Shown here: piece by piece, positions 1 through 64,000 of the stretch
Numbering within the stretch: the first letter of the stretch is position 1
Layout: each line of letters begins with the position of its first letter
Assembly: GCA_902774045.1 (NCBI GenBank)
Contig: CACYGW010000022.1
Span: 1 to 64,000, forward strand
Reading direction: 5' to 3'
DNA length: 64,000 nt
Source: an uncultured Bacteroidia bacterium
GTDB lineage: Bacteria; Bacteroidota; Bacteroidia; Bacteroidales; UBA932
Notes under the pieces: generated by a model
Databases searched by the model: none
Seen by the model: only the letters and a program-made list of their open reading frames with translations
Told to the model about the DNA's origin: nothing
Made by a program: the position numbers and the translations under genes

Positions 1-2
1 CG

Positions 3-34
3 CTACTTTATTGAAACCGTTTTCAATAAAGTAG
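3..34. repeat. Perfect AT-rich inverted repeat
   Basis: A 14-bp perfect inverted repeat (CTACTTTATTGAAA and its reverse complement) surrounds a 4-nt loop. It is not GC-rich and has no clear T-run, so it is not a typical terminator. It lies at the window edge, so the gene it belongs to may be outside. The rest of 35-144 shows no gene. Confidence 0.6.
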
Positions 35-144
35 TCATAAATGCAAATAATTCAAACGATTATATAGTGTTTCACCAACCGAAAATGGCAATTATATCGG
101 GTGCCCGGGATGAGGGAGAGAAGAGCGTAGGGCTTTATTGGAAA

Positions 145-174
145 CAAAAAAGAACTGACTTATAGTCAGCTCTT
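145..174 (-). terminator. Terminator after tRNA-fMet
   Basis: On the minus strand a 10-bp stem (AGAGCTGACT / AGTCAGTTCT, one G-T pair) with a 3-nt loop is followed by a T-run, about 8 nt after the tRNA CCA end. This is the expected form and place for an intrinsic terminator of the tRNA transcript. Confidence 0.75.
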
Positions 175-181
175 TATGGAT

Positions 182-257
<76 letters not shown>

Positions 258-271
258 GTATTATTGGACTG

Positions 272-302
272 CAAAGGTAGTTCAATTTTTTTTATTTGCA
301 AA
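272..302 (-). promoter_or_regulatory. Promoter of tRNA-fMet
   Basis: Minus-strand TTTG (299-302), a 19-nt spacer and TACCTTTG (272-279) match the Bacteroidota sigma-ABfr promoter. The -7 box continues into CAGTCC, an extension also present at rpsF, rpsU and rpmH. Confidence 0.7.
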
Positions 303-304
303 AT

Positions 305-1669
305 TTACATAAACAATTTGTCAACCTCCTTAACTGCATCCGGAAGCGCAAACACAGCCACCCGGTCGTAAGCCTCTATCTTGGTGCTGCCCACAGCGAT
401 AAAGGACTCGCCGCCCCTTATGACGCCGCCCACGATAGCATTCTCCGGGAACTCAATCTCCATAAGAGAACCCTTTGTAATCTTGCTTCCGGGGCTGACT
501 ATGTACTCCAGAACCTCTGCGGAAGTACCGCTCATATACTTAATGAAACGAACCTTGTTGGACAGAGTCATCTTGAAAATCTTACCGGCGGTTATAAGCT
601 TCTTGTTAATGATAGCATCAACCCCCATATCCTCTGCCAATTGGATATACTCCAGATTCTCTACCTGCGCGATAACCCTGCTCACCCCAAACTTCTTTGC
701 CACGACGCAGGCCAGAATATTAGTCTCGTCGTTACCTGCTACGGCCACAAAAGCATCGTAATCCTTTATATTCTGCTCCAGAAGGAAGTCCGTATTACGC
801 CCGTCTCCATTGACCACCAGCACGTTATCGTCCGTCATCTCGCTAAGGTCCATACACTTGGCCTTCTTGGAATCTATCACCTTTACGGTATCTACCTTAC
901 GGCTAATGCTGCGCGCAAGCATACTTCCAACCTCGCTGGCTCCCAGAATCATAAGATGATTCACCTCTACATTGCTCTTGCCCAGGAACTCCATGATAGG
1001 CTTAACCCCGTCGCGGGTAGTAATTATGTAAACAAGATCATTGTACTTGAACCTTGTGGAAGCATCCGGAATAAGAGTATCCTCCCCGCGGGTAACGGCC
1101 ACCACGCGGAACTTAAGCTCACTCTCCTTGGCACCCATAGCCTTGGAAAAGCCCTCAAGCGTCATATCCATAAGAGGGGAGTCATCCTCCAGCTTAAAGA
1201 CAGCAATCTGAAGCTTGCCGTGCCCAAAATCCATGGAATCCGTAGAAGCTGTGCGCCTCAGAAGGTCCTCTATCTCCGTGGCGGCAATCTTCTCCGGGAA
1301 GAAAAGAAGGTCTATTCCCATCTCTGTAAACAGGTACCTGTTGTCATACTCCAGATACTCCTCATCATCTACACGGGCGCAAACCTTCTTGCAGCCCAGC
1401 TTCTTGGCCAGCAGCGCGCTTACAACATTCACGTCCTGCTGCGTACCGGGATTCACCGCAATAAAAAGGTCTGCCTTCTCTATGCCCGCCTCCTTAAGAG
1501 TGCGGATAGAAGACAGCGGCCCCTGGATGGTTACAACATCTGCACTTGTGGCCAGTTTGGCAAGACGCTCCTCCGATGTATCCAGGACCGTAGTGTCGTT
1601 AGCCTCTGCTGCGAGCATTTTGGCAAGATGAACTCCAACCTCTCCTGCTCCTTCGATGATGATTTTCAT
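305..1669 (-). CDS. trkA: Trk potassium uptake regulatory subunit TrkA
   Basis: This 454-residue protein is the cytoplasmic NAD-binding subunit that gates TrkH/Ktr-type potassium channels. It has the duplicated architecture of full-length TrkA: a first Rossmann domain (GAGEVG at 7-12), a TrkA-C domain (about 140-225), a second Rossmann domain (LGASEVG near 240) and a second TrkA-C domain to the end. Length is normal. The channel partner TrkH is not in the window; on the downstream side lies only the tRNA-fMet. It is the last gene of a long minus-strand series, 11 nt after the glycosyltransferase, so co-transcription is plausible. Confidence 0.93.
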   Translation of the reverse strand: MKIIIEGAGEVGVHLAKMLAAEANDTTVLDTSEERLAKLATSADVVTIQGPLSSIRTLKEAGIEKADLFIAVNPGTQQDVNVVSALLAKKLGCKKVCARVDDEEYLEYDNRYLFTEMGIDLLFFPEKIAATEIEDLLRRTASTDSMDFGHGKLQIAVFKLEDDSPLMDMTLEGFSKAMGAKESELKFRVVAVTRGEDTLIPDASTRFKYNDLVYIITTRDGVKPIMEFLGKSNVEVNHLMILGASEVGSMLARSISRKVDTVKVIDSKKAKCMDLSEMTDDNVLVVNGDGRNTDFLLEQNIKDYDAFVAVAGNDETNILACVVAKKFGVSRVIAQVENLEYIQLAEDMGVDAIINKKLITAGKIFKMTLSNKVRFIKYMSGTSAEVLEYIVSPGSKITKGSLMEIEFPENAIVGGVIRGGESFIAVGSTKIEAYDRVAVFALPDAVKEVDKLFM

Positions 1670-1680
1670 ATTCTAAAGAT

Positions 1681-2787
1681 TTATGATGCAAAAATAGAAA
1701 AAAAGGTTCTTTTCCGGAAAACAATAGCCCTGACAGGCATACATTTTCTATAAACACCTGTAACCGACGCATTTTTACAGGTTTTCAGGAACTCTTCTAT
1801 CTCTTTTGCCGATGGTTCCGTTTTAAGTTTCCTGTATTCTCTATGGGCCGTCAGCACGGTGGCAAATTCCCTGAATCTCCCGGTCAGCAGAAAAACAGCG
1901 GCACTGGCCCCGTCGAGCACCATCCTGCCCAGGATACGTCTGGCGGCTTTACGGCGCCCCTTGCGGGCCGCTTTCCCAGGGGCAAGGCCGCTATGCAAAT
2001 AATCCAGGGCCAGGGTTTTGGCCAGATTATTCCGCAACATAAGAAGATTATTCCTATAGTTGAATTTTAGTTTTCGGGCTGATGATGCCGGGAGAGTTCC
2101 TCCGCCCACATGATAGACGACAGCCTCCGGCACCACGTTAACAGTGTAACCGGCCAGCTGAGCCCTCCAGCAAAAATCAATCTCTTCCATATGGGCAAAG
2201 AACCTGGAATCCAGCCCGCCAAGAGCCCTCCAAAGGCTGCACCTTACCAGCATACAGGCCCCCGTAGCCCAGAACACACGGGCCCCGGGCTCATCGAACT
2301 GACCGGTATCCTTTTCCAGCCACTTAAGCACACGGCCCCGGGCAAAAGGGAACCCATACTTGTCTATGTAGCCCCCGGCCGCCCCGGCGTACTCGAATGA
2401 CTCCCTGTCCTGGAAGGCGTGCAACTTGGGAGCGCAAACCCCGCAGCAGGGATTATTCTCCATAAAATCTGCAAGTGGCTGCAGCCAGCCCTTGGGCACC
2501 TCTATGTCAGAATTTAAAAGAAGAAAGCAATCGTAACCTTCAAGAAGCCCCAGGGCCTTGTTGTAACCACCCGTAAAGCCATAATTCTCTTTGAATTCCA
2601 AGACTTTTACGGACGGGAAATTCTCTTTTACAAAGGCAGCGGAACCGTCACCGGAACCATTGTCGGCCACCACTACTTCATAGGTATGATGGCCCTCTCC
2701 CGCCCGGGCAGAGTCTACCACTCCGGGAAGGAACCCGGCAAGAAAATCCCTGGTATTCCAGTTAAGTATTACGACTGCGATTTTCAT
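1681..2787 (-). CDS. Family 2 glycosyltransferase
   Basis: This 368-residue protein is an inverting GT-A fold glycosyltransferase, of the type adding sugars to surface polysaccharide or glycolipid. It begins with VVILNWN (5-11), then DNGSGDGS (42-49), a NYGFTGGYN segment (68-76) and the nucleotide-sugar/metal motif NSD (92-94). These match the rhamnosyltransferase-like subgroup. No clear multi-pass membrane region is seen, so it is probably a cytoplasmic or peripheral enzyme. Its start codon abuts the slyD stop, suggesting coupled translation. Donor and acceptor cannot be told; there is no polysaccharide cluster nearby. Confidence 0.85.
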   Translation of the reverse strand: MKIAVVILNWNTRDFLAGFLPGVVDSARAGEGHHTYEVVVADNGSGDGSAAFVKENFPSVKVLEFKENYGFTGGYNKALGLLEGYDCFLLLNSDIEVPKGWLQPLADFMENNPCCGVCAPKLHAFQDRESFEYAGAAGGYIDKYGFPFARGRVLKWLEKDTGQFDEPGARVFWATGACMLVRCSLWRALGGLDSRFFAHMEEIDFCWRAQLAGYTVNVVPEAVVYHVGGGTLPASSARKLKFNYRNNLLMLRNNLAKTLALDYLHSGLAPGKAARKGRRKAARRILGRMVLDGASAAVFLLTGRFREFATVLTAHREYRKLKTEPSAKEIEEFLKTCKNASVTGVYRKCMPVRAIVFRKRTFFSIFAS

Positions 2788-3384
2788 TTATTTACCGTCT
2801 TTGCAGCAGCACTCTCCATCCTTATGGTTGTGTCCGTGACAACATTCGCCATCTTTGTGGTCGTGATGATGCCCGTGGCAGCACTCGCATTCCTCCTCCG
2901 GGAGATACTCTCCGTGAAGACCCTCGGTGAGTTCTTTCTGCGTAGCTTCGCGTACAGAAACAACCTTGCCGCTGAAGTTCAGGGTTTTCCCGGCCATAGG
3001 ATGATTGAAGTCCATAGTAACCTCATTCTCCTTTATCTCTTTAATCTTACCGTTCACAACGTGGCCGGAAGTATTCATCATAGGAATGAAATTACCTACT
3101 ACAAGCAGGTCCTCGCGCACCTTTCCGTCAATCTCGAAGCTGCTTTTGGGAATGTCAAAGCAGAACTTCTGGTCATAGGTGCCATAACCCTCCTCCGGGC
3201 TAACGACAAAGGCAAAATCCTCTCCGGGCTCCTTACCCTCTATCTCGTGCTCGAACCTGGGAATGAGCATATTTGTGCCGTGGATGTACTCCAGGGGCTT
3301 TTCTTCTGTAGCCTTGTCTGCAACCTGACCATCTACTATAAGAGTGTAGCTTACGCCTACAACCTTGTTTTTCTCAATTTTCAT
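2788..3384 (-). CDS. slyD: FKBP-type peptidyl-prolyl isomerase, SlyD-like
   Basis: This cytoplasmic prolyl isomerase and chaperone (198 residues) has the split FKBP domain of SlyD: residues 1-70, an inserted chaperone flap (about 71-125), and the return strand with FNHPMAGKTL (126-135). The tail (165-198) is very rich in His and Cys, with repeated CCHGH and HKDGECC units. In SlyD such a tail binds nickel and other divalent metals and supports hydrogenase metallation; here metal binding is inferred from composition. No hydrogenase gene is nearby. It sits 30 nt after tldE and directly before the glycosyltransferase. Confidence 0.92.
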   Translation of the reverse strand: MKIEKNKVVGVSYTLIVDGQVADKATEEKPLEYIHGTNMLIPRFEHEIEGKEPGEDFAFVVSPEEGYGTYDQKFCFDIPKSSFEIDGKVREDLLVVGNFIPMMNTSGHVVNGKIKEIKENEVTMDFNHPMAGKTLNFSGKVVSVREATQKELTEGLHGEYLPEEECECCHGHHHDHKDGECCHGHNHKDGECCCKDGK

Positions 3385-3414
3385 ATAATTAAATTTTTAG
3401 TTTTTTGTCGATAC

Positions 3415-4764
3415 TTAACTAAAGTCCACGTCCTTGAATACAAGGGTGGGCACAACTCTGGGGCTGCAAGGGCGCGGGTCGTTCCCGGCCGCCACAAAAT
3501 TACTCCAAAGTTCCAGCATATTCCCTGTAATCACCATCTCGTGAACGGGACGGGCACTATCGGCCCCAAAATAAAATCCCTCTATTCCAAAGGAGAAATC
3601 TCCCGTTGCCGAGTTGCAATTTCCTCCGTTAAAACCGGTAATAAGAATGGTGCCCTTGTCTCCGCCTGCAAATCCTGCGCGGCAATCTTCTGCAATTTCC
3701 GCACAATTTTTATCCACCGTAGTACATACTACAGGCCTGGAGGCATCGTCAACGGTGGGCTCCATACTCAGCTTGCCGGCTATGTAGGTGCTAAGGAACC
3801 AGGTCTTAAGTACGCCCTTTTCAATAAGGGGGCGCTCCTGCGTAGCCACGCCCTCGGAGTCAAAGATTCTGGAACCATAGGCCCCCTTGTCGTGAGGGTG
3901 GTCCAGAACTGTAACATTATCGGGGAAAATCTTCTTTCCAAGTTTGTCGGCAAGGAAAGAGTTGTTCTGCTGAATGGAAAAACCGTTCATAGCCCCTATA
4001 ACAGGGGAGAGAAGTCTTGAGGCGCACCCGCTGCTTACTACGGCAGTGAACTTTCCTCCCTCGCAGGCAGCCGCTCCACGCTTTGCAAGCGCCAGTTCAA
4101 GGGCTTTTCTGCCTACGGCAGCAGTGTCGAGTGCCTCTGCACCAGAGGCCTTTCTGGAACTGACCCACCAATAGGCGCTCACCTTGCCGCCGTCGGTATC
4201 CTGTACCGTAATCTCATTTGCAAAGTCAAAGGTGCACTCGCTCTGGCGGCAGAATGTACCGTTGCTGTCCATTATAACGGTGTCCGACAGGCTGTCGGAA
4301 TACTCGCCTTCCTCTGACAAAATGCTTTTGTCGCTGCCTGTTACGCACCCTGCCAGGGCAAGAGCTATCCGCTTTTCCATTGTCATAGACTCGTAGGAGG
4401 CGCAGTCGCAAAGTTCAAGGTTGTCCGCTCCCTTTGCGGTGCGCTCCGGGGAAGGCAGGTCCCGGAATGCGTCCGGCTCCATCATGGAAACTGTCTGAAG
4501 TGCCCTCTGCACGAACTCTTTTACTCCATCTCCCAGCCTGTTCGTAGAAAAAGTGCCATAGCGCCCGTCTGCAAACAGGGCCAGGGTTACGGACCTGTCC
4601 ATACTGTGGGTTATCTTGTCTACCTTGCCGTCCAGAACGCCCACGAGGTCCAGTACGCTCTTGCTAAGGGTTACCCGGCACTTCTTTGCGCCGGCCTTCA
4701 AGGCCTCGTCCATAAAGGCCCTGGCCTGGCAAATCTCTTCTTCTGTAATAAATGCTGTATTCAT
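3415..4764 (-). CDS. tldE: TldE/PmbA-family metallopeptidase subunit
   Basis: This 449-residue protein is the non-zinc partner of the TldD/TldE peptidase, which degrades unfolded peptides and in other bacteria matures modified peptides. It shows the TldE/PmbA fold and lacks the HExxxH zinc motif, as expected for the E subunit. A longer frame reaches a TTG at 4779, but the ATG at 4764 is preferred: a strong GGAGGAG (4771-4777) lies just upstream and the ATG follows the tldD stop by one base. Adjacent tldD and tldE is the normal arrangement; the two form a heterodimer. Confidence 0.92.
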   Translation of the reverse strand: MNTAFITEEEICQARAFMDEALKAGAKKCRVTLSKSVLDLVGVLDGKVDKITHSMDRSVTLALFADGRYGTFSTNRLGDGVKEFVQRALQTVSMMEPDAFRDLPSPERTAKGADNLELCDCASYESMTMEKRIALALAGCVTGSDKSILSEEGEYSDSLSDTVIMDSNGTFCRQSECTFDFANEITVQDTDGGKVSAYWWVSSRKASGAEALDTAAVGRKALELALAKRGAAACEGGKFTAVVSSGCASRLLSPVIGAMNGFSIQQNNSFLADKLGKKIFPDNVTVLDHPHDKGAYGSRIFDSEGVATQERPLIEKGVLKTWFLSTYIAGKLSMEPTVDDASRPVVCTTVDKNCAEIAEDCRAGFAGGDKGTILITGFNGGNCNSATGDFSFGIEGFYFGADSARPVHEMVITGNMLELWSNFVAAGNDPRPCSPRVVPTLVFKDVDFS

Positions 4765-4765
4765 A

Positions 4766-6223
4766 CTACTCTCCTCCAACGGTAAGGCCGTCTACAAGTA
4801 CGGTGGGTATGCCGCAGGAAACCGGAGCGCTCTGCTCCTTTCCGCAGGTCCAGGCACTGTCGTCCACAACGGAATCGCAGCCCACGGCCCTTATCTGGCC
4901 AAGAGCCCTGGGACCGTTTCCTATAATATTAATATCTTTTATCGGGGCGGTAAGGTGGCCGTCCTCTATGAGATAGCCGCTTTTAACGTAGAAGGTAAAG
5001 TCTCCCTCTCCGATTTTAACCTGCCCGTTAGAGAACTCATCAACATAAATACCTTTTTTTACAGAGGCGATGATGTCCGATGCCTTCTCCCGCCCGCTTT
5101 CCATATATGTGGCCCTCATCCTGGGGATGGGGGCAAAGCGGAAGCTCTCCCGCCGGCCGTTGCCGGTGGGCTGTACGTCCAGGGCTTTGGCACTTATGCG
5201 GTCGTGAAGGAAGGAGGTAAGAACGCCGTTCTCTACCATAACCGTCCTCTGGGCGGGAACGCCCTCGTCGTCAAAGTTAAGCGCGCCGCGGTTTCCCTTT
5301 ATGGTACCATCGTCCACAATGGTAATATCCTCGCTGCAAATCTTCTTGCCCAGCATGCCATTGAAGACGGACTGGCCCTTGCGTATGAAATCGGCCTCGA
5401 ATGCGTGCCCCATAGCCTCGTGAAGCAGAATTCCGGAGGCGCCTGCTCCCATTACCACGGGCATTTTTCCGCCCTTGGGCCTTCCGGCCTTGAACTTGTC
5501 GTCAAGCCCGTGAAGAAGATGGTTGCACAGGTCCTGCACAAGGGAATCGGAGAGCATCTCGCTTCCTGCTCGGAAGCTCTTGCTGCTATGGGAGTTAACT
5601 ATGTTCTTGCCGTCGGACATTATTGCAGTCACGGCCAGGGTGCCCATCGGCCTTGTCTCGTATTTAAGTTCCTGATGGGAGTTGTACATAAGGATATCGC
5701 TGCTTTGCCAGGTGAGCATTGCTATTACCTTCAGGATTCGCTGTGGCTCTGCGGCGCGGAGTTTTTCCTCTACCGAATACAGCACCTTTGCAAGGTCCTG
5801 AGGGCTTTCCTCTGCCCAGTTCCTTACTACCGGATATCTGTCCGCCGCAGGATTGGGGCGGCCCTTGTAGATACGGGGAACGTAACCATCGTCGGAGGCT
5901 ATACTGCCGGGGATTTTTACAGCTCCGCTTCCTATGGCCGATGCCGATACTGCCGCAGCCTTCATTGCCTCCGGCGCAGTGCTCTCAGAATAGGCGTAGC
6001 CTGTTTTTTCTCCCTGAAGTGTGCGGATTCCTACTCCGTAGTCCTGATGAAACCCTCCGGATGCTACCGCGCCGTCCCTGAGCATAAGGTCTGCATAAAC
6101 AGAGTTCTCAAAGAAAAGATCGGCATAAGTGCCGCCGGCGCCAAGGGCTGTAAATATCAGCTCGTCCAACTGGGCCTCCGTCACCTTGAAAATATCCAGA
6201 TAATATTGTTTGTCGTAAATCAT
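4766..6223 (-). CDS. tldD: TldD metallopeptidase, zinc subunit
   Basis: This 485-residue protein is the catalytic subunit of the TldD/TldE zinc peptidase. The zinc motif HEAMGH (268-273) is intact and followed by the family's AFEAD. The N-terminal half (about 30-220) is the conserved substrate-channel domain, and the C-terminal domain carries the remaining zinc ligand region. Length matches the family. It overlaps nothing but is followed within one base by tldE. Known substrates include short unfolded peptides and, in some species, ribosomally made natural products; none of the latter is encoded here, so a general peptide-degrading role beside PepD and POT is more likely. Confidence 0.94.
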   Translation of the reverse strand: MIYDKQYYLDIFKVTEAQLDELIFTALGAGGTYADLFFENSVYADLMLRDGAVASGGFHQDYGVGIRTLQGEKTGYAYSESTAPEAMKAAAVSASAIGSGAVKIPGSIASDDGYVPRIYKGRPNPAADRYPVVRNWAEESPQDLAKVLYSVEEKLRAAEPQRILKVIAMLTWQSSDILMYNSHQELKYETRPMGTLAVTAIMSDGKNIVNSHSSKSFRAGSEMLSDSLVQDLCNHLLHGLDDKFKAGRPKGGKMPVVMGAGASGILLHEAMGHAFEADFIRKGQSVFNGMLGKKICSEDITIVDDGTIKGNRGALNFDDEGVPAQRTVMVENGVLTSFLHDRISAKALDVQPTGNGRRESFRFAPIPRMRATYMESGREKASDIIASVKKGIYVDEFSNGQVKIGEGDFTFYVKSGYLIEDGHLTAPIKDINIIGNGPRALGQIRAVGCDSVVDDSAWTCGKEQSAPVSCGIPTVLVDGLTVGGE

Positions 6224-6226
6224 CTT

Positions 6227-6823
6227 TTAAAGCTGTTGGTCTTCCATCCTATATTGTTCTGCCAGAGATTTAATGTACTCGAATCTCTTGTTGTCCTGAA
6301 CCACCATATTTTTCTTCCAGCCCTGAGCCACCAGTTTAAAGGGCACCTCCGTGTTGTCTGCCAGCATCCATCGGTCCGACATTGGCATATAATCCTCAAA
6401 AAAGTGCCTTAGACCGCTGCGGTAGCGCCTGCGTATCGTGGGCTCTGGGACATTGTGTCCTCCGGCCGCAACCCTGGCCTTTACCCGGCTTATGGCAAGT
6501 TCTACCGAGTCCAGCCAGAAATACAGTATGGTTATGGAGTAGCCCTCATCCCTGGCTATCTCTATAGTTCTTGCAAGGCTCTTGGAAGAAAGGGTGGTTT
6601 CTATGCAGAAGTCTTCTTTCCTTTCCAGAAGCAGTTTTATTCTCTTTACCATCAGGCGCCCAGCGTTAAGCGAGGCTTTGTCCGGGTCGAAGGGGGAAAG
6701 TCCTTTCGCAAACTCGTCGGAATTTACAAAATACTTGCAGTCCCACATCTCCGGAAGCAGAGTGTAGGAAGCAGTGGTCTTTCCGGAACCGTTGCAGCCC
6801 GATATTATATATAGTTTAGGCAT
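6227..6823 (-). CDS. Zeta-toxin-like P-loop kinase
   Basis: This 198-residue protein has an N-terminal Walker A motif GCNGSGKTT (9-17) and an ETTLSS segment after it, the pattern of the zeta-toxin/AAA_33 P-loop family. Zeta toxins phosphorylate UDP-N-acetylglucosamine and block wall synthesis, but many chromosomal relatives are metabolic kinases of unknown target. No epsilon antitoxin is adjacent. Its ATG overlaps the stop of the TIGR02757 gene and tldD follows after 3 nt, so it is embedded in a housekeeping operon. That favours a non-toxin role, though the substrate is unknown. Confidence 0.8.
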   Translation of the reverse strand: MPKLYIISGCNGSGKTTASYTLLPEMWDCKYFVNSDEFAKGLSPFDPDKASLNAGRLMVKRIKLLLERKEDFCIETTLSSKSLARTIEIARDEGYSITILYFWLDSVELAISRVKARVAAGGHNVPEPTIRRRYRSGLRHFFEDYMPMSDRWMLADNTEVPFKLVAQGWKKNMVVQDNKRFEYIKSLAEQYRMEDQQL

Positions 6824-7542
6824 TATTCATCTACCTTTGTGGCCCCTCCTGTTACCCCGAAGCCGAAGAGGGCAAAATCTCCCTTGCAAGGGTCTCCGGG
6901 AAATATTTCCTCAAAGGCTGCGGTAATTTCCCTGGCAGTTGTCAGGTCTTTTTGCTTCCTTGAGGTCAGCCCAAGGTCCGTAGCTTGGGCGTATACGTGT
7001 GTGTCCAAGGGGATTATGAGCTCTGCGGGGTCTGACTGCCGCCAAAGCCCAAGATCCACTTTTCCGTCGCGCCTTATCATCCAGCGGCGCAGCATGTTTA
7101 TTTTCTTGTTAGGTGCCTTAGGGTCTTCTTTTTGCCCGAAAATTCTTGTCCTTATGCCTTCTGCGCCAAGTGTTTCAAGGCTTTCGTTCTCAAGGTACCA
7201 GGCCCGAAGCCTCCGGCAAATCTGGGCAACGTCGCACCATTTTATCGTGCGGTGTATGCTTTCCGGGGCGTCGGGGCAATTATCCCTCATCACAAAATCG
7301 TAGGGCTTCCAGTCCATTACGCTAAACAGGCGGTTGCAGTCCCGCACTATCATAGCCCTACGTCCCCACGCAAAGTGGCCTGCGAAGATGGCGGAAATCT
7401 CCACATCTTTCACAGAGCATTTACCCGAAGCTGCCTTCCCCGCAAATAGGGTGGGGAAGGCAATCGGGTCTTCTTTAAAATACGCCGGGTCGTTGTAAGT
7501 ATCGGCCCAACGTATTAGTTTATCAGCCGTAATTCTATCCAA
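6823..7542 (-). CDS. TIGR02757/DUF2400 family protein
   Basis: This 239-residue soluble protein matches the conserved TIGR02757 (DUF2400) family, common in Bacteroidota and some Proteobacteria and without a known function. It is rich in Trp and Arg and has no signal peptide or membrane segment. The C-terminal part (DLGLTSRKQKD and GDFALFGFGVTG) is its most recognisable portion; the helical layout recalls HhH-type DNA-repair folds, but this is only an impression. It begins 5 nt after the POT transporter and its stop overlaps the zeta-like kinase start. Confidence 0.8.
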   Translation of the reverse strand: MDRITADKLIRWADTYNDPAYFKEDPIAFPTLFAGKAASGKCSVKDVEISAIFAGHFAWGRRAMIVRDCNRLFSVMDWKPYDFVMRDNCPDAPESIHRTIKWCDVAQICRRLRAWYLENESLETLGAEGIRTRIFGQKEDPKAPNKKINMLRRWMIRRDGKVDLGLWRQSDPAELIIPLDTHVYAQATDLGLTSRKQKDLTTAREITAAFEEIFPGDPCKGDFALFGFGVTGGATKVDE

Positions 7543-7547
7543 AGTTA

Positions 7548-9245
7548 CTATGCTTTTGTAACCTTCTCAAGCCATTTTACCATTCCAAGCATAATGCACA
7601 TGGAAACAAGGCAGATTGCCAGGAAGATGCCCCAGCATTTCCAGATGTCCATAGCATTGTACCAGATAGGTCCAAGGAAGATGAAGAGGTTGCCTATGGC
7701 AGTTGCTGCCAGCCAGAGGCCCTGGCAAAGGCCAAGCATATTCTTGGGGGCAACCTTTGATACGAACGATAGTCCCAGAGGAGAGATAAAGAGCTCTGCC
7801 ACGGTCAGGAAGAAGTAGGTAACTATCATAACCCAGGGGGCAGCCTTGGCAAGGCCAAGCTCAAGCATCTGTGCCTCGGAAAGTCCGCGGAACTCCTCGC
7901 CTGAAGGATAGTGGTTAAGCATAGAGAACGCCATAAGGAAGAGATAAGCCATACCGGCTATACCCATACCCAGCGCAATCTTCCTGGGGGTGGAAACGGG
8001 ATGTCCTTTGCGGGCCAGACCACCGAACACTATCATTACAAGAGGGGTTAGTATAATCACGAACAAAGGATTCATTGCCTGCCAGATTTCCGGAGGAAGT
8101 GCGGCGGTATCTACGAAGTCACGTGCGAATACAGAGAGTGACTGACCGTTCTGGTGGAATGAGAGCCAGAAAAATACGGCAATGCCAAGCACTGCAAACA
8201 GGGCGAAGAGTCTCTGCTTGATTTCCTTGGCCATGGCCAGCTTTTCTTCCTGAGTGTACTCTACGGACTGTACTGCGCTCTTCTTTGCGGGCTGGGGGAA
8301 TTTCTTCTTGTTAAAGTAGAAAATGAGCACGGAAAGAACCATTGCAAGGGCAGATACTATGAAGGAGTAGTGTACGCCGGTGTTGAATACATCAATGTAG
8401 TCAGAGCAGAACTGGGTGGTGTTTCCAAGAAGTTCAGGGTTAAGCACCGAGTTGCCGGCGGTCTCTATGAATTTGTCAGATGCGGCAATGGCTGTGTCGC
8501 CTGCAAGATACTTGTGGCAGAGCGCAGACATATCGGCATTGTAAACAAGTTCGTGAGCCTTGAGCCACCAGCTGCGCAGCATAGGAGCTACGAACGGAGC
8601 TATAACGCCGCCAATGTTGATGAATACATAGAAAATCTGGAAACCGGAGTCGCGTTTGTCCTTTGCTTCCTTGAGAGCCTCGGGGCCTTTCTTTGCAGCC
8701 TCTGCCTCAAAGTCATCGTAAAGCTTTCCTACAAGGGCCTGGAGATTGCCTTTGAACAATCCGTTACCAAAGGCGATGAGCAGGAGGGCTATACAGGTGA
8801 ATACAAGGATTCCCCACCAGCCTGCAGTACCGTCTGCGATAAGGCCTTCTGTCTTGCTGAACAGAGGAATTGCAAGGGCGATGTAGCCCAGGGCCATAAT
8901 GATAAGGCCGGTCTGGATAGTCTTGTTGTAATTCTGGGTGCGGTCTGCTACAAGACCTCCTACGAGGGCCAGAATGTAAATACCAAAGTAGAATACTGCA
9001 TAAATGAAGCCGGCTGTTCCGTCGTCCAGTCCAAACTTGGAAACCAGGAAGAGCAGCAGTACGGCGTTCATAATGTAGTAGCCGAAGCGCTCACCCATAT
9101 TGCTGAGGGCTGCGGAGATAAGTCCCTTAGGATGTTTCTTTGCAGAACGAAGATAGAAAACCACGAAGGGAATTACTACAATCAGAATGGCGACAAAAAT
9201 GAACAAGGTCTGATTTGCCTGCCATAGTGCGGTTATAAAATTCAT
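7548..9245 (-). CDS. POT-family proton-dependent peptide transporter
   Basis: This 565-residue inner-membrane protein belongs to the POT/PTR branch of the major facilitator superfamily, which imports di- and tripeptides with protons. It has an N-terminal membrane segment, then the typical ERFGYY motif (ERFGYYIMNAVLLLFL, about residue 52), an FYxxINxG-like segment (FYVFINIGG) and about 12-14 hydrophobic spans. A long polar stretch (about 250-290) is an insertion typical of Bacteroidota members. The next gene upstream is the dipeptidase pepD, so uptake and hydrolysis of peptides are probably linked. Confidence 0.9.
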   Translation of the reverse strand: MNFITALWQANQTLFIFVAILIVVIPFVVFYLRSAKKHPKGLISAALSNMGERFGYYIMNAVLLLFLVSKFGLDDGTAGFIYAVFYFGIYILALVGGLVADRTQNYNKTIQTGLIIMALGYIALAIPLFSKTEGLIADGTAGWWGILVFTCIALLLIAFGNGLFKGNLQALVGKLYDDFEAEAAKKGPEALKEAKDKRDSGFQIFYVFINIGGVIAPFVAPMLRSWWLKAHELVYNADMSALCHKYLAGDTAIAASDKFIETAGNSVLNPELLGNTTQFCSDYIDVFNTGVHYSFIVSALAMVLSVLIFYFNKKKFPQPAKKSAVQSVEYTQEEKLAMAKEIKQRLFALFAVLGIAVFFWLSFHQNGQSLSVFARDFVDTAALPPEIWQAMNPLFVIILTPLVMIVFGGLARKGHPVSTPRKIALGMGIAGMAYLFLMAFSMLNHYPSGEEFRGLSEAQMLELGLAKAAPWVMIVTYFFLTVAELFISPLGLSFVSKVAPKNMLGLCQGLWLAATAIGNLFIFLGPIWYNAMDIWKCWGIFLAICLVSMCIMLGMVKWLEKVTKA

Positions 9246-9279
9246 AAGTGCAAATATTAGTGATTATTTATTACTGTGC

Positions 9280-10737
9280 TTACTTTGTGGGAACTGCCTC
9301 AAGAACAGCCTTCAGGTACTCCCAGGTGCGCTCTACAGAGGCAATGTTCACCCTCTCGTCGGGGGAGTGGGGATACTTTATGGTGGGGCCTACGGAAACC
9401 ATTTCCCAGTTGGGATATTTGGCACCCATGATAGCGCACTCAAGACCTCCGTGGGTGGCCATAATCTTCATATCCTTCCCGTAAACCTTCTTGAACTGCT
9501 CCATCATAACCTTGTTCATAGGCGTATCCAGTTTTGGCGTCCAGCCGGAATAACCGCCCTTGAAGGTAATAGTGGCGCCTGCAAGTTCAAAGAGACAGCG
9601 CATCTTTTCTGAAAGGTAGGCCTTGGAAGAATCAACGGCGCTTCTCATAAGGGAATGAATAGTAAGATGTCCCTTTGCGGTGCGTACGATAGCCATATTG
9701 GTAGAGGTCTCTGTGAGGCCTTCCATAGTGCGGCTCATCCTTACGACTCCTGCGGGGCAGGCTAGCATTGCCTTTACTGCCTTTAGCATTACGGAGTCTG
9801 AGATATATCTTGCCGGAGCGGCTTTCTCCTTGTCGTAAACAAGGGTGGCGCCGGGATCGCTGTCTATAAACTCTGCCTTGATGTCAGAAAAGATACCCTC
9901 TACAGTCTGGGTTACCTTGCGGGCATTGGCAGATGGTACTGCCAGAAGGGCTGTAGCCTCGAAGGGGATGGCATTGCGGAGCGAGCCTCCGGTAAAATCG
10001 GCCACCTTCACCCCAAACTTTTCTATCAGGGGCAGAAGTATGCGGGCGACGGCTTTGTTGGCATTGGCCCTGTACAAGGAGATATCCATACCGGAATGGC
10101 CGCCCTGCAGGCCCTTTATGGTAAGTTTATAACCATTATACCCTTCGGGTGTTTTATAGGTCCGATACTTAAAGTCGGCGGTTGCGTCAAGTCCGCCTGC
10201 GCAGCCAACGCAGAGTTCGCCCTCTTCCTCGGAGTCAAGGTTGATGAGGATGTCACCCTTGAGCACGCCGGGCTTAAGGCTGTTGGCGCCGGTCATGCCG
10301 GTTTCCTCGTCATAGGTAACCAGAACCTCTACGGGGCCGTGTTTAAGGTTTTTGTCTTCCAGTACGGATAGACCCATAGCTACGCCAATTCCGTTATCTG
10401 CGCCAAGGGTAGTGCGGTCTGCCGTTACCCATTCGCCGTCGATAAGGGTTGTGATAGGGTCTTTAAGGAAGTCGTGATTGCTGTCACCGGTCTTCTGGGG
10501 AACCATATCCATATGGCCCTGAAGAATAACTCCGCGGCGGTTCTCCATTCCGGGAGTCGCACCTTTGCGGAAGATGATGTTTCCGGTATCATCCCTGAAA
10601 ACCTCTACTCCGTGACTTTTGCCCCACTCCAGAAGATACTCCTGTACCTTGGACTCGTGCTTTGAAGGACGGGGAATCTGGGTTAGGCCGTAGAAATTGT
10701 TCCAAACTATTGTTGGATTTAGTTCTTTGATTGTCAT
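9280..10737 (-). CDS. pepD: Aminoacyl-histidine dipeptidase (M20)
   Basis: This 485-residue cytoplasmic dipeptidase belongs to M20 and cleaves dipeptides such as Xaa-His (carnosine). The two-metal site is visible: H75-x-D77 in LQGHMDMVP, D114 in LGADNGIGVA, and the DEE at 143-145. The lid/dimerisation domain occupies about 190-390. Length fits PepD well. It is followed after 34 nt by the POT transporter, giving a likely peptide-uptake and breakdown pair. No signal peptide is present. Confidence 0.95.
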   Translation of the reverse strand: MTIKELNPTIVWNNFYGLTQIPRPSKHESKVQEYLLEWGKSHGVEVFRDDTGNIIFRKGATPGMENRRGVILQGHMDMVPQKTGDSNHDFLKDPITTLIDGEWVTADRTTLGADNGIGVAMGLSVLEDKNLKHGPVEVLVTYDEETGMTGANSLKPGVLKGDILINLDSEEEGELCVGCAGGLDATADFKYRTYKTPEGYNGYKLTIKGLQGGHSGMDISLYRANANKAVARILLPLIEKFGVKVADFTGGSLRNAIPFEATALLAVPSANARKVTQTVEGIFSDIKAEFIDSDPGATLVYDKEKAAPARYISDSVMLKAVKAMLACPAGVVRMSRTMEGLTETSTNMAIVRTAKGHLTIHSLMRSAVDSSKAYLSEKMRCLFELAGATITFKGGYSGWTPKLDTPMNKVMMEQFKKVYGKDMKIMATHGGLECAIMGAKYPNWEMVSVGPTIKYPHSPDERVNIASVERTWEYLKAVLEAVPTK

Positions 10738-10756
10738 AGTATTATGAGTTTATGTA

Positions 10757-11767
10757 TTATTTTGCGTTGATAGGATAGGTGCTGTCCGTACCCATCTGGT
10801 GAACGGGAATCCTGGTCTGAAGCAGGATGTTAACACCTTCGCGGAGTACTGCCGTGCATATTGCGGGGATGCGGTAGTGCACCACGGCGTTCTTTGAAGG
10901 CTGTCCCTGTGCTGGCCTTACCGGTTCCGGAGTAAGCTCAAGCATATAGGGCTTTCCGGCCATATTGTCTGCCGATACCAGACCCTCGGTATCAGAAAGC
11001 CTGAAGGCAATTACCCTGGACTGGGAATCTGTTTTTTCCGGGATGATGGTGAAGGTGGCCTTCTGCGTGCTAAGGTCGCTGTAACCTGTAAACAGGGTAA
11101 GGTATTCGTTTTCCAGGCGGGTGAGCTCTTCAAGTACTGCGCTCATTGCCTCTCCGGAGAAGGTAGCGTCGGTGTCGCCTGTAACAATCTGCACCCTCAT
11201 CTTCCTGAAGGTGAATATCATCTGGGCGGCCTCCTTGGCCTTGTCCTCTGACGATTTCTCCACTATCATTTCCTGACGTATGCCTGTGGATGAGCCTTTT
11301 TTGTTGCGGTACAGCGTGGCGGTCTCGGAGGTGTAATTGGAACTTACACCCTTGCCGGAAAAGTCTCCTTTCTCGTCACTGGAGAACTGCCAGGCCATTG
11401 AGGTGCCGCTGAAACCATCGCCAGCGCAGATAAGACCCTGGGCCGTCAGGGCCAGAAAGGTCTGGAGACCTTTGCCCTGGGCAAGAACGTAGCGGCTCGT
11501 CTGGTCTGCCTCTATAAGCGAGTTTATTTTTACTGATTTAAGCTTTGATGTAAGTTCGTCTGCCTGCCTTGCCTCTATTCCAAGATATTTCTTGGCGTAT
11601 TTGGCGTAAGGTCCGGCGTGGAAATTCTCCCTGATGGCCTCTACTTCAATGTTGAGGACTGTCTTGGGAAGGGCATATACAAGTGTGCCCTCAGGGTCCT
11701 GGGCCCTAAGACCGGCCGCGGGCATAATCATTGCCAAAGCGGCTCCTATGAGAATAATCCTTTTCAT
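10757..11767 (-). CDS. DUF4831 family exported protein
   Basis: This protein (336 residues from the chosen start) belongs to the Bacteroidota-specific DUF4831 family, function unknown. The start at 11767 gives a classic signal peptide (MKRIILIGAALAMIMPAAGL then RAQ), whereas the longer frame from 11800 would bury it and overlap the upstream acyltransferase. The mature part begins with a TLVYALPKTVLNIEVEA segment characteristic of the family. It is probably periplasmic or attached to the outer membrane. It lies between the lipid A-type acyltransferase and pepD on the same strand. Confidence 0.82.
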   Translation of the reverse strand: MKRIILIGAALAMIMPAAGLRAQDPEGTLVYALPKTVLNIEVEAIRENFHAGPYAKYAKKYLGIEARQADELTSKLKSVKINSLIEADQTSRYVLAQGKGLQTFLALTAQGLICAGDGFSGTSMAWQFSSDEKGDFSGKGVSSNYTSETATLYRNKKGSSTGIRQEMIVEKSSEDKAKEAAQMIFTFRKMRVQIVTGDTDATFSGEAMSAVLEELTRLENEYLTLFTGYSDLSTQKATFTIIPEKTDSQSRVIAFRLSDTEGLVSADNMAGKPYMLELTPEPVRPAQGQPSKNAVVHYRIPAICTAVLREGVNILLQTRIPVHQMGTDSTYPINAK

Positions 11768-11790
11768 ACTCTGTAAATTATTATCTGTTT

Positions 11791-12669
11791 TTATTTCCAT
11801 CTTTTATGGCTCCAGAGGTAATTTGAGGGTGTCTCCCTTATGTCTGCCTCTACTCGCCTGTAATATTCTTGCAGAAGAAATTCTATAGGGCCGGCCACGG
11901 AAGCATCGTCACAAATCTTGCTCAGCCTTACCGTATATGTGCCGTCGGCCTCCCTTCGTTTGTTAAGGTAAAAAACGCTCATCCCAAACTTGGCCGCAAG
12001 CCGCAGGCCTCCGTCCATTGATAGGGTCTTACGCCCGAAAAACTCTACCTCCATCATGCCTCTTGACACTCCGTAGGGATACTGGTCGTTGGGAAAAACG
12101 TATATTTTCTTTTGGGTTTTATGGTTGATGACGTATCTCATTATGTGCTTTGACTCTATGTAGCCCTGGAAATCTTCCCTTTGCAGCGCGCACCTTATCA
12201 GAGCCATTCTCTTATCCCATTTCTGGTTATGAAGATACCTGTACACGACGGCTACGTCCTGCTCCGTAAAGTTAGACTTCGGAGCGTCGGCTATTCCCTG
12301 AAGAAAGGCACCGGTGAGTTCCCAATTGCCGCAGTGGCAGTCCAGAACCATTACGCTGCCCTTGTCAAAGGCCCTGTACAATTCTTCCGTGCCTTCTGTG
12401 CGGAAGAGTTTCTTGTCAAAGAACTTCTTTTTGTTCCCGCGGCAGCCGCCAAGCCACAAGGCTTCTGCATAGACTCTGCCAAGATTTTTGTAGAACCTGC
12501 GGCGTATGGCCCTTAGTTCTTTCCGGGGCTTTTCCGGGAAGCAACCTTGCAAATTATCAGAAACCACCGCGGTCCGGTAGCGTATGGCCTTCATAATCAG
12601 AGCCATAAGACGCCCTGCGGCGTAGTGGACTCCCAAAGGCAATTTCTGATATGTAGCAAACAGCCCCAT
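11791..12669 (-). CDS. Lipid A biosynthesis-type acyltransferase (LpxL/HtrB family)
   Basis: This 292-residue protein belongs to the LpxL/LpxM/HtrB lysophospholipid acyltransferase family, which adds secondary acyl chains to lipid A. The catalytic HCGNWE (112-117, an HxxxxE motif) is intact. The N-terminal segment is hydrophobic and basic, as in inner-membrane peripheral members. Many Bacteroidales have two such paralogues; which acyl position this one serves cannot be told. It is the first gene of the long minus-strand series and diverges from rpsF. Confidence 0.88.
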   Translation of the reverse strand: MGLFATYQKLPLGVHYAAGRLMALIMKAIRYRTAVVSDNLQGCFPEKPRKELRAIRRRFYKNLGRVYAEALWLGGCRGNKKKFFDKKLFRTEGTEELYRAFDKGSVMVLDCHCGNWELTGAFLQGIADAPKSNFTEQDVAVVYRYLHNQKWDKRMALIRCALQREDFQGYIESKHIMRYVINHKTQKKIYVFPNDQYPYGVSRGMMEVEFFGRKTLSMDGGLRLAAKFGMSVFYLNKRREADGTYTVRLSKICDDASVAGPIEFLLQEYYRRVEADIRETPSNYLWSHKRWK

Positions 12670-12753
12670 TCTTAAAAATTCTTTAACTTACAAATATAGT
12701 AAATTAGAAGTAATAAAGGAAATAATTTTCTTGCCTTGTCCGGGTGCAAAACA

Positions 12754-12785
12754 TTTGGTTTTTATGATGAAACTTCATATATTTG
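12754..12785 (+). promoter_or_regulatory. Promoter of rpsF-rpsR-rplI
   Basis: TTTG (12754-12757), a 20-nt spacer and TATATTTG (12778-12785) fit the Bacteroidota promoter exactly. The -7 box continues as CAGTCC. A leader of roughly 60 nt follows before rpsF; no certain S6:S18 leader fold was recognised in it. Confidence 0.8.
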
Positions 12786-12855
12786 CAGTCCTTTTTGCAC
12801 CATTTTGGGCTGTTAAAAGGTTAAGTATTTTAGTTACAATTAATTACAAACAAAA

Positions 12856-13209
12856 ATGATTAAACAGTACGAGACCGTTTTCATTGCAACTCCCGTTTTG
12901 TCTGAGACCCAGATGAAGGAAGCGGTTGCCAAGTACACAGGCTTCATCAAAGATAATGGTGGAGAGGTTGTGTATGAAGAGGACTGGGGTCTTAAGCAGC
13001 TGGCCTATCCTATCCAGCACAAGACATCCGGTTTCTATTATCTTATCGAATTCAAGGCTGATCCCCAGCTTGTTGCAGCTCTTGAGACCCAGTATCACCG
13101 TGACGAGCGTATAATCCGCTTCCTTACCGTTGCTTTGGACAAGGACGCAGTTGCTTACGCAGAGAAGAGAAGGGCTAACCGTCAGGCTAAAAATCAGCAG
13201 GCTCAATAA
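12856..13209 (+). CDS. rpsF: 30S ribosomal protein S6
   Basis: This 117-residue small-subunit protein binds 16S rRNA together with S18 in the platform. The sequence shows the S6 pattern of an N-terminal YETVFI strand, a conserved [10 protein letters not shown] segment (about 44-53), and a basic C-terminal tail. Length is normal. It opens the conserved rpsF-rpsR-rplI operon, with rpsR 18 nt downstream. Confidence 0.97.
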
Positions 13210-13227
13210 TCAAAGGAGGAATTAATT

Positions 13228-13500
13228 ATGTCAAATGCACAGAACAGCGAAATCCGCTACCTTAACCCTCCTACAGTAGAGGTGAGAAAGAAAAAATACT
13301 GCCGCTTCAAAAGAGCCGGTATCAAATACGTAGATTACAAGGATCCTGAGTTCCTTAAGAAGTTCCTCAACGAGCAGGGTAAGATTCTCCCTCGCCGTCT
13401 CACCGGTACTTCCCTTAAGTTCCAGCGCAAGGTTGCCCAGGCTATCAAGAGAGCTCGCTCCCTGGCCCTTCTTCCTTATGTTACTGACCTTCTTAAATAA
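13228..13500 (+). CDS. rpsR: 30S ribosomal protein S18
   Basis: This 90-residue protein pairs with S6 in the small-subunit platform. The family core is clear: YCRFKRAGI, the [21 protein letters not shown] segment, and the C-terminal [22 protein letters not shown] good AGGAGG lies about 8 nt before its ATG, unusual strength for this genome. It is 14 nt before rplI. Confidence 0.97.
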
Positions 13501-13514
13501 TAGGAGATAGCTCT

Positions 13515-13961
13515 ATGGAAATCATTCTTAAGAAAGATGTGGCTAATTTGGGCCATGCCGACGACGTAGTAAAGGTAAAGAACGGCTACGCAGTTAACTA
13601 TCTCATTCCCCAGGGTTTTGCAACACTTGCGACTCCCTCTGCTCTTAAGCAGCACGCAGAGACTATCAAGCAGCGCGCTCACAAAGAGGCCAAGAAGGTA
13701 GAAGACGCTCAGGCTCTTGCAGCGCAGGTAAGCTCATTGCTTGTCAAGGTTGCAGTAAAGGTTAGCGAAAGCGGCAAGATTTACGGCAGCGTTACTACAG
13801 CTCAGCTTGCAGAGGCTCTTGTAGCAGCAGGCGCACAGGTAGACAAGAAAGACATCACCATCCTCGCAGAGGAAGTGAAGGAGCTTGGCACCTATGAGGC
13901 AGAGGTTAAATGCTACAAGGCTGTAAAAGGCACCTTCAAATTTGAGGTTGTTGCAGAGTAA
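13515..13961 (+). CDS. rplI: 50S ribosomal protein L9
   Basis: This 148-residue large-subunit protein has the two-domain L9 layout: an N-terminal rRNA-binding domain (DVANLGHADDVVKVKNGYAVNYLIPQG-type signature beginning near residue 7), a long charged helix (about 45-75), and a C-terminal domain ending at residue 148. It is last in the S6-S18-L9 operon and is followed at once by an intrinsic terminator. Confidence 0.97.
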   Translation: MEIILKKDVANLGHADDVVKVKNGYAVNYLIPQGFATLATPSALKQHAETIKQRAHKEAKKVEDAQALAAQVSSLLVKVAVKVSESGKIYGSVTTAQLAEALVAAGAQVDKKDITILAEEVKELGTYEAEVKCYKAVKGTFKFEVVAE

Positions 13962-13977
13962 TCTCTTACAGATCAAT

Positions 13978-14008
13978 AAAAAACCGGGGCTTTCGCTCCG
14001 GTTTTTTA
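13978..14008. terminator. Bidirectional terminator between rplI and the acyl-CoA synthetase
   Basis: A stem AACCGGGGC / GCTCCGGTT with a TTTC loop is flanked by A-rich sequence on the left and a T-run on the right. It can therefore end transcripts from rplI (+) and from the convergent acyl-CoA synthetase gene (-), whose stop overlaps its edge. Confidence 0.85.
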
Positions 14009-15661
14009 TTGATTGTCTTTGTCCTTGTATTTGAAGCGCCTTATCTTGTGGGTGGCGGTTTTCTCAAAGTCATCTTTCATGGCCTCTACGTCGCCTATCT
14101 TGCTCTGCTTGCTTACGTGCTTGTTCACGTAGTCCAGCAACGCCTGTTTCTTGGCGTTCAGTTTCTCAAAGAAATCATCTTCCTTGGCCTGGTCCCAGTT
14201 AATGAAAGTATCGTCAAATTTAACCAGGGCCACAAGTTTGCCGTTGCGTTCTACAACAAGGGACTCGTTTACACCCTCCGCTCCGTTTATTACCTCTTCT
14301 ATCTCTTCCGGATAAATATTCTCTCCGGAGGGCCCCAGAATCATATTGCCAAGGCGGCCCTTGATATAGTATCGCCCTTTTGAGTCTACCGTTGCCAGAT
14401 CGTGGGTACGGAACCAGCCGTCATCGGTAATAACGCTCAGGGTCCTCTCTGGGTCTTTATAGTATCCCAGCATAACGTTGTCGCCGCGGACTATTATCTC
14501 TCCCTCGCCCGTCTGAGGGTTTACGTTCTGCAGTTTAACCTCAATACCCCAGGATGGTACTCCTATGGAGCCCACTACGGTCTTGTCCACACAGGCATTG
14601 GTTATGAGCGGTGCGGTTTCCGTGAGTCCGTAGCCAATTGCATAGGGGAATCCGGCCCTCTTTAAGAAGTCTTCTACGGTGGAATCCAGCTTGCTGCCGC
14701 CCACGCCAAAGAACTTAAGTTTCCCTCCAAAGCTCTTCTTCAACCTCTGGCCAACCAGTTTATAGAGCAGCCAGGGCATCTTTTCCTTCATCCAACTAAG
14801 TACGCGGCTGTGCTCTATGGTGGGAACTATGTTATTCTTATATACTTTTTCTATGATTAGAGGCACAGAGCACATTATGGTTGGCCTTACCGTCTTCATT
14901 GCCGACATAAGGACCGATGGTGTAGGCGGCTTGTGCAGATAGTAGACGCAGGCCCCTACATAGATAGGGTAGAGTACCGCCAGCGCCAGTTCGTACGTAT
15001 GGGACATAGGCAGAATGGACAGCCACCTGTCCCGCTTTCCCGCCTTCTGGGCGTGATAGGCCTCAACTATGTTCTGGCAGAAATTCCTGTGGCTGAGCAT
15101 AACGCCCTTAGCCTTTCCGGAAGTGCCGGAGGTGTAGATTATGGCCGCCAGGTCATCGGACTGCGGCTCTTTAACCCAGCCTTCGCAGGTGAAGGCGCCC
15201 TCGTCTTTCTTTATAAGGGTAAGAGTCTCTATATCAAAGACAAGCGTAAGCCTGTCCATACATTCTTTAGATACCTTGGGCAGGAATCTTTGGGAAACGA
15301 ACAGCACCTTGGTGCCGGAATGGGTAAGTATGTTTGTAACTTCGCTCTCTGACGAGTCCGGCAGAATGGGTACGGAAACCCTGCCAAAAGGCGCTGTGGC
15401 AAAAAAGGCAACCGTCCAGTTTGGCATGTTCTGAGACAGTATGGCCACGCGGTCTCCGCTCTTGATTCCAAAACGGGACATCCTGTGCGACAAATCCAGA
15501 ACCTTGCGCCGGAACTCTCCGTAGGTGTAGCCTCCGGAACCATCCACGTAACAGGATAATTTTCTTTTCTCGAATGCTACGGTAGAAAAGTCAATCAGCT
15601 TGGCAAGGGTGGTAAGGGTGGCCTCCCTGCTTCTTCTTAATTTACTGTAGTATCCTTTCAT
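14006..15661 (-). CDS. Long-chain acyl-CoA synthetase (AMP-binding)
   Basis: This 551-residue adenylate-forming enzyme activates fatty acids to acyl-CoA through an acyl-AMP intermediate. The P-loop-like YTSGTSGKAKG (176-186) and the GYGLTETAP motif (about 345-353) are intact, as are the later WFRTHDLA and KGRLGNMI segments of the ANL superfamily. Length is shorter than E. coli FadD but usual for the Bacteroidota type. It is preceded by the PlsC-like acyltransferase 24 nt upstream on the same strand, suggesting a shared role in phospholipid or fatty-acid recycling. Confidence 0.9.
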   Translation of the reverse strand: MKGYYSKLRRSREATLTTLAKLIDFSTVAFEKRKLSCYVDGSGGYTYGEFRRKVLDLSHRMSRFGIKSGDRVAILSQNMPNWTVAFFATAPFGRVSVPILPDSSESEVTNILTHSGTKVLFVSQRFLPKVSKECMDRLTLVFDIETLTLIKKDEGAFTCEGWVKEPQSDDLAAIIYTSGTSGKAKGVMLSHRNFCQNIVEAYHAQKAGKRDRWLSILPMSHTYELALAVLYPIYVGACVYYLHKPPTPSVLMSAMKTVRPTIMCSVPLIIEKVYKNNIVPTIEHSRVLSWMKEKMPWLLYKLVGQRLKKSFGGKLKFFGVGGSKLDSTVEDFLKRAGFPYAIGYGLTETAPLITNACVDKTVVGSIGVPSWGIEVKLQNVNPQTGEGEIIVRGDNVMLGYYKDPERTLSVITDDGWFRTHDLATVDSKGRYYIKGRLGNMILGPSGENIYPEEIEEVINGAEGVNESLVVERNGKLVALVKFDDTFINWDQAKEDDFFEKLNAKKQALLDYVNKHVSKQSKIGDVEAMKDDFEKTATHKIRRFKYKDKDNQ

Positions 15662-15685
15662 CAGGAATTGGTTTCTTGGTTGGTG

Positions 15686-16258
15686 TTAGTGTGTTACGTA
15701 GCTGTCGGGATGCTTTCCCTTCAGGCCCATGGCTTCGTAAGCGGCCTGAATTTTTTCAGTATCGCCCCTGGCGTCATCGGTAAGAGGGAAGGTCTCTCCG
15801 CGGCCCACCTGCTTGCGGCCCCAGTCAAAGAAGCCTAGGTATACCGGGCAACCTACGGCCTTTGCTATGGTGTGGTAGCCGGTCTTCCATTTCTTGTTGG
15901 CCTTTCTTGTACCTTCCGGGGCTATGGCAAGGATGAACTCGTCCTTCTTTCCCATTTCGTCTATTATGCCCTTGACCAGGGCTGAAGCGCTGCTTCTGTC
16001 TACCGGAATGGCACCTGTCTTGCGAAGAAGAGGCCCTATCGGCCAGAAGAAAAACTCCTTCTTTATCATAACGTGGGCTCGCTTGTCAAATTGGGTGTAG
16101 AAAAGATAGGAGATAAGGAAGTCCAGGGCAGATGTGTGGGGTACGCCCAGGATGATGGCCTTTTTTTCCGTGCAGGGACCGCCCATAGTCTCCCAGCCCA
16201 TTTTCCTTAGGGCCCATCCGCAAAATCTTGCCCAGCGTGTTCTTTTTTCTTCTGCCAT
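15686..16258 (-). CDS. 1-acyl-sn-glycerol-3-phosphate acyltransferase family protein
   Basis: This 190-residue protein belongs to the PlsC-type acyltransferases. The catalytic HTSALD (41-46; HxxxxD) and the EGTR motif (about 125-128) are present. It is short for PlsC (about 240) and lacks the strong N-terminal membrane helices, matching a small Bacteroidota subgroup whose exact acceptor is unsettled. It lies between the parE remnant and the acyl-CoA synthetase, all on the minus strand. Confidence 0.85.
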   Translation of the reverse strand: MAEEKRTRWARFCGWALRKMGWETMGGPCTEKKAIILGVPHTSALDFLISYLFYTQFDKRAHVMIKKEFFFWPIGPLLRKTGAIPVDRSSASALVKGIIDEMGKKDEFILAIAPEGTRKANKKWKTGYHTIAKAVGCPVYLGFFDWGRKQVGRGETFPLTDDARGDTEKIQAAYEAMGLKGKHPDSYVTH

Positions 16259-16271
16259 AGACTATCGCAAA

Positions 16272-18179
16272 TTAAATGTTAACGTCTTCAAGTTCCTCTG
16301 CAGAACGCAGATTCTGCCTTATGAAGTTCTGGCGGTCTATTGTGTTGGCCCCCATATAGAACTCCATAATGTCGTGAATTGATTCTTCGTCGGACAGCTT
16401 CACAAGGTCCAGCCTCATATTCTCTCCTATGAAATCTACGAACTCGTTAGAGGAAATCTCTCCCAGACCTTTGAACCTTGTAATCTCTACCCCTGTCTTA
16501 AGGGACTTGATCGCGGTTTCTTTCTCTTCCTGACTATAGCAGTAACGGGTCTCCTTTTTATTGTGAACCCTGAAGAGGGGAGTCTGGAGTATGTGTACGT
16601 GCTCGCGGCGTATAAGGTCCGGGTAATACTTCATAAAGAATGTGAGGACCAGCATACGTATGTGCATTCCGTCATCATCGGCATCGGTTGCTACGATGAT
16701 ATTGTTGTAGCGGAGGTTTTCAAGGTCGTCCTCCACGCCAAGGGCAGAAATCAGAAGGTTGAGTTCCTCGTTCTCAGCCACTTTCCTGCGGCTTTCCTTG
16801 TAGCAGTTAATTGGCTTTCCCCTAAGGCTGAATACGGCCTGAGTGTTGGCATTACGCACCTTTGTTATGGTTCCGCTTGCAGAATCACCCTCGGTGATAA
16901 AGATGCTGGAGGCCTCCCGGAGCTCTTCTTTGTCCTTGGCCACCTTCTCGTTGTAGTGATACTTGCAGTCGCGTAGCTTGCGATTGTACACGCTGGCGCG
17001 CTTGTTCTTCTCCCTGGTCTTCTTCTGAATTCCGGCAATCTCTTCGCGCTCCTTCTGGGACTCGCGGATTTTCTGCTCCAGAACCGGCACAATCTCCTTG
17101 TGCATATGGAGGTAGTTGTCCAGCTTGCGGGAAATGAAGTCGTTTACAAAGGCCCTGATGGTAGGCCCCCTGTCTATCTGGCGGGAACCGTCCTCGCCAA
17201 TTACAAACTTGCCCTCGCTATCCTTGAGCTCCTTCTCCCACATATAGGTAGAACCAAGTTTCGTCTTGGCCTGGCCCTCGAAGATAGGCTCCTGAATGTG
17301 GATGCTGACTGCTCCCACAACGCCCTGGCGGCAATCCTCCGGCTTATAGTCTTTTTTGTAGAAATCCTTCAGCGTCTTGGCTATGGCCTCGCGGAAGGCG
17401 GCCAGATGGGTGCCTCCGTCGCGGGTATTCTGTCCGTTCACGAACGAGGATATGTTCTCTCCGTAGGCATTGCCGTGGGTGAGCACAATCTCTATGTCTT
17501 CGTCTTCCAGATGGATGGGTGCGTAGAGCGGAGTCTCGGTAAGATTCTCGTTCACAAGGTCCAGAAGACCATTCTCGCTTTTGTAGGAAGTGCCGTTATA
17601 TATAAAGGTAAGCCCTTTCTTAAGATAAGAATAGTTCTTTACCATTGTCTCTACGTAGTCCTCGTGGTACTCGTACTTTCCAAAAAGTTCTACGTCTGGG
17701 GTAAAGATTACCAGGGTGCCGTTTTTCTCGTTTGTAAGATCCTTGCCGCTGTCCTTAAGCTCTCCGTATGCATAACTGGCCCAGGACTTCTGCCCGTCCC
17801 TGTAAGACTCTACGTAAAAGGAAGAAGAGCAGGCACTGAAAAATATTGGTGATCCTTCTCTTCTCCTTGGCAAATTTACAATCGAGGATGAAGAGCTGGT
17901 TGTGATCGATGCCATTGAAAATGGCTCCGATGAACAGGCGTTTGAAGCGACACTGGATTCTGGAGAAGAAGAGTTTGATCCTTTCGAAGAATTAATGAAA
18001 GCTGCCGGTGAAGCTGAAGAAAAAGAGACGGAAGATTCCAAGACAGTCGATGATGAAACGCTGTATTCAGACATTGATTACCTTTCGCAGGGTCCAATGT
18101 ACATACCGGGCCTGCGCCGTATATGCTCTATGCCTTCAAGGGTGCGGATGTTGTCGTCGTTATATATAACTTCTGCCAT
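16272..18179 (-). pseudogene. parE: DNA topoisomerase IV subunit B, disrupted in the ATPase domain
   Basis: The 3' part (16272 to about 17835) encodes an in-frame type IIA topoisomerase B subunit from the end of the GHKL region onward, including TOPRIM motifs EGDSASG and DADDDG. It aligns better with ParE than GyrB. The true start is at 18179, giving a short N-terminal piece (start to RRRPGMYIG, about 29 residues). It then runs into unrelated sequence and a stop at 18078-18080. The segment that should carry the ATP-binding motifs (the DNSIDE-, DxGRGIP- and GxxGVG-like motifs) is absent and replaced by about 260-280 bp. The long minus-strand frame from 18074 starts inside that foreign DNA and has a meaningless Ser-rich start. 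As it stands it could not make active ParE; a chimera in assembly is possible. Confidence 0.85.
17821..18105 (+). other. Foreign coding fragment inside parE
   Basis: On the plus strand, opposite to parE, this stretch is open in one frame (17818 to 18222) and reads as an acidic, non-repetitive peptide, for example KNIGDPSLLLGKFTIEDEEL near its left end and EEEFDPFEELMKAAGEAEE in the middle. The Ser-rich minus-strand reading is what the antisense of Glu/Asp codons gives. Base and codon use look more AT-rich than the neighbours. I do not recognise the protein. Edges are approximate: the left one lies in a GAAGAAGAG run and the right one at the 8-bp palindrome ATGTACAT (18098-18105). No ends of a gene or element are visible. 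Confidence 0.65.
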
Positions 18180-18264
18180 AGTTTTTAATCAAGCGTGGTC
18201 TCGTTTTAACCTACAAATTTAGGAAATAATAGCCGAAAGAAAAAATTTACGCCGCCATCATAAA

Positions 18265-18300
18265 CCAAAAAACCACCCACGTCAGGTGAGCGGCTTTTTG
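18265..18300 (-). terminator. Terminator of the ferredoxin gene
   Basis: On the minus strand a GC-rich stem (CCGCTCAC / GTGGGTGG with G-T pairs, 4-nt loop) is followed by TTTTTT about 30 nt after the ferredoxin stop. It separates the ferredoxin from parE. Confidence 0.75.
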
Positions 18301-18325
18301 ATTTGGTTTGATGTTTGGAGTATTG

Positions 18326-18499
18326 TTACTCGCCGGGCTCGATAGCGCCTGTGGGGCAAACGCCTGCGCAAGTTCCGCAGTCGAGACAGATATCAGGATC
18401 GATGGTGTAAACATCACCTTCTTTGATAGCGCCTGCAGGGCACTCGCCTTGGCAAGTTCCGCATGCTACGCAAACATCGGGATTAATTTTGTAAGCCAT
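18326..18499 (-). CDS. 2[4Fe-4S] ferredoxin
   Basis: This 57-residue protein is a clostridial-type ferredoxin with two complete cysteine clusters, CVACGTCQGEC (10-20) and CLDCGTCAGVC (38-48), each followed by Pro. It carries low-potential electrons in the cytoplasm. The obvious partner in this window is the pyruvate:ferredoxin oxidoreductase at 33949-37476, although the genes are not adjacent. It is a single-gene unit, with a promoter at 18543-18574 and a terminator at 18265-18300. It is too short for default long-ORF calls. Confidence 0.95.
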   Translation of the reverse strand: MAYKINPDVCVACGTCQGECPAGAIKEGDVYTIDPDICLDCGTCAGVCPTGAIEPGE

Positions 18500-18532
18500 A
18501 GTTTCTGTTTATTTTATTGTTTACGGTTTTCT

Positions 18533-18574
18533 TTCGGTTTTACAAAATTATATGTTTAAATTTGAAAAATCAAG
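18533..18574. promoter_or_regulatory. Overlapping divergent promoters for ferredoxin and DUF1573 gene
   Basis: Minus strand: CTTG (18571-18574), 20-nt spacer, TAATTTTG (18543-18550), leading to the ferredoxin. Plus strand: TTCG (18533-18536), 20-nt spacer, TAAATTTG (18557-18564), leading to the DUF1573 gene. Each -33 box has one mismatch. The two promoters interleave, so use of one could hinder the other. Confidence 0.55.
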
Positions 18575-18586
18575 AAAATTTGAGGT

Positions 18587-19648
18587 ATGAGATATATTCT
18601 TACATTTATTCTTGCCGCCCTTATGCAGACCGGAGGCGTTAAAGTAGAAGGAATCGTGGAATTTGACAAAGTTGTCCACGACTTTGGGGATTTCCTTCTC
18701 TCCAGCGGTCCCAAGTCGTGCGATTACAAGGTAAGGAATATATCGGGCAAGCCCATAGCCATACTCACGGTATCTCCTTCCTGCGGCTGTACGGATGTAG
18801 AATGGACAAAAGCCCCGATAAAGCCAGGGGAGACCGGAACCATATCCGCTACCTACGACAATAAGCAGGGGGCCTATCCGTTCGAGAAAACCCTCACGGT
18901 CTATATCTCCTCTCTCTCCAAGCCGGTAATCCTAAGGCTTCGCGGCAATGTCCTGGAAGAAGAAAAGCCGCTGTCGCAGACCTATCCCGTCCACATAGGA
19001 AAACTTGGCCTCAGGGAGACTGAGTTTAAACTAGGCAACATCAATCAGGGCTCTTCCAAAAGCGATTTTACTCTTGTGGCCAATCTGGGCAGCAAGCCAC
19101 TTAAGGTCGTATTCCAGGACGTAACGGAAGGCCTGGAGATTAAGACGGATCCGGAAACCATCGACCCCGGGAAAACCGGCCGCCTGGTATATACTGTTCA
19201 TTCAGATTTGGGGCGATGGGGCAAAAACTGGTATTATGCCACCCCGGTTGCCAATGGCGTAAAGGGCGGGCCGATAGGTATATGGGCTTTTACAAAGGAG
19301 GACTTCGGCTCTTGGACAAAGGAGCAGAGGGACCGTACCTCCCAGCCTATGGCCGATGCCAGCACGGTGAACGTAGGGATAATAAAGGCCGGAGAGAAAA
19401 TATCGGCCACCTACAAAATTACAAACAAAGGGAAAAGTAAACTTATTGTCTATAAGGCCGATAGTGACACTCCCGGTGCAGAGGCAGAGGCCCTGCCGCA
19501 GCTGGAGCCCGGCGCCGAGGGAACATTCAAGGTGAATGTAGATACCTCCTCCCTTCCCAAAGGGGAGTTCGTTATAATAATAACCCTTACTACAAACTCT
19601 TATCTGCGCCCCATAATGAACCTCTTCATAAGCGGAGCAATAAAATAG
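18587..19648 (+). CDS. DUF1573 domain protein
   Basis: This 353-residue protein has a short hydrophobic N-terminus (MRYILTFILAALMQTGG, possibly a weak signal peptide) and DUF1573 Ig-like domains. The first (about 22-125) carries the family's VxHDFGDF start and the SPSCGCT motif; a second related domain (about 255-350) lacks the cysteines. DUF1573 proteins in Bacteroidota are exported and abundant near envelope genes, but no activity is established. It is alone between the ferredoxin promoter and a strong terminator. Confidence 0.82.
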   Translation: MRYILTFILAALMQTGGVKVEGIVEFDKVVHDFGDFLLSSGPKSCDYKVRNISGKPIAILTVSPSCGCTDVEWTKAPIKPGETGTISATYDNKQGAYPFEKTLTVYISSLSKPVILRLRGNVLEEEKPLSQTYPVHIGKLGLRETEFKLGNINQGSSKSDFTLVANLGSKPLKVVFQDVTEGLEIKTDPETIDPGKTGRLVYTVHSDLGRWGKNWYYATPVANGVKGGPIGIWAFTKEDFGSWTKEQRDRTSQPMADASTVNVGIIKAGEKISATYKITNKGKSKLIVYKADSDTPGAEAEALPQLEPGAEGTFKVNVDTSSLPKGEFVIIITLTTNSYLRPIMNLFISGAIK

Positions 19649-19669
19649 TGGCCCGGACAATAAAAAAAT

Positions 19670-19712
19670 AACCTGGTTTTCTGCGCCTTTTGACGGGCTG
19701 GAAAACCAGGTT
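19670..19712. terminator. Convergent terminator between DUF1573 gene and M16 peptidase
   Basis: A perfect 12-bp stem (AACCTGGTTTTC and its complement at 19701-19712) with a 19-nt loop lies between two convergent genes. A-rich sequence precedes it and a T-rich stretch follows, so it can serve both strands. Confidence 0.75.
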
Positions 19713-19729
19713 ACTTTAAATTCTATGGA

Positions 19730-22549
19730 TTACTCCTGCTCTGCAGTGTTGCCGGGACGCATTACAACTTCTGCGCGGTTGCCGGCGGCAAGGAGCTCGG
19801 TAAGAACGGCCTTGATGTCGTCTGCAGTAAGGGCGTTGGCAGCAGCCTCGTAGTCTGCGTCTTTGTCAATGCCATAGCGATGGAAGTCGCGTACTACGCC
19901 GCTCCAGTAAGAAATGGTCTCGCGCCTCTCCGGAATCTTCTTGATGGTATTCTTCTTTGCCATATTGAATTCCTCTTCGGTAGGGCCATCCTTTGCAAGG
20001 CTGTTAAGACCTTCGTCTGCAAGAGAGCGAAGCTTGTCGGCTACGCTTGGACGGCAGTCGAAGTAAATCTGCAGGCTGGCATCATCCTTGGGCTCAAAGG
20101 ACATATTTGCGTTGGTGCTGGCACCATAGGTGCCGCCTTCCTCCTCGCGCAGGGATGTAACGTACCTCATATCAAGGATGTAGCTCGCTGCACTAAGAGC
20201 GATATCCTTCTTGATGTCGTACTTGATAGGAGCAGTGTAAACGCAGAGAACGGTAGTCTTGGGAGTCTCCATATCTTCTGCGAAGTCTTCTGTCCTTGTG
20301 CCGGGCAGGATGTCGTTGTTCCAATCTACAAAGGATGTAGCATTCTTGCCCTGAGGAAGAGATCCTATGTATTTCTCTATAAGAGGAATAACTGCCTCGG
20401 GGTCAAAGTCTCCGCTAATCTGTACGGTTACGCCGGCTGCATCCTGGAAGAGCGTGCGATAGTTTTTCTCTATGGTTGCAAGGCTGGCTTTCTCCAGTAC
20501 TTCGGGGCTTATGAATCTAATTCTGGGGTTGTCTCCGTAAAGAGTCTTGAAAGCCATCTTCTGAAGCTTGTAGTTAGGCTGTTTTACAAGGTTGGGGAGG
20601 AAGGCCTCCAGCATCTTGATACCCTGGTTGTACTCTTCCTGGTCAAAGCGCGGCTGAGTATAGTAAAGGTATGCAAGCTGCAGGGCGGTCTCGATGTCTG
20701 CCGTGCCGCAGGAACCGTTGATACCGTGCCTGAGGGCGTCGATATAAGGATTCACGCTTATTTCCTTGCCGGCAAGCATCTTGGATACGGTTACGCCGGA
20801 GAAGTTGGCAACACCGGTGTTCTGGAGGAAGAGGCCGAATACGCTGTCGTCAAAACTGTCAAGGTCTTCGGTAGCAATAAGGCTTATGCCTCCGTCCTTG
20901 GAAATGCTAAGCATAACGCGGTCTTTCTGAACGTCGTTCTTGTAGAGAATAACCTTTACGCCGTTGGCAAGGGTAAATACGGAACTTCCAAATTTGTCTG
21001 TCTCTACCTTTCCGGCCTTGCTGCCCTTAAGGGTGGCAGGGTCTACGAAGGACTCGGGGAGAACTTCTACCTCATTAGGCTGAATTTCGGAACTGCGCAC
21101 CTCTGCAAGAAGCTCGCTAATCTGCTCTGCCGTAGGATGTACAAGTCCTTCTTTCTCGGGAGCCTTGTAAAGCACTACAAGAGAGTGGTGTGCCTTGATA
21201 AGCTCGGGGATAATCTGGTTCACGATTGCAGAGGTAATCTGGGGAAGCATCATCTGAGCAAACTCATACTCCTGCTGGGGAACCATATAAGGCATATTGT
21301 CAAAGAAGTTGGAAATCAGAGGATAAACCAGCTGTGAGTTCTGACGGGTGTCTGCCTTGTTGGCTGCGGACTCGTAACCCTTAAGGATGTCGTCCTTTGC
21401 ACGGTTGAACTCGGCGTCGGTAATTCCAAAGCGGCGCAGTTTCTCTACCTCTGTAAGGAAGGCCTTCAGTGCGGTAAGAGCCTCACCCTCCTTGGCTGTA
21501 ACAGAACCGAATACAACCTCTGTGAACTCGTTAAGACCACCTATACCAAGGCTGGAGCCAAGGAAAGGAGCGTCGGCCTTGGCCATGATGTCGTTAAAGC
21601 GCTCGTTGGCTACGTGAGAAATGACATCTTTGAGAATGTTAACCATCATAACCTGAGGAGTGCTGTTGTACTCTTCGGGGGTGGCCTCCATTTCCCAGAG
21701 AACCTCAAAGTTGATTGATGTAGCCTCGGGGTCTGTGATTATACCAATTCTGGGCTCGTCAAACTCCTCGAACGGGAAAGCCTCTTTCTTCTGGGGATCC
21801 ACTGCTGCGGGGATGTCTGCGAAAATCTCTTTAATCTTACCCTCTACATAGTCCATATCAACATCGCCCACAACGATAAGGGCCTGCATGTCGGGATGAT
21901 ACCAGGTCTTATAGAAGTTAACAAGGCTCTCCGGCTTAAAGTTAAGAAGGTTCTCCTGGCTTCCGATAAGCGTGCAGCCGGCATACTTGTTAGTACCATA
22001 GTAATAGGGGAGAGACTTCTCGTGCATTCTCCAGGATGCGTTGCGGCGGGCCCTGCGCTCTTCTACTATAACTCCGCGCTCCTTGTCTATCTCTTCCGGA
22101 GAATTTTCTACAAAGTATGCGTAGTCGTGCATAATGAGAATACAGGTATCAATAACGCTCTGGCGCACTAGAGGAATATTGTTGAGCATATAAATTGTCT
22201 GCTCTACGCCGGTAGAAGCGTTGACGTTTCCGCCAAATGATGCTCCGATGCTCTGGAGCCAGTCAAGAATGCCCTTTCCGGGGAAATTCTTAGTTCCATT
22301 GAAGCACATATGCTCCAGGAAGTGTGCAAGACCGTCCTGGTCCGGAGTCTCCTGAATTGCTCCAACGTTTGTTGCAAGATAAAATTCTGCGCGGCCTGCG
22401 GGCTTCTCGTTATGCCTGATGTAATAGGTGAGGCCGTTTTCCAGTTTGCCTGTACGTACAGCCGGGTCATTAGGCAGGCTGCCAATCTGGGCAAACAATG
22501 AACCTGCGCATAGCGCAAATGTCAAAAGTGCAAATGTGAATTTTCTCAT
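19730..22549 (-). CDS. M16-family zinc peptidase
   Basis: This 939-residue exported peptidase has the two-half M16B layout. A signal peptide (about 1-21) ends FAQ. The inverted zinc motif HFLEH (76-80) and downstream glutamates (EERRAR region, about 150) mark the active N-terminal half; the C-terminal half (about 510-930) has the same fold without the motif. Such Bacteroidota enzymes are periplasmic and degrade peptides in a closed chamber. The start at 22549 is chosen because the longer frame, from 22597, begins within the promoter TATATTTG (22595-22602). It is divergent from the LysR gene, whose product might regulate it. Confidence 0.92.
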   Translation of the reverse strand: MRKFTFALLTFALCAGSLFAQIGSLPNDPAVRTGKLENGLTYYIRHNEKPAGRAEFYLATNVGAIQETPDQDGLAHFLEHMCFNGTKNFPGKGILDWLQSIGASFGGNVNASTGVEQTIYMLNNIPLVRQSVIDTCILIMHDYAYFVENSPEEIDKERGVIVEERRARRNASWRMHEKSLPYYYGTNKYAGCTLIGSQENLLNFKPESLVNFYKTWYHPDMQALIVVGDVDMDYVEGKIKEIFADIPAAVDPQKKEAFPFEEFDEPRIGIITDPEATSINFEVLWEMEATPEEYNSTPQVMMVNILKDVISHVANERFNDIMAKADAPFLGSSLGIGGLNEFTEVVFGSVTAKEGEALTALKAFLTEVEKLRRFGITDAEFNRAKDDILKGYESAANKADTRQNSQLVYPLISNFFDNMPYMVPQQEYEFAQMMLPQITSAIVNQIIPELIKAHHSLVVLYKAPEKEGLVHPTAEQISELLAEVRSSEIQPNEVEVLPESFVDPATLKGSKAGKVETDKFGSSVFTLANGVKVILYKNDVQKDRVMLSISKDGGISLIATEDLDSFDDSVFGLFLQNTGVANFSGVTVSKMLAGKEISVNPYIDALRHGINGSCGTADIETALQLAYLYYTQPRFDQEEYNQGIKMLEAFLPNLVKQPNYKLQKMAFKTLYGDNPRIRFISPEVLEKASLATIEKNYRTLFQDAAGVTVQISGDFDPEAVIPLIEKYIGSLPQGKNATSFVDWNNDILPGTRTEDFAEDMETPKTTVLCVYTAPIKYDIKKDIALSAASYILDMRYVTSLREEEGGTYGASTNANMSFEPKDDASLQIYFDCRPSVADKLRSLADEGLNSLAKDGPTEEEFNMAKKNTIKKIPERRETISYWSGVVRDFHRYGIDKDADYEAAANALTADDIKAVLTELLAAGNRAEVVMRPGNTAEQE

Positions 22550-22594
22550 AATGTAATATGTATGATGATAATAATCAAGCCGCTTTTTATCATA

Positions 22595-22645
22595 CAAATA
22601 TAGTGTAAAATAATTATGATTGTATAGTTTTTCTCCATATCTTTG
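22595..22645. promoter_or_regulatory. Divergent promoters of M16 peptidase and LysR regulator
   Basis: The minus strand carries TATATTTG (22595-22602) before the peptidase; the plus strand carries TATCTTTG (22638-22645) before the LysR gene. The -33 boxes are poor (TATG for the LysR gene). LysR proteins often bind between divergent promoters, so this 123-bp region is a candidate site; no clear T-N11-A palindrome stands out. Confidence 0.5.
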
Positions 22646-22672
22646 CCATAAGAAATTCTTATAACAAGGGAT

Positions 22673-23518
22673 ATGGCCGATAATTTCGAAGATTTCAAAC
22701 TAAAAGTTTTTGTCACGGTTGCCAGAAGAGGCAGCTTTACCATAGCCGCAAAAGAACTGGGAGTGACCCAACCGGCTATAAGCCAGAATATCAATTCCCT
22801 TGAAAAAAGCCTTGGAGTGCAGTTGTTTCAGAGGGTTAGGGGCGATGTTTCCCTGACCGACGCCGGGCGCGCCTTCCTGCGTTACGCCCTAGAGATTAAT
22901 TATTGGTACGATTCCGCCTCACGGATGTTCGGCGGTGAGGTTGGGTCCTCCGTGGTAAAGGTAAGAGTGGCAGCCGATTCCATATGCGCAGATTATATTT
23001 TGCCCAAGGCATTAGCAACTCTTATGGCCGGTAGGCCAGATATATTTTTTGAGGTTGTTCCCGTGGCCGATGGTGACGCGGACGCGTGCATTACAGCCTC
23101 TCCCGCGCCCGCGGCCATAGATTTTGAGGCAGAAGGCCAATTGGGCGGAACGTTAGAGGCGGCCGTGGCAGTATCGGCCCTGAATAAACAAAAGATTGTG
23201 GTGGACGGCCTGCACGTGTCCGGGAGTTTTGCCGCCTGGGAGGGCTATAGATCATTACTGCCTCCTGATTTATGCGCGCGAGTGAAATTCTTTTCCTATT
23301 CCGCAGAGCTGGTTAAAGAAGTTGTCTGTACATCCGGCCACCTGGTTGGTATCCTTCCCGCCCCGGCCGTAGCACGGGAGCTTTTGTCCGGAGAATTCCT
23401 AAGCCTGCCTCTCAGCCTTCCGGAACTGTCTATGGACATTCATTTTGTGGCCAGCCCCGGGTTTGAGGGGAAAAATATTTACAAATTGCTTTTTGAAGCT
23501 GTTAAACAGGGAAGATAA
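22673..23518 (+). CDS. LysR-family transcriptional regulator
   Basis: This 281-residue protein has an N-terminal winged helix-turn-helix (about 6-65; GSFTIAAKELGVTQPAISQNINSLE-type recognition region at about 21-45) and a C-terminal periplasmic-binding-like effector domain (about 93-280). Effector and targets are unknown. Position gives two candidates: the divergent M16 peptidase and the susCD units that begin about 250 bp downstream on the same strand. LysR proteins are less common in Bacteroidales than AraC or hybrid two-component regulators. Confidence 0.92.
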   Translation: MADNFEDFKLKVFVTVARRGSFTIAAKELGVTQPAISQNINSLEKSLGVQLFQRVRGDVSLTDAGRAFLRYALEINYWYDSASRMFGGEVGSSVVKVRVAADSICADYILPKALATLMAGRPDIFFEVVPVADGDADACITASPAPAAIDFEAEGQLGGTLEAAVAVSALNKQKIVVDGLHVSGSFAAWEGYRSLLPPDLCARVKFFSYSAELVKEVVCTSGHLVGILPAPAVARELLSGEFLSLPLSLPELSMDIHFVASPGFEGKNIYKLLFEAVKQGR

Positions 23519-23568
23519 AACAATGTATAATTATCCCTTACAAAACGAAATCATTCTAAACCAAATCG

Positions 23569-23583
23569 CTTACATTCTGTAAG
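23569..23583. promoter_or_regulatory. Palindrome upstream of first susC
   Basis: CTTACA-TTC-TGTAAG is a perfect 6-bp inverted repeat about 110 nt before the promoter. A related TTACAnTCnGTAA sequence lies upstream of the second susC at 28785-28797. Its role as an operator is inferred from position and conservation only. Confidence 0.35.
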
Positions 23584-23668
23584 ATTAAAACATTTTAGTC
23601 GTTGTAAAAAATAATCCATAAACGTTTTATAAGACTGAAAATAAGGCATTTACGGCGACAAAATTTAT

Positions 23669-23699
23669 TTTGAAAATTGAAATAAAAGTCTTTACTTTG
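23669..23699 (+). promoter_or_regulatory. Promoter of first susC-susD unit
   Basis: TTTG (23669-23672), a 19-nt spacer and TTACTTTG (23692-23699) match the Bacteroidota promoter (one mismatch in the -7 box). The same arrangement is kept at the second unit. A leader of about 105 nt follows. Confidence 0.7.
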
Positions 23700-23753
23700 C
23701 GACCAAAATTCGCTTCAGATATACCAAAAAAGGGGGTTCTGAAGAGCGTTTAA

Positions 23754-23778
23754 CCGGGCTAATTGTTTGATAGTCCGG
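23754..23778 (+). ncRNA. Leader hairpin of first susC mRNA
   Basis: An 8-bp stem CCGGGCTA / TAGTCCGG (one G-T pair) encloses the 9-nt loop ATTGTTTGA, 33 nt before the susC ATG. The second susC has the same loop with one change on a stem of different sequence. The loop AATTG is complementary to CAATT just 3' of the stem, so a small pseudoknot is possible. Confidence 0.6.
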
Positions 23779-23811
23779 CAATTGTTCAATTTTATATTAA
23801 AGTTTAACACT

Positions 23812-26800
23812 ATGAAAAACTTGAAGCTTGTTCTTGTGTGCTTCCTCATGACTGTAGCTTCAGTTGCATTCGCACAGAATGTTCAGATTACCGGTAAGGT
23901 TACCGACCAGGCCGGCAGTCCCGTAGCAGGTGCGTATGTTCTTGTTGAGGGCACAACTATCGGAGCCGTTACCGACACTCAGGGTAACTATTCCATTCAG
24001 GCTCCGAAGGAAAGTACACTTTGGTTCTCTTTCTTCGGAATGAAGACCAAGGCTGTACAGGTAGGCGACCAGAAGGTGATTGATGCAGTCCTGGAAGAGG
24101 ATGCAATGAATCTGGACGAGGTCGTTGTTACAGCTCAGGGCCTTACCCGTAAGCAGAAAGCTATCGGTTACTCTGCCCAGTCTCTTTCTACAGAGCAGAT
24201 TACCACAACTCATAGCTCCGATCTTGGCAACTCGCTTGCCGGTAAGATCGCCGGAGCACAGTTCTGGGGTGCTGGTGGCGCAACCTTTAACGAGGGCTCA
24301 ATCGTCCTCCGCGGTGCTACTTCTTACAGCGACGCTCAGGGTAACGCTCCTATTTATGTAGTAGATGGAACTATCGCCGCACAGGGCGCCATCAATATGG
24401 ACGACGTTGCAAGTATCAACGTCCTCAAGGGGCCTGCAGCTACCGCTCTTTACGGTTCCCGTGGAGCAAACGGTGCTGTTATCATTACTACCAAGAAGGC
24501 AGAAGAGGGAAGGTCAGTTGTTGAATTCTCCCACACTACTGCCGTAGAGTCCTACTACAACCACATTAAGCTCAACAAGCTCTATGGTGGTGGTTCAGGA
24601 ACCAGCGGACTTACCTCCGCAGCTTCCAAGGTTGCAGATCCTACTCTCGTAGACTGGACTTCCGCAGCTAACCTTATGGATGACCTTGGCGACGGTACCT
24701 ACGCAATGGATTACTATTCAGACGAGAACTGGGGTCCCCGTTACGATGGTACCACCCTTGTACGTTCCGCTCTCTCCTGGGATCCTACATCTCCTTACTA
24801 CGGCAAGGCAGAAACCTGGAAGGCTCGCCTTGACCTTGGCGACCTTGCACGCAACGCCTGGACAAATACCACCAACGTGGCTTTCTCCAAGTCCGTTAAG
24901 GGAATGAGCACCCGCGTTTCCTTCACCAACGTAGACAGGCAGGGTGTTATGTACAACTCCAAGGCTGTACGTCGTTCATTCAGTATCGCAACTACCCTTA
25001 AGCCTGCAAGCTGGCTTAACGCAGACTTCAGCTACCGTTATCGTTATCGTCTTAACAAGAACGCCGCAATCGAAGGTTACAGCGCAGAAGGTAACGTTAT
25101 CTGCGACTTCACCCAGTGGGGTCACACCAACGTAGACATTTCCCAGTACAAAGATTACAAGAGGGCAGACGGTACCTGGCGTACATGGAACATCCACTCT
25201 ACGGATGATCTTTCCGCCGAGTTCCACGACAACCCCTATGCAACTCTTGACAACTACAACTCCTGGGCAGTAAACAACTATCACCTCCTTTCCGGTGATA
25301 TCTATGCAAACCTCCCTTATAATATTAAGGTAGGTGCCCGTATCAACAATTATATCAACGCCCGTCAGTATGAGGAAAAGCACGGAACCGGTTCCATCAA
25401 CTGGGATTCCAGCTTCCGTACATACCACGTTCAGGACAATGACCTCACCATCCAGGGTTATGCTACCTGGGGTGATCAGTTCGTAGACGGCAGGCTTTCT
25501 GTAGAGGCTGCAGCTTTCGCAGAGACCCGTCAGTACGACTACAAGTACCTGAACAGCTACACCAACGGCGGTCTTAACGTAATTGATTTCTTTAACCTCG
25601 CTGCTTCTGCAAGCACTTACGGAACCAACAACTCCGAGACTCATTTCAAGACAAGATCATTCTTTGCCAATGCAACCATCGGCTGGGACGACCTTGTATA
25701 TGTTGATGGTTCTGTTCGTTACGACCTTGATTCCCGTCTCCCCAAGGATAACAATGGTTATCTCTACGGCGGCGCATCTGTATCATTGATGGCAAGCAAG
25801 CTTATCGACGCTCCCTGGCTTGACTTCTGGAAAGTTCGTGCTTCATTGGCACAGGTTGGTTCAACCATCGGCGCTTACCAGATTGATCCTACCTATACCG
25901 TAGGTACCAAGAAGAATGGCCAGACCACTATGTATGAGCCTTCTACCCTTAAGAATCAGAACGTTAAGCCTACCATCTCTACCTCTTACGAGATTGGTAC
26001 TGAGTTCAAGCTCTTCAAGAATCGCCTCTGGGGTGATATCAACCTTTACCGCAAAGACACCAAGAACGACATCATCGATGCAAACGTTCTTCCTCAGGCA
26101 GGTTATGCTTACCGCAAGGTAAATGCAGGTCTGGTTCGCAACCAGGGTATTGAGATTATGCTTGGCGGTACTCCTGTAAGCACAAAGGATGTTACCTGGT
26201 CTATCTCTGCAAACTTTGCAAAGAACAATAACAAACTTGTAGAACTTACTCCTGATCAGAACGAGTACACCATCTATTGGACCCGTTTCTATGATGCATG
26301 GTACAACAAGGCAGTTGCCGGCAAGCCTATCGGTGTTATTACGGCTGCTTCCCGTTTCGTTACTACCGAGGACGGCACTCCCGTTCTCCAGGCCGGTAAC
26401 GCTTCTTGGGGTGAGGTTCGCCCCGTTTGGGAGCGTGGCAAAGAGAAAGAGGTCGGCAATGTTCAGCCGGATTTCACCGGTGGTCTTTCTACCAGTCTCC
26501 GCGTTAAGAACGTAACCCTTTCCGCTTCTTTGGATTACCTCCACGGCGGCAAACTTGTTTCCTGGACCAATATGTGGGGAACCGGTTCCGGTCTCTTCGC
26601 TTCTACTGCAAAGGTTAACAAGAATGGTGTAAACGAGCGTGAGCCCGTAGCTGTTGGCGGTGGTGTTTACCTCGAGGGTGTAGATGCAGACGGCAATCCT
26701 ATTTCCGGTTTCTGCGATGCTTACAATTACTATCATTATAAGGCATACTACAACGCAGAAGGTTGGGTATTTGACCGCAGTTATGTAAAACTTCGCGAGG

Positions 26801-27021
26801 TTTCCGTTAAGTATGATATCCCCGCAAAGGTTCTCGCCAAGCTCGGTATTGGTCTAAGCAAGGCCAGCATCTCTGCTGTAGCTACCAATCCTTGGCTTAT
26901 CTATTCCGCCTGCCCTAACCTTGATCCTTCAGAAATTGCAGGCGTAGAGTACAACTATCTTGAAGGTGGTCAGGCCATGTCTACCCGTAGTTTTGGTCTC
27001 ACACTCAGCGTAACATTCTAA
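23812..27021 (+). CDS. SusC/RagA-family TonB-linked outer-membrane transporter (copy 1)
   Basis: This 1069-residue protein imports oligosaccharides or other large nutrients across the outer membrane with a SusD lid. In order it has a signal peptide (1-21, ending FAQ), a carboxypeptidase-regulatory-like domain (about 24-105), a TonB-box-like DEVVVTAQG, a plug (about 115-235) with LKGPAATALYGSRGANGAVI, and a long beta-barrel ending in Phe. The start at 23812 is chosen over 23767 because it gives a clean signal peptide and matches copy 2, and the longer frame would begin inside the leader hairpin. susD follows after 17 nt. Copy 2 (29060-32269) is the same length and highly similar. Substrate is unknown. 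Confidence 0.95.
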   Translation: MKNLKLVLVCFLMTVASVAFAQNVQITGKVTDQAGSPVAGAYVLVEGTTIGAVTDTQGNYSIQAPKESTLWFSFFGMKTKAVQVGDQKVIDAVLEEDAMNLDEVVVTAQGLTRKQKAIGYSAQSLSTEQITTTHSSDLGNSLAGKIAGAQFWGAGGATFNEGSIVLRGATSYSDAQGNAPIYVVDGTIAAQGAINMDDVASINVLKGPAATALYGSRGANGAVIITTKKAEEGRSVVEFSHTTAVESYYNHIKLNKLYGGGSGTSGLTSAASKVADPTLVDWTSAANLMDDLGDGTYAMDYYSDENWGPRYDGTTLVRSALSWDPTSPYYGKAETWKARLDLGDLARNAWTNTTNVAFSKSVKGMSTRVSFTNVDRQGVMYNSKAVRRSFSIATTLKPASWLNADFSYRYRYRLNKNAAIEGYSAEGNVICDFTQWGHTNVDISQYKDYKRADGTWRTWNIHSTDDLSAEFHDNPYATLDNYNSWAVNNYHLLSGDIYANLPYNIKVGARINNYINARQYEEKHGTGSINWDSSFRTYHVQDNDLTIQGYATWGDQFVDGRLSVEAAAFAETRQYDYKYLNSYTNGGLNVIDFFNLAASASTYGTNNSETHFKTRSFFANATIGWDDLVYVDGSVRYDLDSRLPKDNNGYLYGGASVSLMASKLIDAPWLDFWKVRASLAQVGSTIGAYQIDPTYTVGTKKNGQTTMYEPSTLKNQNVKPTISTSYEIGTEFKLFKNRLWGDINLYRKDTKNDIIDANVLPQAGYAYRKVNAGLVRNQGIEIMLGGTPVSTKDVTWSISANFAKNNNKLVELTPDQNEYTIYWTRFYDAWYNKAVAGKPIGVITAASRFVTTEDGTPVLQAGNASWGEVRPVWERGKEKEVGNVQPDFTGGLSTSLRVKNVTLSASLDYLHGGKLVSWTNMWGTGSGLFASTAKVNKNGVNEREPVAVGGGVYLEGVDADGNPISGFCDAYNYYHYKAYYNAEGWVFDRSYVKLREVSVKYDIPAKVLAKLGIGLSKASISAVATNPWLIYSACPNLDPSEIAGVEYNYLEGGQAMSTRSFGLTLSVTF

Positions 27022-27038
27022 TTCAGGGAGGATAAAAT

Positions 27039-28634
27039 ATGAAAAAGTTATATAGCATTTTGCTTTCCGCAGTAGCTGCATCAATGTTGTTCACAGCTTG
27101 CGATCCTTCTGACTTTGGTGATATCAACAAGGACCCGAACAACCCTTCGACTCCTTTCACTACATATCTCTTCACCAATGCTTGTACTTACGTACCTTAC
27201 TTCGTGCTTGGTAACGCTACCAACGGTTACGACCCTTGGCAGCAGGAGTGGGCAGGTTATCTTTCAGAGTCCAAGAACAACCAGTACGGTCCTCTTGGTA
27301 CTACCGCTCAGTACTCCACAGTAGGTACTATCTATCTTTATGCTCTCCGTAACCTCAACCAGATTATCGAGCTTAACGAGGATGAGGCTACCAGCACCCA
27401 GTCCTACGTTGGTATCCTTGGTGATACCGGCAATCAGCTTGGCGCTGCCAAGACTCTCTCTGCCTATTACTATATGTCCCTTACCGACATAGTAGGCCCT
27501 ATCGTCCTTTCACAGGCATTCAAAGGCAAGACAGAGGACAACTGGACACCCGAATACGACTCACAGGAAAGCGTATATGAGCAGCTTGACCAGATTCTTA
27601 AAGAGGCTTATGCTCAGTTCGACGAGGCTGGTTCACTTGACGGCGCTGCCGACGTTCTTTATGGCGGTGACATTGCCAAGTGGAAGAAACTCAATGCTTC
27701 TCTCCGTATGCTCCTTGCTATCAAACTTTCCGACGTAGCTCCCGAGGTTGGTAAAGCCCGCTTTGCCGCTGCCTATGCAGACGGTGGTATGGATTCTGTT
27801 GACGATGGTCTCTACTACACTTATGACGACCTTACCTGGAACCGCCTTTACTATTGGGTATCTCCCGACTATTCAGGCGCCGGCTTCAACGCTGTTCCTA
27901 ATATGTTCATTGTAGAGGCTATGAAGGTGCGCAAGGATAACCGTATGTGGTCTTATTTCGATATCGAGGGTTACCGTGGCGAGCGTAAGGAATCTATATT
28001 CCCTCGCGACCAGTACACCTCTTTCTACGGTGTTCCTTTTGGTCTTGCAAGCAACGACGCTGTTAATGCCTGGACAAACTGCTGCGCATCTATCAACAGC
28101 AGCCTCCTTGGTATGGATGCTACCATTCCGGTTATCCCTACGGCCCGTGTTCTTCTTACCGAGGCCGAGGCTGCATTCCGCGGATGGATAAGCGCAGATG
28201 CCCAGACTCTTTACGAGGCAGGCGTAGCCGCTTCCTTCGAGCAGTGGGGTGCCAACGGCGTTACCGATTACCTTGCAGATCCTATCAACGCATACGATGC
28301 ATCCAATGGTCTTGAGCTTATCGCTACCCAGAGGTGGATTGCTTCTTATATGTCCGACGGTGTAGAGGCCTGGGCTGACTGGCGTCGTCTGGACATCCCT
28401 AAGATGCCCGTAGGTCCTGGTGCCAAGGAGCTTGGAAACAACCACTATCCTTATCGTCTTGGTTACTACTCAGACTACGATATCGCTTACAACTACGACA
28501 ACTACCTTAAGGCAGTTGCTATGCTCCGCGGAGCAAAGGACGATGTCAACAGCCGTCTGTGGTGGGATGTTGCAGACAACGAGGAAGGTGTTCTCACAGC
28601 AGAGCAGTGCGTTCCTTCAGTTGATATCCCTTAA
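27039..28634 (+). CDS. SusD/RagB-family nutrient-binding lipoprotein (copy 1)
   Basis: This 531-residue outer-membrane lipoprotein is the lid and binding partner of the adjacent SusC. The lipobox LFTAC places the lipidated Cys at 21; what follows (DPSDFGDINKDPNNPS) is typical of the SusD-like subgroup that begins 'INxDPNNP'. Its helical TPR-like SusD/RagB core fills the rest. It follows susC with a GGAGG before its ATG and is ended by a strong terminator. Tandem copy: 32287-33876. Confidence 0.94.
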   Translation: MKKLYSILLSAVAASMLFTACDPSDFGDINKDPNNPSTPFTTYLFTNACTYVPYFVLGNATNGYDPWQQEWAGYLSESKNNQYGPLGTTAQYSTVGTIYLYALRNLNQIIELNEDEATSTQSYVGILGDTGNQLGAAKTLSAYYYMSLTDIVGPIVLSQAFKGKTEDNWTPEYDSQESVYEQLDQILKEAYAQFDEAGSLDGAADVLYGGDIAKWKKLNASLRMLLAIKLSDVAPEVGKARFAAAYADGGMDSVDDGLYYTYDDLTWNRLYYWVSPDYSGAGFNAVPNMFIVEAMKVRKDNRMWSYFDIEGYRGERKESIFPRDQYTSFYGVPFGLASNDAVNAWTNCCASINSSLLGMDATIPVIPTARVLLTEAEAAFRGWISADAQTLYEAGVAASFEQWGANGVTDYLADPINAYDASNGLELIATQRWIASYMSDGVEAWADWRRLDIPKMPVGPGAKELGNNHYPYRLGYYSDYDIAYNYDNYLKAVAMLRGAKDDVNSRLWWDVADNEEGVLTAEQCVPSVDIP

Positions 28635-28656
28635 GAGTAAATTCTGAGTTTATTAT

Positions 28657-28696
28657 AAAGAGGCCGACTCATTTTTGAGCCGGCCTCTTTTTTTTA
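28657..28696 (+). terminator. Terminator after first susD
   Basis: A 14-bp stem AAAGAGGCCGACTC / GAGCCGGCCTCTTT (with a mismatch) and a 6-nt loop is followed by eight or more T. It isolates the first susCD unit from the second, so each seems to be transcribed separately. Confidence 0.92.
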
Positions 28697-28784
28697 TGTC
28701 CGGCCCGGGTCTTTACGTAAGTGCCTGGGCCGGTTGGTTTTAGGTGTCTTGAAACGGGAATATAAACAAATGCATAAATAAACC

Positions 28785-28797
28785 TTACAATCCGTAA
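28785..28797. promoter_or_regulatory. Palindrome upstream of second susC
   Basis: TTACA-ATC-CGTAA is an imperfect 5-bp inverted repeat resembling the one before the first susC, about 140 nt upstream of the promoter. A further TTACAATC occurs shortly after. The remainder of 28700-28910 holds no gene. Confidence 0.3.
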
Positions 28798-28916
28798 TAG
28801 TTTCATATCTAAATACTTACAATCTTGAAGTAAAAAAATGAAAAATTTCTTTATAAATTTGCGGCAAAATGCATTAAGTGGCTGATAATAAGGTAGTTAG
28901 GCACATAAGAATAAAT

Positions 28917-28947
28917 TTTGAAAATTGAAATTAAAATCTTTACTTTG
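28917..28947 (+). promoter_or_regulatory. Promoter of second susC-susD unit
   Basis: TTTG (28917-28920), a 19-nt spacer and TTACTTTG (28940-28947) are identical in boxes and spacing to the first unit. The surrounding sequence is also closely similar, so the promoter was part of the duplication. Confidence 0.7.
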
Positions 28948-29001
28948 TAAGCGTAAGCCACTTTATATGCGCCCCAAATGGCGTTTTTTGAGGCGGTTTA
29001 A

Positions 29002-29024
29002 CAGACTAATTGTATGATAGTCTG
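29002..29024 (+). ncRNA. Leader hairpin of second susC mRNA
   Basis: A perfect 7-bp stem CAGACTA / TAGTCTG encloses the 9-nt loop ATTGTATGA, 35 nt before the ATG. Compared with copy 1, stem bases change on both sides so pairing is kept. Confidence 0.6.
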
Positions 29025-29059
29025 GCAATTGTTTAATTTTAGATTAAAGTTTAACACTC

Positions 29060-32000
29060 ATGAAAAACTTGAAGCTTGTTCTTGTGTGCTTCCTCATGAC
29101 TGTGGCATCAGTTGCGTTCGCGCAGAATGTCCAGATTACCGGTAAGGTTACCGACCAGTCCGGCAATCCTGTAGTAGGTGCGTATGTTGTCGTTGAGGGC
29201 ACAACTACCGGAGCCGTTACCGACTCTCAGGGTAACTATTCTATTTCGGCTCCAAGGGAAAGTATGCTTTGGTTCTCTTTCTTTGGAATGAAGACCAAGG
29301 ACGTACAAATAGGCGACCAGACAGTGATTGACGTTGTCCTGGAGGACGATGCAATGAATCTGGACGAGGTCGTTGTTACAGCTCAGGGGCTTACCCGTAA
29401 GCAGAAGGCTATCGGTTACTCTGCCCAGTCTCTTTCTACCGAGCAGATTACCACAACTCATAGCTCCGAACTCGGCAACTCTCTTGCCGGTAAGATCGCA
29501 GGAGCGCAGTTCTGGGGTGCGGGCGGTTCTACCTTTAACGAGGGCTCAATCGTCCTTCGTGGAGCTACTTCTTACAGCGATGCAAAGGGTAATGCTCCTA
29601 TCTACGTAGTAGATGGAACAGTTACCGAACAGGGTGCCATCAATATGGACGATGTTGCAAGCATCAACGTCCTCAAGGGGCCTGCAGCTACCGCTCTTTA
29701 CGGTTCCCGTGGAGCAAACGGTGCCGTTATCGTTACTACCAAGAAGGCAGAGGAAGGAAGGTCCGTTATAGAATTCTCCCACACTACTGCCGTAGAATCT
29801 TACTACAATCACATTAAGCTCAACAACCTCTATGGCGGTGGTTCACTGACCTCCGGACTTAGCGCCCTGGCTGCCGATGTGACGGATCCTACTTCGATAG
29901 ACTGGACTTCTGCTGCCTATCTCTTCGAGGACCTTGGCGACGGTACCTACGCAATGGATTACTATTCAGACGAGAACTGGGGTCCCCGTTACGATGGCAC
30001 CACCCTTGTACGTTCCGCTCTCTCCTGGGATCCTACATCTCCTTACTACGGCAAGGCAGAAACCTGGAAGGCTCGCCTTAACCTTAGCGACCTTGCACGC
30101 AACGCATGGACAAATACCACCAACGTGGCTTTCTCAAAGTCCGTAAAGGGAATGAGTACCCGTATATCATTTACCAATGTGGATAAGCAGGGTGTTATGT
30201 ACAACTCTAAGGCTGTACGTCGTTCATTCAGTATAGCTTCTACATTTAAGCCCGTAAGCTGGCTTAACGCAGACTTCAGCTACCGCTATCGTTACCGCCT
30301 TAACAAAAATGGTGCAAAAGAAGGCTACAGCGCAGAAGGTAACGTTCTTTGCGAATTTACCCAATGGGGCCAGACCAACGTGGATATTTCCCAGTACAAG
30401 GATTACAAGAGACCGGATGGCTCCTGGCGTTCCTGGAATATCAAAAGCCCCACGGATCTTGCTGCAAACTTTCACGATAACCCCTACGCAACCCTTGACA
30501 ACTACAATTCCTGGTCAACCTACAACTATCACCTCATTGCGGCTGATGTTTACGCCAATCTCCCTTATAATATAAAGGTGGGAGCCAGGGTAAACAACTA
30601 TATCGATAATCGTCAGTACGAGGAAAAACACGGAACCGGTTCCATCAACTGGGATCCCAGCTTCCGTACATACCATGTCCAGAGCAATGACTTCACAATT
30701 CAGGGTTATGCTACCTGGGGCGGTCAGTTTGTCGATGACAGACTTTCCGTAGAGGCTGCAGCTTTTGCAGAGACACGTCAGTATGACTATAAGTACCTGA
30801 ACAGCTATACCAACGGAGGTCTTAACGTAATTGATTTCTATAACCTTGCTGCTTCTGCAAGCACTTACGGAACCAATAACGAAGAAAAACACTTCAAGAC
30901 AAGGTCATTCTTTGGCAACGCAACCATTGGCTGGGACGACTTTGTATATGTTGATGGTTCTCTCCGTTACGACTTAGACTCCCGCCTGCCTAGTAACAAC
31001 AACGGCTATCTCTACGGTGGAGCCTCGGTATCATTCATGCTAAGCAAACTTATAAATGCTTCCTGGCTTGATTTCTGGAAGGTGCGCGCTTCAATGGCAC
31101 AGGTTGGTTCAACCATCGATGCGTACCAGATATATCCTACCTATACAGTAGGAACCAAGAAGAACGGCCAGACAACAATGTATGAGCCTTCTACCCTTAA
31201 GAACGAGAATGTTAAGCCTACCATCTCCACTTCTTACGAGGTTGGTACCGAGTTTAAGCTCTTTAAGAATCGCCTATGGGGTGATATCAACCTTTACCGC
31301 AAGGATACCAAGAACGATATCATAGATGCCAACGTTCTTCCCCAGTCCGGTTATGCTTACCGCAAGGTAAATGCCGGTCTGGTTCGTAACCAGGGTATCG
31401 AGATTATGCTCGGCGGTACTCCTGTAAACACAAAGGATGTTACCTGGGCAATTTCTGCAAACTTTGCAAGTAACAAGAATAAACTTGTAGAACTTACTCC
31501 TGACCAGAACGAGTACACCATCTACTGGGCTCGTTTCTACTATGCCTGGTACAACAAGGCTATAGCCGGCAAGCCTATCGGCGTAATTTCTTCTGCGGCT
31601 CGCTGGGCCAAGACAGAGGACGGCACTCCCATCCTTCAGGCCGGTAACTCAACCTGGGGTGAGGTACGTCCCGTATACGATCTTGGAACTGAGCAGGAAG
31701 TTGGCAATGTTCAGCCTGACTTCACCGGTGGCCTTTCTACCAGTCTTCGCGTTAAGAATGTAACTTTCTCTGCATCTTTGGATTACCTCAAGGGCGGCAA
31801 GCTAATTTCTTGGACAAATATGTGGGGAACCGGTTCAGGTCTTTTTGCTTCAACGGCAGAGGTTAACAACCGTGGCGTAAATGTCCGTGAGCCAGTTGCT
31901 GTTGGCGGTGGCGTTTATATGGAAGGCGTGGATGAAGAAGGTAAACCTATGTCCGGTTACGTAGATGCTTATCAGTACTATCATGCCAAGGCAAACTACG

Positions 32001-32269
32001 ACTGCGACTCCTGGGCTTTTGACCGTTCTTACGTAAAACTTCGTGAAGTTTCCATTAAGTACGACATTCCTGCCAAGGTGCTCGCCAAACTTGGTGTTGG
32101 CCTCTCCAGAGCCAGCATCTCTGCTGTAGCCACCAATCCTTGGCTTATCTATTCTGCCTGCCCTAACCTTGATCCTTCAGAAATTGCAGGCGTAGAGTAC
32201 AACTATCTTGAGGGTGGTCAGGCCATGTCTACCCGTAGTTTTGGTCTTACACTCAGTGTAACATTCTAA
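29060..32269 (+). CDS. SusC/RagA-family TonB-linked outer-membrane transporter (copy 2)
   Basis: Same domain order and length (1069 residues) as copy 1: signal peptide, carboxypeptidase-regulatory-like domain, plug, barrel. N-terminus, plug and the last 60 or so residues are nearly identical to copy 1. Differences cluster in barrel parts likely to face the substrate, for example after residue 255 and in the 420-450 and 850-900 regions. This suggests a paralogue with related but not identical substrate. susD follows after 17 nt. Confidence 0.95.
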   Translation: MKNLKLVLVCFLMTVASVAFAQNVQITGKVTDQSGNPVVGAYVVVEGTTTGAVTDSQGNYSISAPRESMLWFSFFGMKTKDVQIGDQTVIDVVLEDDAMNLDEVVVTAQGLTRKQKAIGYSAQSLSTEQITTTHSSELGNSLAGKIAGAQFWGAGGSTFNEGSIVLRGATSYSDAKGNAPIYVVDGTVTEQGAINMDDVASINVLKGPAATALYGSRGANGAVIVTTKKAEEGRSVIEFSHTTAVESYYNHIKLNNLYGGGSLTSGLSALAADVTDPTSIDWTSAAYLFEDLGDGTYAMDYYSDENWGPRYDGTTLVRSALSWDPTSPYYGKAETWKARLNLSDLARNAWTNTTNVAFSKSVKGMSTRISFTNVDKQGVMYNSKAVRRSFSIASTFKPVSWLNADFSYRYRYRLNKNGAKEGYSAEGNVLCEFTQWGQTNVDISQYKDYKRPDGSWRSWNIKSPTDLAANFHDNPYATLDNYNSWSTYNYHLIAADVYANLPYNIKVGARVNNYIDNRQYEEKHGTGSINWDPSFRTYHVQSNDFTIQGYATWGGQFVDDRLSVEAAAFAETRQYDYKYLNSYTNGGLNVIDFYNLAASASTYGTNNEEKHFKTRSFFGNATIGWDDFVYVDGSLRYDLDSRLPSNNNGYLYGGASVSFMLSKLINASWLDFWKVRASMAQVGSTIDAYQIYPTYTVGTKKNGQTTMYEPSTLKNENVKPTISTSYEVGTEFKLFKNRLWGDINLYRKDTKNDIIDANVLPQSGYAYRKVNAGLVRNQGIEIMLGGTPVNTKDVTWAISANFASNKNKLVELTPDQNEYTIYWARFYYAWYNKAIAGKPIGVISSAARWAKTEDGTPILQAGNSTWGEVRPVYDLGTEQEVGNVQPDFTGGLSTSLRVKNVTFSASLDYLKGGKLISWTNMWGTGSGLFASTAEVNNRGVNVREPVAVGGGVYMEGVDEEGKPMSGYVDAYQYYHAKANYDCDSWAFDRSYVKLREVSIKYDIPAKVLAKLGVGLSRASISAVATNPWLIYSACPNLDPSEIAGVEYNYLEGGQAMSTRSFGLTLSVTF

Positions 32270-32286
32270 TTTAAGGAGGATAAAAT

Positions 32287-33876
32287 ATGAAAAAGTTATA
32301 CAGCATTTTGCTTTCCGCAGTAGCTGCGTCGTTAATGTTAACAGCTTGCGATCCTTCTGATTTTGGTGATATAAACAAGGATCCGAACAACCCTTCGACT
32401 CCTTTCACTACGTATATTTTTACCGGTGCTTGTACTTATGTGCCTTACTTTGTACTTGGCAACGCAGAAAACGGCTATGATCCCTGGCAGCAGGAGTGGC
32501 CCGGTTATATTTCAGAGTCCAAGAACAATCAGTACGGTCCTCTTTCAACTACGGAGGAGTATACAAACGTTGGTACAATTTATCTAAATGCTATCCGTAA
32601 TCTGGACCAGATTATTAAACTTAACGAGGACGAGGCTACAAAGGATGAGTCTTATGTGCGTATTCTGGGCGATACAAACAACCAGATTGCAGTTGCCAAG
32701 ACTCTATCTGCTTTCTTCTATATGTCCGTTACCGATATCGTAGGCCCTATCGTTCTTTCAGAGGTATTCCAGGGTAAATCGGATGACAACTGGACTCCTG
32801 TGTACGATTCTCAGGAATTTGTTTACGAGCAGTTGGACCAGATTCTTAAGGATGCTTATTCTCAGTTTGACGAAGACGGTGTGTTTGATTCTGCTGCCGA
32901 CGATCTTTACAAGGGCGATATCGCAAAGTGGAAGAAGTTCAATGCGTCTCTGCGTATGCTTCTTGCCATAAAACTCAGCGACGTTGCTCCCGAGTTGGGT
33001 AAAGCCCGTTTTGCAGCTGCTTACGCAGACGGCGGTATGGAAACTGTTGCCGATGGCTTCTATTATACTTATGACGATCTTACCTGGAACCGCCTGTACT
33101 ATTGGGTATCTCCCGATTATTCAGGTGCCGGCTTCAACGCAGTCCCTAATATGTTTATAGTAGAAGCTATGAAGGAGCGTGAGGATAACCGTATGTGGTC
33201 TTACTTTGACATAGAGGGCTACCGTGGCGAGCGTCCTGAGAAGTTCTTCCCGCGCGACAAGTACACCTCTTTCTACGGAGTTCCCTTCGGTCTTAAAAAC
33301 CTCGACGCTGTTAATGCCTGGACAAACTGCTGCGCATCTATCAACAGCAAGCTCCTTGCAATGGAAGCTACCATTCCGGTTATTCCCACCGCCCGAGTTC
33401 TTCTTACCCAGGCCGAGGCTGCATTTCGCGGATGGATCAGTGCAGACGCCAAGGCTCTTGACGAGGCAGGCGTAGCTGCTTCCTTTGAGCAGTGGGGCGC
33501 CAAAGGCGTTGAGGAGTATCTTCTTAAGGATATTAATGCTTACTCTGATGCTGACGGTCTTGAAAAGATTGCCATTCAGAGGTGGATTGCTTCTTATATG
33601 TCCGATGGTGTTGAGGCTTGGGCCGACTGGCGCCGACTTGATATCCCCAAGATGCCTGTAGGCCCTGGTGCATATGATAACGGCAAGACTCACTATCCTT
33701 ATCGTCTGCGTTTCTATACTGACTACGACGTTGCTTACAACTACGACAACTACATTAAGGCAGTTGCCTTGCTCAATGGTGGAGTAGATGATTGCAACAG
33801 CCGTCTTTGGTGGGACGTTGCAGACAATGAGGAAGGCGTTCTCACAACAGAGCAGTGCACTCCTCCAAAATTTTAA
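32287..33876 (+). CDS. SusD/RagB-family nutrient-binding lipoprotein (copy 2)
   Basis: This 529-residue lipoprotein has its lipid Cys at 21 (lipobox LTAC) and the same SusD/RagB fold as copy 1. The first 40 residues and the C-terminal QRWIASYMSDGVEAWADWRR block are almost unchanged; mid-region loops differ more. A GGAGG precedes the ATG. It closes the second unit before a bidirectional terminator. There is no SusE/SusF-like gene, hydrolase or hybrid regulator near either pair. Confidence 0.94.
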   Translation: MKKLYSILLSAVAASLMLTACDPSDFGDINKDPNNPSTPFTTYIFTGACTYVPYFVLGNAENGYDPWQQEWPGYISESKNNQYGPLSTTEEYTNVGTIYLNAIRNLDQIIKLNEDEATKDESYVRILGDTNNQIAVAKTLSAFFYMSVTDIVGPIVLSEVFQGKSDDNWTPVYDSQEFVYEQLDQILKDAYSQFDEDGVFDSAADDLYKGDIAKWKKFNASLRMLLAIKLSDVAPELGKARFAAAYADGGMETVADGFYYTYDDLTWNRLYYWVSPDYSGAGFNAVPNMFIVEAMKEREDNRMWSYFDIEGYRGERPEKFFPRDKYTSFYGVPFGLKNLDAVNAWTNCCASINSKLLAMEATIPVIPTARVLLTQAEAAFRGWISADAKALDEAGVAASFEQWGAKGVEEYLLKDINAYSDADGLEKIAIQRWIASYMSDGVEAWADWRRLDIPKMPVGPGAYDNGKTHYPYRLRFYTDYDVAYNYDNYIKAVALLNGGVDDCNSRLWWDVADNEEGVLTTEQCTPPKF

Positions 33877-33898
33877 CCGATAGTTAAAAAATAATTAA

Positions 33899-33926
33899 GG
33901 GCGGCCCCAAACGGAGCCGCCCTTTT
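33899..33926. terminator. Bidirectional terminator between second susD and nifJ
   Basis: A 10-bp GC-rich stem (GGGCGGCCCC / GGAGCCGCCC, one mismatch, AAAC loop) is followed by TTTT on the plus strand and by a T-rich stretch on the minus strand. It can end both convergent transcripts. Confidence 0.85.
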
Positions 33927-33948
33927 CAGTTATATAAACCGGGCCGGA

Positions 33949-36900
33949 TTATTTGCCGGCAAGTCTTGCGTAGTTGTTGTAGCGGACCTTTGCATACTCC
34001 TCTGTGCGGGCAAGCAGCTCTGCTGCATGCTCGGGGAAGAGTTTCTGCAGGGAAGCGAACCTTACCTCACCCTTAAGGAAGTCCTGGAACTTGCTCCAGT
34101 CAGGCTCTTTGCTGTCAAGGGAGAAAGGATTCTTTCCTGCCTCTTCCAGAAGAGGATTGTAGCGATAGAGGTGCCAGTAACCGCAGTCAACTGCAAGCTT
34201 CTCCTCTTTCTGGCTAAGACCCATACCGGCCTTAAGACCGTGGTTGATACAAGGTGCGTAGGCAATGATGAGTGAAGGTCCGTCGTAAGCCTCTGCCTCC
34301 TTGATGGCGTTCATATACTGAACGGGGCTTGCACCCATAGCCACCTGGGCAACGTAAACGTAACCATAGCTCATAGCCATCATACCAAGGTCTTTCTTGC
34401 GAATCTTCTTTCCGGAAGCTGCAAACTTGGCAATGGCGCCTGCAGGGGTAGCCTTTGACGACTGGCCGCCGGTGTTGGAGTAAACCTCTGTGTCAAGCAC
34501 AAGAATGTTTACATTCTCGCCGCTGGCAAGTACGTGGTCCAGACCGCCGTAACCAATATCGTAGGAAGCACCGTCACCGCCGAATATCCATTGGCTGCGG
34601 GATGCAATGAAGTGCCTGTACTCGTAAAGCTTGGTGCATACCTCGCAGTTGCATTCCTTAACCATAGGAATGAGTTTGTCTGCAACCTCGCGGGTAACGG
34701 CAGCATCGTTGCGGTTGTCCAGCCACTGGCGGTATAGGGTCTTCATCTCGTCTGTGCAGCAGGTGCACTCAAGACCTCTCTCCATCCACATTGCAACAGT
34801 CTCGCGTGTGCGGTCCGAACCCAGTTTCATACCAAGGCCAAACTCGCAGAAGTCCTCGAACAGGGAGTTGGCCCAGGCGGGACCGTGACCCTTGTCGTTT
34901 GTGCAGTAAGGAGATGCGGGGAAGGACGCTCCGTAGATGGAAGAACAGCCGGTAGCGTTGGCAATCATCATATGGTCGCCGAAGAGCTGGGTTATGTTCT
35001 TGATGTAAGGAGTCTCGCCGCAACCTGCGCAGGCACCGGAGAACTCGAAAAGAGGCTGTGCAAACTGGGTGTTCTTAAGGGAAGCAGCCTTGTTGACAAC
35101 AGTCTCTTTGTAACCAATCTTGCTGTGCAGCCAGTTGTAATTCTCCTGCTCTGCCTGCTGGCCGTCGTATGCAACCATAACAAGGGCTTTCTCCTTGGCA
35201 GGGCAAACGTCAACGCAGTTGCCGCAACCTGTACAGTCATCTACAGAGGTAGCAAGGGCAAACTTGTAATCCTTAAGGTTAGCCTTGCCGTCTGCCATCT
35301 TAACAGTAGCGGGTGCGCCCTGGGCCTCTTCTGCTGTAAGAAGATAAGGACGGATTGCTGCGTGAGGGCATACAAAGGCGCAGGTGTTACACTGGATACA
35401 GTTATCCGGAATCCAGGAAGGAACGGTAACCGCAACGCCGCGTTTTTCGTAAGCTGATGTGCCGGCAGGCATGGTACCATCGGCATAAGGCATAAAGGTG
35501 CTTACGGGCAGGGTGTCGCCGGCCTGTGCGTTAACTATGTCTGCAACCTTCTTTACAAACTCGGGTGCAAAGCGGTCCTTGTTGGGATTCTCGAACTTGG
35601 CGGTGATGTCTGCCCACTCTGCAGGCACGTTAACCTTGGTGTACTCGCCGCCGCGGTCTACTGCTGCATAGTTCATATTAACAACGTTCTCTCCCTTCTT
35701 GCCGTAGCTCTTTACAATGGCGTCTTTCATATAGCCCACAGCCTCTTCGTAGGGAAGGATGCCGGTAATCTTGAAAAATGCGCTCTGGAGGATGGTATTT
35801 GTCCTTCCGCCCAGGCCAATCTCTGCGGCTATCTTGGTAGCGTTGATAATATAAAGGTTGATATGTTTTTTGCCGATGATGGCCTTAACGTTGTCCGGGA
35901 TTCTCTTGATTGTCTCTTCCTCGTCCCAAAGGCTGTTCAGCAGCAGGCTGCCGCCATCCTTGATGCCCTTGAGCACGTCGTACTTCTGAAGGTATGAAGG
36001 TACGTGGCAGGCAACGAAGTCAGGAGTGGAAACAAGATAAGGAGCCTTGATAGGCTGGTCTCCGAAGCGGAGGTGAGAGCAGGTGTAGCCGCCGGACTTC
36101 TTGGAGTCGTAGTCGAAGTAGGCCTGGCAGTACTTGGGAGTATGGCTTCCGATAATCTTGATGGTGTTCTTGTTAGCACCGACGGTACCGTCAGAACCAA
36201 GACCGTAAAACTTGCACTCTGTGGTGCCTGGCTTAACTATGGAAACTTCCTCCTTGAGAGGCAGGGACTTGAAGGTAACGTCGTCTACTATACCGATGGT
36301 GAAATCTGCCTTGGGCTCCTTGAGGGCCAGATTGTCGTAAACTGCGATAATCTGTGCCGGAGTTGTATCCTTTGAAGAAAGTCCGTAACGTCCGCCAACT
36401 ACAAGAGGCTGGTTCTCCTTGCCCTGGAAGAGGGCTTTTACGTCAAGGTACAGAGGCTCGCCAAGTGCGCCGGGCTCTTTTGTCCTGTCAAGAACAGCGA
36501 TTCTTTTGACGCTCTTGGGAAGCACCTTCAGGAAGTATTTCTCCGAGAACGGCCTGTAGAGGTGGCAGGTGATAAGACCAACCTTGCGGCCTTCTTTTGC
36601 AAGATAGTCGATAGTTTCGCGGATGGTCTCGGTAACCGACCCCATGGCAACTATGATGTTCTCTGCGTCTTTTGCTCCGTAGTATGTGAAGGGGCGGTAC
36701 TCGCGGCCGGTAACCTCACTTATCTCTCCCATATAACGGGCTACGATATCAGGAATAGCCTCGTAGTACTGGTTCCTGCTCTCTACTGCCTGGAAGTAAA
36801 CGTCACCGTTCTGGGCGGTACCCCTGGTGACGGGAGCGTCGGGAGAAAGAGCTCTAAGGCGGAAGTTCTCCAAAGCCTTTGTGCTAACCATCTTGCGCAG

Positions 36901-37476
36901 GTCTTCCTCGTCAAGGGCCTCTATCTTCTGGATTTCGTGAGAAGTACGGAAACCGTCAAAGAAGTGGAGGAAAGGAAGGCTGCTCTTTATTGCCGAAAGG
37001 TGAGCTACGGCTGCAAGGTCGTGAGCCTCCTGAACGGAACCCGATGCAAGCAGGGCGAAGCCTGTCTGGCGGCAGGCCATTACGTCCTGATGGTCTCCGA
37101 AGATTGAGAGAGCGTGACTTGCGAGTGCGCGTGCGGATACGTGGAATACGCCGGGAAGCATTTCGCCGGCAATCTTGTACATGTTAGGAATCATAAGCAG
37201 GAGACCCTGGGAGGCGGTGTAGGTAGTTGTAAGTACACCTGCCTGAAGGGAACCGTGAACGGTGCCGGAAGCTCCGGCCTCGCTCTGCATCTCGGTAACC
37301 TTTACGGTCTCGCCCCAAAGATTCTTTTTTCCGTGGGCAGCCCACTCGTCAATGTTCTCCGCCATAGGAGAAGAGGGAGTGATAGGGTAAATCGCTGCGT
37401 GCTCGCTAAAGAGATATGCGATGTTTGCTACAGCGGTATTACCGTCACAAGTGATGAATTTCTTTTCTTTAGCCAT
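33949..37476 (-). CDS. nifJ: Pyruvate:ferredoxin (flavodoxin) oxidoreductase
   Basis: This 1175-residue single-chain enzyme converts pyruvate and CoA to acetyl-CoA and CO2, reducing ferredoxin, the main anaerobic route from glycolysis. Domains are the TPP pyrimidine-binding N-terminus (YPITPSSPMAENIDEW), domains II-IV, a ferredoxin-like domain with two 4Fe-4S motifs (CIQCNTCAFVC near 690 and CTGCGNCVDVC near 745), and the C-terminal TPP domain with CAGCGETPY (near 815) and GDGASYDIGYGG. Length is typical of NifJ. It lies 34 nt after fabD. The small ferredoxin at 18326-18499 is a candidate acceptor. Confidence 0.97.
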   Translation of the reverse strand: MAKEKKFITCDGNTAVANIAYLFSEHAAIYPITPSSPMAENIDEWAAHGKKNLWGETVKVTEMQSEAGASGTVHGSLQAGVLTTTYTASQGLLLMIPNMYKIAGEMLPGVFHVSARALASHALSIFGDHQDVMACRQTGFALLASGSVQEAHDLAAVAHLSAIKSSLPFLHFFDGFRTSHEIQKIEALDEEDLRKMVSTKALENFRLRALSPDAPVTRGTAQNGDVYFQAVESRNQYYEAIPDIVARYMGEISEVTGREYRPFTYYGAKDAENIIVAMGSVTETIRETIDYLAKEGRKVGLITCHLYRPFSEKYFLKVLPKSVKRIAVLDRTKEPGALGEPLYLDVKALFQGKENQPLVVGGRYGLSSKDTTPAQIIAVYDNLALKEPKADFTIGIVDDVTFKSLPLKEEVSIVKPGTTECKFYGLGSDGTVGANKNTIKIIGSHTPKYCQAYFDYDSKKSGGYTCSHLRFGDQPIKAPYLVSTPDFVACHVPSYLQKYDVLKGIKDGGSLLLNSLWDEEETIKRIPDNVKAIIGKKHINLYIINATKIAAEIGLGGRTNTILQSAFFKITGILPYEEAVGYMKDAIVKSYGKKGENVVNMNYAAVDRGGEYTKVNVPAEWADITAKFENPNKDRFAPEFVKKVADIVNAQAGDTLPVSTFMPYADGTMPAGTSAYEKRGVAVTVPSWIPDNCIQCNTCAFVCPHAAIRPYLLTAEEAQGAPATVKMADGKANLKDYKFALATSVDDCTGCGNCVDVCPAKEKALVMVAYDGQQAEQENYNWLHSKIGYKETVVNKAASLKNTQFAQPLFEFSGACAGCGETPYIKNITQLFGDHMMIANATGCSSIYGASFPASPYCTNDKGHGPAWANSLFEDFCEFGLGMKLGSDRTRETVAMWMERGLECTCCTDEMKTLYRQWLDNRNDAAVTREVADKLIPMVKECNCEVCTKLYEYRHFIASRSQWIFGGDGASYDIGYGGLDHVLASGENVNILVLDTEVYSNTGGQSSKATPAGAIAKFAASGKKIRKKDLGMMAMSYGYVYVAQVAMGASPVQYMNAIKEAEAYDGPSLIIAYAPCINHGLKAGMGLSQKEEKLAVDCGYWHLYRYNPLLEEAGKNPFSLDSKEPDWSKFQDFLKGEVRFASLQKLFPEHAAELLARTEEYAKVRYNNYARLAGK

Positions 37477-37510
37477 GTTAGTTTATAATTGGATTATTTG
37501 TTCTGCTAAA

Positions 37511-38398
37511 TTACAGGGCGCTGATGCCTTCTATCTGCACGTCTGCGCCTGCGGTGCGTCTTACAAGCCCCTGGAGCACCGTTCCCGGGCCTATCTCCAT
37601 AAAATATGAGGCACCATCGGCCATCATATTCTTTACGCTCTGCGTCCATCTTACCGGGCTGGTGAGCTGGGAGAGAAGATTGGATTTGATAACCTCAGGG
37701 TCTGTTTCTGCCTTGGCTGATACGTTCTGGTAAACGGGGCATTCGGGCGTATGGAACGGAGTGGCGCTTATGGCTTTTGCAAGTTCTTCGCGAGCAGGCT
37801 CCATAAGAGGGGAGTGGAAGGCGCCGCTTACGGCAAGGGGCAGGGCCCTCTTTGCTCCGGCGTCCTTTGCTTTCTGGCAGGCCTCTTCTACTGCGGATGC
37901 CTCTCCGCTAATCACTACTTGCCCCTCCGAATTATAGTTTGCGGCAACCACCTTGCCTTCTACGGAGGCGCAAATCTCTTCTATCTGCTCGTTTGTAAGG
38001 CCTATGATTGCAGCCATTGTTCCGGGAACCTTCTCGCAGCACTTCTGCATTGCTCCGGCCCTGATTGCCACAAGCCTCAGGGCATCTTCAAATTCAAGGG
38101 CTCCGGCGGCTGCCAGGGCAGAGAACTCACCGAGTGAATGTCCTGCTACCATATCGGGAGCAAAACCTTCGTAGCACTTTGCAAGAATTACAGAGTGAAG
38201 AAAAACGGCCGGCTGGGTAACCTTGGTTGCCTTCAGGTCCTCAGCAGAGCCGTCGAACATTATGTCTGTTATGTTAAATCCCAGAATGGAATTCGCTTTG
38301 TCAAAAAGCTCTTTTGCAACGGGGGAATTCTGATATAGGTCCTTTCCCATACCGGGAAACTGTGAGCCCTGACCAGGGAAAATATATGCTTTTTTCAT
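37511..38398 (-). CDS. fabD: Malonyl-CoA:ACP transacylase
   Basis: This 295-residue cytoplasmic enzyme transfers malonyl from CoA to acyl carrier protein for fatty-acid synthesis. The N-terminal PGQGSQFPGMG (8-17) and nucleophile motif GHSLG (86-90, Ser88) are present, and the later AFHSPLM segment carries the catalytic His. Length is normal. It lies upstream of nifJ, so acetyl-CoA formation and use could be co-expressed. Confidence 0.95.
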   Translation of the reverse strand: MKKAYIFPGQGSQFPGMGKDLYQNSPVAKELFDKANSILGFNITDIMFDGSAEDLKATKVTQPAVFLHSVILAKCYEGFAPDMVAGHSLGEFSALAAAGALEFEDALRLVAIRAGAMQKCCEKVPGTMAAIIGLTNEQIEEICASVEGKVVAANYNSEGQVVISGEASAVEEACQKAKDAGAKRALPLAVSGAFHSPLMEPAREELAKAISATPFHTPECPVYQNVSAKAETDPEVIKSNLLSQLTSPVRWTQSVKNMMADGASYFMEIGPGTVLQGLVRRTAGADVQIEGISAL

Positions 38399-38426
38399 TT
38401 CTTTTTAAACACTTTTATACGTATTG

Positions 38427-38434
38427 CAAAAGTA
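38427..38434 (-). promoter_or_regulatory. Likely -7 box of the fabD promoter
   Basis: Minus-strand TACTTTTG lies 29 nt upstream of the fabD ATG and matches TAnnTTTG. No exact TTTG box is seen 19-21 nt upstream, so the call rests on the -7 element. Confidence 0.45.
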
Positions 38435-38474
38435 ATAATTTTATCCGATAAAAGCGAATATTAAAAAGAATTTG

Positions 38475-38482
38475 TAAATTTG
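38475..38482 (+). promoter_or_regulatory. -7 box of the tRNA-Arg promoter
   Basis: TAAATTTG lies 35 nt before the tRNA 5' end. It continues as CATTCC, close to the CAGTCC found at the tRNA-fMet and ribosomal-protein promoters. The -33 box is not clear. Confidence 0.5.
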
Positions 38483-38517
38483 CATTCCTTTTTTGCAACA
38501 ATATTCAAAAAAGGCAC

Positions 38518-38592
38518 GCCCCCATAGTTTAATGGATAGAATTTGGGATTCCGGTTCCTAAGATTGGCGTTCGATTCGCCATGGGGGTACCA
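38518..38592 (+). tRNA. tRNA-Arg (CCG)
   Basis: The 75-nt sequence folds as a cloverleaf: acceptor GCCCCCA / TGGGGGT, anticodon loop TTCCGGT with anticodon CCG (decoding CGG), T-arm with GTTCGATTC, and an encoded CCA at its end. Confidence 0.93.
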
Positions 38593-38636
38593 CTTATTCT
38601 TTGCGCTCCAGGAAATCCTTCGGAAGCACTACTCTT

Positions 38637-39116
38637 CTAACGTTGCACCCTACATAATTGCCAAGAACCAACATCGGCAATAGAGTGATAGAACCCGCAT
38701 ACAATGAACAGCGGCACGCCAAAGATGACCGGCAGGATAGATTTCTTCTCCCGGTAAAGCCATACGGCAATGTCTATTATCATTCCGCAGCCAATGGCCC
38801 TTATGAATGACTTCAGCGGGCCCTGGGCCAGACGGCCGGCCACAACTTCAACCGCCCTTTCTGCACTGTCGCCCCCGACTGCGTGCACCATCAACCCGAT
38901 AAAAATACATCCCAGTACGTTAAATAACCAAATCCGTACAAGGGCTCCGATGTCGTTGGTAAAGCCGGCGCGGCCGGTATAAAGGGGAGTGGCAGATAAA
39001 ACTACGCTGATGAGCCCGAAGGCGAAAATCACGGCCCCTGGAATTCCACCAAGGGCAAGGTATCCGAAGGCCCCCAGGCCTATCAGGATACCGGCAAAAA
39101 TCGATTGTCTGTTCAT
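38637..39116 (-). CDS. Formate/nitrite-transporter-like membrane protein, probable 3' frameshift
   Basis: This protein (159 residues from the MNRQS start at 39116) is hydrophobic with about five membrane spans. Segments such as GAVIFAFGLISVVLS, LFTG-like PLYTGR and CGFYHSIADV resemble the FNT (FocA/NirC) fold, but it is much shorter than usual FNT proteins (about 250-280). After IAD the annotated frame ends in 14 unconvincing residues, whereas the neighbouring frame stays open to 38594 and reads VLGNYVGCN, like the last FNT helix. One extra base near 38676-38682 would explain this. The longer frame from 39143 is not preferred. Substrate cannot be assigned. Confidence 0.65.
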   Translation of the reverse strand: MNRQSIFAGILIGLGAFGYLALGGIPGAVIFAFGLISVVLSATPLYTGRAGFTNDIGALVRIWLFNVLGCIFIGLMVHAVGGDSAERAVEVVAGRLAQGPLKSFIRAIGCGMIIDIAVWLYREKKSILPVIFGVPLFIVCGFYHSIADVGSWQLCRVQR

Positions 39117-39171
39117 AGTGCCAAGATACGATTTTTTTGGCAATTCAGGATAAAAAAGGGCGAATATTTTT

Positions 39172-39179
39172 TATATTTG
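39172..39179 (+). promoter_or_regulatory. -7 box very close to the NSS transporter start
   Basis: TATATTTG ends only 6 nt before the chosen ATG at 39186. Transcripts from it would have almost no leader. The position also rules out the longer frame that begins at 39105. Confidence 0.55.
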
Positions 39180-39185
39180 CAAAAT

Positions 39186-40550
39186 ATGGTCAACAGAGAA
39201 CAATTCAGCGGCAACATAACGGTTATTATGGCAATGGCCGGATCGGCCATAGGCCTTGGAAACATCTGGCGCTTCCCTTATGTAATGGGGGAACACGGTG
39301 GTGCCGCCTTCATCCTGATTTATCTTTTATCCTGTGCTTTCATAGCACTTCCCATTTTTTATGCGGAGTGCATAATAGGAAGAAGGGGTGGGTCAGATAC
39401 TTTTGGGTCGATGGCTTCCCTGGCTCCCGGCAGCAGGTGGCCCAAGGTGGGGCTTCTTACCGTTATAAGTCCCTTGTTGATACTTAGTTACTATAGCGTT
39501 GTGGGCGGGTGGTCAATTCACTTTCTCATTAGCTCCTTCAGTTACTTTGATGTGGCTGACGGCGCGGAGGTAACCGGCCACTTTGGGAAATTCATCTCCT
39601 CGGTAGAGTCTCCTCTGCTGTCCCACTCGCTCTTTGCCGCCCTTGTGGCTGCCGTAGTGCTGGCCGGGGTAAAGAAAGGAATAGAAAAATTCACAAAAAC
39701 CACTATGCCGGTACTCTTCGTGCTCATAGTGGCCATAGTAGTTTTCTCGCTAACCCTGCCCGGGGCCTCCAAGGGAGTTGAATACCTTGTGAAGCCTGAT
39801 TTTGGCAAGGTGGGGATGAAGGGCGTGGCCGCCGCAATGGGACAGGCCTTCTTCTCTATGTCGCTGGGAGTTGGAACGGTACTCACCTACGCTTCCTATA
39901 TGAAGAAGAAGAGCAATCTCCTGGTTACCGGCGTTGGTACCGCCATTTCCGATTTTCTGTTTGCCATTCTTGCCGGCTTCGCCGTTATACCTGCGGTCTT
40001 TGCAGCCGGCCTCTCACCCGAATCGGGCCCCGGAATAGTGTTTGAAACCCTGCCCTATATTTTTGTAAAAATGGGCGCCGGAATGCCCTGGCTCACAGTA
40101 GTCCTCTCTGCCGTATTCTTCCTTATGGTGCTTTTTGCCGCCCTTACCTCTGCCATATCAATGCTGGAAGTAGGCGTCGCATACCTTGTAGAAGAAAAGC
40201 ACATAAGAAGAAAGCGTTCCGTGTTTTTCCTCACCTTCTCCGTATGGCTGGTGGGAATACTCTGCTCCCTGTCCTTCGGGCCGCTCTCCGGGGTTTCCCT
40301 GCTGGGCTTCTCTATCTTTGATTTTCTGGACAAACTATGCTCCAACTTCCTTCTGCCGCTGGGCGGTCTGCTATTCACCCTCTTTGTGGGCTGGCGTATG
40401 CCCCGCGCAGTAGTTCTGGACGAGTTTTCCAACGGGGGCACCCGTCCATTCAACGTAAGGGTTTATCCAATCCTTAGGACGCTAATCCGTTACGTGGCCC
40501 CCATAGGCATAGTGATAATTTTCTTCTCTTCACTGCTGATAAGCGAATAA
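39186..40550 (+). CDS. Sodium-dependent NSS-family transporter
   Basis: This 454-residue inner-membrane protein belongs to the neurotransmitter:sodium symporter family (LeuT-like), which usually takes up amino acids with sodium. The N-terminal signature AGSAIGLGNIWRFPYVMGEHGG (about 17-38) is intact, including the unwound TM1 region and the RFPY sodium/gate motif. About 11-12 spans follow. The start at 39186 gives the usual short tail before TM1. Substrate cannot be assigned. The AAA ATPase gene starts 9 nt downstream. Confidence 0.93.
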   Translation: MVNREQFSGNITVIMAMAGSAIGLGNIWRFPYVMGEHGGAAFILIYLLSCAFIALPIFYAECIIGRRGGSDTFGSMASLAPGSRWPKVGLLTVISPLLILSYYSVVGGWSIHFLISSFSYFDVADGAEVTGHFGKFISSVESPLLSHSLFAALVAAVVLAGVKKGIEKFTKTTMPVLFVLIVAIVVFSLTLPGASKGVEYLVKPDFGKVGMKGVAAAMGQAFFSMSLGVGTVLTYASYMKKKSNLLVTGVGTAISDFLFAILAGFAVIPAVFAAGLSPESGPGIVFETLPYIFVKMGAGMPWLTVVLSAVFFLMVLFAALTSAISMLEVGVAYLVEEKHIRRKRSVFFLTFSVWLVGILCSLSFGPLSGVSLLGFSIFDFLDKLCSNFLLPLGGLLFTLFVGWRMPRAVVLDEFSNGGTRPFNVRVYPILRTLIRYVAPIGIVIIFFSSLLISE

Positions 40551-40559
40551 TTTTTTGCA

Positions 40560-41720
40560 ATGGAGACAGCATTCGAATACTCTGCTCAAGTAACCGGAAC
40601 AAATTTTCTGGGCAGGAAAGACGATGTTGCCATTATTGGCAATATGATGGTCCAGGGAGAAAGCCTGGCGCTTTACGCCCCGCCCAAAAGCGGAAAAACC
40701 TCCCTCATACAGCAGTCCCTGCTGGAACTCAGGAAGAACGGCCGCAGTTTTATGGCCGCCAACGTGGATATGCTGCCTGTCCGGGAAGATGCAGACTTTT
40801 TTATCGCTTTTGGCAATGCGGTCATGGGGCTGCTGGGCGTTTCTCCGGAGGAGTACTCCCAGTTCATGTTCCAGTATTTTCACGGAACCCATTTTGTTTT
40901 TGACAAGGCTGCTTACCAGGACAGGGGAGCGATAGTTTCCGTAAACTGGGACCTTGACGATAAAGACTTTGAGACAATGCTCCGCTTCCCCTTCCATTAT
41001 TGCCGGGACAACCACGCCAACCTTGTGCTCATCCTGGAAGAATTCCAGAACGTCCGGATGCTGCCTTCCGGCGACAAGATATGCGCCCTGCTTGGCAACA
41101 TCATCCGGGAGTTCAAGCCCAGGAAGACAGACAGCCCCTGTTGCAATATTATTTTTTCCGGGTCGATGGTTAATGCAATGGAGAATATATTCCGCCGCAA
41201 TCTCTGGTTCCATCGGATCGTAGAATGTGTACAGATGAGGCCCGTGGACGAAAAAGACATCGTGGACTATGTTTATAGAAGGCTTTCCTTCACAGGAAAG
41301 GAGATAGACCGATCCCTGCTTCTTGGCGTATGCCGCCTCTTCCGCTGCAACGTCTGGTACATCAACCACTTCGTATCCATCTGCGACTATCTGGCCAGGG
41401 GTTACATAGTAGAGAATGTTATGACAGAGGGCCTGAAATCCCTTATCTCCGTTCATTCGCCGCGCTTCTTCTCCATTGTAGAGGATCTTACCACCCATCA
41501 GGTAAACTTCCTCAAGGCCACCCTGCAGGGGCACAGGAGATTCAGTTCTTCGGAAATTATCAAACAGTATAAACTCAATAGTTCCGCCAATGTGCGCAGG
41601 GTAAAAGAGGCCCTGATGAAAAAGGAGATTCTTGTCTTCGACGACAAGGACGATCCCATTTTCCAGGACCCGCTGTTCGAGTATTGGATGAGAAAGTATT
41701 ATTTTGGACTTGAAAACTGA
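40560..41720 (+). CDS. AAA-type ATPase with C-terminal winged helix
   Basis: This 386-residue protein matches the archaeal-type/MNS-class STAND-like ATPases. NFLGRKDD (15-22) precedes the Walker A motif PPKSGKTS (41-48); Walker B is LVLILEEFQ (about 155-163). The C-terminal part (about 310-386) looks like a winged helix (SSEIIKQYKLNSSANVRRVKEAL). Members bind nucleic acid or act in signalling, but most are uncharacterised. It is placed between the NSS transporter and the sirtuin (5-nt gap), possibly as one operon. Confidence 0.78.
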   Translation: METAFEYSAQVTGTNFLGRKDDVAIIGNMMVQGESLALYAPPKSGKTSLIQQSLLELRKNGRSFMAANVDMLPVREDADFFIAFGNAVMGLLGVSPEEYSQFMFQYFHGTHFVFDKAAYQDRGAIVSVNWDLDDKDFETMLRFPFHYCRDNHANLVLILEEFQNVRMLPSGDKICALLGNIIREFKPRKTDSPCCNIIFSGSMVNAMENIFRRNLWFHRIVECVQMRPVDEKDIVDYVYRRLSFTGKEIDRSLLLGVCRLFRCNVWYINHFVSICDYLARGYIVENVMTEGLKSLISVHSPRFFSIVEDLTTHQVNFLKATLQGHRRFSSSEIIKQYKLNSSANVRRVKEALMKKEILVFDDKDDPIFQDPLFEYWMRKYYFGLEN

Positions 41721-41725
41721 CAGTT

Positions 41726-42433
41726 ATGGCAGAAAAAAAGAATCTCGTCGTTATAACCGGCGCCGGAGTAAGCGCAGAGAGCGGCCTGGATACCTTCCGT
41801 GACTCCGGAGGCCTGTGGGGCAAGTACGACCCTCAGGTAGTGGCCTCCATAGAAGGCTGGCACGCAGACAGGGTTCTACTAATTAACTTTTATAATGAGC
41901 TTCGCGCGGGCCTGGCTCAGAAAAAGCCCAATAAGGCTCACGAACTCATAGCCTCCCTGGAAGATAGGTTCAACGTTACCGTCGTTACCCAGAATGTGGA
42001 CAATCTTCACGAGAGGGCGGGAAGCACAAAGATAATCCACCTGCACGGAGAACTGACCAAGGTTCGTCCGGAGTATGGCGAGTACGACCGAACATACTCC
42101 GAGAAAGAAGTGATAGACATTGGCTACGACACCATCGCCCTTGGAGACAAAGCCCCCAACGGCAGCCAGCTCAGGCCTCACATAGTGTGGTTCGGAGAGG
42201 CCGTGCCCAAGATAGAGGCCGCCATAGATGCAGTGCAGGCCGCCGATATACTTCTTATCGTGGGCACTTCGCTCCAGGTTTATCCGGCTGCAGGGCTGTA
42301 TCGCTACGCAGAGCCGCATATTCCTATCTACATAATAGACCCCAAGGAGCCGCCGGTCCGCGATAAAAGACTCATCCATATCAAGGATGTGGCCACCTCC
42401 GGTATGGAAACTTTTATCAATAAAGTGTTGTGA
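41726..42433 (+). CDS. cobB: NAD-dependent protein deacylase (sirtuin)
   Basis: This 235-residue sirtuin removes acyl groups from lysines using NAD. It shows GAGVSAESGLDTFRDSGGLW (12-31), TQNVDNLHERAG (88-99), the catalytic His107 in HLHGEL, and the GTSLQVYPAAGL motif. The small domain has none of the four zinc-binding cysteines of E. coli CobB; the segment between RPEYGEY and QLRPHIVWFGE is Cys-free. This zinc-less form seems to occur in other Bacteroidota sirtuins as well. Its stop overlaps the -33 box of rpsU. Confidence 0.93.
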   Translation: MAEKKNLVVITGAGVSAESGLDTFRDSGGLWGKYDPQVVASIEGWHADRVLLINFYNELRAGLAQKKPNKAHELIASLEDRFNVTVVTQNVDNLHERAGSTKIIHLHGELTKVRPEYGEYDRTYSEKEVIDIGYDTIALGDKAPNGSQLRPHIVWFGEAVPKIEAAIDAVQAADILLIVGTSLQVYPAAGLYRYAEPHIPIYIIDPKEPPVRDKRLIHIKDVATSGMETFINKVL

Positions 42434-42457
42434 TTCAAAAAAGAATTCTTACCTTTG
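42427..42457 (+). promoter_or_regulatory. Promoter of rpsU
   Basis: GTTG (42427-42430), a 19-nt spacer and TACCTTTG (42450-42457), continuing as CAGTCC, precede rpsU. The -33 box lies within the last codons of cobB. Confidence 0.7.
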
Positions 42458-42490
42458 CAGTCCGCTTAAGAAAAAGGAGGTGGAAAAACG

Positions 42491-42685
42491 ATGATTATAG
42501 TACCTGTAAAAGAAGGCGAGAACATAGAGAGAGCTCTTAAGAGATTCAAGAGAAAGTTCGAGAAGACCGGCGCTATCCGTGAGCTTCGCGCACGTAAAAA
42601 TTTTGAGAAGCCTTCAGTTAAGAAAAGAATTCAGATGCAGAAAGCTATCTATGTACAGCATCTGCAGCTTCAGGACGAGCAGTAA
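42491..42685 (+). CDS. rpsU: 30S ribosomal protein S21
   Basis: This 64-residue basic protein joins the small subunit near the anti-Shine-Dalgarno region. The sequence has the S21 start (VPVKEGENIERALKRFKRKFEK) and a basic C-terminal helix. A strong AGGAGGT lies about 8 nt before the ATG. Good Shine-Dalgarno sequences at rpsU are notable in Bacteroidota, where S21 and related proteins hide the anti-SD. Confidence 0.95.
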   Translation: MIIVPVKEGENIERALKRFKRKFEKTGAIRELRARKNFEKPSVKKRIQMQKAIYVQHLQLQDEQ

Positions 42686-42697
42686 TCTGCCCGCCTA

Positions 42698-42726
42698 TAT
42701 GGCATAGAATGCCAATTTGTTTTATT
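42698..42726 (+). terminator. Hairpin after rpsU, possible terminator
   Basis: A perfect 6-bp stem TGGCAT / ATGCCA with a 3-nt loop is followed by a T-rich run. It is short, so termination may be partial. Confidence 0.5.
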
Positions 42727-42806
42727 TATGGCCGATGAGCCCTTAAAGAGCCGCCCAGGTTGGGAACGGACGCTTACGGCTGAAAACTTTAAGAGTTTTT
42801 ATAAAA
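42727..42806 (+). promoter_or_regulatory. Structured leader of rplU-rpmA
   Basis: Three stems can form: an outer GCCG / CGGC (42731-42780), an inner CCG-CCCA / TGGG-AA-CGG, and AAAACT / AGTTTT (about 42782-42799) just before the rplU ATG, which would cover the start. A ribosomal-protein autoregulatory leader is inferred. The same stretch has an open 31-codon frame from ATG 42728 to a stop at 42821-42823 (MADEPLKSRPGWER...), overlapping the rplU start; I cannot tell whether it is translated. No RBS precedes it. Confidence 0.4.
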
Positions 42807-43118
42807 ATGTACGCAATTGTTGATATTGCAGGACAGCAGTTCAAAGTAGAAGCTGGTTCCAAGATTTTTGTCAACCGTCTCGCAGCAAAGAAAGACGAGA
42901 CCGTAGAGTTTGACAAGGTGCTCCTCGTAGAGAATGAGGGCGCAGTTAAAGTAGGTGCTCCTTATGTAGAGGGTGCTGTTGTAAAGGCTACCGTACTTGC
43001 AGATGACATCAAGGCAAAGAAGGTGCTTGTTTTCAAGAAAATCCGTCGTAAAGGCTACCAGAAGCTCAACGGTCACCGCCAGAAGCTTACCTGGATCCGT
43101 GTAGATGCTATTGCTTAA
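42807..43118 (+). CDS. rplU: 50S ribosomal protein L21
   Basis: This 103-residue large-subunit protein starts MYAIVDIAGQQFKVEAG and has the C-terminal KKIRRKGYQKLNGHRQKLTWIRV block typical of L21. It binds 23S rRNA next to L20. It is the first gene of the conserved L21-L27 pair, rpmA following after 20 nt. Confidence 0.96.
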   Translation: MYAIVDIAGQQFKVEAGSKIFVNRLAAKKDETVEFDKVLLVENEGAVKVGAPYVEGAVVKATVLADDIKAKKVLVFKKIRRKGYQKLNGHRQKLTWIRVDAIA

Positions 43119-43138
43119 CTATTTAAGAGGTATTTATT

Positions 43139-43399
43139 ATGGCACATAAAAAAGGTCAATCCAGTTCAAAGAACGGTCGTGAATCGCATAGCAAACGTCT
43201 GGGCCTCAAGAAATTCGGAGGTCAGATTGTAAAGGCTGGTAACATCATAGTACGTCAGAGAGGTACTGTTCACAACCCGGATACCAACGTTGGTATGGGT
43301 AAGGACCACACTCTTTACGCACTTGTAGACGGCACCGTTAAGTTCACCCGCAAGAGAAACGATAAGTCATTCGTATCAGTAGTTCCCTTCGAGAACTAA
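43139..43399 (+). CDS. rpmA: 50S ribosomal protein L27
   Basis: This 86-residue protein lies near the peptidyl-transferase centre. Its start, [16 protein letters not shown], is the mature form without the Firmicutes-type N-terminal extension. The G-rich [25 protein letters not shown] block is typical. A terminator follows. Confidence 0.97.
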
Positions 43400-43434
43400 G
43401 GTACAGTGTACGGTATAATAGATTAAGGACTGCA

Positions 43435-43460
43435 CTCGGTACCCGTGTGCCGTCCTTTTT
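43435..43460 (+). terminator. Terminator after rpmA
   Basis: A stem AAGGAC / GTCCTT, extended inside by CAC / GTG, is followed by TTT. It separates rplU-rpmA from serS. Confidence 0.75.
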
Positions 43461-43490
43461 CAATTATCGGTTCATAAATTATTGTATTAT

Positions 43491-44756
43491 ATGCTTACGC
43501 TTAAGACAATCCGAGAGAATCCGGAACTAGTTATCAAGAAGCTCGCTGTAAAGAATTTTGACGCAGCGGCTCTGGTAGAAGAAATAATACGCCTGGACGA
43601 CAACCGCAAGGCCCTCCAGACAAAGAGCGATGCCCTGCTCTCCGAGCAGAAGAAATTCGCCGCCAAGATAGGGCAGTTTATGAAAGAAGGCCGCCGCGAT
43701 GAGGCAGAGGCCGCCAAGGCAGAGGTGGCTTCCCTCAAGGAAGAGAGCACCCGCCTGCTTGCAGAGGCAGACGAAAACAACAAGACTCTTGAAGCAAAAC
43801 TTGTGCTTCTGCCCAATCTCCCCTGCGACCTTGTACCCGAGGGTAAGGGTGCAGAGGACAACGTAGTGGTAAGAATGGGCGGTCCGGAACCTAACCTCCC
43901 CGCAGACGCAGTAGAGCACTGGGTTCTTGCAAAAAAATACGACATCATCGACTTTGATCTTGGCGTAAAGATAACAGGTGCAGGTTTTCCTGTATATAAA
44001 GGTAAGGGAGCCCGCCTTCAGAGGGCCCTTATCAACTATTTCCTGGACAAGAACACGGCCGCTGGTTACAAAGAGGTAGAACCTCCCGTGATGGTTAACG
44101 CCGCATCCGGTTTCGGTACCGGTCAGCTACCGGACAAGGAGGCTCAGATGTACTATTGCGGTCTGGACGATTTTTACCTTGTTCCTACCGCAGAGGTTCC
44201 GGTAACCAATATTTTCCGTGACGAGATTGTAGATACCCTTCCTCAGAAGCTCACAGCCTACACTCCCTGCTTCCGCCGCGAGGCCGGCTCTTATGGCAAG
44301 GATGTAAGGGGGCTTAACCGTCTGCATCAGTTCGACAAAGTAGAAATCGTGCGCGTAGAGAAGCCGGAAGACAGCTACGCTGCTCTGGAAGAGATGGTTG
44401 CCCACGTAGAGGGTATAGTTAAGGAACTTGGCCTCAAGTACAGGATACTTAGGCTCTGCGGCGGGGATATGAGCTTTACCTCCGCTATCACCTATGACTT
44501 TGAGCTTTGGTCTGCCGCACAGGGCCGCTGGCTGGAGATTTCTTCAGTTTCCAATTTCGAGAGCTATCAGGCCAACAGGCTTCATCTCCGTTATCGTGAC
44601 GAGTCTGGCAAGACTCAGCTCTGCCACACCCTGAACGGTAGTTCTCTGGCCCTGCCAAGAGTGGTAGCCGCCCTGTTGGAGGATAACCAGAAGGATGGCT
44701 ATATAGAGATTCCGCCGGTACTCAGGCCTTATACCGGGTTCGACCGCATAGATTAG
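43491..44756 (+). CDS. serS: Seryl-tRNA synthetase
   Basis: This 421-residue class II synthetase charges tRNA-Ser. It has the N-terminal two-helix coiled-coil arm (about 30-100, rich in Lys/Glu) and the catalytic core with motif 2 (TPCFRREAGSYGKDVRGLNRLHQF, near 255) and motif 3 (LNGSSLALPRVVAALLE, near 380). The ATG at 43491 begins MLTLKTIREN, the conserved SerRS start, and is preferred to the TTG at 43482. ruvC starts 8 nt downstream. Confidence 0.97.
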   Translation: MLTLKTIRENPELVIKKLAVKNFDAAALVEEIIRLDDNRKALQTKSDALLSEQKKFAAKIGQFMKEGRRDEAEAAKAEVASLKEESTRLLAEADENNKTLEAKLVLLPNLPCDLVPEGKGAEDNVVVRMGGPEPNLPADAVEHWVLAKKYDIIDFDLGVKITGAGFPVYKGKGARLQRALINYFLDKNTAAGYKEVEPPVMVNAASGFGTGQLPDKEAQMYYCGLDDFYLVPTAEVPVTNIFRDEIVDTLPQKLTAYTPCFRREAGSYGKDVRGLNRLHQFDKVEIVRVEKPEDSYAALEEMVAHVEGIVKELGLKYRILRLCGGDMSFTSAITYDFELWSAAQGRWLEISSVSNFESYQANRLHLRYRDESGKTQLCHTLNGSSLALPRVVAALLEDNQKDGYIEIPPVLRPYTGFDRID

Positions 44757-44764
44757 GCTTAACA

Positions 44765-45319
44765 GTGGACTCACCCAGAACCATACTAGGAATAGACCCC
44801 GGAACCAACCTGCTTGGTTTCGGGATTATTCGTGTAACGGGCCGCCGGGCAGAGTATGTAGATATGGGCGTGCTGGACTTGCGCAAGGAAAAAGATTCCT
44901 ACGCAAAACTAAAGTCAATCTTTGACTGTATATCAGAGGTCTGCAAGACATATGCTCCCGACGAAATGGCTCTTGAGAGCCCATTTTACGGGAAGAACGC
45001 CCAGGTTATTCTTAAGCTGGGAAGGGCTCAGGGGGCGGCTATGATGGCCGGGCTTAACTACGGGATAAAGGTGTACGAATATGCTCCCCGTAAAGCCAAG
45101 GAGGCAATAGTTGGTAATGGTGCAGCCTCCAAGGAGCAGGTAGAGATGATGCTGGAGAAGACCCTTGGGGTTAAGCTGGAGGCCAAATATTTGGATGCAT
45201 CAGATGCCCTTGCAATAGCTATGTGCCATTTCTATCAGACCACAAATCCTCTCTCCTCGGAGGGGGGGCGGTCAAGCTGGGAAAGCTTCGTCAAGGACAA
45301 TCCTGACAGAATTAAATAA
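44765..45319 (+). CDS. ruvC: Holliday junction resolvase RuvC
   Basis: This 184-residue endonuclease cuts Holliday junctions with RuvA and RuvB. The catalytic acids can be placed: Asp11 in GIDPGTN, Glu in ALESPFYG (about 76), and the Asp pair in DASDALAIA (about 148-151). The start is GTG at 44765. ruvA and ruvB are not in the window. It lies 8 nt after serS, so the two are probably co-transcribed. Confidence 0.95.
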   Translation: MDSPRTILGIDPGTNLLGFGIIRVTGRRAEYVDMGVLDLRKEKDSYAKLKSIFDCISEVCKTYAPDEMALESPFYGKNAQVILKLGRAQGAAMMAGLNYGIKVYEYAPRKAKEAIVGNGAASKEQVEMMLEKTLGVKLEAKYLDASDALAIAMCHFYQTTNPLSSEGGRSSWESFVKDNPDRIK

Positions 45320-45374
45320 AAAACTGCATTTTTTTACCGATTCGGTTAAACATCGGCCAAAGATAATTGTCTAA

Positions 45375-45397
45375 TGCTCGGTGCTTTGCTCCGAGCA
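45375..45397 (+). other. Hairpin in the leader of the 45437 outer-membrane gene
   Basis: A perfect 7-bp stem TGCTCGG / CCGAGCA holds a 9-nt loop (TGCTTTGCT), 39 nt before the chosen ATG. No T-run follows, so a terminator is unlikely. The rest of 45320-45436 has no clear promoter on the plus strand. Confidence 0.5.
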
Positions 45398-45436
45398 AGA
45401 CCGGATTTGAAAGAAAAAATGTGTATAATTCATAAG

Positions 45437-48415
45437 ATGAAAAAGTTAAAATTTCTTTTTGCCGCACTGGTGCTCTTACTCTTTATTCCGGTGGGCGCAA
45501 CCGCACAGAACCGTGGCAACGTTACCCTGACCCTTAAAGATTCCTCCAGCGGAGAACCTGTCGGTTTTGCAACGGTTACTCTTACCAAGGAGGAAGAAAA
45601 GAAACCTTACAAGTATGCCCTTTCAGATGAAGACGGAAAAGTTCTGTTGGAGAAAGTTCAGGCCGGAAAGTATTCTCTTAAGGCGGAACTTCTTGGCTAT
45701 AAGTCATTTGTAAAGGCAGTTGAGGTAGTTAAAGGCCAGGATCTTAAGCTCGGCAATGTAGAGATGGATCAGGACCGTCAGATGCTGGAGGCCGCAAGCG
45801 TAAGCGCAGTGGGTAACCCCATCATAATGAAGAAGGATACCATAGAGTACAACGCTTCCTCGTTCAAGACCACCGACAACGATATGCTGGAAGACCTTCT
45901 TAAGAAGCTCCCAGGCATAGAGATAAGCGAGGACGGAACAGTTACATCCAACGGCAAGACTATCAGCAAGATAACCATAGACGGAAAGACCTTCTTCCTG
46001 GACGACCCTCAGCTGGCCACCAAGAATATCCCGGCCAAGATAATAGAGAAGGTTAAGGTTGTGGATAAAAAGTCGGAGCAGGCCCAGTTTACCGGGATAG
46101 ACGACGGAGAGGAAGAAACCGTCATAGATCTTTCCATTATGCCCGGAATGATGCACGGCCTCTTTGGAAACACAATGCTAGGCGGCGGCCACGACTGGCT
46201 TAAGTCCCAGAGCGGAGAATCCATTAAGTCCGACAACGGCGATGCCCGCTATCAGGGCGCCTCTTTCATAGGTAAATTCACAGAGAAAACCCAGCTTGGC
46301 ATTATACTAAACGGCAACAATACCAACAACCGCGGTTTCAACGACCTTGCAGGCAGTATGATGCAGGGTATGCGCGGCGGTGGCGGCGGTATGGGCCGCG
46401 GCCAGGGAGGCTGGGGCGGCAATAACGGTATTACTACATCGTGGATGGGCGGCCTTAATGGCAACTTCACCCTCTTCGACGACAAGATGGAGCTTGGCAG
46501 CAATTACCTTTACAACGCCACCAAAAAGCACGTAACCGAGACCAGTGTAAAGAACACCCATATGGACGGCTACGACCTTATATACAATACCGATGGTTTC
46601 AATAATACCAATACCTACGGTAACCGCCTGGGCGCGCGTATAGAGCACAAGTTCTCAGAGAATACATCCATTCTCTTCCAGCCCCAGTTCAGCATCGGAA
46701 CCGGTAACTATCACGAGTATTCCACTTATGACACCTATTCTGATTATTTTAACGGCAACGTTTCCAAGGTGAACGATGGTTTCAGCAGCAACGTGGGAGA
46801 CAACAAGAGTCTCAATGCAAACGGCTTCCTCCTGCTGCGCCAGAAACTTGGAAAACCAGGAAGAACAGTTTCTGTATTCTTCCGCTATAGTTTCTCCAAT
46901 AATGATTTGGACGGCTTTAACCAGAGCCTTACAAACACTGTTCAGGACGGCGTAGAAGAAAAGACTATAGTTAACCAGAGGTTCCAGAGCGAAAACCGTC
47001 AGACTTCCCTCAGCGGCCGGGCCACTTATACCGAGCCCCTTGGAAAGAACTTCTATCTGGAAGGTACCTACCAGCTTAGCTGGAACAAGAATACTGCGGA
47101 CAAAGACACATACAATTCGGGCGGAAATCCCGTATTCGATGCCAACAGGCAGGATTACCAGAGGGAGGGGGAGACCAGGGACGATAATTACTCCAACAAC
47201 GTCCTTAACCGTTACTACAATCAGACCATAGGCGGAAACCTGATGTATCAGAAGAATGACTTCCATTTCCAGATAGGTCTCAACGCCAACCCCACCGATA
47301 CCCACAACGAGACCAACGGACGCGTTTACAACAACAAGGTTGTGAACTGGAGCCCTCAGGTTATGATGTGGTCCGATCTTGGAGAGAATATCAACGTAAG
47401 GACCTTCTACTTTGGCCGCACCTCCCAGCCCTCCACTTCCCAGTTGATGGCTGTTCCGGACAATACCAATCCTCTTAGCGTAAGCTTTGGTAACCCCTAC
47501 CTGGTGCCTTATTTCAATCACAATCTTCGCGGAGAGTTCCGTTTTACCAACAGGAAGACCTTTACATCGCTGAACCTCAATCTTGAGGGCGGGATGGTCA
47601 AGGATCCTATCCTCCACGCCTCTTGGGCAGGCACAAACGGCGCACAGTTCTCGCTGCCGGTAAACGGTCCGGATTCCTATTCGGCATCGGCCAGAATGTT
47701 CTTCAATACTCCCATCGCCAAATCCAACTTCTCCGTGTTCACAATGACCTTCGTCTCCTACAACCAGTCCTCTTCCTACATAGGAAAGGCTGCCCTGGAT
47801 ATGAGTCCCTACTATAATGCTACGGACGGAGAATTCTATTACGATAAATTCTTCACTGATTTCCCTACCCTGGACGGATCGGACGCATTTGCCCTCAATA
47901 CTAACCGCAACTTTAACGTTGCCCAGAGGGTACGCTTCACCTACAGGAACAACAACGTGGAAATTGCCGCCGGCGGACGCACAAGGATGTCCAAGGCTTC
48001 CTATTCCTATGGCAACATTGATGGCACAAGGACTTGGAATAATCAGGTCGATGCTTCCGCGAACCTTACCCTTCCTGCCGGCTGGACCTTTGTTTCAGAT
48101 GGCCGCTACAACTGGTACAACGGTTACACGGTGCCTCAGGACAGCGAGTTCATACTTAACGCTCAGGTTAGCAAACTACTTTTTAAAAACAGCGTAACCC
48201 TTTCCCTCAAGGCCTACGATATTCTTAACAAGTCTAAGAATCTTTCTGTAACAGATACAGCTAACTATCACCAGGAGAGCCTTAACAACACTCTTGGCCG
48301 TTACGTAATGCTTTCTGTTACCTTCAGGTTCGGAGATTTCAGTAACATGAAGAATGCCCGCGGTCCTATGGGCGGCGGCAGAGGCCCTGGAGGTCGCGGA
48401 CAACGAGGCCGCTAA
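45437..48415 (+). CDS. Outer-membrane beta-barrel protein with carboxypeptidase-regulatory-like domain
   Basis: This 992-residue protein resembles the TonB-receptor-like 'outer membrane beta-barrel' family of Bacteroidota. It has a signal peptide (about 1-24, ending TAQ), a carboxypeptidase-regulatory-like domain (about 27-110), a plug-like part with KKDTIEYNASSFKTTDNDMLEDLLKKLPG (near 130-158), and a long barrel. Two Gly-rich segments are odd: MRGGGGGMGRGQGGWGG (about 310-327) and a Gly/Arg-rich tail. It lacks the SusC signature and a SusD partner. Function is unknown. The start at 45437 is chosen for the signal peptide. Its last 50 bases overlap the convergent tcdA. Confidence 0.88.
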   Translation: MKKLKFLFAALVLLLFIPVGATAQNRGNVTLTLKDSSSGEPVGFATVTLTKEEEKKPYKYALSDEDGKVLLEKVQAGKYSLKAELLGYKSFVKAVEVVKGQDLKLGNVEMDQDRQMLEAASVSAVGNPIIMKKDTIEYNASSFKTTDNDMLEDLLKKLPGIEISEDGTVTSNGKTISKITIDGKTFFLDDPQLATKNIPAKIIEKVKVVDKKSEQAQFTGIDDGEEETVIDLSIMPGMMHGLFGNTMLGGGHDWLKSQSGESIKSDNGDARYQGASFIGKFTEKTQLGIILNGNNTNNRGFNDLAGSMMQGMRGGGGGMGRGQGGWGGNNGITTSWMGGLNGNFTLFDDKMELGSNYLYNATKKHVTETSVKNTHMDGYDLIYNTDGFNNTNTYGNRLGARIEHKFSENTSILFQPQFSIGTGNYHEYSTYDTYSDYFNGNVSKVNDGFSSNVGDNKSLNANGFLLLRQKLGKPGRTVSVFFRYSFSNNDLDGFNQSLTNTVQDGVEEKTIVNQRFQSENRQTSLSGRATYTEPLGKNFYLEGTYQLSWNKNTADKDTYNSGGNPVFDANRQDYQREGETRDDNYSNNVLNRYYNQTIGGNLMYQKNDFHFQIGLNANPTDTHNETNGRVYNNKVVNWSPQVMMWSDLGENINVRTFYFGRTSQPSTSQLMAVPDNTNPLSVSFGNPYLVPYFNHNLRGEFRFTNRKTFTSLNLNLEGGMVKDPILHASWAGTNGAQFSLPVNGPDSYSASARMFFNTPIAKSNFSVFTMTFVSYNQSSSYIGKAALDMSPYYNATDGEFYYDKFFTDFPTLDGSDAFALNTNRNFNVAQRVRFTYRNNNVEIAAGGRTRMSKASYSYGNIDGTRTWNNQVDASANLTLPAGWTFVSDGRYNWYNGYTVPQDSEFILNAQVSKLLFKNSVTLSLKAYDILNKSKNLSVTDTANYHQESLNNTLGRYVMLSVTFRFGDFSNMKNARGPMGGGRGPGGRGQRGR

Positions 48416-49118
48416 GGGTCATTCCGAATATGGCAGTTATAGGAGCCGTGGTCCCATTGACCGCGGCTTTTTTTCCTGCCGGGGTTTCAACTGGGCCCTC
48501 GTCCTTGGGCGCGCCAAGATTAGGCAGCACCTCGTCGTCATAGACGCACAGGAACTTTTTAGAGGGCAGAGTGCCGTTATGCCTCATTTTCTTCCTTAGG
48601 GCAAAGCCAAGCGGGCAACCTCTCACATCCCAGAACTCGGCCACGCGCACCTTCGTGGGGTCTGTCTTGCAGGCGGCGCCCATAGAAGAGAAAAGGGTGG
48701 CCCCGGTCTTTGTAGCCTCAAGCATAAGGGTTACCTTATCTTTAAGACTGTCGATGGCGTCTATTATGTAGTCGTAGGAATCAAGGGCAAAACTGGCGGA
48801 ACTATCGGCATTGTACACCGCCTTGATGGCCGTAATATCGGCCTTGGGGTTTATCTCCATAAGCCTTTCCCTCAGGGTTTCCGCCTTGGGCCGGCCAATG
48901 GTCTTACTGGTTGCCATGAGCTGGCGGTTTACATTGGTGGGGTCTACATTGTCTGCGTCCACAAGGGTAAGGTGGGTGAATCCCGTGCGTACAAGCCCTT
49001 CTGCACACCAGCTTCCAACGCCGCCCACACCAAAGATAATAACCCTGGCCGCGGCAATCTTCTCCATCATCTCGTCTCCGAGAAGCCTCTTTGTCCTTTC
49101 AAAGTACAGTTCGTCCAT
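48366..49118 (-). CDS. tcdA: tRNA threonylcarbamoyladenosine dehydratase
   Basis: This 250-residue E1-like (ThiF fold) enzyme makes the cyclic form of t6A at position 37 of tRNAs. The nucleotide-binding GVGGVGSW (30-37), the VDADNVDPTNVNRQ block (about 53-66) and RxxxLRERL-type segment are those of TcdA/YgdL. It is adjacent (1-base overlap) to lnt on the same strand. Its C-terminal end is read from the strand opposite the Gly/Arg tail of the barrel gene, so the last dozen residues may be unconserved. Confidence 0.9.
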   Translation of the reverse strand: MDELYFERTKRLLGDEMMEKIAAARVIIFGVGGVGSWCAEGLVRTGFTHLTLVDADNVDPTNVNRQLMATSKTIGRPKAETLRERLMEINPKADITAIKAVYNADSSASFALDSYDYIIDAIDSLKDKVTLMLEATKTGATLFSSMGAACKTDPTKVRVAEFWDVRGCPLGFALRKKMRHNGTLPSKKFLCVYDDEVLPNLGAPKDEGPVETPAGKKAAVNGTTAPITAIFGMTLSGLVVRDLQGLCRRP

Positions 49119-50764
49119 TATTTTCTAAGGTGTTCGGGAATGAAAAGCCTGGCTACGAAGATAAGCACAAGCAGTATAAAGAAGAAGGTGCAGACCCTGC
49201 CAACAACGTCTCCGTTGCGGACAAAGAATGTAAGATTGTCTTTTAGGCCGATAGCGCTTGTAATTGCGGCCTGCTGCCACCAGGGACCGGCCTCTACAAC
49301 GTCTCCTCGGCTGTTGATGATGCCGGATATGCCGGTGTTGCCGCAGCGGGCAATATCCCTTCTCAGTTCTATGGCCCTTAGACGGGCGTACCTGAAATGC
49401 TGCTTGTATCCGGGAGTATCGCCCCACCAGGCATCATTGGTGATGATGGCCATTGCCTGTGCGCCCTTTCTTACATAATCTGTACAATACTCTCCGTACA
49501 CAGACTCATAGCAGATGGCGCATCCTATGGGAATAACGCTCCCGTCCTTGCAGTGTATGTCCAGAAGGGAAATTTCTTTCTGTCCCGTATCCCTTGCCAT
49601 AACACCTCCAAGCCAGTTGTCTATGGGGACAAATATGCTGGGGTAGGGGGTGAGCTCCGTACCCACCACCAGCTTGGACTTGTGAAAAATCTGGCATCGC
49701 TCCGTGCCGTCCAGCATTAGGGCAGAGTTGTGGGTCTCCATCCACTGGTTAAGCCCCGCAGGCCAGGCCAGGAGTGAGGGCGGCTCTGCACCGCTGTAGA
49801 AGGTCTTTGTGGCCGCGCCCAGGACAATGTTCGTACCTGGATGGGCAGCGGCTATGGCGTTCATATAACGTACTGTGGGGTCTTCCTGGGGGATGTTGGT
49901 TATAATGTATCGGGTAAAAGTCTCCGGGGTAAGCACAAGTGTGGCCGGTCTTTCAGGAGCATTGGCATCCAGCTTCTCAAGCTCCTTTTCTATGAGTCTT
50001 CCGGCAATTGCGTTCTGGTCTGCCTGGCTCATACTTACAAACTTCTGGTAGGGGTCTATGTTGGGCTGGGCTATTACTACGTCAATGGGGCCGTCTGCCT
50101 TGGTGTCGTAGTTATGGTAAATTACAAGAGAAAGTGTGATTGGTCCTGCGAACAACAGTATCACCCCGGCCGTACAGTAGCGTTTGGCCCACTTTGTCCA
50201 AAGTGCGAACCTGCCCTGGGCCGCGGCGTTGATTAGCCCGAATATGGTTAGGTTGCAGGCCCAGACCCAAAGACTGCCGCCAAGGGTGCCCGTGAACTCG
50301 TACCACTGAATGAGGGCGGTATTGCCCGCAAAGGAGTTTCCAAGAACCAGCCAGGGGAAGGAAATCTGAGTGCCAAAGTACCACCTCTCCCAGGCAATCC
50401 AGGCAACTGCCAGGAATATGTATGGGAGTGCGCCACGGAACACTTTTTTGACCTTCCTGAACAACCCAAGGATGAGCGACATCTGAAGGGCGTTGGCAAA
50501 GATTGCAAACAACCCGCCGCCAAGGGTGGCATTGCAGATCCAGAATATGGTAAGTGCGTTCCAAAGCACAAAAGTGCCGTAATGCCATAGCCATACTTTT
50601 TTGTAGCCTCTGTCTGTCGCTATCTTTTCCAGACACAGCAGCGGCACAAAACCCACCAGGGCCGTAAGCCCCAGAGCCGGCACAAGAAAAGGCAGGGAAA
50701 GCAGAACCGCGCTCGCGGCCACAAGCCCCGACATCAATCCTATAGGTTGTTTAGTCTTTGTCAT
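49118..50764 (-). CDS. lnt: Apolipoprotein N-acyltransferase
   Basis: This 548-residue inner-membrane enzyme adds the third acyl chain to the N-terminus of lipoproteins. About six membrane spans (1-230, one more at the C-terminus, about 520-540) flank a nitrilase-like domain. Catalytic residues can be placed: Glu in LTPETF (about 278), Lys in FHKSKLVVG (about 361) and Cys in CAICYESVYG (about 415). Lipoproteins such as the two SusD copies would be substrates. Confidence 0.93.
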   Translation of the reverse strand: MTKTKQPIGLMSGLVAASAVLLSLPFLVPALGLTALVGFVPLLCLEKIATDRGYKKVWLWHYGTFVLWNALTIFWICNATLGGGLFAIFANALQMSLILGLFRKVKKVFRGALPYIFLAVAWIAWERWYFGTQISFPWLVLGNSFAGNTALIQWYEFTGTLGGSLWVWACNLTIFGLINAAAQGRFALWTKWAKRYCTAGVILLFAGPITLSLVIYHNYDTKADGPIDVVIAQPNIDPYQKFVSMSQADQNAIAGRLIEKELEKLDANAPERPATLVLTPETFTRYIITNIPQEDPTVRYMNAIAAAHPGTNIVLGAATKTFYSGAEPPSLLAWPAGLNQWMETHNSALMLDGTERCQIFHKSKLVVGTELTPYPSIFVPIDNWLGGVMARDTGQKEISLLDIHCKDGSVIPIGCAICYESVYGEYCTDYVRKGAQAMAIITNDAWWGDTPGYKQHFRYARLRAIELRRDIARCGNTGISGIINSRGDVVEAGPWWQQAAITSAIGLKDNLTFFVRNGDVVGRVCTFFFILLVLIFVARLFIPEHLRK

Positions 50765-50887
50765 ATAGTTAATTCAACCACAAATATAGTATTTTTCTTT
50801 TACACCTGTTGCCGGTGAGCGACACTTGGATTTTTTGCTTAACAAAAAAATTCTTACTTTTGTAAAATATGTTGAGGAGAAGTAGTT

Positions 50888-51523
50888 ATGCTTGTTGATG
50901 TACTTAAAGCCTTCCTTGTTGGCATTTGCGCCTCCATTCCTCTGGGACCGATTGCAATCTATGTGATTTATAGGTCATTGTCTCGTGGGCACCTGTCTGG
51001 TTTTCTTACCGGTCTGGGCGCAACATTGGTAGATACCACCTACTCTACGCTTGCCATCTTTGCCTTTGCCGTAGCAGAAAACTTCATTCACAAGAATGAA
51101 ATGGTTATTTTTCTGGTAGGCGGAATCATCATTATAGGAATGGGAGTGGTCATGACCTTCAAGGATCCGTTCCGCCATCTTGAACGCGCCGGCGGAGGTA
51201 AGCATCGATACACCCTAAAAGATTTTGTACAATCCGTGGCGATGGGTTTCTCCAATCCGGGGGCCATCCTGGTAATATTTACCTTGTTTGCCATATTCAA
51301 CATTAACGTAGAACGCAATCAGTTTGCCGTTATGCCAATTATCCTGTCTGTGGCAGCCGGCTCGGTAACCTACTGGTTCTTCTTTACCTGGCTCTTCTCT
51401 ACCATCAGAAAGAGTATTAAATTAAGAACCCTTATATGGATTAACAGAGGCTGCGGCATCATTGTTATGCTTATAGGCTTGTCCCTGTTTGCCGATGGTC
51501 TCATGAAACTCTTATTTAAGTAA
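50888..51523 (+). CDS. LysE-family translocator
   Basis: This 211-residue inner-membrane protein has about six spans and begins with the family signature ASIPLGPIAIYVIYRSLSRG (about 17-36). LysE/RhtB members export amino acids; the substrate here is unknown. It is preceded by a GAGGAG and followed 2 nt later by the PASTA-protein gene. Confidence 0.88.
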   Translation: MLVDVLKAFLVGICASIPLGPIAIYVIYRSLSRGHLSGFLTGLGATLVDTTYSTLAIFAFAVAENFIHKNEMVIFLVGGIIIIGMGVVMTFKDPFRHLERAGGGKHRYTLKDFVQSVAMGFSNPGAILVIFTLFAIFNINVERNQFAVMPIILSVAAGSVTYWFFFTWLFSTIRKSIKLRTLIWINRGCGIIVMLIGLSLFADGLMKLLFK

Positions 51524-51525
51524 TT

Positions 51526-52374
51526 ATGGATTCTGAAAAAGTTAAGAAATTCCTGCGCAGAAGGTCGGTAAAGAACCTGCTTCTGGCCATTATTATATTC
51601 TTTGGGATTATTTTTACGCTTAAGATAGCCCTTTCCGTTATTACACGACACGGAAAAGAGCTGGTCGTGCCGGACCTTACAAACATTACCGTGCATCAGG
51701 CAGACTCCATTGCAGACAGCATGGGGCTTAACATTATAGTGGGAGACTCCGTATATATCCGCCGCCTTGGCAGAGGCCTTATCTACAGCCAGAATCCTCC
51801 CGCAGGCGGGAAGGTAAAGAAAGGCCGCAAGATTATGGTCATCATCAACTCGGTAGCCCCTAAAAAAGTGCGTATGCCAAATCTTGTAGGCTATTCGCTC
51901 CGTCAGGCAAAAGCAGAACTGTCCACAAGGGGGCTGGCCCTGGGCCGCCTTACCTATGTTAAGGATATTGCTACCAACAATGTGCTTAGGCAGACCTACA
52001 AAGGCAAGGAGATAGAAACCGGCACTATGATAGAGACCCTGTCCAGGATAGACCTGGAGATAGGTCTTAACCCCGGAGAAAACACAACCTTTGTTCCGGA
52101 TGTGGCAGGACTTAAATACCTAAGGGCCGTGGATGTGGTTCACGAGAGTTCCCTCAATATAGCCGGTCTTGTATTTGACTCAACTGTTAAGACTTATTCT
52201 GACAGCCTGGACGCTGTAGTTTACCGCCAGAATCCCATAGCTCTGATAGAGGTGGAACCGGCAGACCAGGAGATTGGAACAGAAGCCGTTTACAAGCCCG
52301 TTCAAGCAAAGATGGGCGACGGCGTTACCCTTTATCTAAGCCTGGACCCCACCAAGTATGGAAAGAAACGTTGA
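51526..52374 (+). CDS. PASTA-domain membrane protein
   Basis: This 282-residue protein has a basic N-terminus, one membrane span (about 18-40) and then three PASTA domains in the periplasm (about 42-110, 111-180, 181-280). PASTA domains bind muropeptides or cell-wall precursors in Ser/Thr kinases and PBPs; here there is no kinase or PBP portion. Such stand-alone proteins are common in Bacteroidota beside rluD and ddl. Its end overlaps the rluD start by 17 nt. Confidence 0.9.
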   Translation: MDSEKVKKFLRRRSVKNLLLAIIIFFGIIFTLKIALSVITRHGKELVVPDLTNITVHQADSIADSMGLNIIVGDSVYIRRLGRGLIYSQNPPAGGKVKKGRKIMVIINSVAPKKVRMPNLVGYSLRQAKAELSTRGLALGRLTYVKDIATNNVLRQTYKGKEIETGTMIETLSRIDLEIGLNPGENTTFVPDVAGLKYLRAVDVVHESSLNIAGLVFDSTVKTYSDSLDAVVYRQNPIALIEVEPADQEIGTEAVYKPVQAKMGDGVTLYLSLDPTKYGKKR

Positions 52375-53425
52375 CCTCCTTCCAGAAGACGAAGAGCAGC
52401 AGCTGCAGGAAATGTTCGAGCATTTCCGCCTGGTTGTAGATCCGGGGCAGGAGCCTCTGCGGATAGACCGCTTTATGGCCTCCCACCTGGAGAACAGCTC
52501 CCGCCACAGGGTTCAGCAGGCCATAAAGAACAACTATGTTCAGGTTGGCGACAAGACCGTAAAAGCCAATTACATAGTGCGCCCCGGCGATGTTATTCGC
52601 TTTATGATGCCTTATGAAAGGCATGGGTTCGAGGTGCTTCCTGAGGATATCCCTCTTGATATTGTTTACGAAGATGACGACGTGCTTGTGGTAAACAAGC
52701 CTGCAGGAATGGTTGTGCATCCGGGCCACGGTCATTTTACAGGCACGCTTGTAAACGCCCTGTCCTTTCATCTGGGGCTCACTCCCGGGGAAGAAAGCGA
52801 CGAGCGTATGGGCGTTCTTGTGCACAGGATAGATATGGATACCTCCGGTCTTCTTGTGGTGGCCAAGAACGATACTGCCCAGATGAGCCTGGCCCGTCAG
52901 TTCTTTGACCACAGCATAGAACGCAGTTATGTGGCGGTGGTCTGGGGCAACATCAGGGAAGACGAAGGCACCGTAAGGGCCAATATTGCCCGCAATCCTG
53001 CAGACAGGACTAGTTTCAAGGCTTATCCGGAGGGCTCGGAGATGGGCAAGTCTGCCGTTACCCATTATAAAGTCCTGGAAAGATTTGGCTTTGTAACAGT
53101 GGTTGAATGCCGTCTGGAGACCGGCCGCACCCATCAGATAAGGGTGCATATGTCCTCTATAGGTCACCCCCTCTTTGCCGACGAGCGTTACGGAGGTAAG
53201 GAAATACGCTCCGGCACTATCTATTCAAAATACAAACAGTTTATATCCAACTGCTTTCAGCTCTGCCCCCGTCAGGCCCTTCACGCCAGGACAATAGGCT
53301 TTGACCATCCCGCAACCGGAGAATTCATAAGGTTCGATTCTACTCTGCCGGAAGATATGACAGCCCTTATAGACAAGTGGCGGAGATATAGTAAAGACCT
53401 GCTTAATCAAGCAGGTCTCCATTAA
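52358..53425 (+). CDS. rluD: RluA/RluD-family 23S rRNA pseudouridine synthase
   Basis: This 355-residue enzyme converts uridines to pseudouridine, RluD doing so in 23S rRNA helix 69. An S4 RNA-binding domain (about 33-85) precedes the synthase domain with HRIDMDTSGLLV (156-167, catalytic Asp159). RluD identity is likely from the S4 domain, but other RluA-type targets are possible. Its start overlaps the PASTA gene and its 3' end overlaps convergent rng by 23 nt. Confidence 0.92.
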   Translation: MERNVDLLPEDEEQQLQEMFEHFRLVVDPGQEPLRIDRFMASHLENSSRHRVQQAIKNNYVQVGDKTVKANYIVRPGDVIRFMMPYERHGFEVLPEDIPLDIVYEDDDVLVVNKPAGMVVHPGHGHFTGTLVNALSFHLGLTPGEESDERMGVLVHRIDMDTSGLLVVAKNDTAQMSLARQFFDHSIERSYVAVVWGNIREDEGTVRANIARNPADRTSFKAYPEGSEMGKSAVTHYKVLERFGFVTVVECRLETGRTHQIRVHMSSIGHPLFADERYGGKEIRSGTIYSKYKQFISNCFQLCPRQALHARTIGFDHPATGEFIRFDSTLPEDMTALIDKWRRYSKDLLNQAGLH

Positions 53426-54959
53426 GATTACAGAATTCGTGCTGCAGGACTGAAAAGTCAGAAACCTCTTCCAGGTTTAATCTGCATTTGTACTTCTTCT
53501 TCCATTTCTTCACATAGGACGAGAATAATCCTCTGGAAAGGTAAGCGCCCAGAATAGGGCTTACCTTAAGGATGAAATCGTGAAGTCCTTTTTCGGCAAC
53601 ATAGTAAGCCAGCTTTCTTTCAATTTGCTCATCTATAAGCAGACTTGACGCGATTTTGCCGGTTCCGTGACACATAGGGCACTGCTCTGTTGTGTTTATT
53701 TCGGTTACCGGTCTTACCCTTTGACGTGTTATCTGCATAAGGCCGAACTTGGTAAGCGGGAGCACATTGTGTTTTGCTCTGTCATTCTGCATCAGCTCTA
53801 CCATATATTTATATAGCTCGTTGCGATGCTCTACAGAGTCCATATCGATGAAGTCAATGATGATGATGCCACCCATATCGCGAAGCCTGAACTGGCGGGC
53901 CAGTTCCTCGGCAGCGTATTTGTTGACTTCGAACGAGTTTTCTTCCTGTTCTTTTGTTTTGGCGCGGATGCCGCTGTTAACATCCACTACGTTTAGTGCT
54001 TCCGTAGATTCTATCACCAGATAGGCTCCCTGTTTAATGGGAACTACTTTTCCAAAGGAACTCTTAATCTGCCTTGTGATGTCGAAGTGGTCGAAGATAG
54101 GCTCGCGGCCATCGTACAACTTGACAATCTTCTCCTGTTCCGGAGAAATAATGGAAATGTACCTCTTTATCTCCTCGAACTCCCGTTCATTGTTTACATA
54201 GATGTTGGAGAACGAGTCGTTAAGTAGGTCTCTGAGGATAGTCGTGGTCTTGCTGTATTCGCTGAAGACCGGCTGAATGGTCTTGGACTGCGAAATCTTT
54301 TTCCACGAATCTTCCCATTTGGCGATAAGGTTCTTGACTTCCGCCACAAGTATGGCTGCATTCTTGCCCTCTGCCGCGGTGCGTATAATGGCACCGTAAT
54401 TTACGGGGAGTATGCTGCCCACAAGCGTTTCAAGTCTTCGTTTCTCTTCCTTTGAAGAAATCTTCTGGGAAATGCTTACCTTCTGTGCGAAGGGGATTAG
54501 TACAATGTTTCGTCCTGCCAGTGAAATTTCTGCCGTAAGACGTGAGCCTTTGGTGGAAATTGGTTCCTTTACAATCTGGACCAGAATCATCTGCCCTTGG
54601 GCAAGGACATTCTCTATGCGCCCCTCTTTTTCAAGGATGGGGCCAAGTTTGATGTTTCTGTAAACCTCTGCCGCGTTTGTGTTTGAGTTGGTCTTTTTTA
54701 CAAACTCGTCAAACGCTTTAAAGTGAAGTCCAAGGTCCAGATAATGGATGAAAGCTTCTTTCTCGTCGCCGATGTCCACGAAGGCTGCATTGAGGGCGGG
54801 CATAACTTTCTTGACTCTGCCAAGGTAGGCGTCGCCTACTGTAATTTTATGCTCTCCTCCGGTTTCTTTGTTGAGCTCGATAAGCCTGTGGTTTTCCTGC
54901 AGGGCTATACGAACCTCATTTGTACTGACATCTACAATCAGATCTTTCTCTGACTCCAT
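53403..54959 (-). CDS. rng: Ribonuclease G/E family
   Basis: This 518-residue endoribonuclease acts in rRNA maturation and mRNA decay. It has an S1 domain (about 38-130), an RNase-H-like region and the DNase-I-like catalytic core with metal-binding Asp in VVDVNSGI (about 326) and IIIIDFIDM (about 368), and the zinc-link CPMC motif (about 423) used for dimerisation. It lacks the long C-terminal scaffold of RNase E, so RNase G size. It lies downstream of the HU and COX24-like genes. Confidence 0.93.
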   Translation of the reverse strand: MESEKDLIVDVSTNEVRIALQENHRLIELNKETGGEHKITVGDAYLGRVKKVMPALNAAFVDIGDEKEAFIHYLDLGLHFKAFDEFVKKTNSNTNAAEVYRNIKLGPILEKEGRIENVLAQGQMILVQIVKEPISTKGSRLTAEISLAGRNIVLIPFAQKVSISQKISSKEEKRRLETLVGSILPVNYGAIIRTAAEGKNAAILVAEVKNLIAKWEDSWKKISQSKTIQPVFSEYSKTTTILRDLLNDSFSNIYVNNEREFEEIKRYISIISPEQEKIVKLYDGREPIFDHFDITRQIKSSFGKVVPIKQGAYLVIESTEALNVVDVNSGIRAKTKEQEENSFEVNKYAAEELARQFRLRDMGGIIIIDFIDMDSVEHRNELYKYMVELMQNDRAKHNVLPLTKFGLMQITRQRVRPVTEINTTEQCPMCHGTGKIASSLLIDEQIERKLAYYVAEKGLHDFILKVSPILGAYLSRGLFSSYVKKWKKKYKCRLNLEEVSDFSVLQHEFCNLNGDLLD

Positions 54960-54972
54960 TGAATAAATACTT

Positions 54973-55008
54973 TAAAGGGCGGCCCGATTATCATCGGGTC
55001 CCCCTTAG
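54973..55008 (-). terminator. Hairpin between COX24-like gene and rng
   Basis: A stem CCCGAT / ATCGGG with GATA loop, extended by GGG / CCC flanks, lies upstream of rng, followed on the minus strand by TTTAAAG. It may terminate partially or stabilise the mRNA end of the HU-COX24 transcript. A second smaller inverted repeat (TTTAAC / GTTAAA) lies at about 55010-55037. Confidence 0.5.
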
Positions 55009-55047
55009 CCTTTAACATTGAGGGTTAAAATGGCAGACACGGATGTC

Positions 55048-55137
55048 TTATTTCTTCTTGTGTCTATTCTTGCGCAAACGTTTTTTACGTTTGTGCGTTG
55101 CCATTTTATGCCTCTTTCTCTTTTTACCGCTTGGCAT
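55048..55137 (-). CDS. COX24/AURKAIP1-domain small basic protein
   Basis: This 29-residue protein is almost all Lys, Arg and His (MPSGKKRKRHKMATHKRKKR, then LRKNRHKKK). It matches the small Bacteroidota proteins carrying the COX24_C/AURKAIP1 domain. The eukaryotic relative mS38 is a mitochondrial ribosome protein, so binding to the ribosome is a reasonable inference. It starts 19 nt after the HU gene on the same strand and is probably co-transcribed. Easily missed because of its length. Confidence 0.88.
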   Translation of the reverse strand: MPSGKKRKRHKMATHKRKKRLRKNRHKKK

Positions 55138-55156
55138 TTTAAATAAATATTAATTG

Positions 55157-55432
55157 TTACTTCTTTAGTGCATTCACAAACACCTTTGCAGGCTTGAATG
55201 CAGGAATATCGTGAGCCGGAATGGTAATGGTAGTGTTTCTAGTGATATTTCTGGCGGCTTTCTGTGCACGATGTTTTACTATAAAGCTACCGAAACCGCG
55301 GAGATAAACGGGTTCTCCCTTTTCTACAGAGCTTTTTACGCTCTCCATAAAGGATTCAACAACAGTTTGAACTGTCACTTTCTCAATTCCTGTAGCTTTT
55401 GCTACTTCATTTACTATTTCTGCCTTTGTCAT
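55157..55432 (-). CDS. HU/IHF-family DNA-binding protein
   Basis: This 91-residue histone-like protein bends and packs DNA. It begins MTKAEIVNEVAKATGIEK and has the RGFGSFIVKHRAQKAARNI DNA-arm entry and the (N)PAFKPAKVFVNALKK end of the HU family. The longer frame to 55582 is discarded: its extra residues are not HU-like and would cross the promoter (55491-55522). It heads a short operon with the COX24-like gene. Confidence 0.94.
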   Translation of the reverse strand: MTKAEIVNEVAKATGIEKVTVQTVVESFMESVKSSVEKGEPVYLRGFGSFIVKHRAQKAARNITRNTTITIPAHDIPAFKPAKVFVNALKK

Positions 55433-55490
55433 AATTATTGGTTTTTTAAGGTTTCCTCTCCATTCCCTAAGTGTAATGGGTTTGGTCGTA

Positions 55491-55522
55491 CAAAAATAAT
55501 GTAATTTTTTAAACATATCAAG
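55491..55522 (-). promoter_or_regulatory. Promoter of the HU gene
   Basis: Minus-strand CTTG (55519-55522), a 20-nt spacer and TATTTTTG (55491-55498) match the Bacteroidota pattern with one mismatch in the -33 box. A TTGGCA (55527-55532) lies just beyond the -33 box. Confidence 0.6.
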
Positions 55523-55612
55523 TTTTTTGGCACTTTTTGCCCTCTGTTTTACATTTTTATACTTGGCATAAAGATTGACCATATATAAAAACCCGCGTTA
55601 AAACCGGTATTT

Positions 55613-55652
55613 TGTGCCAAATTGGCAGAATTGGCAGAATTGTGTATATTTG
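55613..55652 (+). promoter_or_regulatory. lon promoter with TTGGCA repeats
   Basis: The -7 box TATATTTG (55645-55652) lies 14 nt before the lon ATG. Upstream, TGCCAA-A-TTGGCA (55615-55627) is a palindrome, followed by another TTGGCA at 55631-55636 with a 9-bp period. These fill the -33 to -7 spacer, where a repressor would act. No classical CIRCE or HrcA site was seen. Confidence 0.5.
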
Positions 55653-55666
55653 CGTGACTATACGAT

Positions 55667-58087
55667 ATGATTAGAAAAAATATAACTTCATTCTTCCCCG
55701 TTTCGTCGGCGGAATTCAACATATTTCCTTTGTCTACAGATGACAACAGGCTAAATAAGGTAGAGGTTCATCCGCAAGATATCCTTCCCGTCCTGGCTCT
55801 AAGGAATACGGTTGTTTTCCCAAATACAATCTTTCCTGTGTCCATAGGAAGGGAGGGCTCGCTTACCCTTGTGCAGCAGGCCTTCGAGAATGATTTCCCC
55901 ATAGGTGCCTTCCCGCAGAAAGATTTAAGCCAGGAACACCCCTCGTCCGTTTCTGATTTTACCGGTTACGGAACGGTTGCCAAGGTTATAAAGACTTTCG
56001 ATATGCCGGACGGTACCGTAACCGCCCTGCTTCAGTCCTATTCCAGGATAAGGATGGATTCCCTCATCAAGAGCTATCCTTACAATAAGGCTCAGGTTTC
56101 TCCTATGGAAGATCTGGGACCGGATCCCAAAGATTTGGAAATACCCGTAATAGCAAAGATGCTTAAGGAAGAGACGGAAACTCTTCTTTCGCAGTCGGGG
56201 GACTTTTTGTCAAAAGATCCCATCTCGGCCATAGAGTCCCTGACAGACTTTACCTTCCTTGTAAACTTCGTGGCCACATCCATAACTCTGGAGGATTTCC
56301 AGGGCAAGGCGAACCTTCTGGCAGTATCGGACATAAAAGAAAGGGGACTGGGATTGTTGTCGCTCATACGCTCGCAACTGGAAGTCCTGGAACTCAAGCA
56401 GGAGATTAATTCAAAGGTTCAGTCCGGAATAGCTCGTCAGCAAAGAGAATATTATCTTAACAATCAGCTCCGTACCATTCAGGAAGAGCTTGGTATAGAC
56501 GAGGACGAGGATGACGATATTGCAAGGCTCCGCTCTGCCGGCAAAAAGAAAAAATGGTCCAAGGAGATAGGCAAGCTCTTCGAGAAAGAGCTTAACAAAC
56601 TGGAAAAGAATATTCCTTCTTCTCCGGAGTATGCCAGCCAGTACAATTACCTGAGGTTCTTCCTGGAGCTGCCATGGAACGAGTATACGACCGATAATTT
56701 TGATCTTGCAAATGCTGCCAAGGTACTGGATGCAGACCATTACGGGCTGGAGAAGGTTAAGGAAAGAATCCTGGAGTACCTGGCAGTGCTTAAGATCAAG
56801 GGAGATATGAAGTCTCCTATTCTCTGCCTCGCAGGCCCTCCCGGAGTTGGCAAGACCAGTCTTGGAAAGTCTGTGGCAAGGGCTTTGGGCCGCAAGTATG
56901 TGCGGGTTTCCCTTGGCGGAGTGCACGATGAACCTGAAATCCGCGGCCACAGGAAAACCTATATAGGAGCGCTACCGGGCCGTATTCTTGACGCAATTCA
57001 GAAGGCCGGCACTTCCAATCCTGTCATTGTGCTGGACGAGATAGACAAGGTTGGGCACAGCGCCTATCACGGAGACCCGGCGGACGCCCTCCTGGAGGCT
57101 CTTGACCCGGAGCAGAACAGTACCTTCTATGACCATTATTTGGATGCTCCCTACGACTTATCCAAGGTGCTCTTCATAGCTACGGCCAACACTACGGCCA
57201 CCGTGCAGGCCGCACTTATGGACAGAATGGAGCTTATACCCATAAGCGGTTATCTTGCAGAGGAAAAGATTCAGATAGCCAAGAAGTTCCTTATCCCCAA
57301 GGTACTCAAGGATCATGGTCTTAAGAAAACCCAGTTAAAGATATCTGACAGTACTCTTAACGTAATTATAGAGAAATACACTCACGAGTCCGGAGTGCGC
57401 GGCCTGGAAAAGCAGCTTGCAAAGATTGCAAGGGTGACGGCCAGGAAGATAGCTACCGAAGAGGAACTTCCCAAGGCAATAAAGGAAGAGCACCTGAGGG
57501 ATTACCTGGGGCTTCCGGTCATTTCTCACGACAAGGTCCGCTCCAACGAGCTTCCCGGCGTGGTTACAGGCCTGGCCTGGACAGCCCTTGGGGGAGAGAT
57601 ACTCTTTGTGGAGAGTTCCGTGAGCGAGGGCAAGGGCGTGCTAAGCACTACCGGCAACCTTGGCGACGTTATGAAGGAAAGCGCCTCCATTGCCTATCAG
57701 TACATTAAGGCCCATCCCCAGATGGCTGGCCTTACGGCAGAGGAGCTTGCAAAGAAAGACATCCATCTTCACGTCCCGGAGGGCGCGGTGCCCAAGGACG
57801 GACCCTCGGCCGGTATAACCATGGTTTGCTCCATGATCTCTGCACTTCGCGGCCAGAGCGTAAAGGACGCCATTGCAATGACGGGAGAGATGACTCTCCG
57901 CGGCCGGGTACTCCCAGTAGGAGGCATCAAGGAAAAGATTCTGGCAGCCAAAAGGGCCGGGGTTAACACCATCTTCCTTTCATCGGAGAACCGCAACGAC
58001 GTAGAAGATATCAAGGATATTTATGTAAAAGGCCTTACCTTTGTGTATGTCGATACTATCGACGATGTTGTCACAGGCGTATTCTAG
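55667..58087 (+). CDS. lon: ATP-dependent Lon protease
   Basis: This 806-residue cytoplasmic protease degrades misfolded and regulatory proteins. In order it has the N-terminal substrate domain (about 35-235), a coiled-coil stretch (about 240-340), the AAA module with GPPGVGKTS (about 390-398) and the Ser-Lys protease domain, where Ser lies in DGPSAG (about 714) and Lys in [11 protein letters not shown] (about 757). Length is normal. The ATG at 55667 follows a very short leader. ung starts 6 nt downstream. Confidence 0.97.
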
Positions 58088-58093
58088 AAAGTG

Positions 58094-58762
58094 ATGAATG
58101 TAAGAATAGAACAAAGTTGGGCACAGGCTCTCGCAGGGGAGTTTGATAAACCGTATTTTGTCTCTCTTGCAGACTTCCTTCACAGTGAAAAGGACTCCGG
58201 GAAGGTAATCTATCCTCCCGGCAGCCTTATATTCAGGGCCTTTGACCTCACGCCCCTGGACAAAGTCAAGGTAGTGATTCTTGGACAGGACCCTTATCAT
58301 GGTCCCGGTCAGGCCATGGGCCTATCTTTTTCAGTGCCGGACGGCATAAAGGCTCCGCCCTCCCTGGTTAACATATTCAAGGAAATATCCTCCGATATGG
58401 GCATTCCGATGTCCGGTGCCACCAACCTGGAGAAATGGGCCCGTCAGGGAGTGCTACTGCTTAACGCGTCCCTTACCGTAGAGTCCGGCAGGGCCAACTC
58501 CCACAAGGATATTGGTTGGCAGATTTTTACCGATGCTGTAATTAAATGTGTATCAGATAACTGTAACGGAGTAGTGTTCCTGCTATGGGGCAACTTCGCA
58601 AGGGCTAAGAAAGAACTAATTGACTCTGGCCGCCACCATATTCTGGAGGCTGCCCATCCGTCGCCTCTGGCAGGAGGGGCCTTCTTTGGCTGCCGCCATT
58701 TTTCTAAAACAAACGACATTCTGTTAAAAGAGGGCAAGGCCCCCATTGATTGGCAATTATGA
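58094..58762 (+). CDS. ung: Uracil-DNA glycosylase
   Basis: This 222-residue family 1 enzyme removes uracil from DNA. Motif GQDPYHGPGQAMGLSFSV (water-activating Asp within GQDPYH) and the C-terminal HPSPLAGGAFFGCRHFS leucine loop region are intact. The ATG at 58094 follows a GTG at 58091; which is used matters by one residue. Its TGA overlaps the coaD ATG (ATGA), implying coupled translation. Confidence 0.96.
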   Translation: MNVRIEQSWAQALAGEFDKPYFVSLADFLHSEKDSGKVIYPPGSLIFRAFDLTPLDKVKVVILGQDPYHGPGQAMGLSFSVPDGIKAPPSLVNIFKEISSDMGIPMSGATNLEKWARQGVLLLNASLTVESGRANSHKDIGWQIFTDAVIKCVSDNCNGVVFLLWGNFARAKKELIDSGRHHILEAAHPSPLAGGAFFGCRHFSKTNDILLKEGKAPIDWQL

Positions 58763-59220
58763 ACCATAAGGCATTATTCCCCGGGTCATTCGACCCTTTT
58801 ACAGCAGGGCATCTTAACATACTCAAGAGAGCTCTTGTTATGTTTGACGAAGTGGTGGTTGCGGTAGGTATCAACCAGGATAAAAAAGGTTTCTTTACAA
58901 TGGACCAGAGGGTTGATATAATAAACCAGGCCGTGCGCGGGCTAAAGGGAGTATCGGTCATAAGATACGATAATCTTACCATAGATACCTGCCGCGAACT
59001 GGGTATCCGGGTGATAGTAAGGGGAGTGCGCAATATGATTGACTTCGAGACGGAAAGGTCCATCGCCGATGCCAACCGCCGTCTTGCTCCGGATATAGAG
59101 ACCGTGATTATCCCTACGGCCCAGGAGTTCGCTCACATTTCCTCTTCTGCGGTACGTGATTTGCTCAAACATTGCGGAGATACTACTCTCTTCCTCCCGG
59201 AAGGCGTAAAACTGCCATAA
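58759..59220 (+). CDS. coaD: Phosphopantetheine adenylyltransferase
   Basis: This 153-residue enzyme makes dephospho-CoA from 4'-phosphopantetheine and ATP, the rate-limiting step for CoA. The nucleotidyltransferase motif GSFDPFTAGHLNIL (about 9-22) and the ISSSAVRDL end-motif are present. The ATG at 58759 overlaps the ung stop and is preferred to the TTG at 58750. A thioredoxin-like gene starts 10 nt downstream. Confidence 0.96.
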   Translation: MNHKALFPGSFDPFTAGHLNILKRALVMFDEVVVAVGINQDKKGFFTMDQRVDIINQAVRGLKGVSVIRYDNLTIDTCRELGIRVIVRGVRNMIDFETERSIADANRRLAPDIETVIIPTAQEFAHISSSAVRDLLKHCGDTTLFLPEGVKLP

Positions 59221-59230
59221 ATACCTTAGT

Positions 59231-60736
59231 ATGAAATTGTTTACAAAAATTTTCCTCTGCTTTGCAGCGGCTTTGCCGGCATTTATATCCCGCCCGGCCG
59301 TGGCTCAGGATAAGCCGGACTCGCTCCAGGGAGGCCTTGTTCTTCTGGACTCTAAATTGGATGCATACTTTGCTGCCATCGAGGCGGTATCGGCCCGGGA
59401 GAAAATGGAGGAATGTGACTTCCTTATCGAATCTGTAGGAGATTCGTTGGTTCGCAACCACGTTGCTTCCTATCTGTATTCCAAGTTTAAGGAATCTGCC
59501 CTTATGGGCGATGAAGCCGTAGCCATCTACCTTACAGACAACTGGTTCGCTCCCGGAAAGGTTCATTTCCGAAATCAGGAGGAGCTTTTTGCTGCAAAAC
59601 TCTTTGCCTCTGTGAACAGACAGTCGCTACTTGGGATGAAGGCCCCTCAGGTGCTGGCCTACGCCCCGGGAGACGAGGAGGTTAAAGAAACCATCGGCCC
59701 TAATAAAAAAATAAAAGTTCTGTTCATTTACGATACCTCCTGTCCTGTGTGCCGGGCTGAATCTAAACTTCTGGATGCATACTTTTCTTCCTACGAAGGT
59801 AGGCCATTGGAGTTTATTCCCTTTTATGCCGGGGCCGATGCTGCCGCGTGGGAGGCCTGGAGGGAGGTTAATTTCACCTCCGACTACAAGAATGTACAGG
59901 TACGTCACCTCTGGGACCCTGATGCCGAATCTGATTTCCATACAAAGTACGGGGTTCTCTCTACGCCAAGGCTTTTTCTTATCGATGGTGACGGTATAAT
60001 TGTAGGCCGCGGCCTTGACAGCGAGGCTCTTGCTGCCCTTTTATCCCAGGTGGCTGATGATTATGAGTATGGAAGCGATTCCTCCGCTGCCATTTTTGAT
60101 AATCTCTTTGACTCTGTCTCCGGGGCCGATGACGTCCTTTCTATAGTTAAGTCGATAGAGACCGAGACTCTTCTCAGGGACAGAACCCTCTACCGACATA
60201 TGGTTGGGGATATGCTTTATTACTTTGTGGGAAAGCGCACCCGCCCCTTCCGGACTGTGCTGCCTTATATAACGGATTCCCTTATCCTGACGAGGCCCCA
60301 AATCTGGTCTTCGGAGGAGGACAACATAAAGATAGTTTCCTTTGCACAGACGCTCAGCTACATTGCGGCGCTGTCGCCGGAAGGCAGCCGGATAGAGCCC
60401 TACAAGGTGCCGGGCCGCCTGATGTACGGAAACAAGGTAAAGGACAAGACGATGCGCCTGGACAAAATAGGGGGCGATACTTCCGTAATAGTGTTCCATA
60501 TCAAGGGTTGCAGCCGCTGCCAGGCCCAGTTAAGCGCCATAGAAGATATGCTTAAGGACAAAAAGACCTACGGAAAGTGGCGCTTCTTTCTTGTGGATAT
60601 GGACGAGGTGCTGTCAAAAGACCATTCGCTTGGGGAAGAACTAATGATGGACTTCGATCTGTCATCGATGCCCTTCATTATTTCTACCGATTCAAAAGGA
60701 ATTATTACCGGAAAGTACCTCCACTTCGGAGACTAG
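59231..60736 (+). CDS. Exported protein with two thioredoxin-like domains
   Basis: This 501-residue protein begins with a signal peptide (about 1-26, ending VAQ) and carries a helical N-terminal region (about 35-150), a TlpA-like thioredoxin domain with CPVC (about residue 175) and cis-Pro in TPRLFLIDGDG, and a second thioredoxin-like domain near the C-terminus with CSRC (about 425) and MPFIIST. Such proteins probably work in periplasmic disulfide exchange; one or both sites may be non-redox. It lies 10 nt after coaD but its role is unrelated. Confidence 0.82.
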   Translation: MKLFTKIFLCFAAALPAFISRPAVAQDKPDSLQGGLVLLDSKLDAYFAAIEAVSAREKMEECDFLIESVGDSLVRNHVASYLYSKFKESALMGDEAVAIYLTDNWFAPGKVHFRNQEELFAAKLFASVNRQSLLGMKAPQVLAYAPGDEEVKETIGPNKKIKVLFIYDTSCPVCRAESKLLDAYFSSYEGRPLEFIPFYAGADAAAWEAWREVNFTSDYKNVQVRHLWDPDAESDFHTKYGVLSTPRLFLIDGDGIIVGRGLDSEALAALLSQVADDYEYGSDSSAAIFDNLFDSVSGADDVLSIVKSIETETLLRDRTLYRHMVGDMLYYFVGKRTRPFRTVLPYITDSLILTRPQIWSSEEDNIKIVSFAQTLSYIAALSPEGSRIEPYKVPGRLMYGNKVKDKTMRLDKIGGDTSVIVFHIKGCSRCQAQLSAIEDMLKDKKTYGKWRFFLVDMDEVLSKDHSLGEELMMDFDLSSMPFIISTDSKGIITGKYLHFGD

Positions 60737-61314
60737 ACAACGCTGTTAAGGCCGTTCTTGACTTTAAGCGCAACCTGGTCACCCCTTATGGCCTTGACAA
60801 TCTCAATGGCAAACTCCGTTGCGTAGCCGGGACCGCGGCCTGTTATAAGGTTGCCGTCGCGCACTGCAGGCTCGTAGGTGTGAATGGCTCCCTTTGCAAT
60901 CATTGCGTCTTCGCATCCGGCATAACAAGTGAATTTCTTGCCGGTAAGAAGGTGAGAGTCAATCTGGGAAACCACCAGACCGGGAGCGGCGCAAATGGCT
61001 GCCACAAGGCCATTGTAGGCAAAGTGCTGCTTCATAAGTTCCAGTAGATCCTCGTCCTGAGCCAGGTTGGCAGTGCCGGGCATTCCGCCGGGGAAGACAA
61101 GGACGTCGCTCTGGTCCAGTTCTTCCTCTTCTGCACAGAAAATCTCGTAAGTGCAGTCGGCTATTACCTGGAGGTCGTGGGCTCCTGTAACGTGGAAACT
61201 GTCGTTTATGGAAACTGTGCGGGTGTAGATACCTGCCCTTCTAAGAATGTCCAACGTGGCCAGGGCTTCAATCTCCTCGAAACCATCGGCCAGAAAAATG
61301 TATGCGTGATTCAT
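60733..61314 (-). CDS. DJ-1/PfpI family protein
   Basis: This 193-residue protein has the DJ-1/YajL fold: an early FLADGFEEIEA (about 6-16; conserved Glu), the nucleophile-elbow Cys in AAICAAPG (about 106-113), and GRGPGYATEFA near the end. YajL/DJ-1 proteins are linked to oxidative-stress protection, with activity debated. The start at 61314 is preferred to 61443 because the longer frame runs through the tRNA-Gln gene. It overlaps the convergent thioredoxin-like gene by 4 nt. Confidence 0.92.
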   Translation of the reverse strand: MNHAYIFLADGFEEIEALATLDILRRAGIYTRTVSINDSFHVTGAHDLQVIADCTYEIFCAEEEELDQSDVLVFPGGMPGTANLAQDEDLLELMKQHFAYNGLVAAICAAPGLVVSQIDSHLLTGKKFTCYAGCEDAMIAKGAIHTYEPAVRDGNLITGRGPGYATEFAIEIVKAIRGDQVALKVKNGLNSVV

Positions 61315-61329
61315 TGTCTTGGGGAAAAG

Positions 61330-61403
61330 TGGTTGAGGTAAGAGGATTCGAACCTCTACTAAGGGAACCAAAATCCCTGGTGCTGCCATTACACCATACC
61401 TCA
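61330..61403 (-). tRNA. tRNA-Gln (TTG)
   Basis: The 74-nt minus-strand sequence folds as a cloverleaf with acceptor TGAGGTA / TACCTCA, anticodon TTG in the loop TTTTGGT, a T-arm with GTTCGAATC and an encoded CCA. It lies just upstream of the DJ-1 gene. Confidence 0.95.
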
Positions 61404-61470
61404 ATTCGCGGTGCAAATATAGAAATATTCTACGATGTGACAAAATTTCGTTTAAATCGTGATTTTTATG

Positions 61471-61478
61471 TATTTTTG
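61471..61478 (+). promoter_or_regulatory. -7 box of the metallopeptidase gene
   Basis: TATTTTTG lies 24 nt before the chosen ATG. A TTCG 20 nt upstream could be the -33 box. Its place supports the internal start at 61503. Confidence 0.5.
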
Positions 61479-61502
61479 TATGATTTTATAAAACCTAAAA
61501 TT

Positions 61503-62165
61503 ATGATTTGGATAATTATCATCGCCACTATGGTGCTTAGCCTCGTAGTCCAGAACGGGCTCACCAGGAAGATAAAAAAGTATTCCAAAGTAGATATAGG
61601 ACTTAGCGGCGCGGAGGTGGCAGAGCGTATGCTCCGCGAGAACGGCATTACCGATGTTAAAGTCACCTGCACCGGAGGCTTCCTCACAGACCATTACAAC
61701 CCTTCTACCAAGGTGGTGAACCTTAGCAAGGAGGTTTACGAGGGCCGTAACGTATCGGCCGCCGCAGTGGCCGCCCACGAGTGCGGGCACGCAGTGCAGC
61801 ACGCCACCAAGTACCTCCCCCTGGGAGTAAGGTCCGCCCTTGTGCCGGTGGTTAACTTTGCAAGTATGACAGTGCAGTTCGTGCTCCTGATGGGAGTGCT
61901 TATGCTTAACACCTTCCCCCAGCTTATCTGGATTGGAATAGGCCTGTTTGCAATTACCACCCTCTTTAGTTTCATAACCCTTCCCGTAGAAATCAATGCC
62001 AGCGCCCGCGCCGTAAAGTGGCTTGAGAATGCCGGCATAACCACATACGAGACAAAGCCTATGGCAGTAAGCGCCCTCAAGTGGGCCGCCTATACCTACG
62101 TTATTGCAGCCATTGGCTCTCTGGCAACATTGCTTTACTACATTTCCCTGGCTCAGCGCCGTTAA
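61503..62165 (+). CDS. YugP-like zinc metallopeptidase, membrane-bound
   Basis: This 220-residue protein belongs to the neutral zinc metallopeptidase family with YugP of Bacillus. An N-terminal membrane span (about 1-20) is followed by the zinc motif HECGH (about 97-101), then two or three further spans (about 118-160 and 195-215). Substrate is unknown. The start at 61503 is chosen because the longer frame from 61302 crosses the tRNA-Gln and DJ-1 start. alr follows after 18 nt, probably co-transcribed. Confidence 0.9.
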   Translation: MIWIIIIATMVLSLVVQNGLTRKIKKYSKVDIGLSGAEVAERMLRENGITDVKVTCTGGFLTDHYNPSTKVVNLSKEVYEGRNVSAAAVAAHECGHAVQHATKYLPLGVRSALVPVVNFASMTVQFVLLMGVLMLNTFPQLIWIGIGLFAITTLFSFITLPVEINASARAVKWLENAGITTYETKPMAVSALKWAAYTYVIAAIGSLATLLYYISLAQRR

Positions 62166-62183
62166 TCATAGGAGAATCCGCGG

Positions 62184-63296
62184 GTGAGCAGCAATGATTT
62201 TTCCCGGCTGGTTATAAGCAAGTCCGGGCTTCTGTCAAACTACTGGTACTTCCGTTCCAAGCTTGAGCCCTCTACAAAGATGCTGGTTCTGCTAAAGGCC
62301 AACGGCTACGGTCACGGTGCCATAGAACTTGCCGCTGTGCTGCAGCAGGCAGGGGCAGACTACATTGCCGTTGCTCTTCCGGTAGAGGGAGTGGAACTTA
62401 GAAAGGCCGGTATTACAATGCCCATTCTTGTGCTCACCGCCGGCACGGATTCCTTCCAGGACATTATTAAGTATCGCCTGGAGCCCGGCATCCCTAATAT
62501 GGATGCGCTGGAGCGGTTCAGGGATGCTCTGCGGGAGTGCGGTGCCCCCGGGGAGTATCCAATCCATATAAAACTGGATACCGGAATGCACCGTCTTGGG
62601 TTTATGCCTTCCGAGCTGGACGCCCTTTGCGCCGCCCTGTCCCGGGATGGAAACGGCTTTAAGGTAAAGTCTGTTTATTCCCATCTTGCTGCGGCAGAGG
62701 ACCCTTCCCAGGACAGTTTTACCCTGGGGCAGATAGACCTCTTCTCCAAGGGAGCTGCCCGCATTACCGGAACCATCGGGTATAAACCTCTGTATCATAT
62801 TCTTAATTCCGCCGGCATAGAGCGCTTCCCGGAGCATCAGATGGATATGGTGCGTCTGGGAATAGGAATTTATGGCATAAGCTGTCTTCCAGGAGTTAAA
62901 CTTTCCTGCGTGGCGTCGCTTCAGTGCAAGATTTTGCAGATTAAGGAACTTAACCCCCAGGACGGAACTATAGGTTATGGCCGATGGGGCAGGATATCGC
63001 CTCAGGGGACCAAGATTGCCACCATCCCGGTTGGCTATGCCGATGGTATCAACCGTCATCTTGGAAGGGGTAATGCCACCTTTTCTGTATGCGGTAAGAG
63101 AGTTCCCACCATAGGAAACATCTGTATGGATATGTGTATGCTGGATGTTACCGGCACCGATGCCAAGGTAGGAGATGTCGTAACTATTTACGGAGAAGAT
63201 CCTACTGCCTGTGAACTAGCGGAAATTCTGGGTACCATTCCTTACGAGGTTATGACGAGCCTGCCCAGAAGGGTAGAGAGAATAATAGTGGAATAG
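62184..63296 (+). CDS. alr: Alanine racemase
   Basis: This 370-residue PLP enzyme interconverts L- and D-alanine for peptidoglycan. The PLP lysine is Lys38 in LLKANGYGHG, and the catalytic Tyr is in the GYGRWGR segment (about 263). Many Bacteroidales carry Alr fused to MurF; this one is stand-alone. Start is GTG (62184) with AGGAGA upstream; the next ATG would remove part of the N-terminus. A possible convergent end with tadA lies 10 nt downstream. Confidence 0.95.
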   Translation: MSSNDFSRLVISKSGLLSNYWYFRSKLEPSTKMLVLLKANGYGHGAIELAAVLQQAGADYIAVALPVEGVELRKAGITMPILVLTAGTDSFQDIIKYRLEPGIPNMDALERFRDALRECGAPGEYPIHIKLDTGMHRLGFMPSELDALCAALSRDGNGFKVKSVYSHLAAAEDPSQDSFTLGQIDLFSKGAARITGTIGYKPLYHILNSAGIERFPEHQMDMVRLGIGIYGISCLPGVKLSCVASLQCKILQIKELNPQDGTIGYGRWGRISPQGTKIATIPVGYADGINRHLGRGNATFSVCGKRVPTIGNICMDMCMLDVTGTDAKVGDVVTIYGEDPTACELAEILGTIPYEVMTSLPRRVERIIVE

Positions 63297-63306
63297 TGGG
63301 TTCCCG

Positions 63307-63738
63307 CTAGCGTTTTTCCTTGAAGAAAGAGACCATTAAGTTGCCGGCTTCCTGGCTTAGGACTCCGCCTTCAACCTTTGTCCTTGGATGGTACAGGGAC
63401 GGAGAGAAGAGTCCGCTGCCTCGCTTGGGGTCTGCTGCCCCATAGACTACCCTCGAAATCTGGGACCAGGCCAGGGCACCTGCGCACATAGGGCAGGGTT
63501 CTACCGTTACGTAGAGGGTGCAGTCGGTAAGGTATTTGCCGCCGAGAGCCTCCGTAGCCGATGTTATGGCTATCATTTCTGCGTGGGCCGTGGGGTCTCC
63601 CAATTTTTCTGTCATATTGTGCCCGCGGCCTATAATGCGCCCTTTGCACACGATGACAGCCCCGATAGGGATTTCCCCCTCGGAAAGGGCGGCTGCGGCC
63701 TCGCGCATGGCTTCCTTCATATAATCCTGGTCTGTCAT
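63307..63738 (-). CDS. tadA: tRNA-specific adenosine deaminase (TadA-like)
   Basis: This 143-residue zinc deaminase converts A34 of tRNA-Arg(ACG) to inosine. The HAE (52-54) and PCPMC (81-85) motifs give the zinc ligands and catalytic Glu. Length and end fit TadA, though a guanine-deaminase-like member cannot be excluded. The start at 63738 is chosen; the frame to 63780 extends into the rpmH terminator. Confidence 0.88.
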   Translation of the reverse strand: MTDQDYMKEAMREAAAALSEGEIPIGAVIVCKGRIIGRGHNMTEKLGDPTAHAEMIAITSATEALGGKYLTDCTLYVTVEPCPMCAGALAWSQISRVVYGAADPKRGSGLFSPSLYHPRTKVEGGVLSQEAGNLMVSFFKEKR

Positions 63739-63757
63739 AGCTCTGGGCTTTAAACCT

Positions 63758-63787
63758 AAAAAAGTGACCTTTAGGGCCACTTTTTTT
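63758..63787 (-). terminator. Terminator after rpmH
   Basis: A stem AAAAAAGTGACC paired with GGCCAC plus T-run (loop TTTA, a G-T pair) lies 5 nt after the rpmH stop and is flanked by A and T runs on either strand. Confidence 0.85.
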
Positions 63788-63791
63788 AATT

Positions 63792-63944
63792 CTAGAATCT
63801 GTCCTCTGAAGAAACGGTGAGTTTCTTGCGGCCGTGACGCCTGCGGGCGGCAAGAACACGGCGTCCGTTAGGAGTGGACATACGCTCGCGGAATCCGTGC
63901 TTGTTTACACGTTTGCGCCTTGAGGGTTGGAATGTTCTTTTCAT
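63792..63944 (-). CDS. rpmH: 50S ribosomal protein L34
   Basis: This 50-residue, very basic protein starts [20 protein letters not shown] and has the L34 core ([21 protein letters not shown]). It is a large-subunit protein. Its promoter and terminator enclose it as one unit. In many bacteria rpmH is near oriC and rnpA, but no rnpA follows here. Confidence 0.97.
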
Positions 63945-63981
63945 CGTATATTATTTTTTATTATTACGCAGAAACGGACTG

Positions 63982-63989
63982 CAAAGGTA
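63982..63989 (-). promoter_or_regulatory. -7 box of the rpmH promoter
   Basis: Minus-strand TACCTTTG, continuing as CAGTCC, lies 37 nt before the ATG. The -33 box would fall beyond the window edge. Confidence 0.65.
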
Positions 63990-64000
63990 ATTATTTTGGA

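Follow-up and report, generated by a model that had tools for sequence, protein, structure and literature searches.

Predicted hairpins in the 5' leaders of two tandem susCD operons in a Bacteroidales genome

The window, that is, the whole 64,000-nt stretch of DNA that was analysed, belongs to a Bacteroidales genome of 1.7 Mb that is 96%-complete; most of the closest named relatives are MAGs from the ruminant gut. It harbors two tandem susCD units (23812-28634 and 29060-33876), each with its own Bacteroidetes-type promoter, a leader of ~110 nt and an ATG. The features of both units are collected in Table 1. A gene for a LysR-family regulator adjoins susC copy 1 on the upstream side. Judging from the promoter motif, transcription of copy 1 is predicted to start a few bases 3' of it. 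A strong hairpin followed by a T tract lies 3' of susD copy 1. It was absent from the output of a simple terminator scan and is probably a terminator that divides the two units. Because of this element after the first susD, the second susCD unit probably has separate transcription.

Table 1. Positions of genes, promoters and predicted leader structures of the two susCD units in the window.
Feature	Position	Strand	Description
LysR-family regulator gene	22673-23518		
Promoter, copy 1	23669..23699	+	Bacteroidetes-type, TTTG ... TTTACTTTG; read from the sequence; conserved with copy 2
HP I, copy 1	23713..23744	+	CTTCAGA/TCTGAAG, near predicted 5' end; MFE and centroid fold
HP II, copy 1	23754..23778	+	CCGGGCTA 23754-23761, loop ATTGTTTGA 23762-23770, TAGTCCGG 23771-23778
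HP III / start-proximal A+T-rich box, copy 1	23783..23809	+	TGTT.AATTTTA-TAT-TAAAGTT.AACA
susC copy 1	23812..27021	+	1069 aa, TIGR04056
susD copy 1	27039..28634	+	PF12771 SusD-like_2
Strong hairpin and T tract 3' of susD copy 1	28660..28696	+	GAGGCCG...CCGGCCTCTTTTTTTT type; sequence reading
Promoter, copy 2	28917..28947	+	TTTG ... TTTACTTTG; read from the sequence; conserved with copy 1
HP I, copy 2	28954..29000	+	different sequence, same position as HP I of copy 1; fold
HP II, copy 2	29002..29024	+	CAGACTA 29002-29008, loop ATTGTATGA 29009-29017, TAGTCTG 29018-29024
HP III / start-proximal box, copy 2	29030..29056	+	
susC copy 2	29060..32269	+	1069 aa, 87% identity with copy 1 protein
susD copy 2	32287..33876	+	

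The two leaders share the same order of elements, promoter - HP I - HP II - HP III - ATG. HP II is located 33-35 nt 5' of the ATG, which is not part of the hairpin. Its predicted energy is -11.4 kcal/mol in copy 1 and -7.7 kcal/mol in copy 2, and the probability of the outer pair is ~0.99 in both. The loops of the two copies differ at a single base (conserved form, ATTGTWTGA), and CAATTGTT directly follows the stem on the 3' side in both copies. An earlier sequence-only reading had described HP II; its positions, stems and loops were correct base for base, and its statement that the loop and the 3' tract are conserved also held. Both susC genes have a stable predicted hairpin in their 5' leader, within a conserved block. 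The sequence of HP I is not conserved between the copies. In HP III, all 11 of the 11 pairs are invariant, and HP III is therefore uninformative on pairing.

The predicted structure of the leader was more stable than shuffled controls. Folded jointly (RNAalifold), the two leaders gave z -3.4 against column shuffles (4/500), and the part comprising HP II and HP III, a sub-region picked post hoc, gave z -4.0 (1/500). For single sequences, the value was z -1.7 for either leader with its start region. The leader (z -3.7) was more extreme than 8 of 8 coding windows of the susCD pair. A coarser test, with windows slid along the entire pair, ranked those of the leader 3rd and 8th of 90 and put a coding window (from 23946) first, ahead of the leader. 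These results suggested that folding of the leader is moderately beyond chance.

The sequence-only reading had further claimed that bases in the HP II stem were exchanged on both sides without loss of pairing, and had taken this as the mark of selected RNA structure. Seven pairs of HP II are common to both copies, and one of them did change on both sides (G-C/A-U). Another changed on one side only (G-U/A-U), the remaining five were identical, and an eighth pair (C-G) exists in copy 1 only. In simulations, three random substitutions in the stem retained at least seven pairs in 4-12% of trials, and a stem of at least seven pairs survived in 12-18% when four substitutions and a deletion were placed at random across the hairpin. 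A 5.1-kb alignment of the susCD copies contained 24 shared stems of at least seven pairs, and both-sided change was found in two of them, HP II and one at 23666-23684 in the untranscribed promoter. Because the second of these stems lies outside the transcript, 'covariation' of such a size arises by chance, and the covariation of HP II is not above background. Moreover, the SusC copies are more similar to each other than to the nearest orthologue, L043 (87% vs 80-81% identity), and they therefore appear to have split after the L043 lineage separated. Since the duplication appears later than this split, the two copies are unusable as independent witnesses, and a single compensatory pair between such recent paralogues does not carry the claim of selected structure. 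The case shows the weak proving power of two paralogous copies, in that one compensatory pair was equalled by a stem of the untranscribed promoter.

We searched for further occurrences of HP II in this genome and its relatives. The 34-base HP II pattern with at most 3 mismatches, on either strand, was found at no place in the genome beyond the two leaders. In a DNA search of 200 genus genomes with the leader, the promoter stretch alone matched outside the source genome. A covariance model of HP II and HP III, the start-proximal hairpin (model R1), matched only the source genome among 400 genus genomes, apart from one match elsewhere with E 0.028, and found nothing further in 40 relatives. The single outside match is located 3' of a metabolic gene (deoC-like) with no susC after it, and it was treated as chance. 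Because the motif is restricted to the source genome, a larger alignment of HP II is impossible. Compensatory changes in independent lineages, as expected of a covariation-supported cis-regulatory RNA, were not found: there are two paralogues with one double change, to which the 400 genus genomes and 40 relatives add no members.

The orthologous leaders were also compared. In L043, promoter and start box (AAAGTYTAACRCT) are retained, HP II is missing, and ~45 nt separate the promoter motif from the ATG. In the next orthologue, L020 (76% aa), the leader is longer, HP II is missing and no excess structure was detected (z -0.46). Both L043 and L020 carry the TTTACTTTG promoter motif and the 3' part of HP III (AAAGTYTAACRCT-ATG). 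As both are without HP II, the hairpin is dispensable in these sister species, and from its absence elsewhere it either arose on, or persists only in, the lineage of the source genome. More distant orthologues (44-76% aa) often have another hairpin, located 3' of the promoter and 5' of the start box (GGTAGTG..CACTATC, GATACA..TGTATC or ATAGT..ACTAT), and the leader of L093, an orthologue (66% aa) in a different genus of the same family, is unrelated. The idea that the susC leaders of this group are all unusually structured was unsupported: as a group, the orthologous leaders were not more structured than other window leaders (mean z -0.80 vs -1.14, p 0.31), and tests per clade lost their force because coding controls were just as extreme in clades B-E.

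It should be mentioned that a DNA palindrome, perfect or nearly so, lies between promoter and start in the leaders of L047, L049, L060 and L062 (TGTATCGATACA; TGTATTCGATACA in L062), together with an extra TGTATC half-site. This palindrome could be a transcription-factor site instead of an RNA hairpin.

We tentatively favor a constitutive and structural role for the leader, which would protect the susC mRNA with no signal-responsive switching. HP II would be part of a 5' untranslated leader of ~110 nt in two recently duplicated susCD operons, and this leader would fold into HP I at the 5' end, HP II, and HP III, a weak hairpin or box rich in A+T right before the ATG. The 5' hairpins may shield the mRNA of an abundant outer-membrane transporter from 5'-end-dependent decay and may stop the upstream part of the mRNA from interfering with the start region; we only infer this effect of the leader on expression. 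A structural role is consistent with the tolerance of HP II for G-U/A-U and GC/AU changes, G-U being disfavored in a DNA dyad, and with its single stable state, to which the alternatives are 5-9 kcal/mol weaker. The shared layout of both leaders, their joint fold and the R2 leader described below also speak for it; against it stand the orthologous leaders, not unusually structured as a group, the coding window that ranks ahead of the leader, and the lack of HP II in L043 and L020.

Neutral retention is nearly as likely as an mRNA-protecting leader. Here, HP II would be lineage-specific and functionless and would occur in both copies since the duplication is recent, the surrounding conserved block being maintained by the start region together with conversion between the copies. 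Its confinement to the source genome and absence from the nearest orthologues fit this explanation, as do the chance retention of a stem of at least seven pairs (4-18% over both simulations) and the location of the sole further 'covarying' stem outside the transcript, in the promoter. So does the coding sequence beside the leader block: in susC codons 1-150 (23812-24261 / 29060-29509), the synonymous difference between the copies is 0.13-0.15 vs an average of ~0.28 further down, which points to conversion of, or constraint on, the 5' end and is what conversion there would give. On the other side, the joint fold beats its shuffles, and the HP I stretch is far more diverged between the copies than HP II or the promoter, so that the conserved block is not a uniform tract.

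A control element at the DNA level was also considered, and it is the least probable of the explanations weighed here. The dyad, or ATTG-N13-CAAT over the loop and the 3' tract, would bind a repressor or the adjacent LysR-type regulator. LysR sites are often dyads, the site occurs genome-wide at these two promoters only, and the LysR-family gene immediately upstream is a possible local regulator of the duplicated operons. However, the site is ~55-80 nt 3' of the promoter motif, which is unusual for a LysR activator, and no LysR gene was seen beside the orthologues examined (neighboring ORFs read by eye). The half-sites also differ between the copies, and, read as a DNA dyad, the site of copy 1 contains a G-T mismatch.

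A better candidate for an RNA element than the HP II of the window is found elsewhere in the genus. A related susC subfamily whose signal peptide starts with MGKK or MSKK has a well-conserved leader in ~12 genus genomes (model R2). The R2 leader occupies ~113 nt before the ATG of MGKK-type susC in L051, L057, L063, L070-L079 and L088, and is more diverged in L055/L080 (MSKK). It consists of a GGG/CCC hairpin, a CCRGC/GCYGG hairpin with compensatory pairs, an AGATAGT/ACTATTT hairpin, and a palindromic box AAGTTTAA...TTTAAGCTT-ATG. Two pairs of its HP I vary, GC/GU/AU and CG/UG/UA. In the whole structure 99.2% of cells are paired, a value equalled by 12/500 shuffles, and slid controls showed no both-sided change. 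R2 had no match in Rfam, and its model did not match the window. The R2 and window leaders are alike in having a GC-rich hairpin, a second hairpin, and an A+T-rich or palindromic box or hairpin just 5' of the ATG. They differ in the sequence of both hairpins, with no sequence homology of R2 to HP II, and R2 recurs in ~12 genomes with compensatory pairs, whereas the window leader does not.

R2 makes a structured leader before susC plausible in this genus. In L082, L089-L092 and others of the same subfamily, the ATTAAGTTTAA..TTTAAGCTT-ATG box is kept and the upstream hairpins are missing. Because some susC copies have the start box alone, the upstream hairpins are not required in the MGKK/MSKK subfamily, and the start-proximal box, being present where they are absent, is the more general element. 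It is rather improbable that the susC mRNAs of the genus share one fast-evolving regulatory leader not yet described (two hairpins and a palindromic box next to the start), in which structure is kept and sequence is not and of which HP II and R2 would be lineage versions. If the leader were such a shared regulatory RNA, uncultured Bacteroidales of the rumen would control nutrient uptake through SusC at the RNA level, with no need of RbpB.

Finally, we consider regulated switching, which the sequence-only reading had proposed, noting also that the loop can pair with CAATT after the stem. A protein or small RNA would bind the loop or the CAATTGTT tract and control SusC translation or termination, and the near identity of loop and tract in both copies speaks for such a site. 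We regard this as unlikely. The loop/CAATTG pairing has a predicted energy of -2.4 kcal/mol in copy 1 and -2.8 kcal/mol in copy 2, which is 9.0 and 4.9 kcal/mol weaker, respectively, than HP II. Predicted accessibility of the start codon is unchanged with vs without HP I/II (0.45 vs 0.43; 0.38 vs 0.38). The weak alternative pairing and the unchanged start accessibility argue against a bistable switch: two exclusive folds of comparable energy that alter start access or termination, as in a bistable riboswitch or attenuator, were not found in these leaders. HP I of copy 2 includes a terminator-like inner GCGCC/GGCGT hairpin followed by TTTTT (28969-28990), which is not in copy 1. A terminator or attenuator was rejected, as this site exists in copy 2 alone, at chance frequency, and none is common to both copies. 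Neither leader matched Rfam at the gathering score; at a relaxed threshold, the only match was RF02859 in copy 2, with 19 bits vs a gathering score of 52, and it is not credible. A near-complement of the 34-nt HP II core, with 3 mismatches allowed, was found nowhere else in the genome.

A precedent for switching, and the one case described of RNA-level control over susC leaders, comes from Bacteroides thetaiotaomicron: several susC mRNAs are repressed there by FopS sRNAs, with the translation initiation region as their target and RbpB as their antagonist (PMC11697453). The likeness is post-transcriptional control at the 5' region of susC mRNAs. However, FopS is a trans-acting sRNA family that works by pairing with the translation initiation region, not via an upstream hairpin, whereas the window has an upstream cis hairpin. 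RRM_1 (PF00076, RbpB-type) gave 0 matches in this genome, and a Bacteroides positive control gave matches; FopS/RbpB regulation of the susC genes of the window was rejected because the RRM protein is absent from the genome. We conclude that HP II is real as a predicted hairpin, that the claim of covariation was overstated, and that the protein- or sRNA-binding switch is unsupported. All in all, HP II is fairly ordinary.

The open literature, to which the search was confined, yielded no description of a hairpin in a susC leader. For the favored role in mRNA protection, the type case of stabilizing 5' hairpins on abundant outer-membrane-protein mRNAs is the ompA leader of Escherichia coli. The ompA leader has no sequence relation to the window leader and comes from a distant phylum, and the window hairpins are predicted ones. 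In both, a long leader before an outer-membrane protein gene carries hairpins close to its 5' end.
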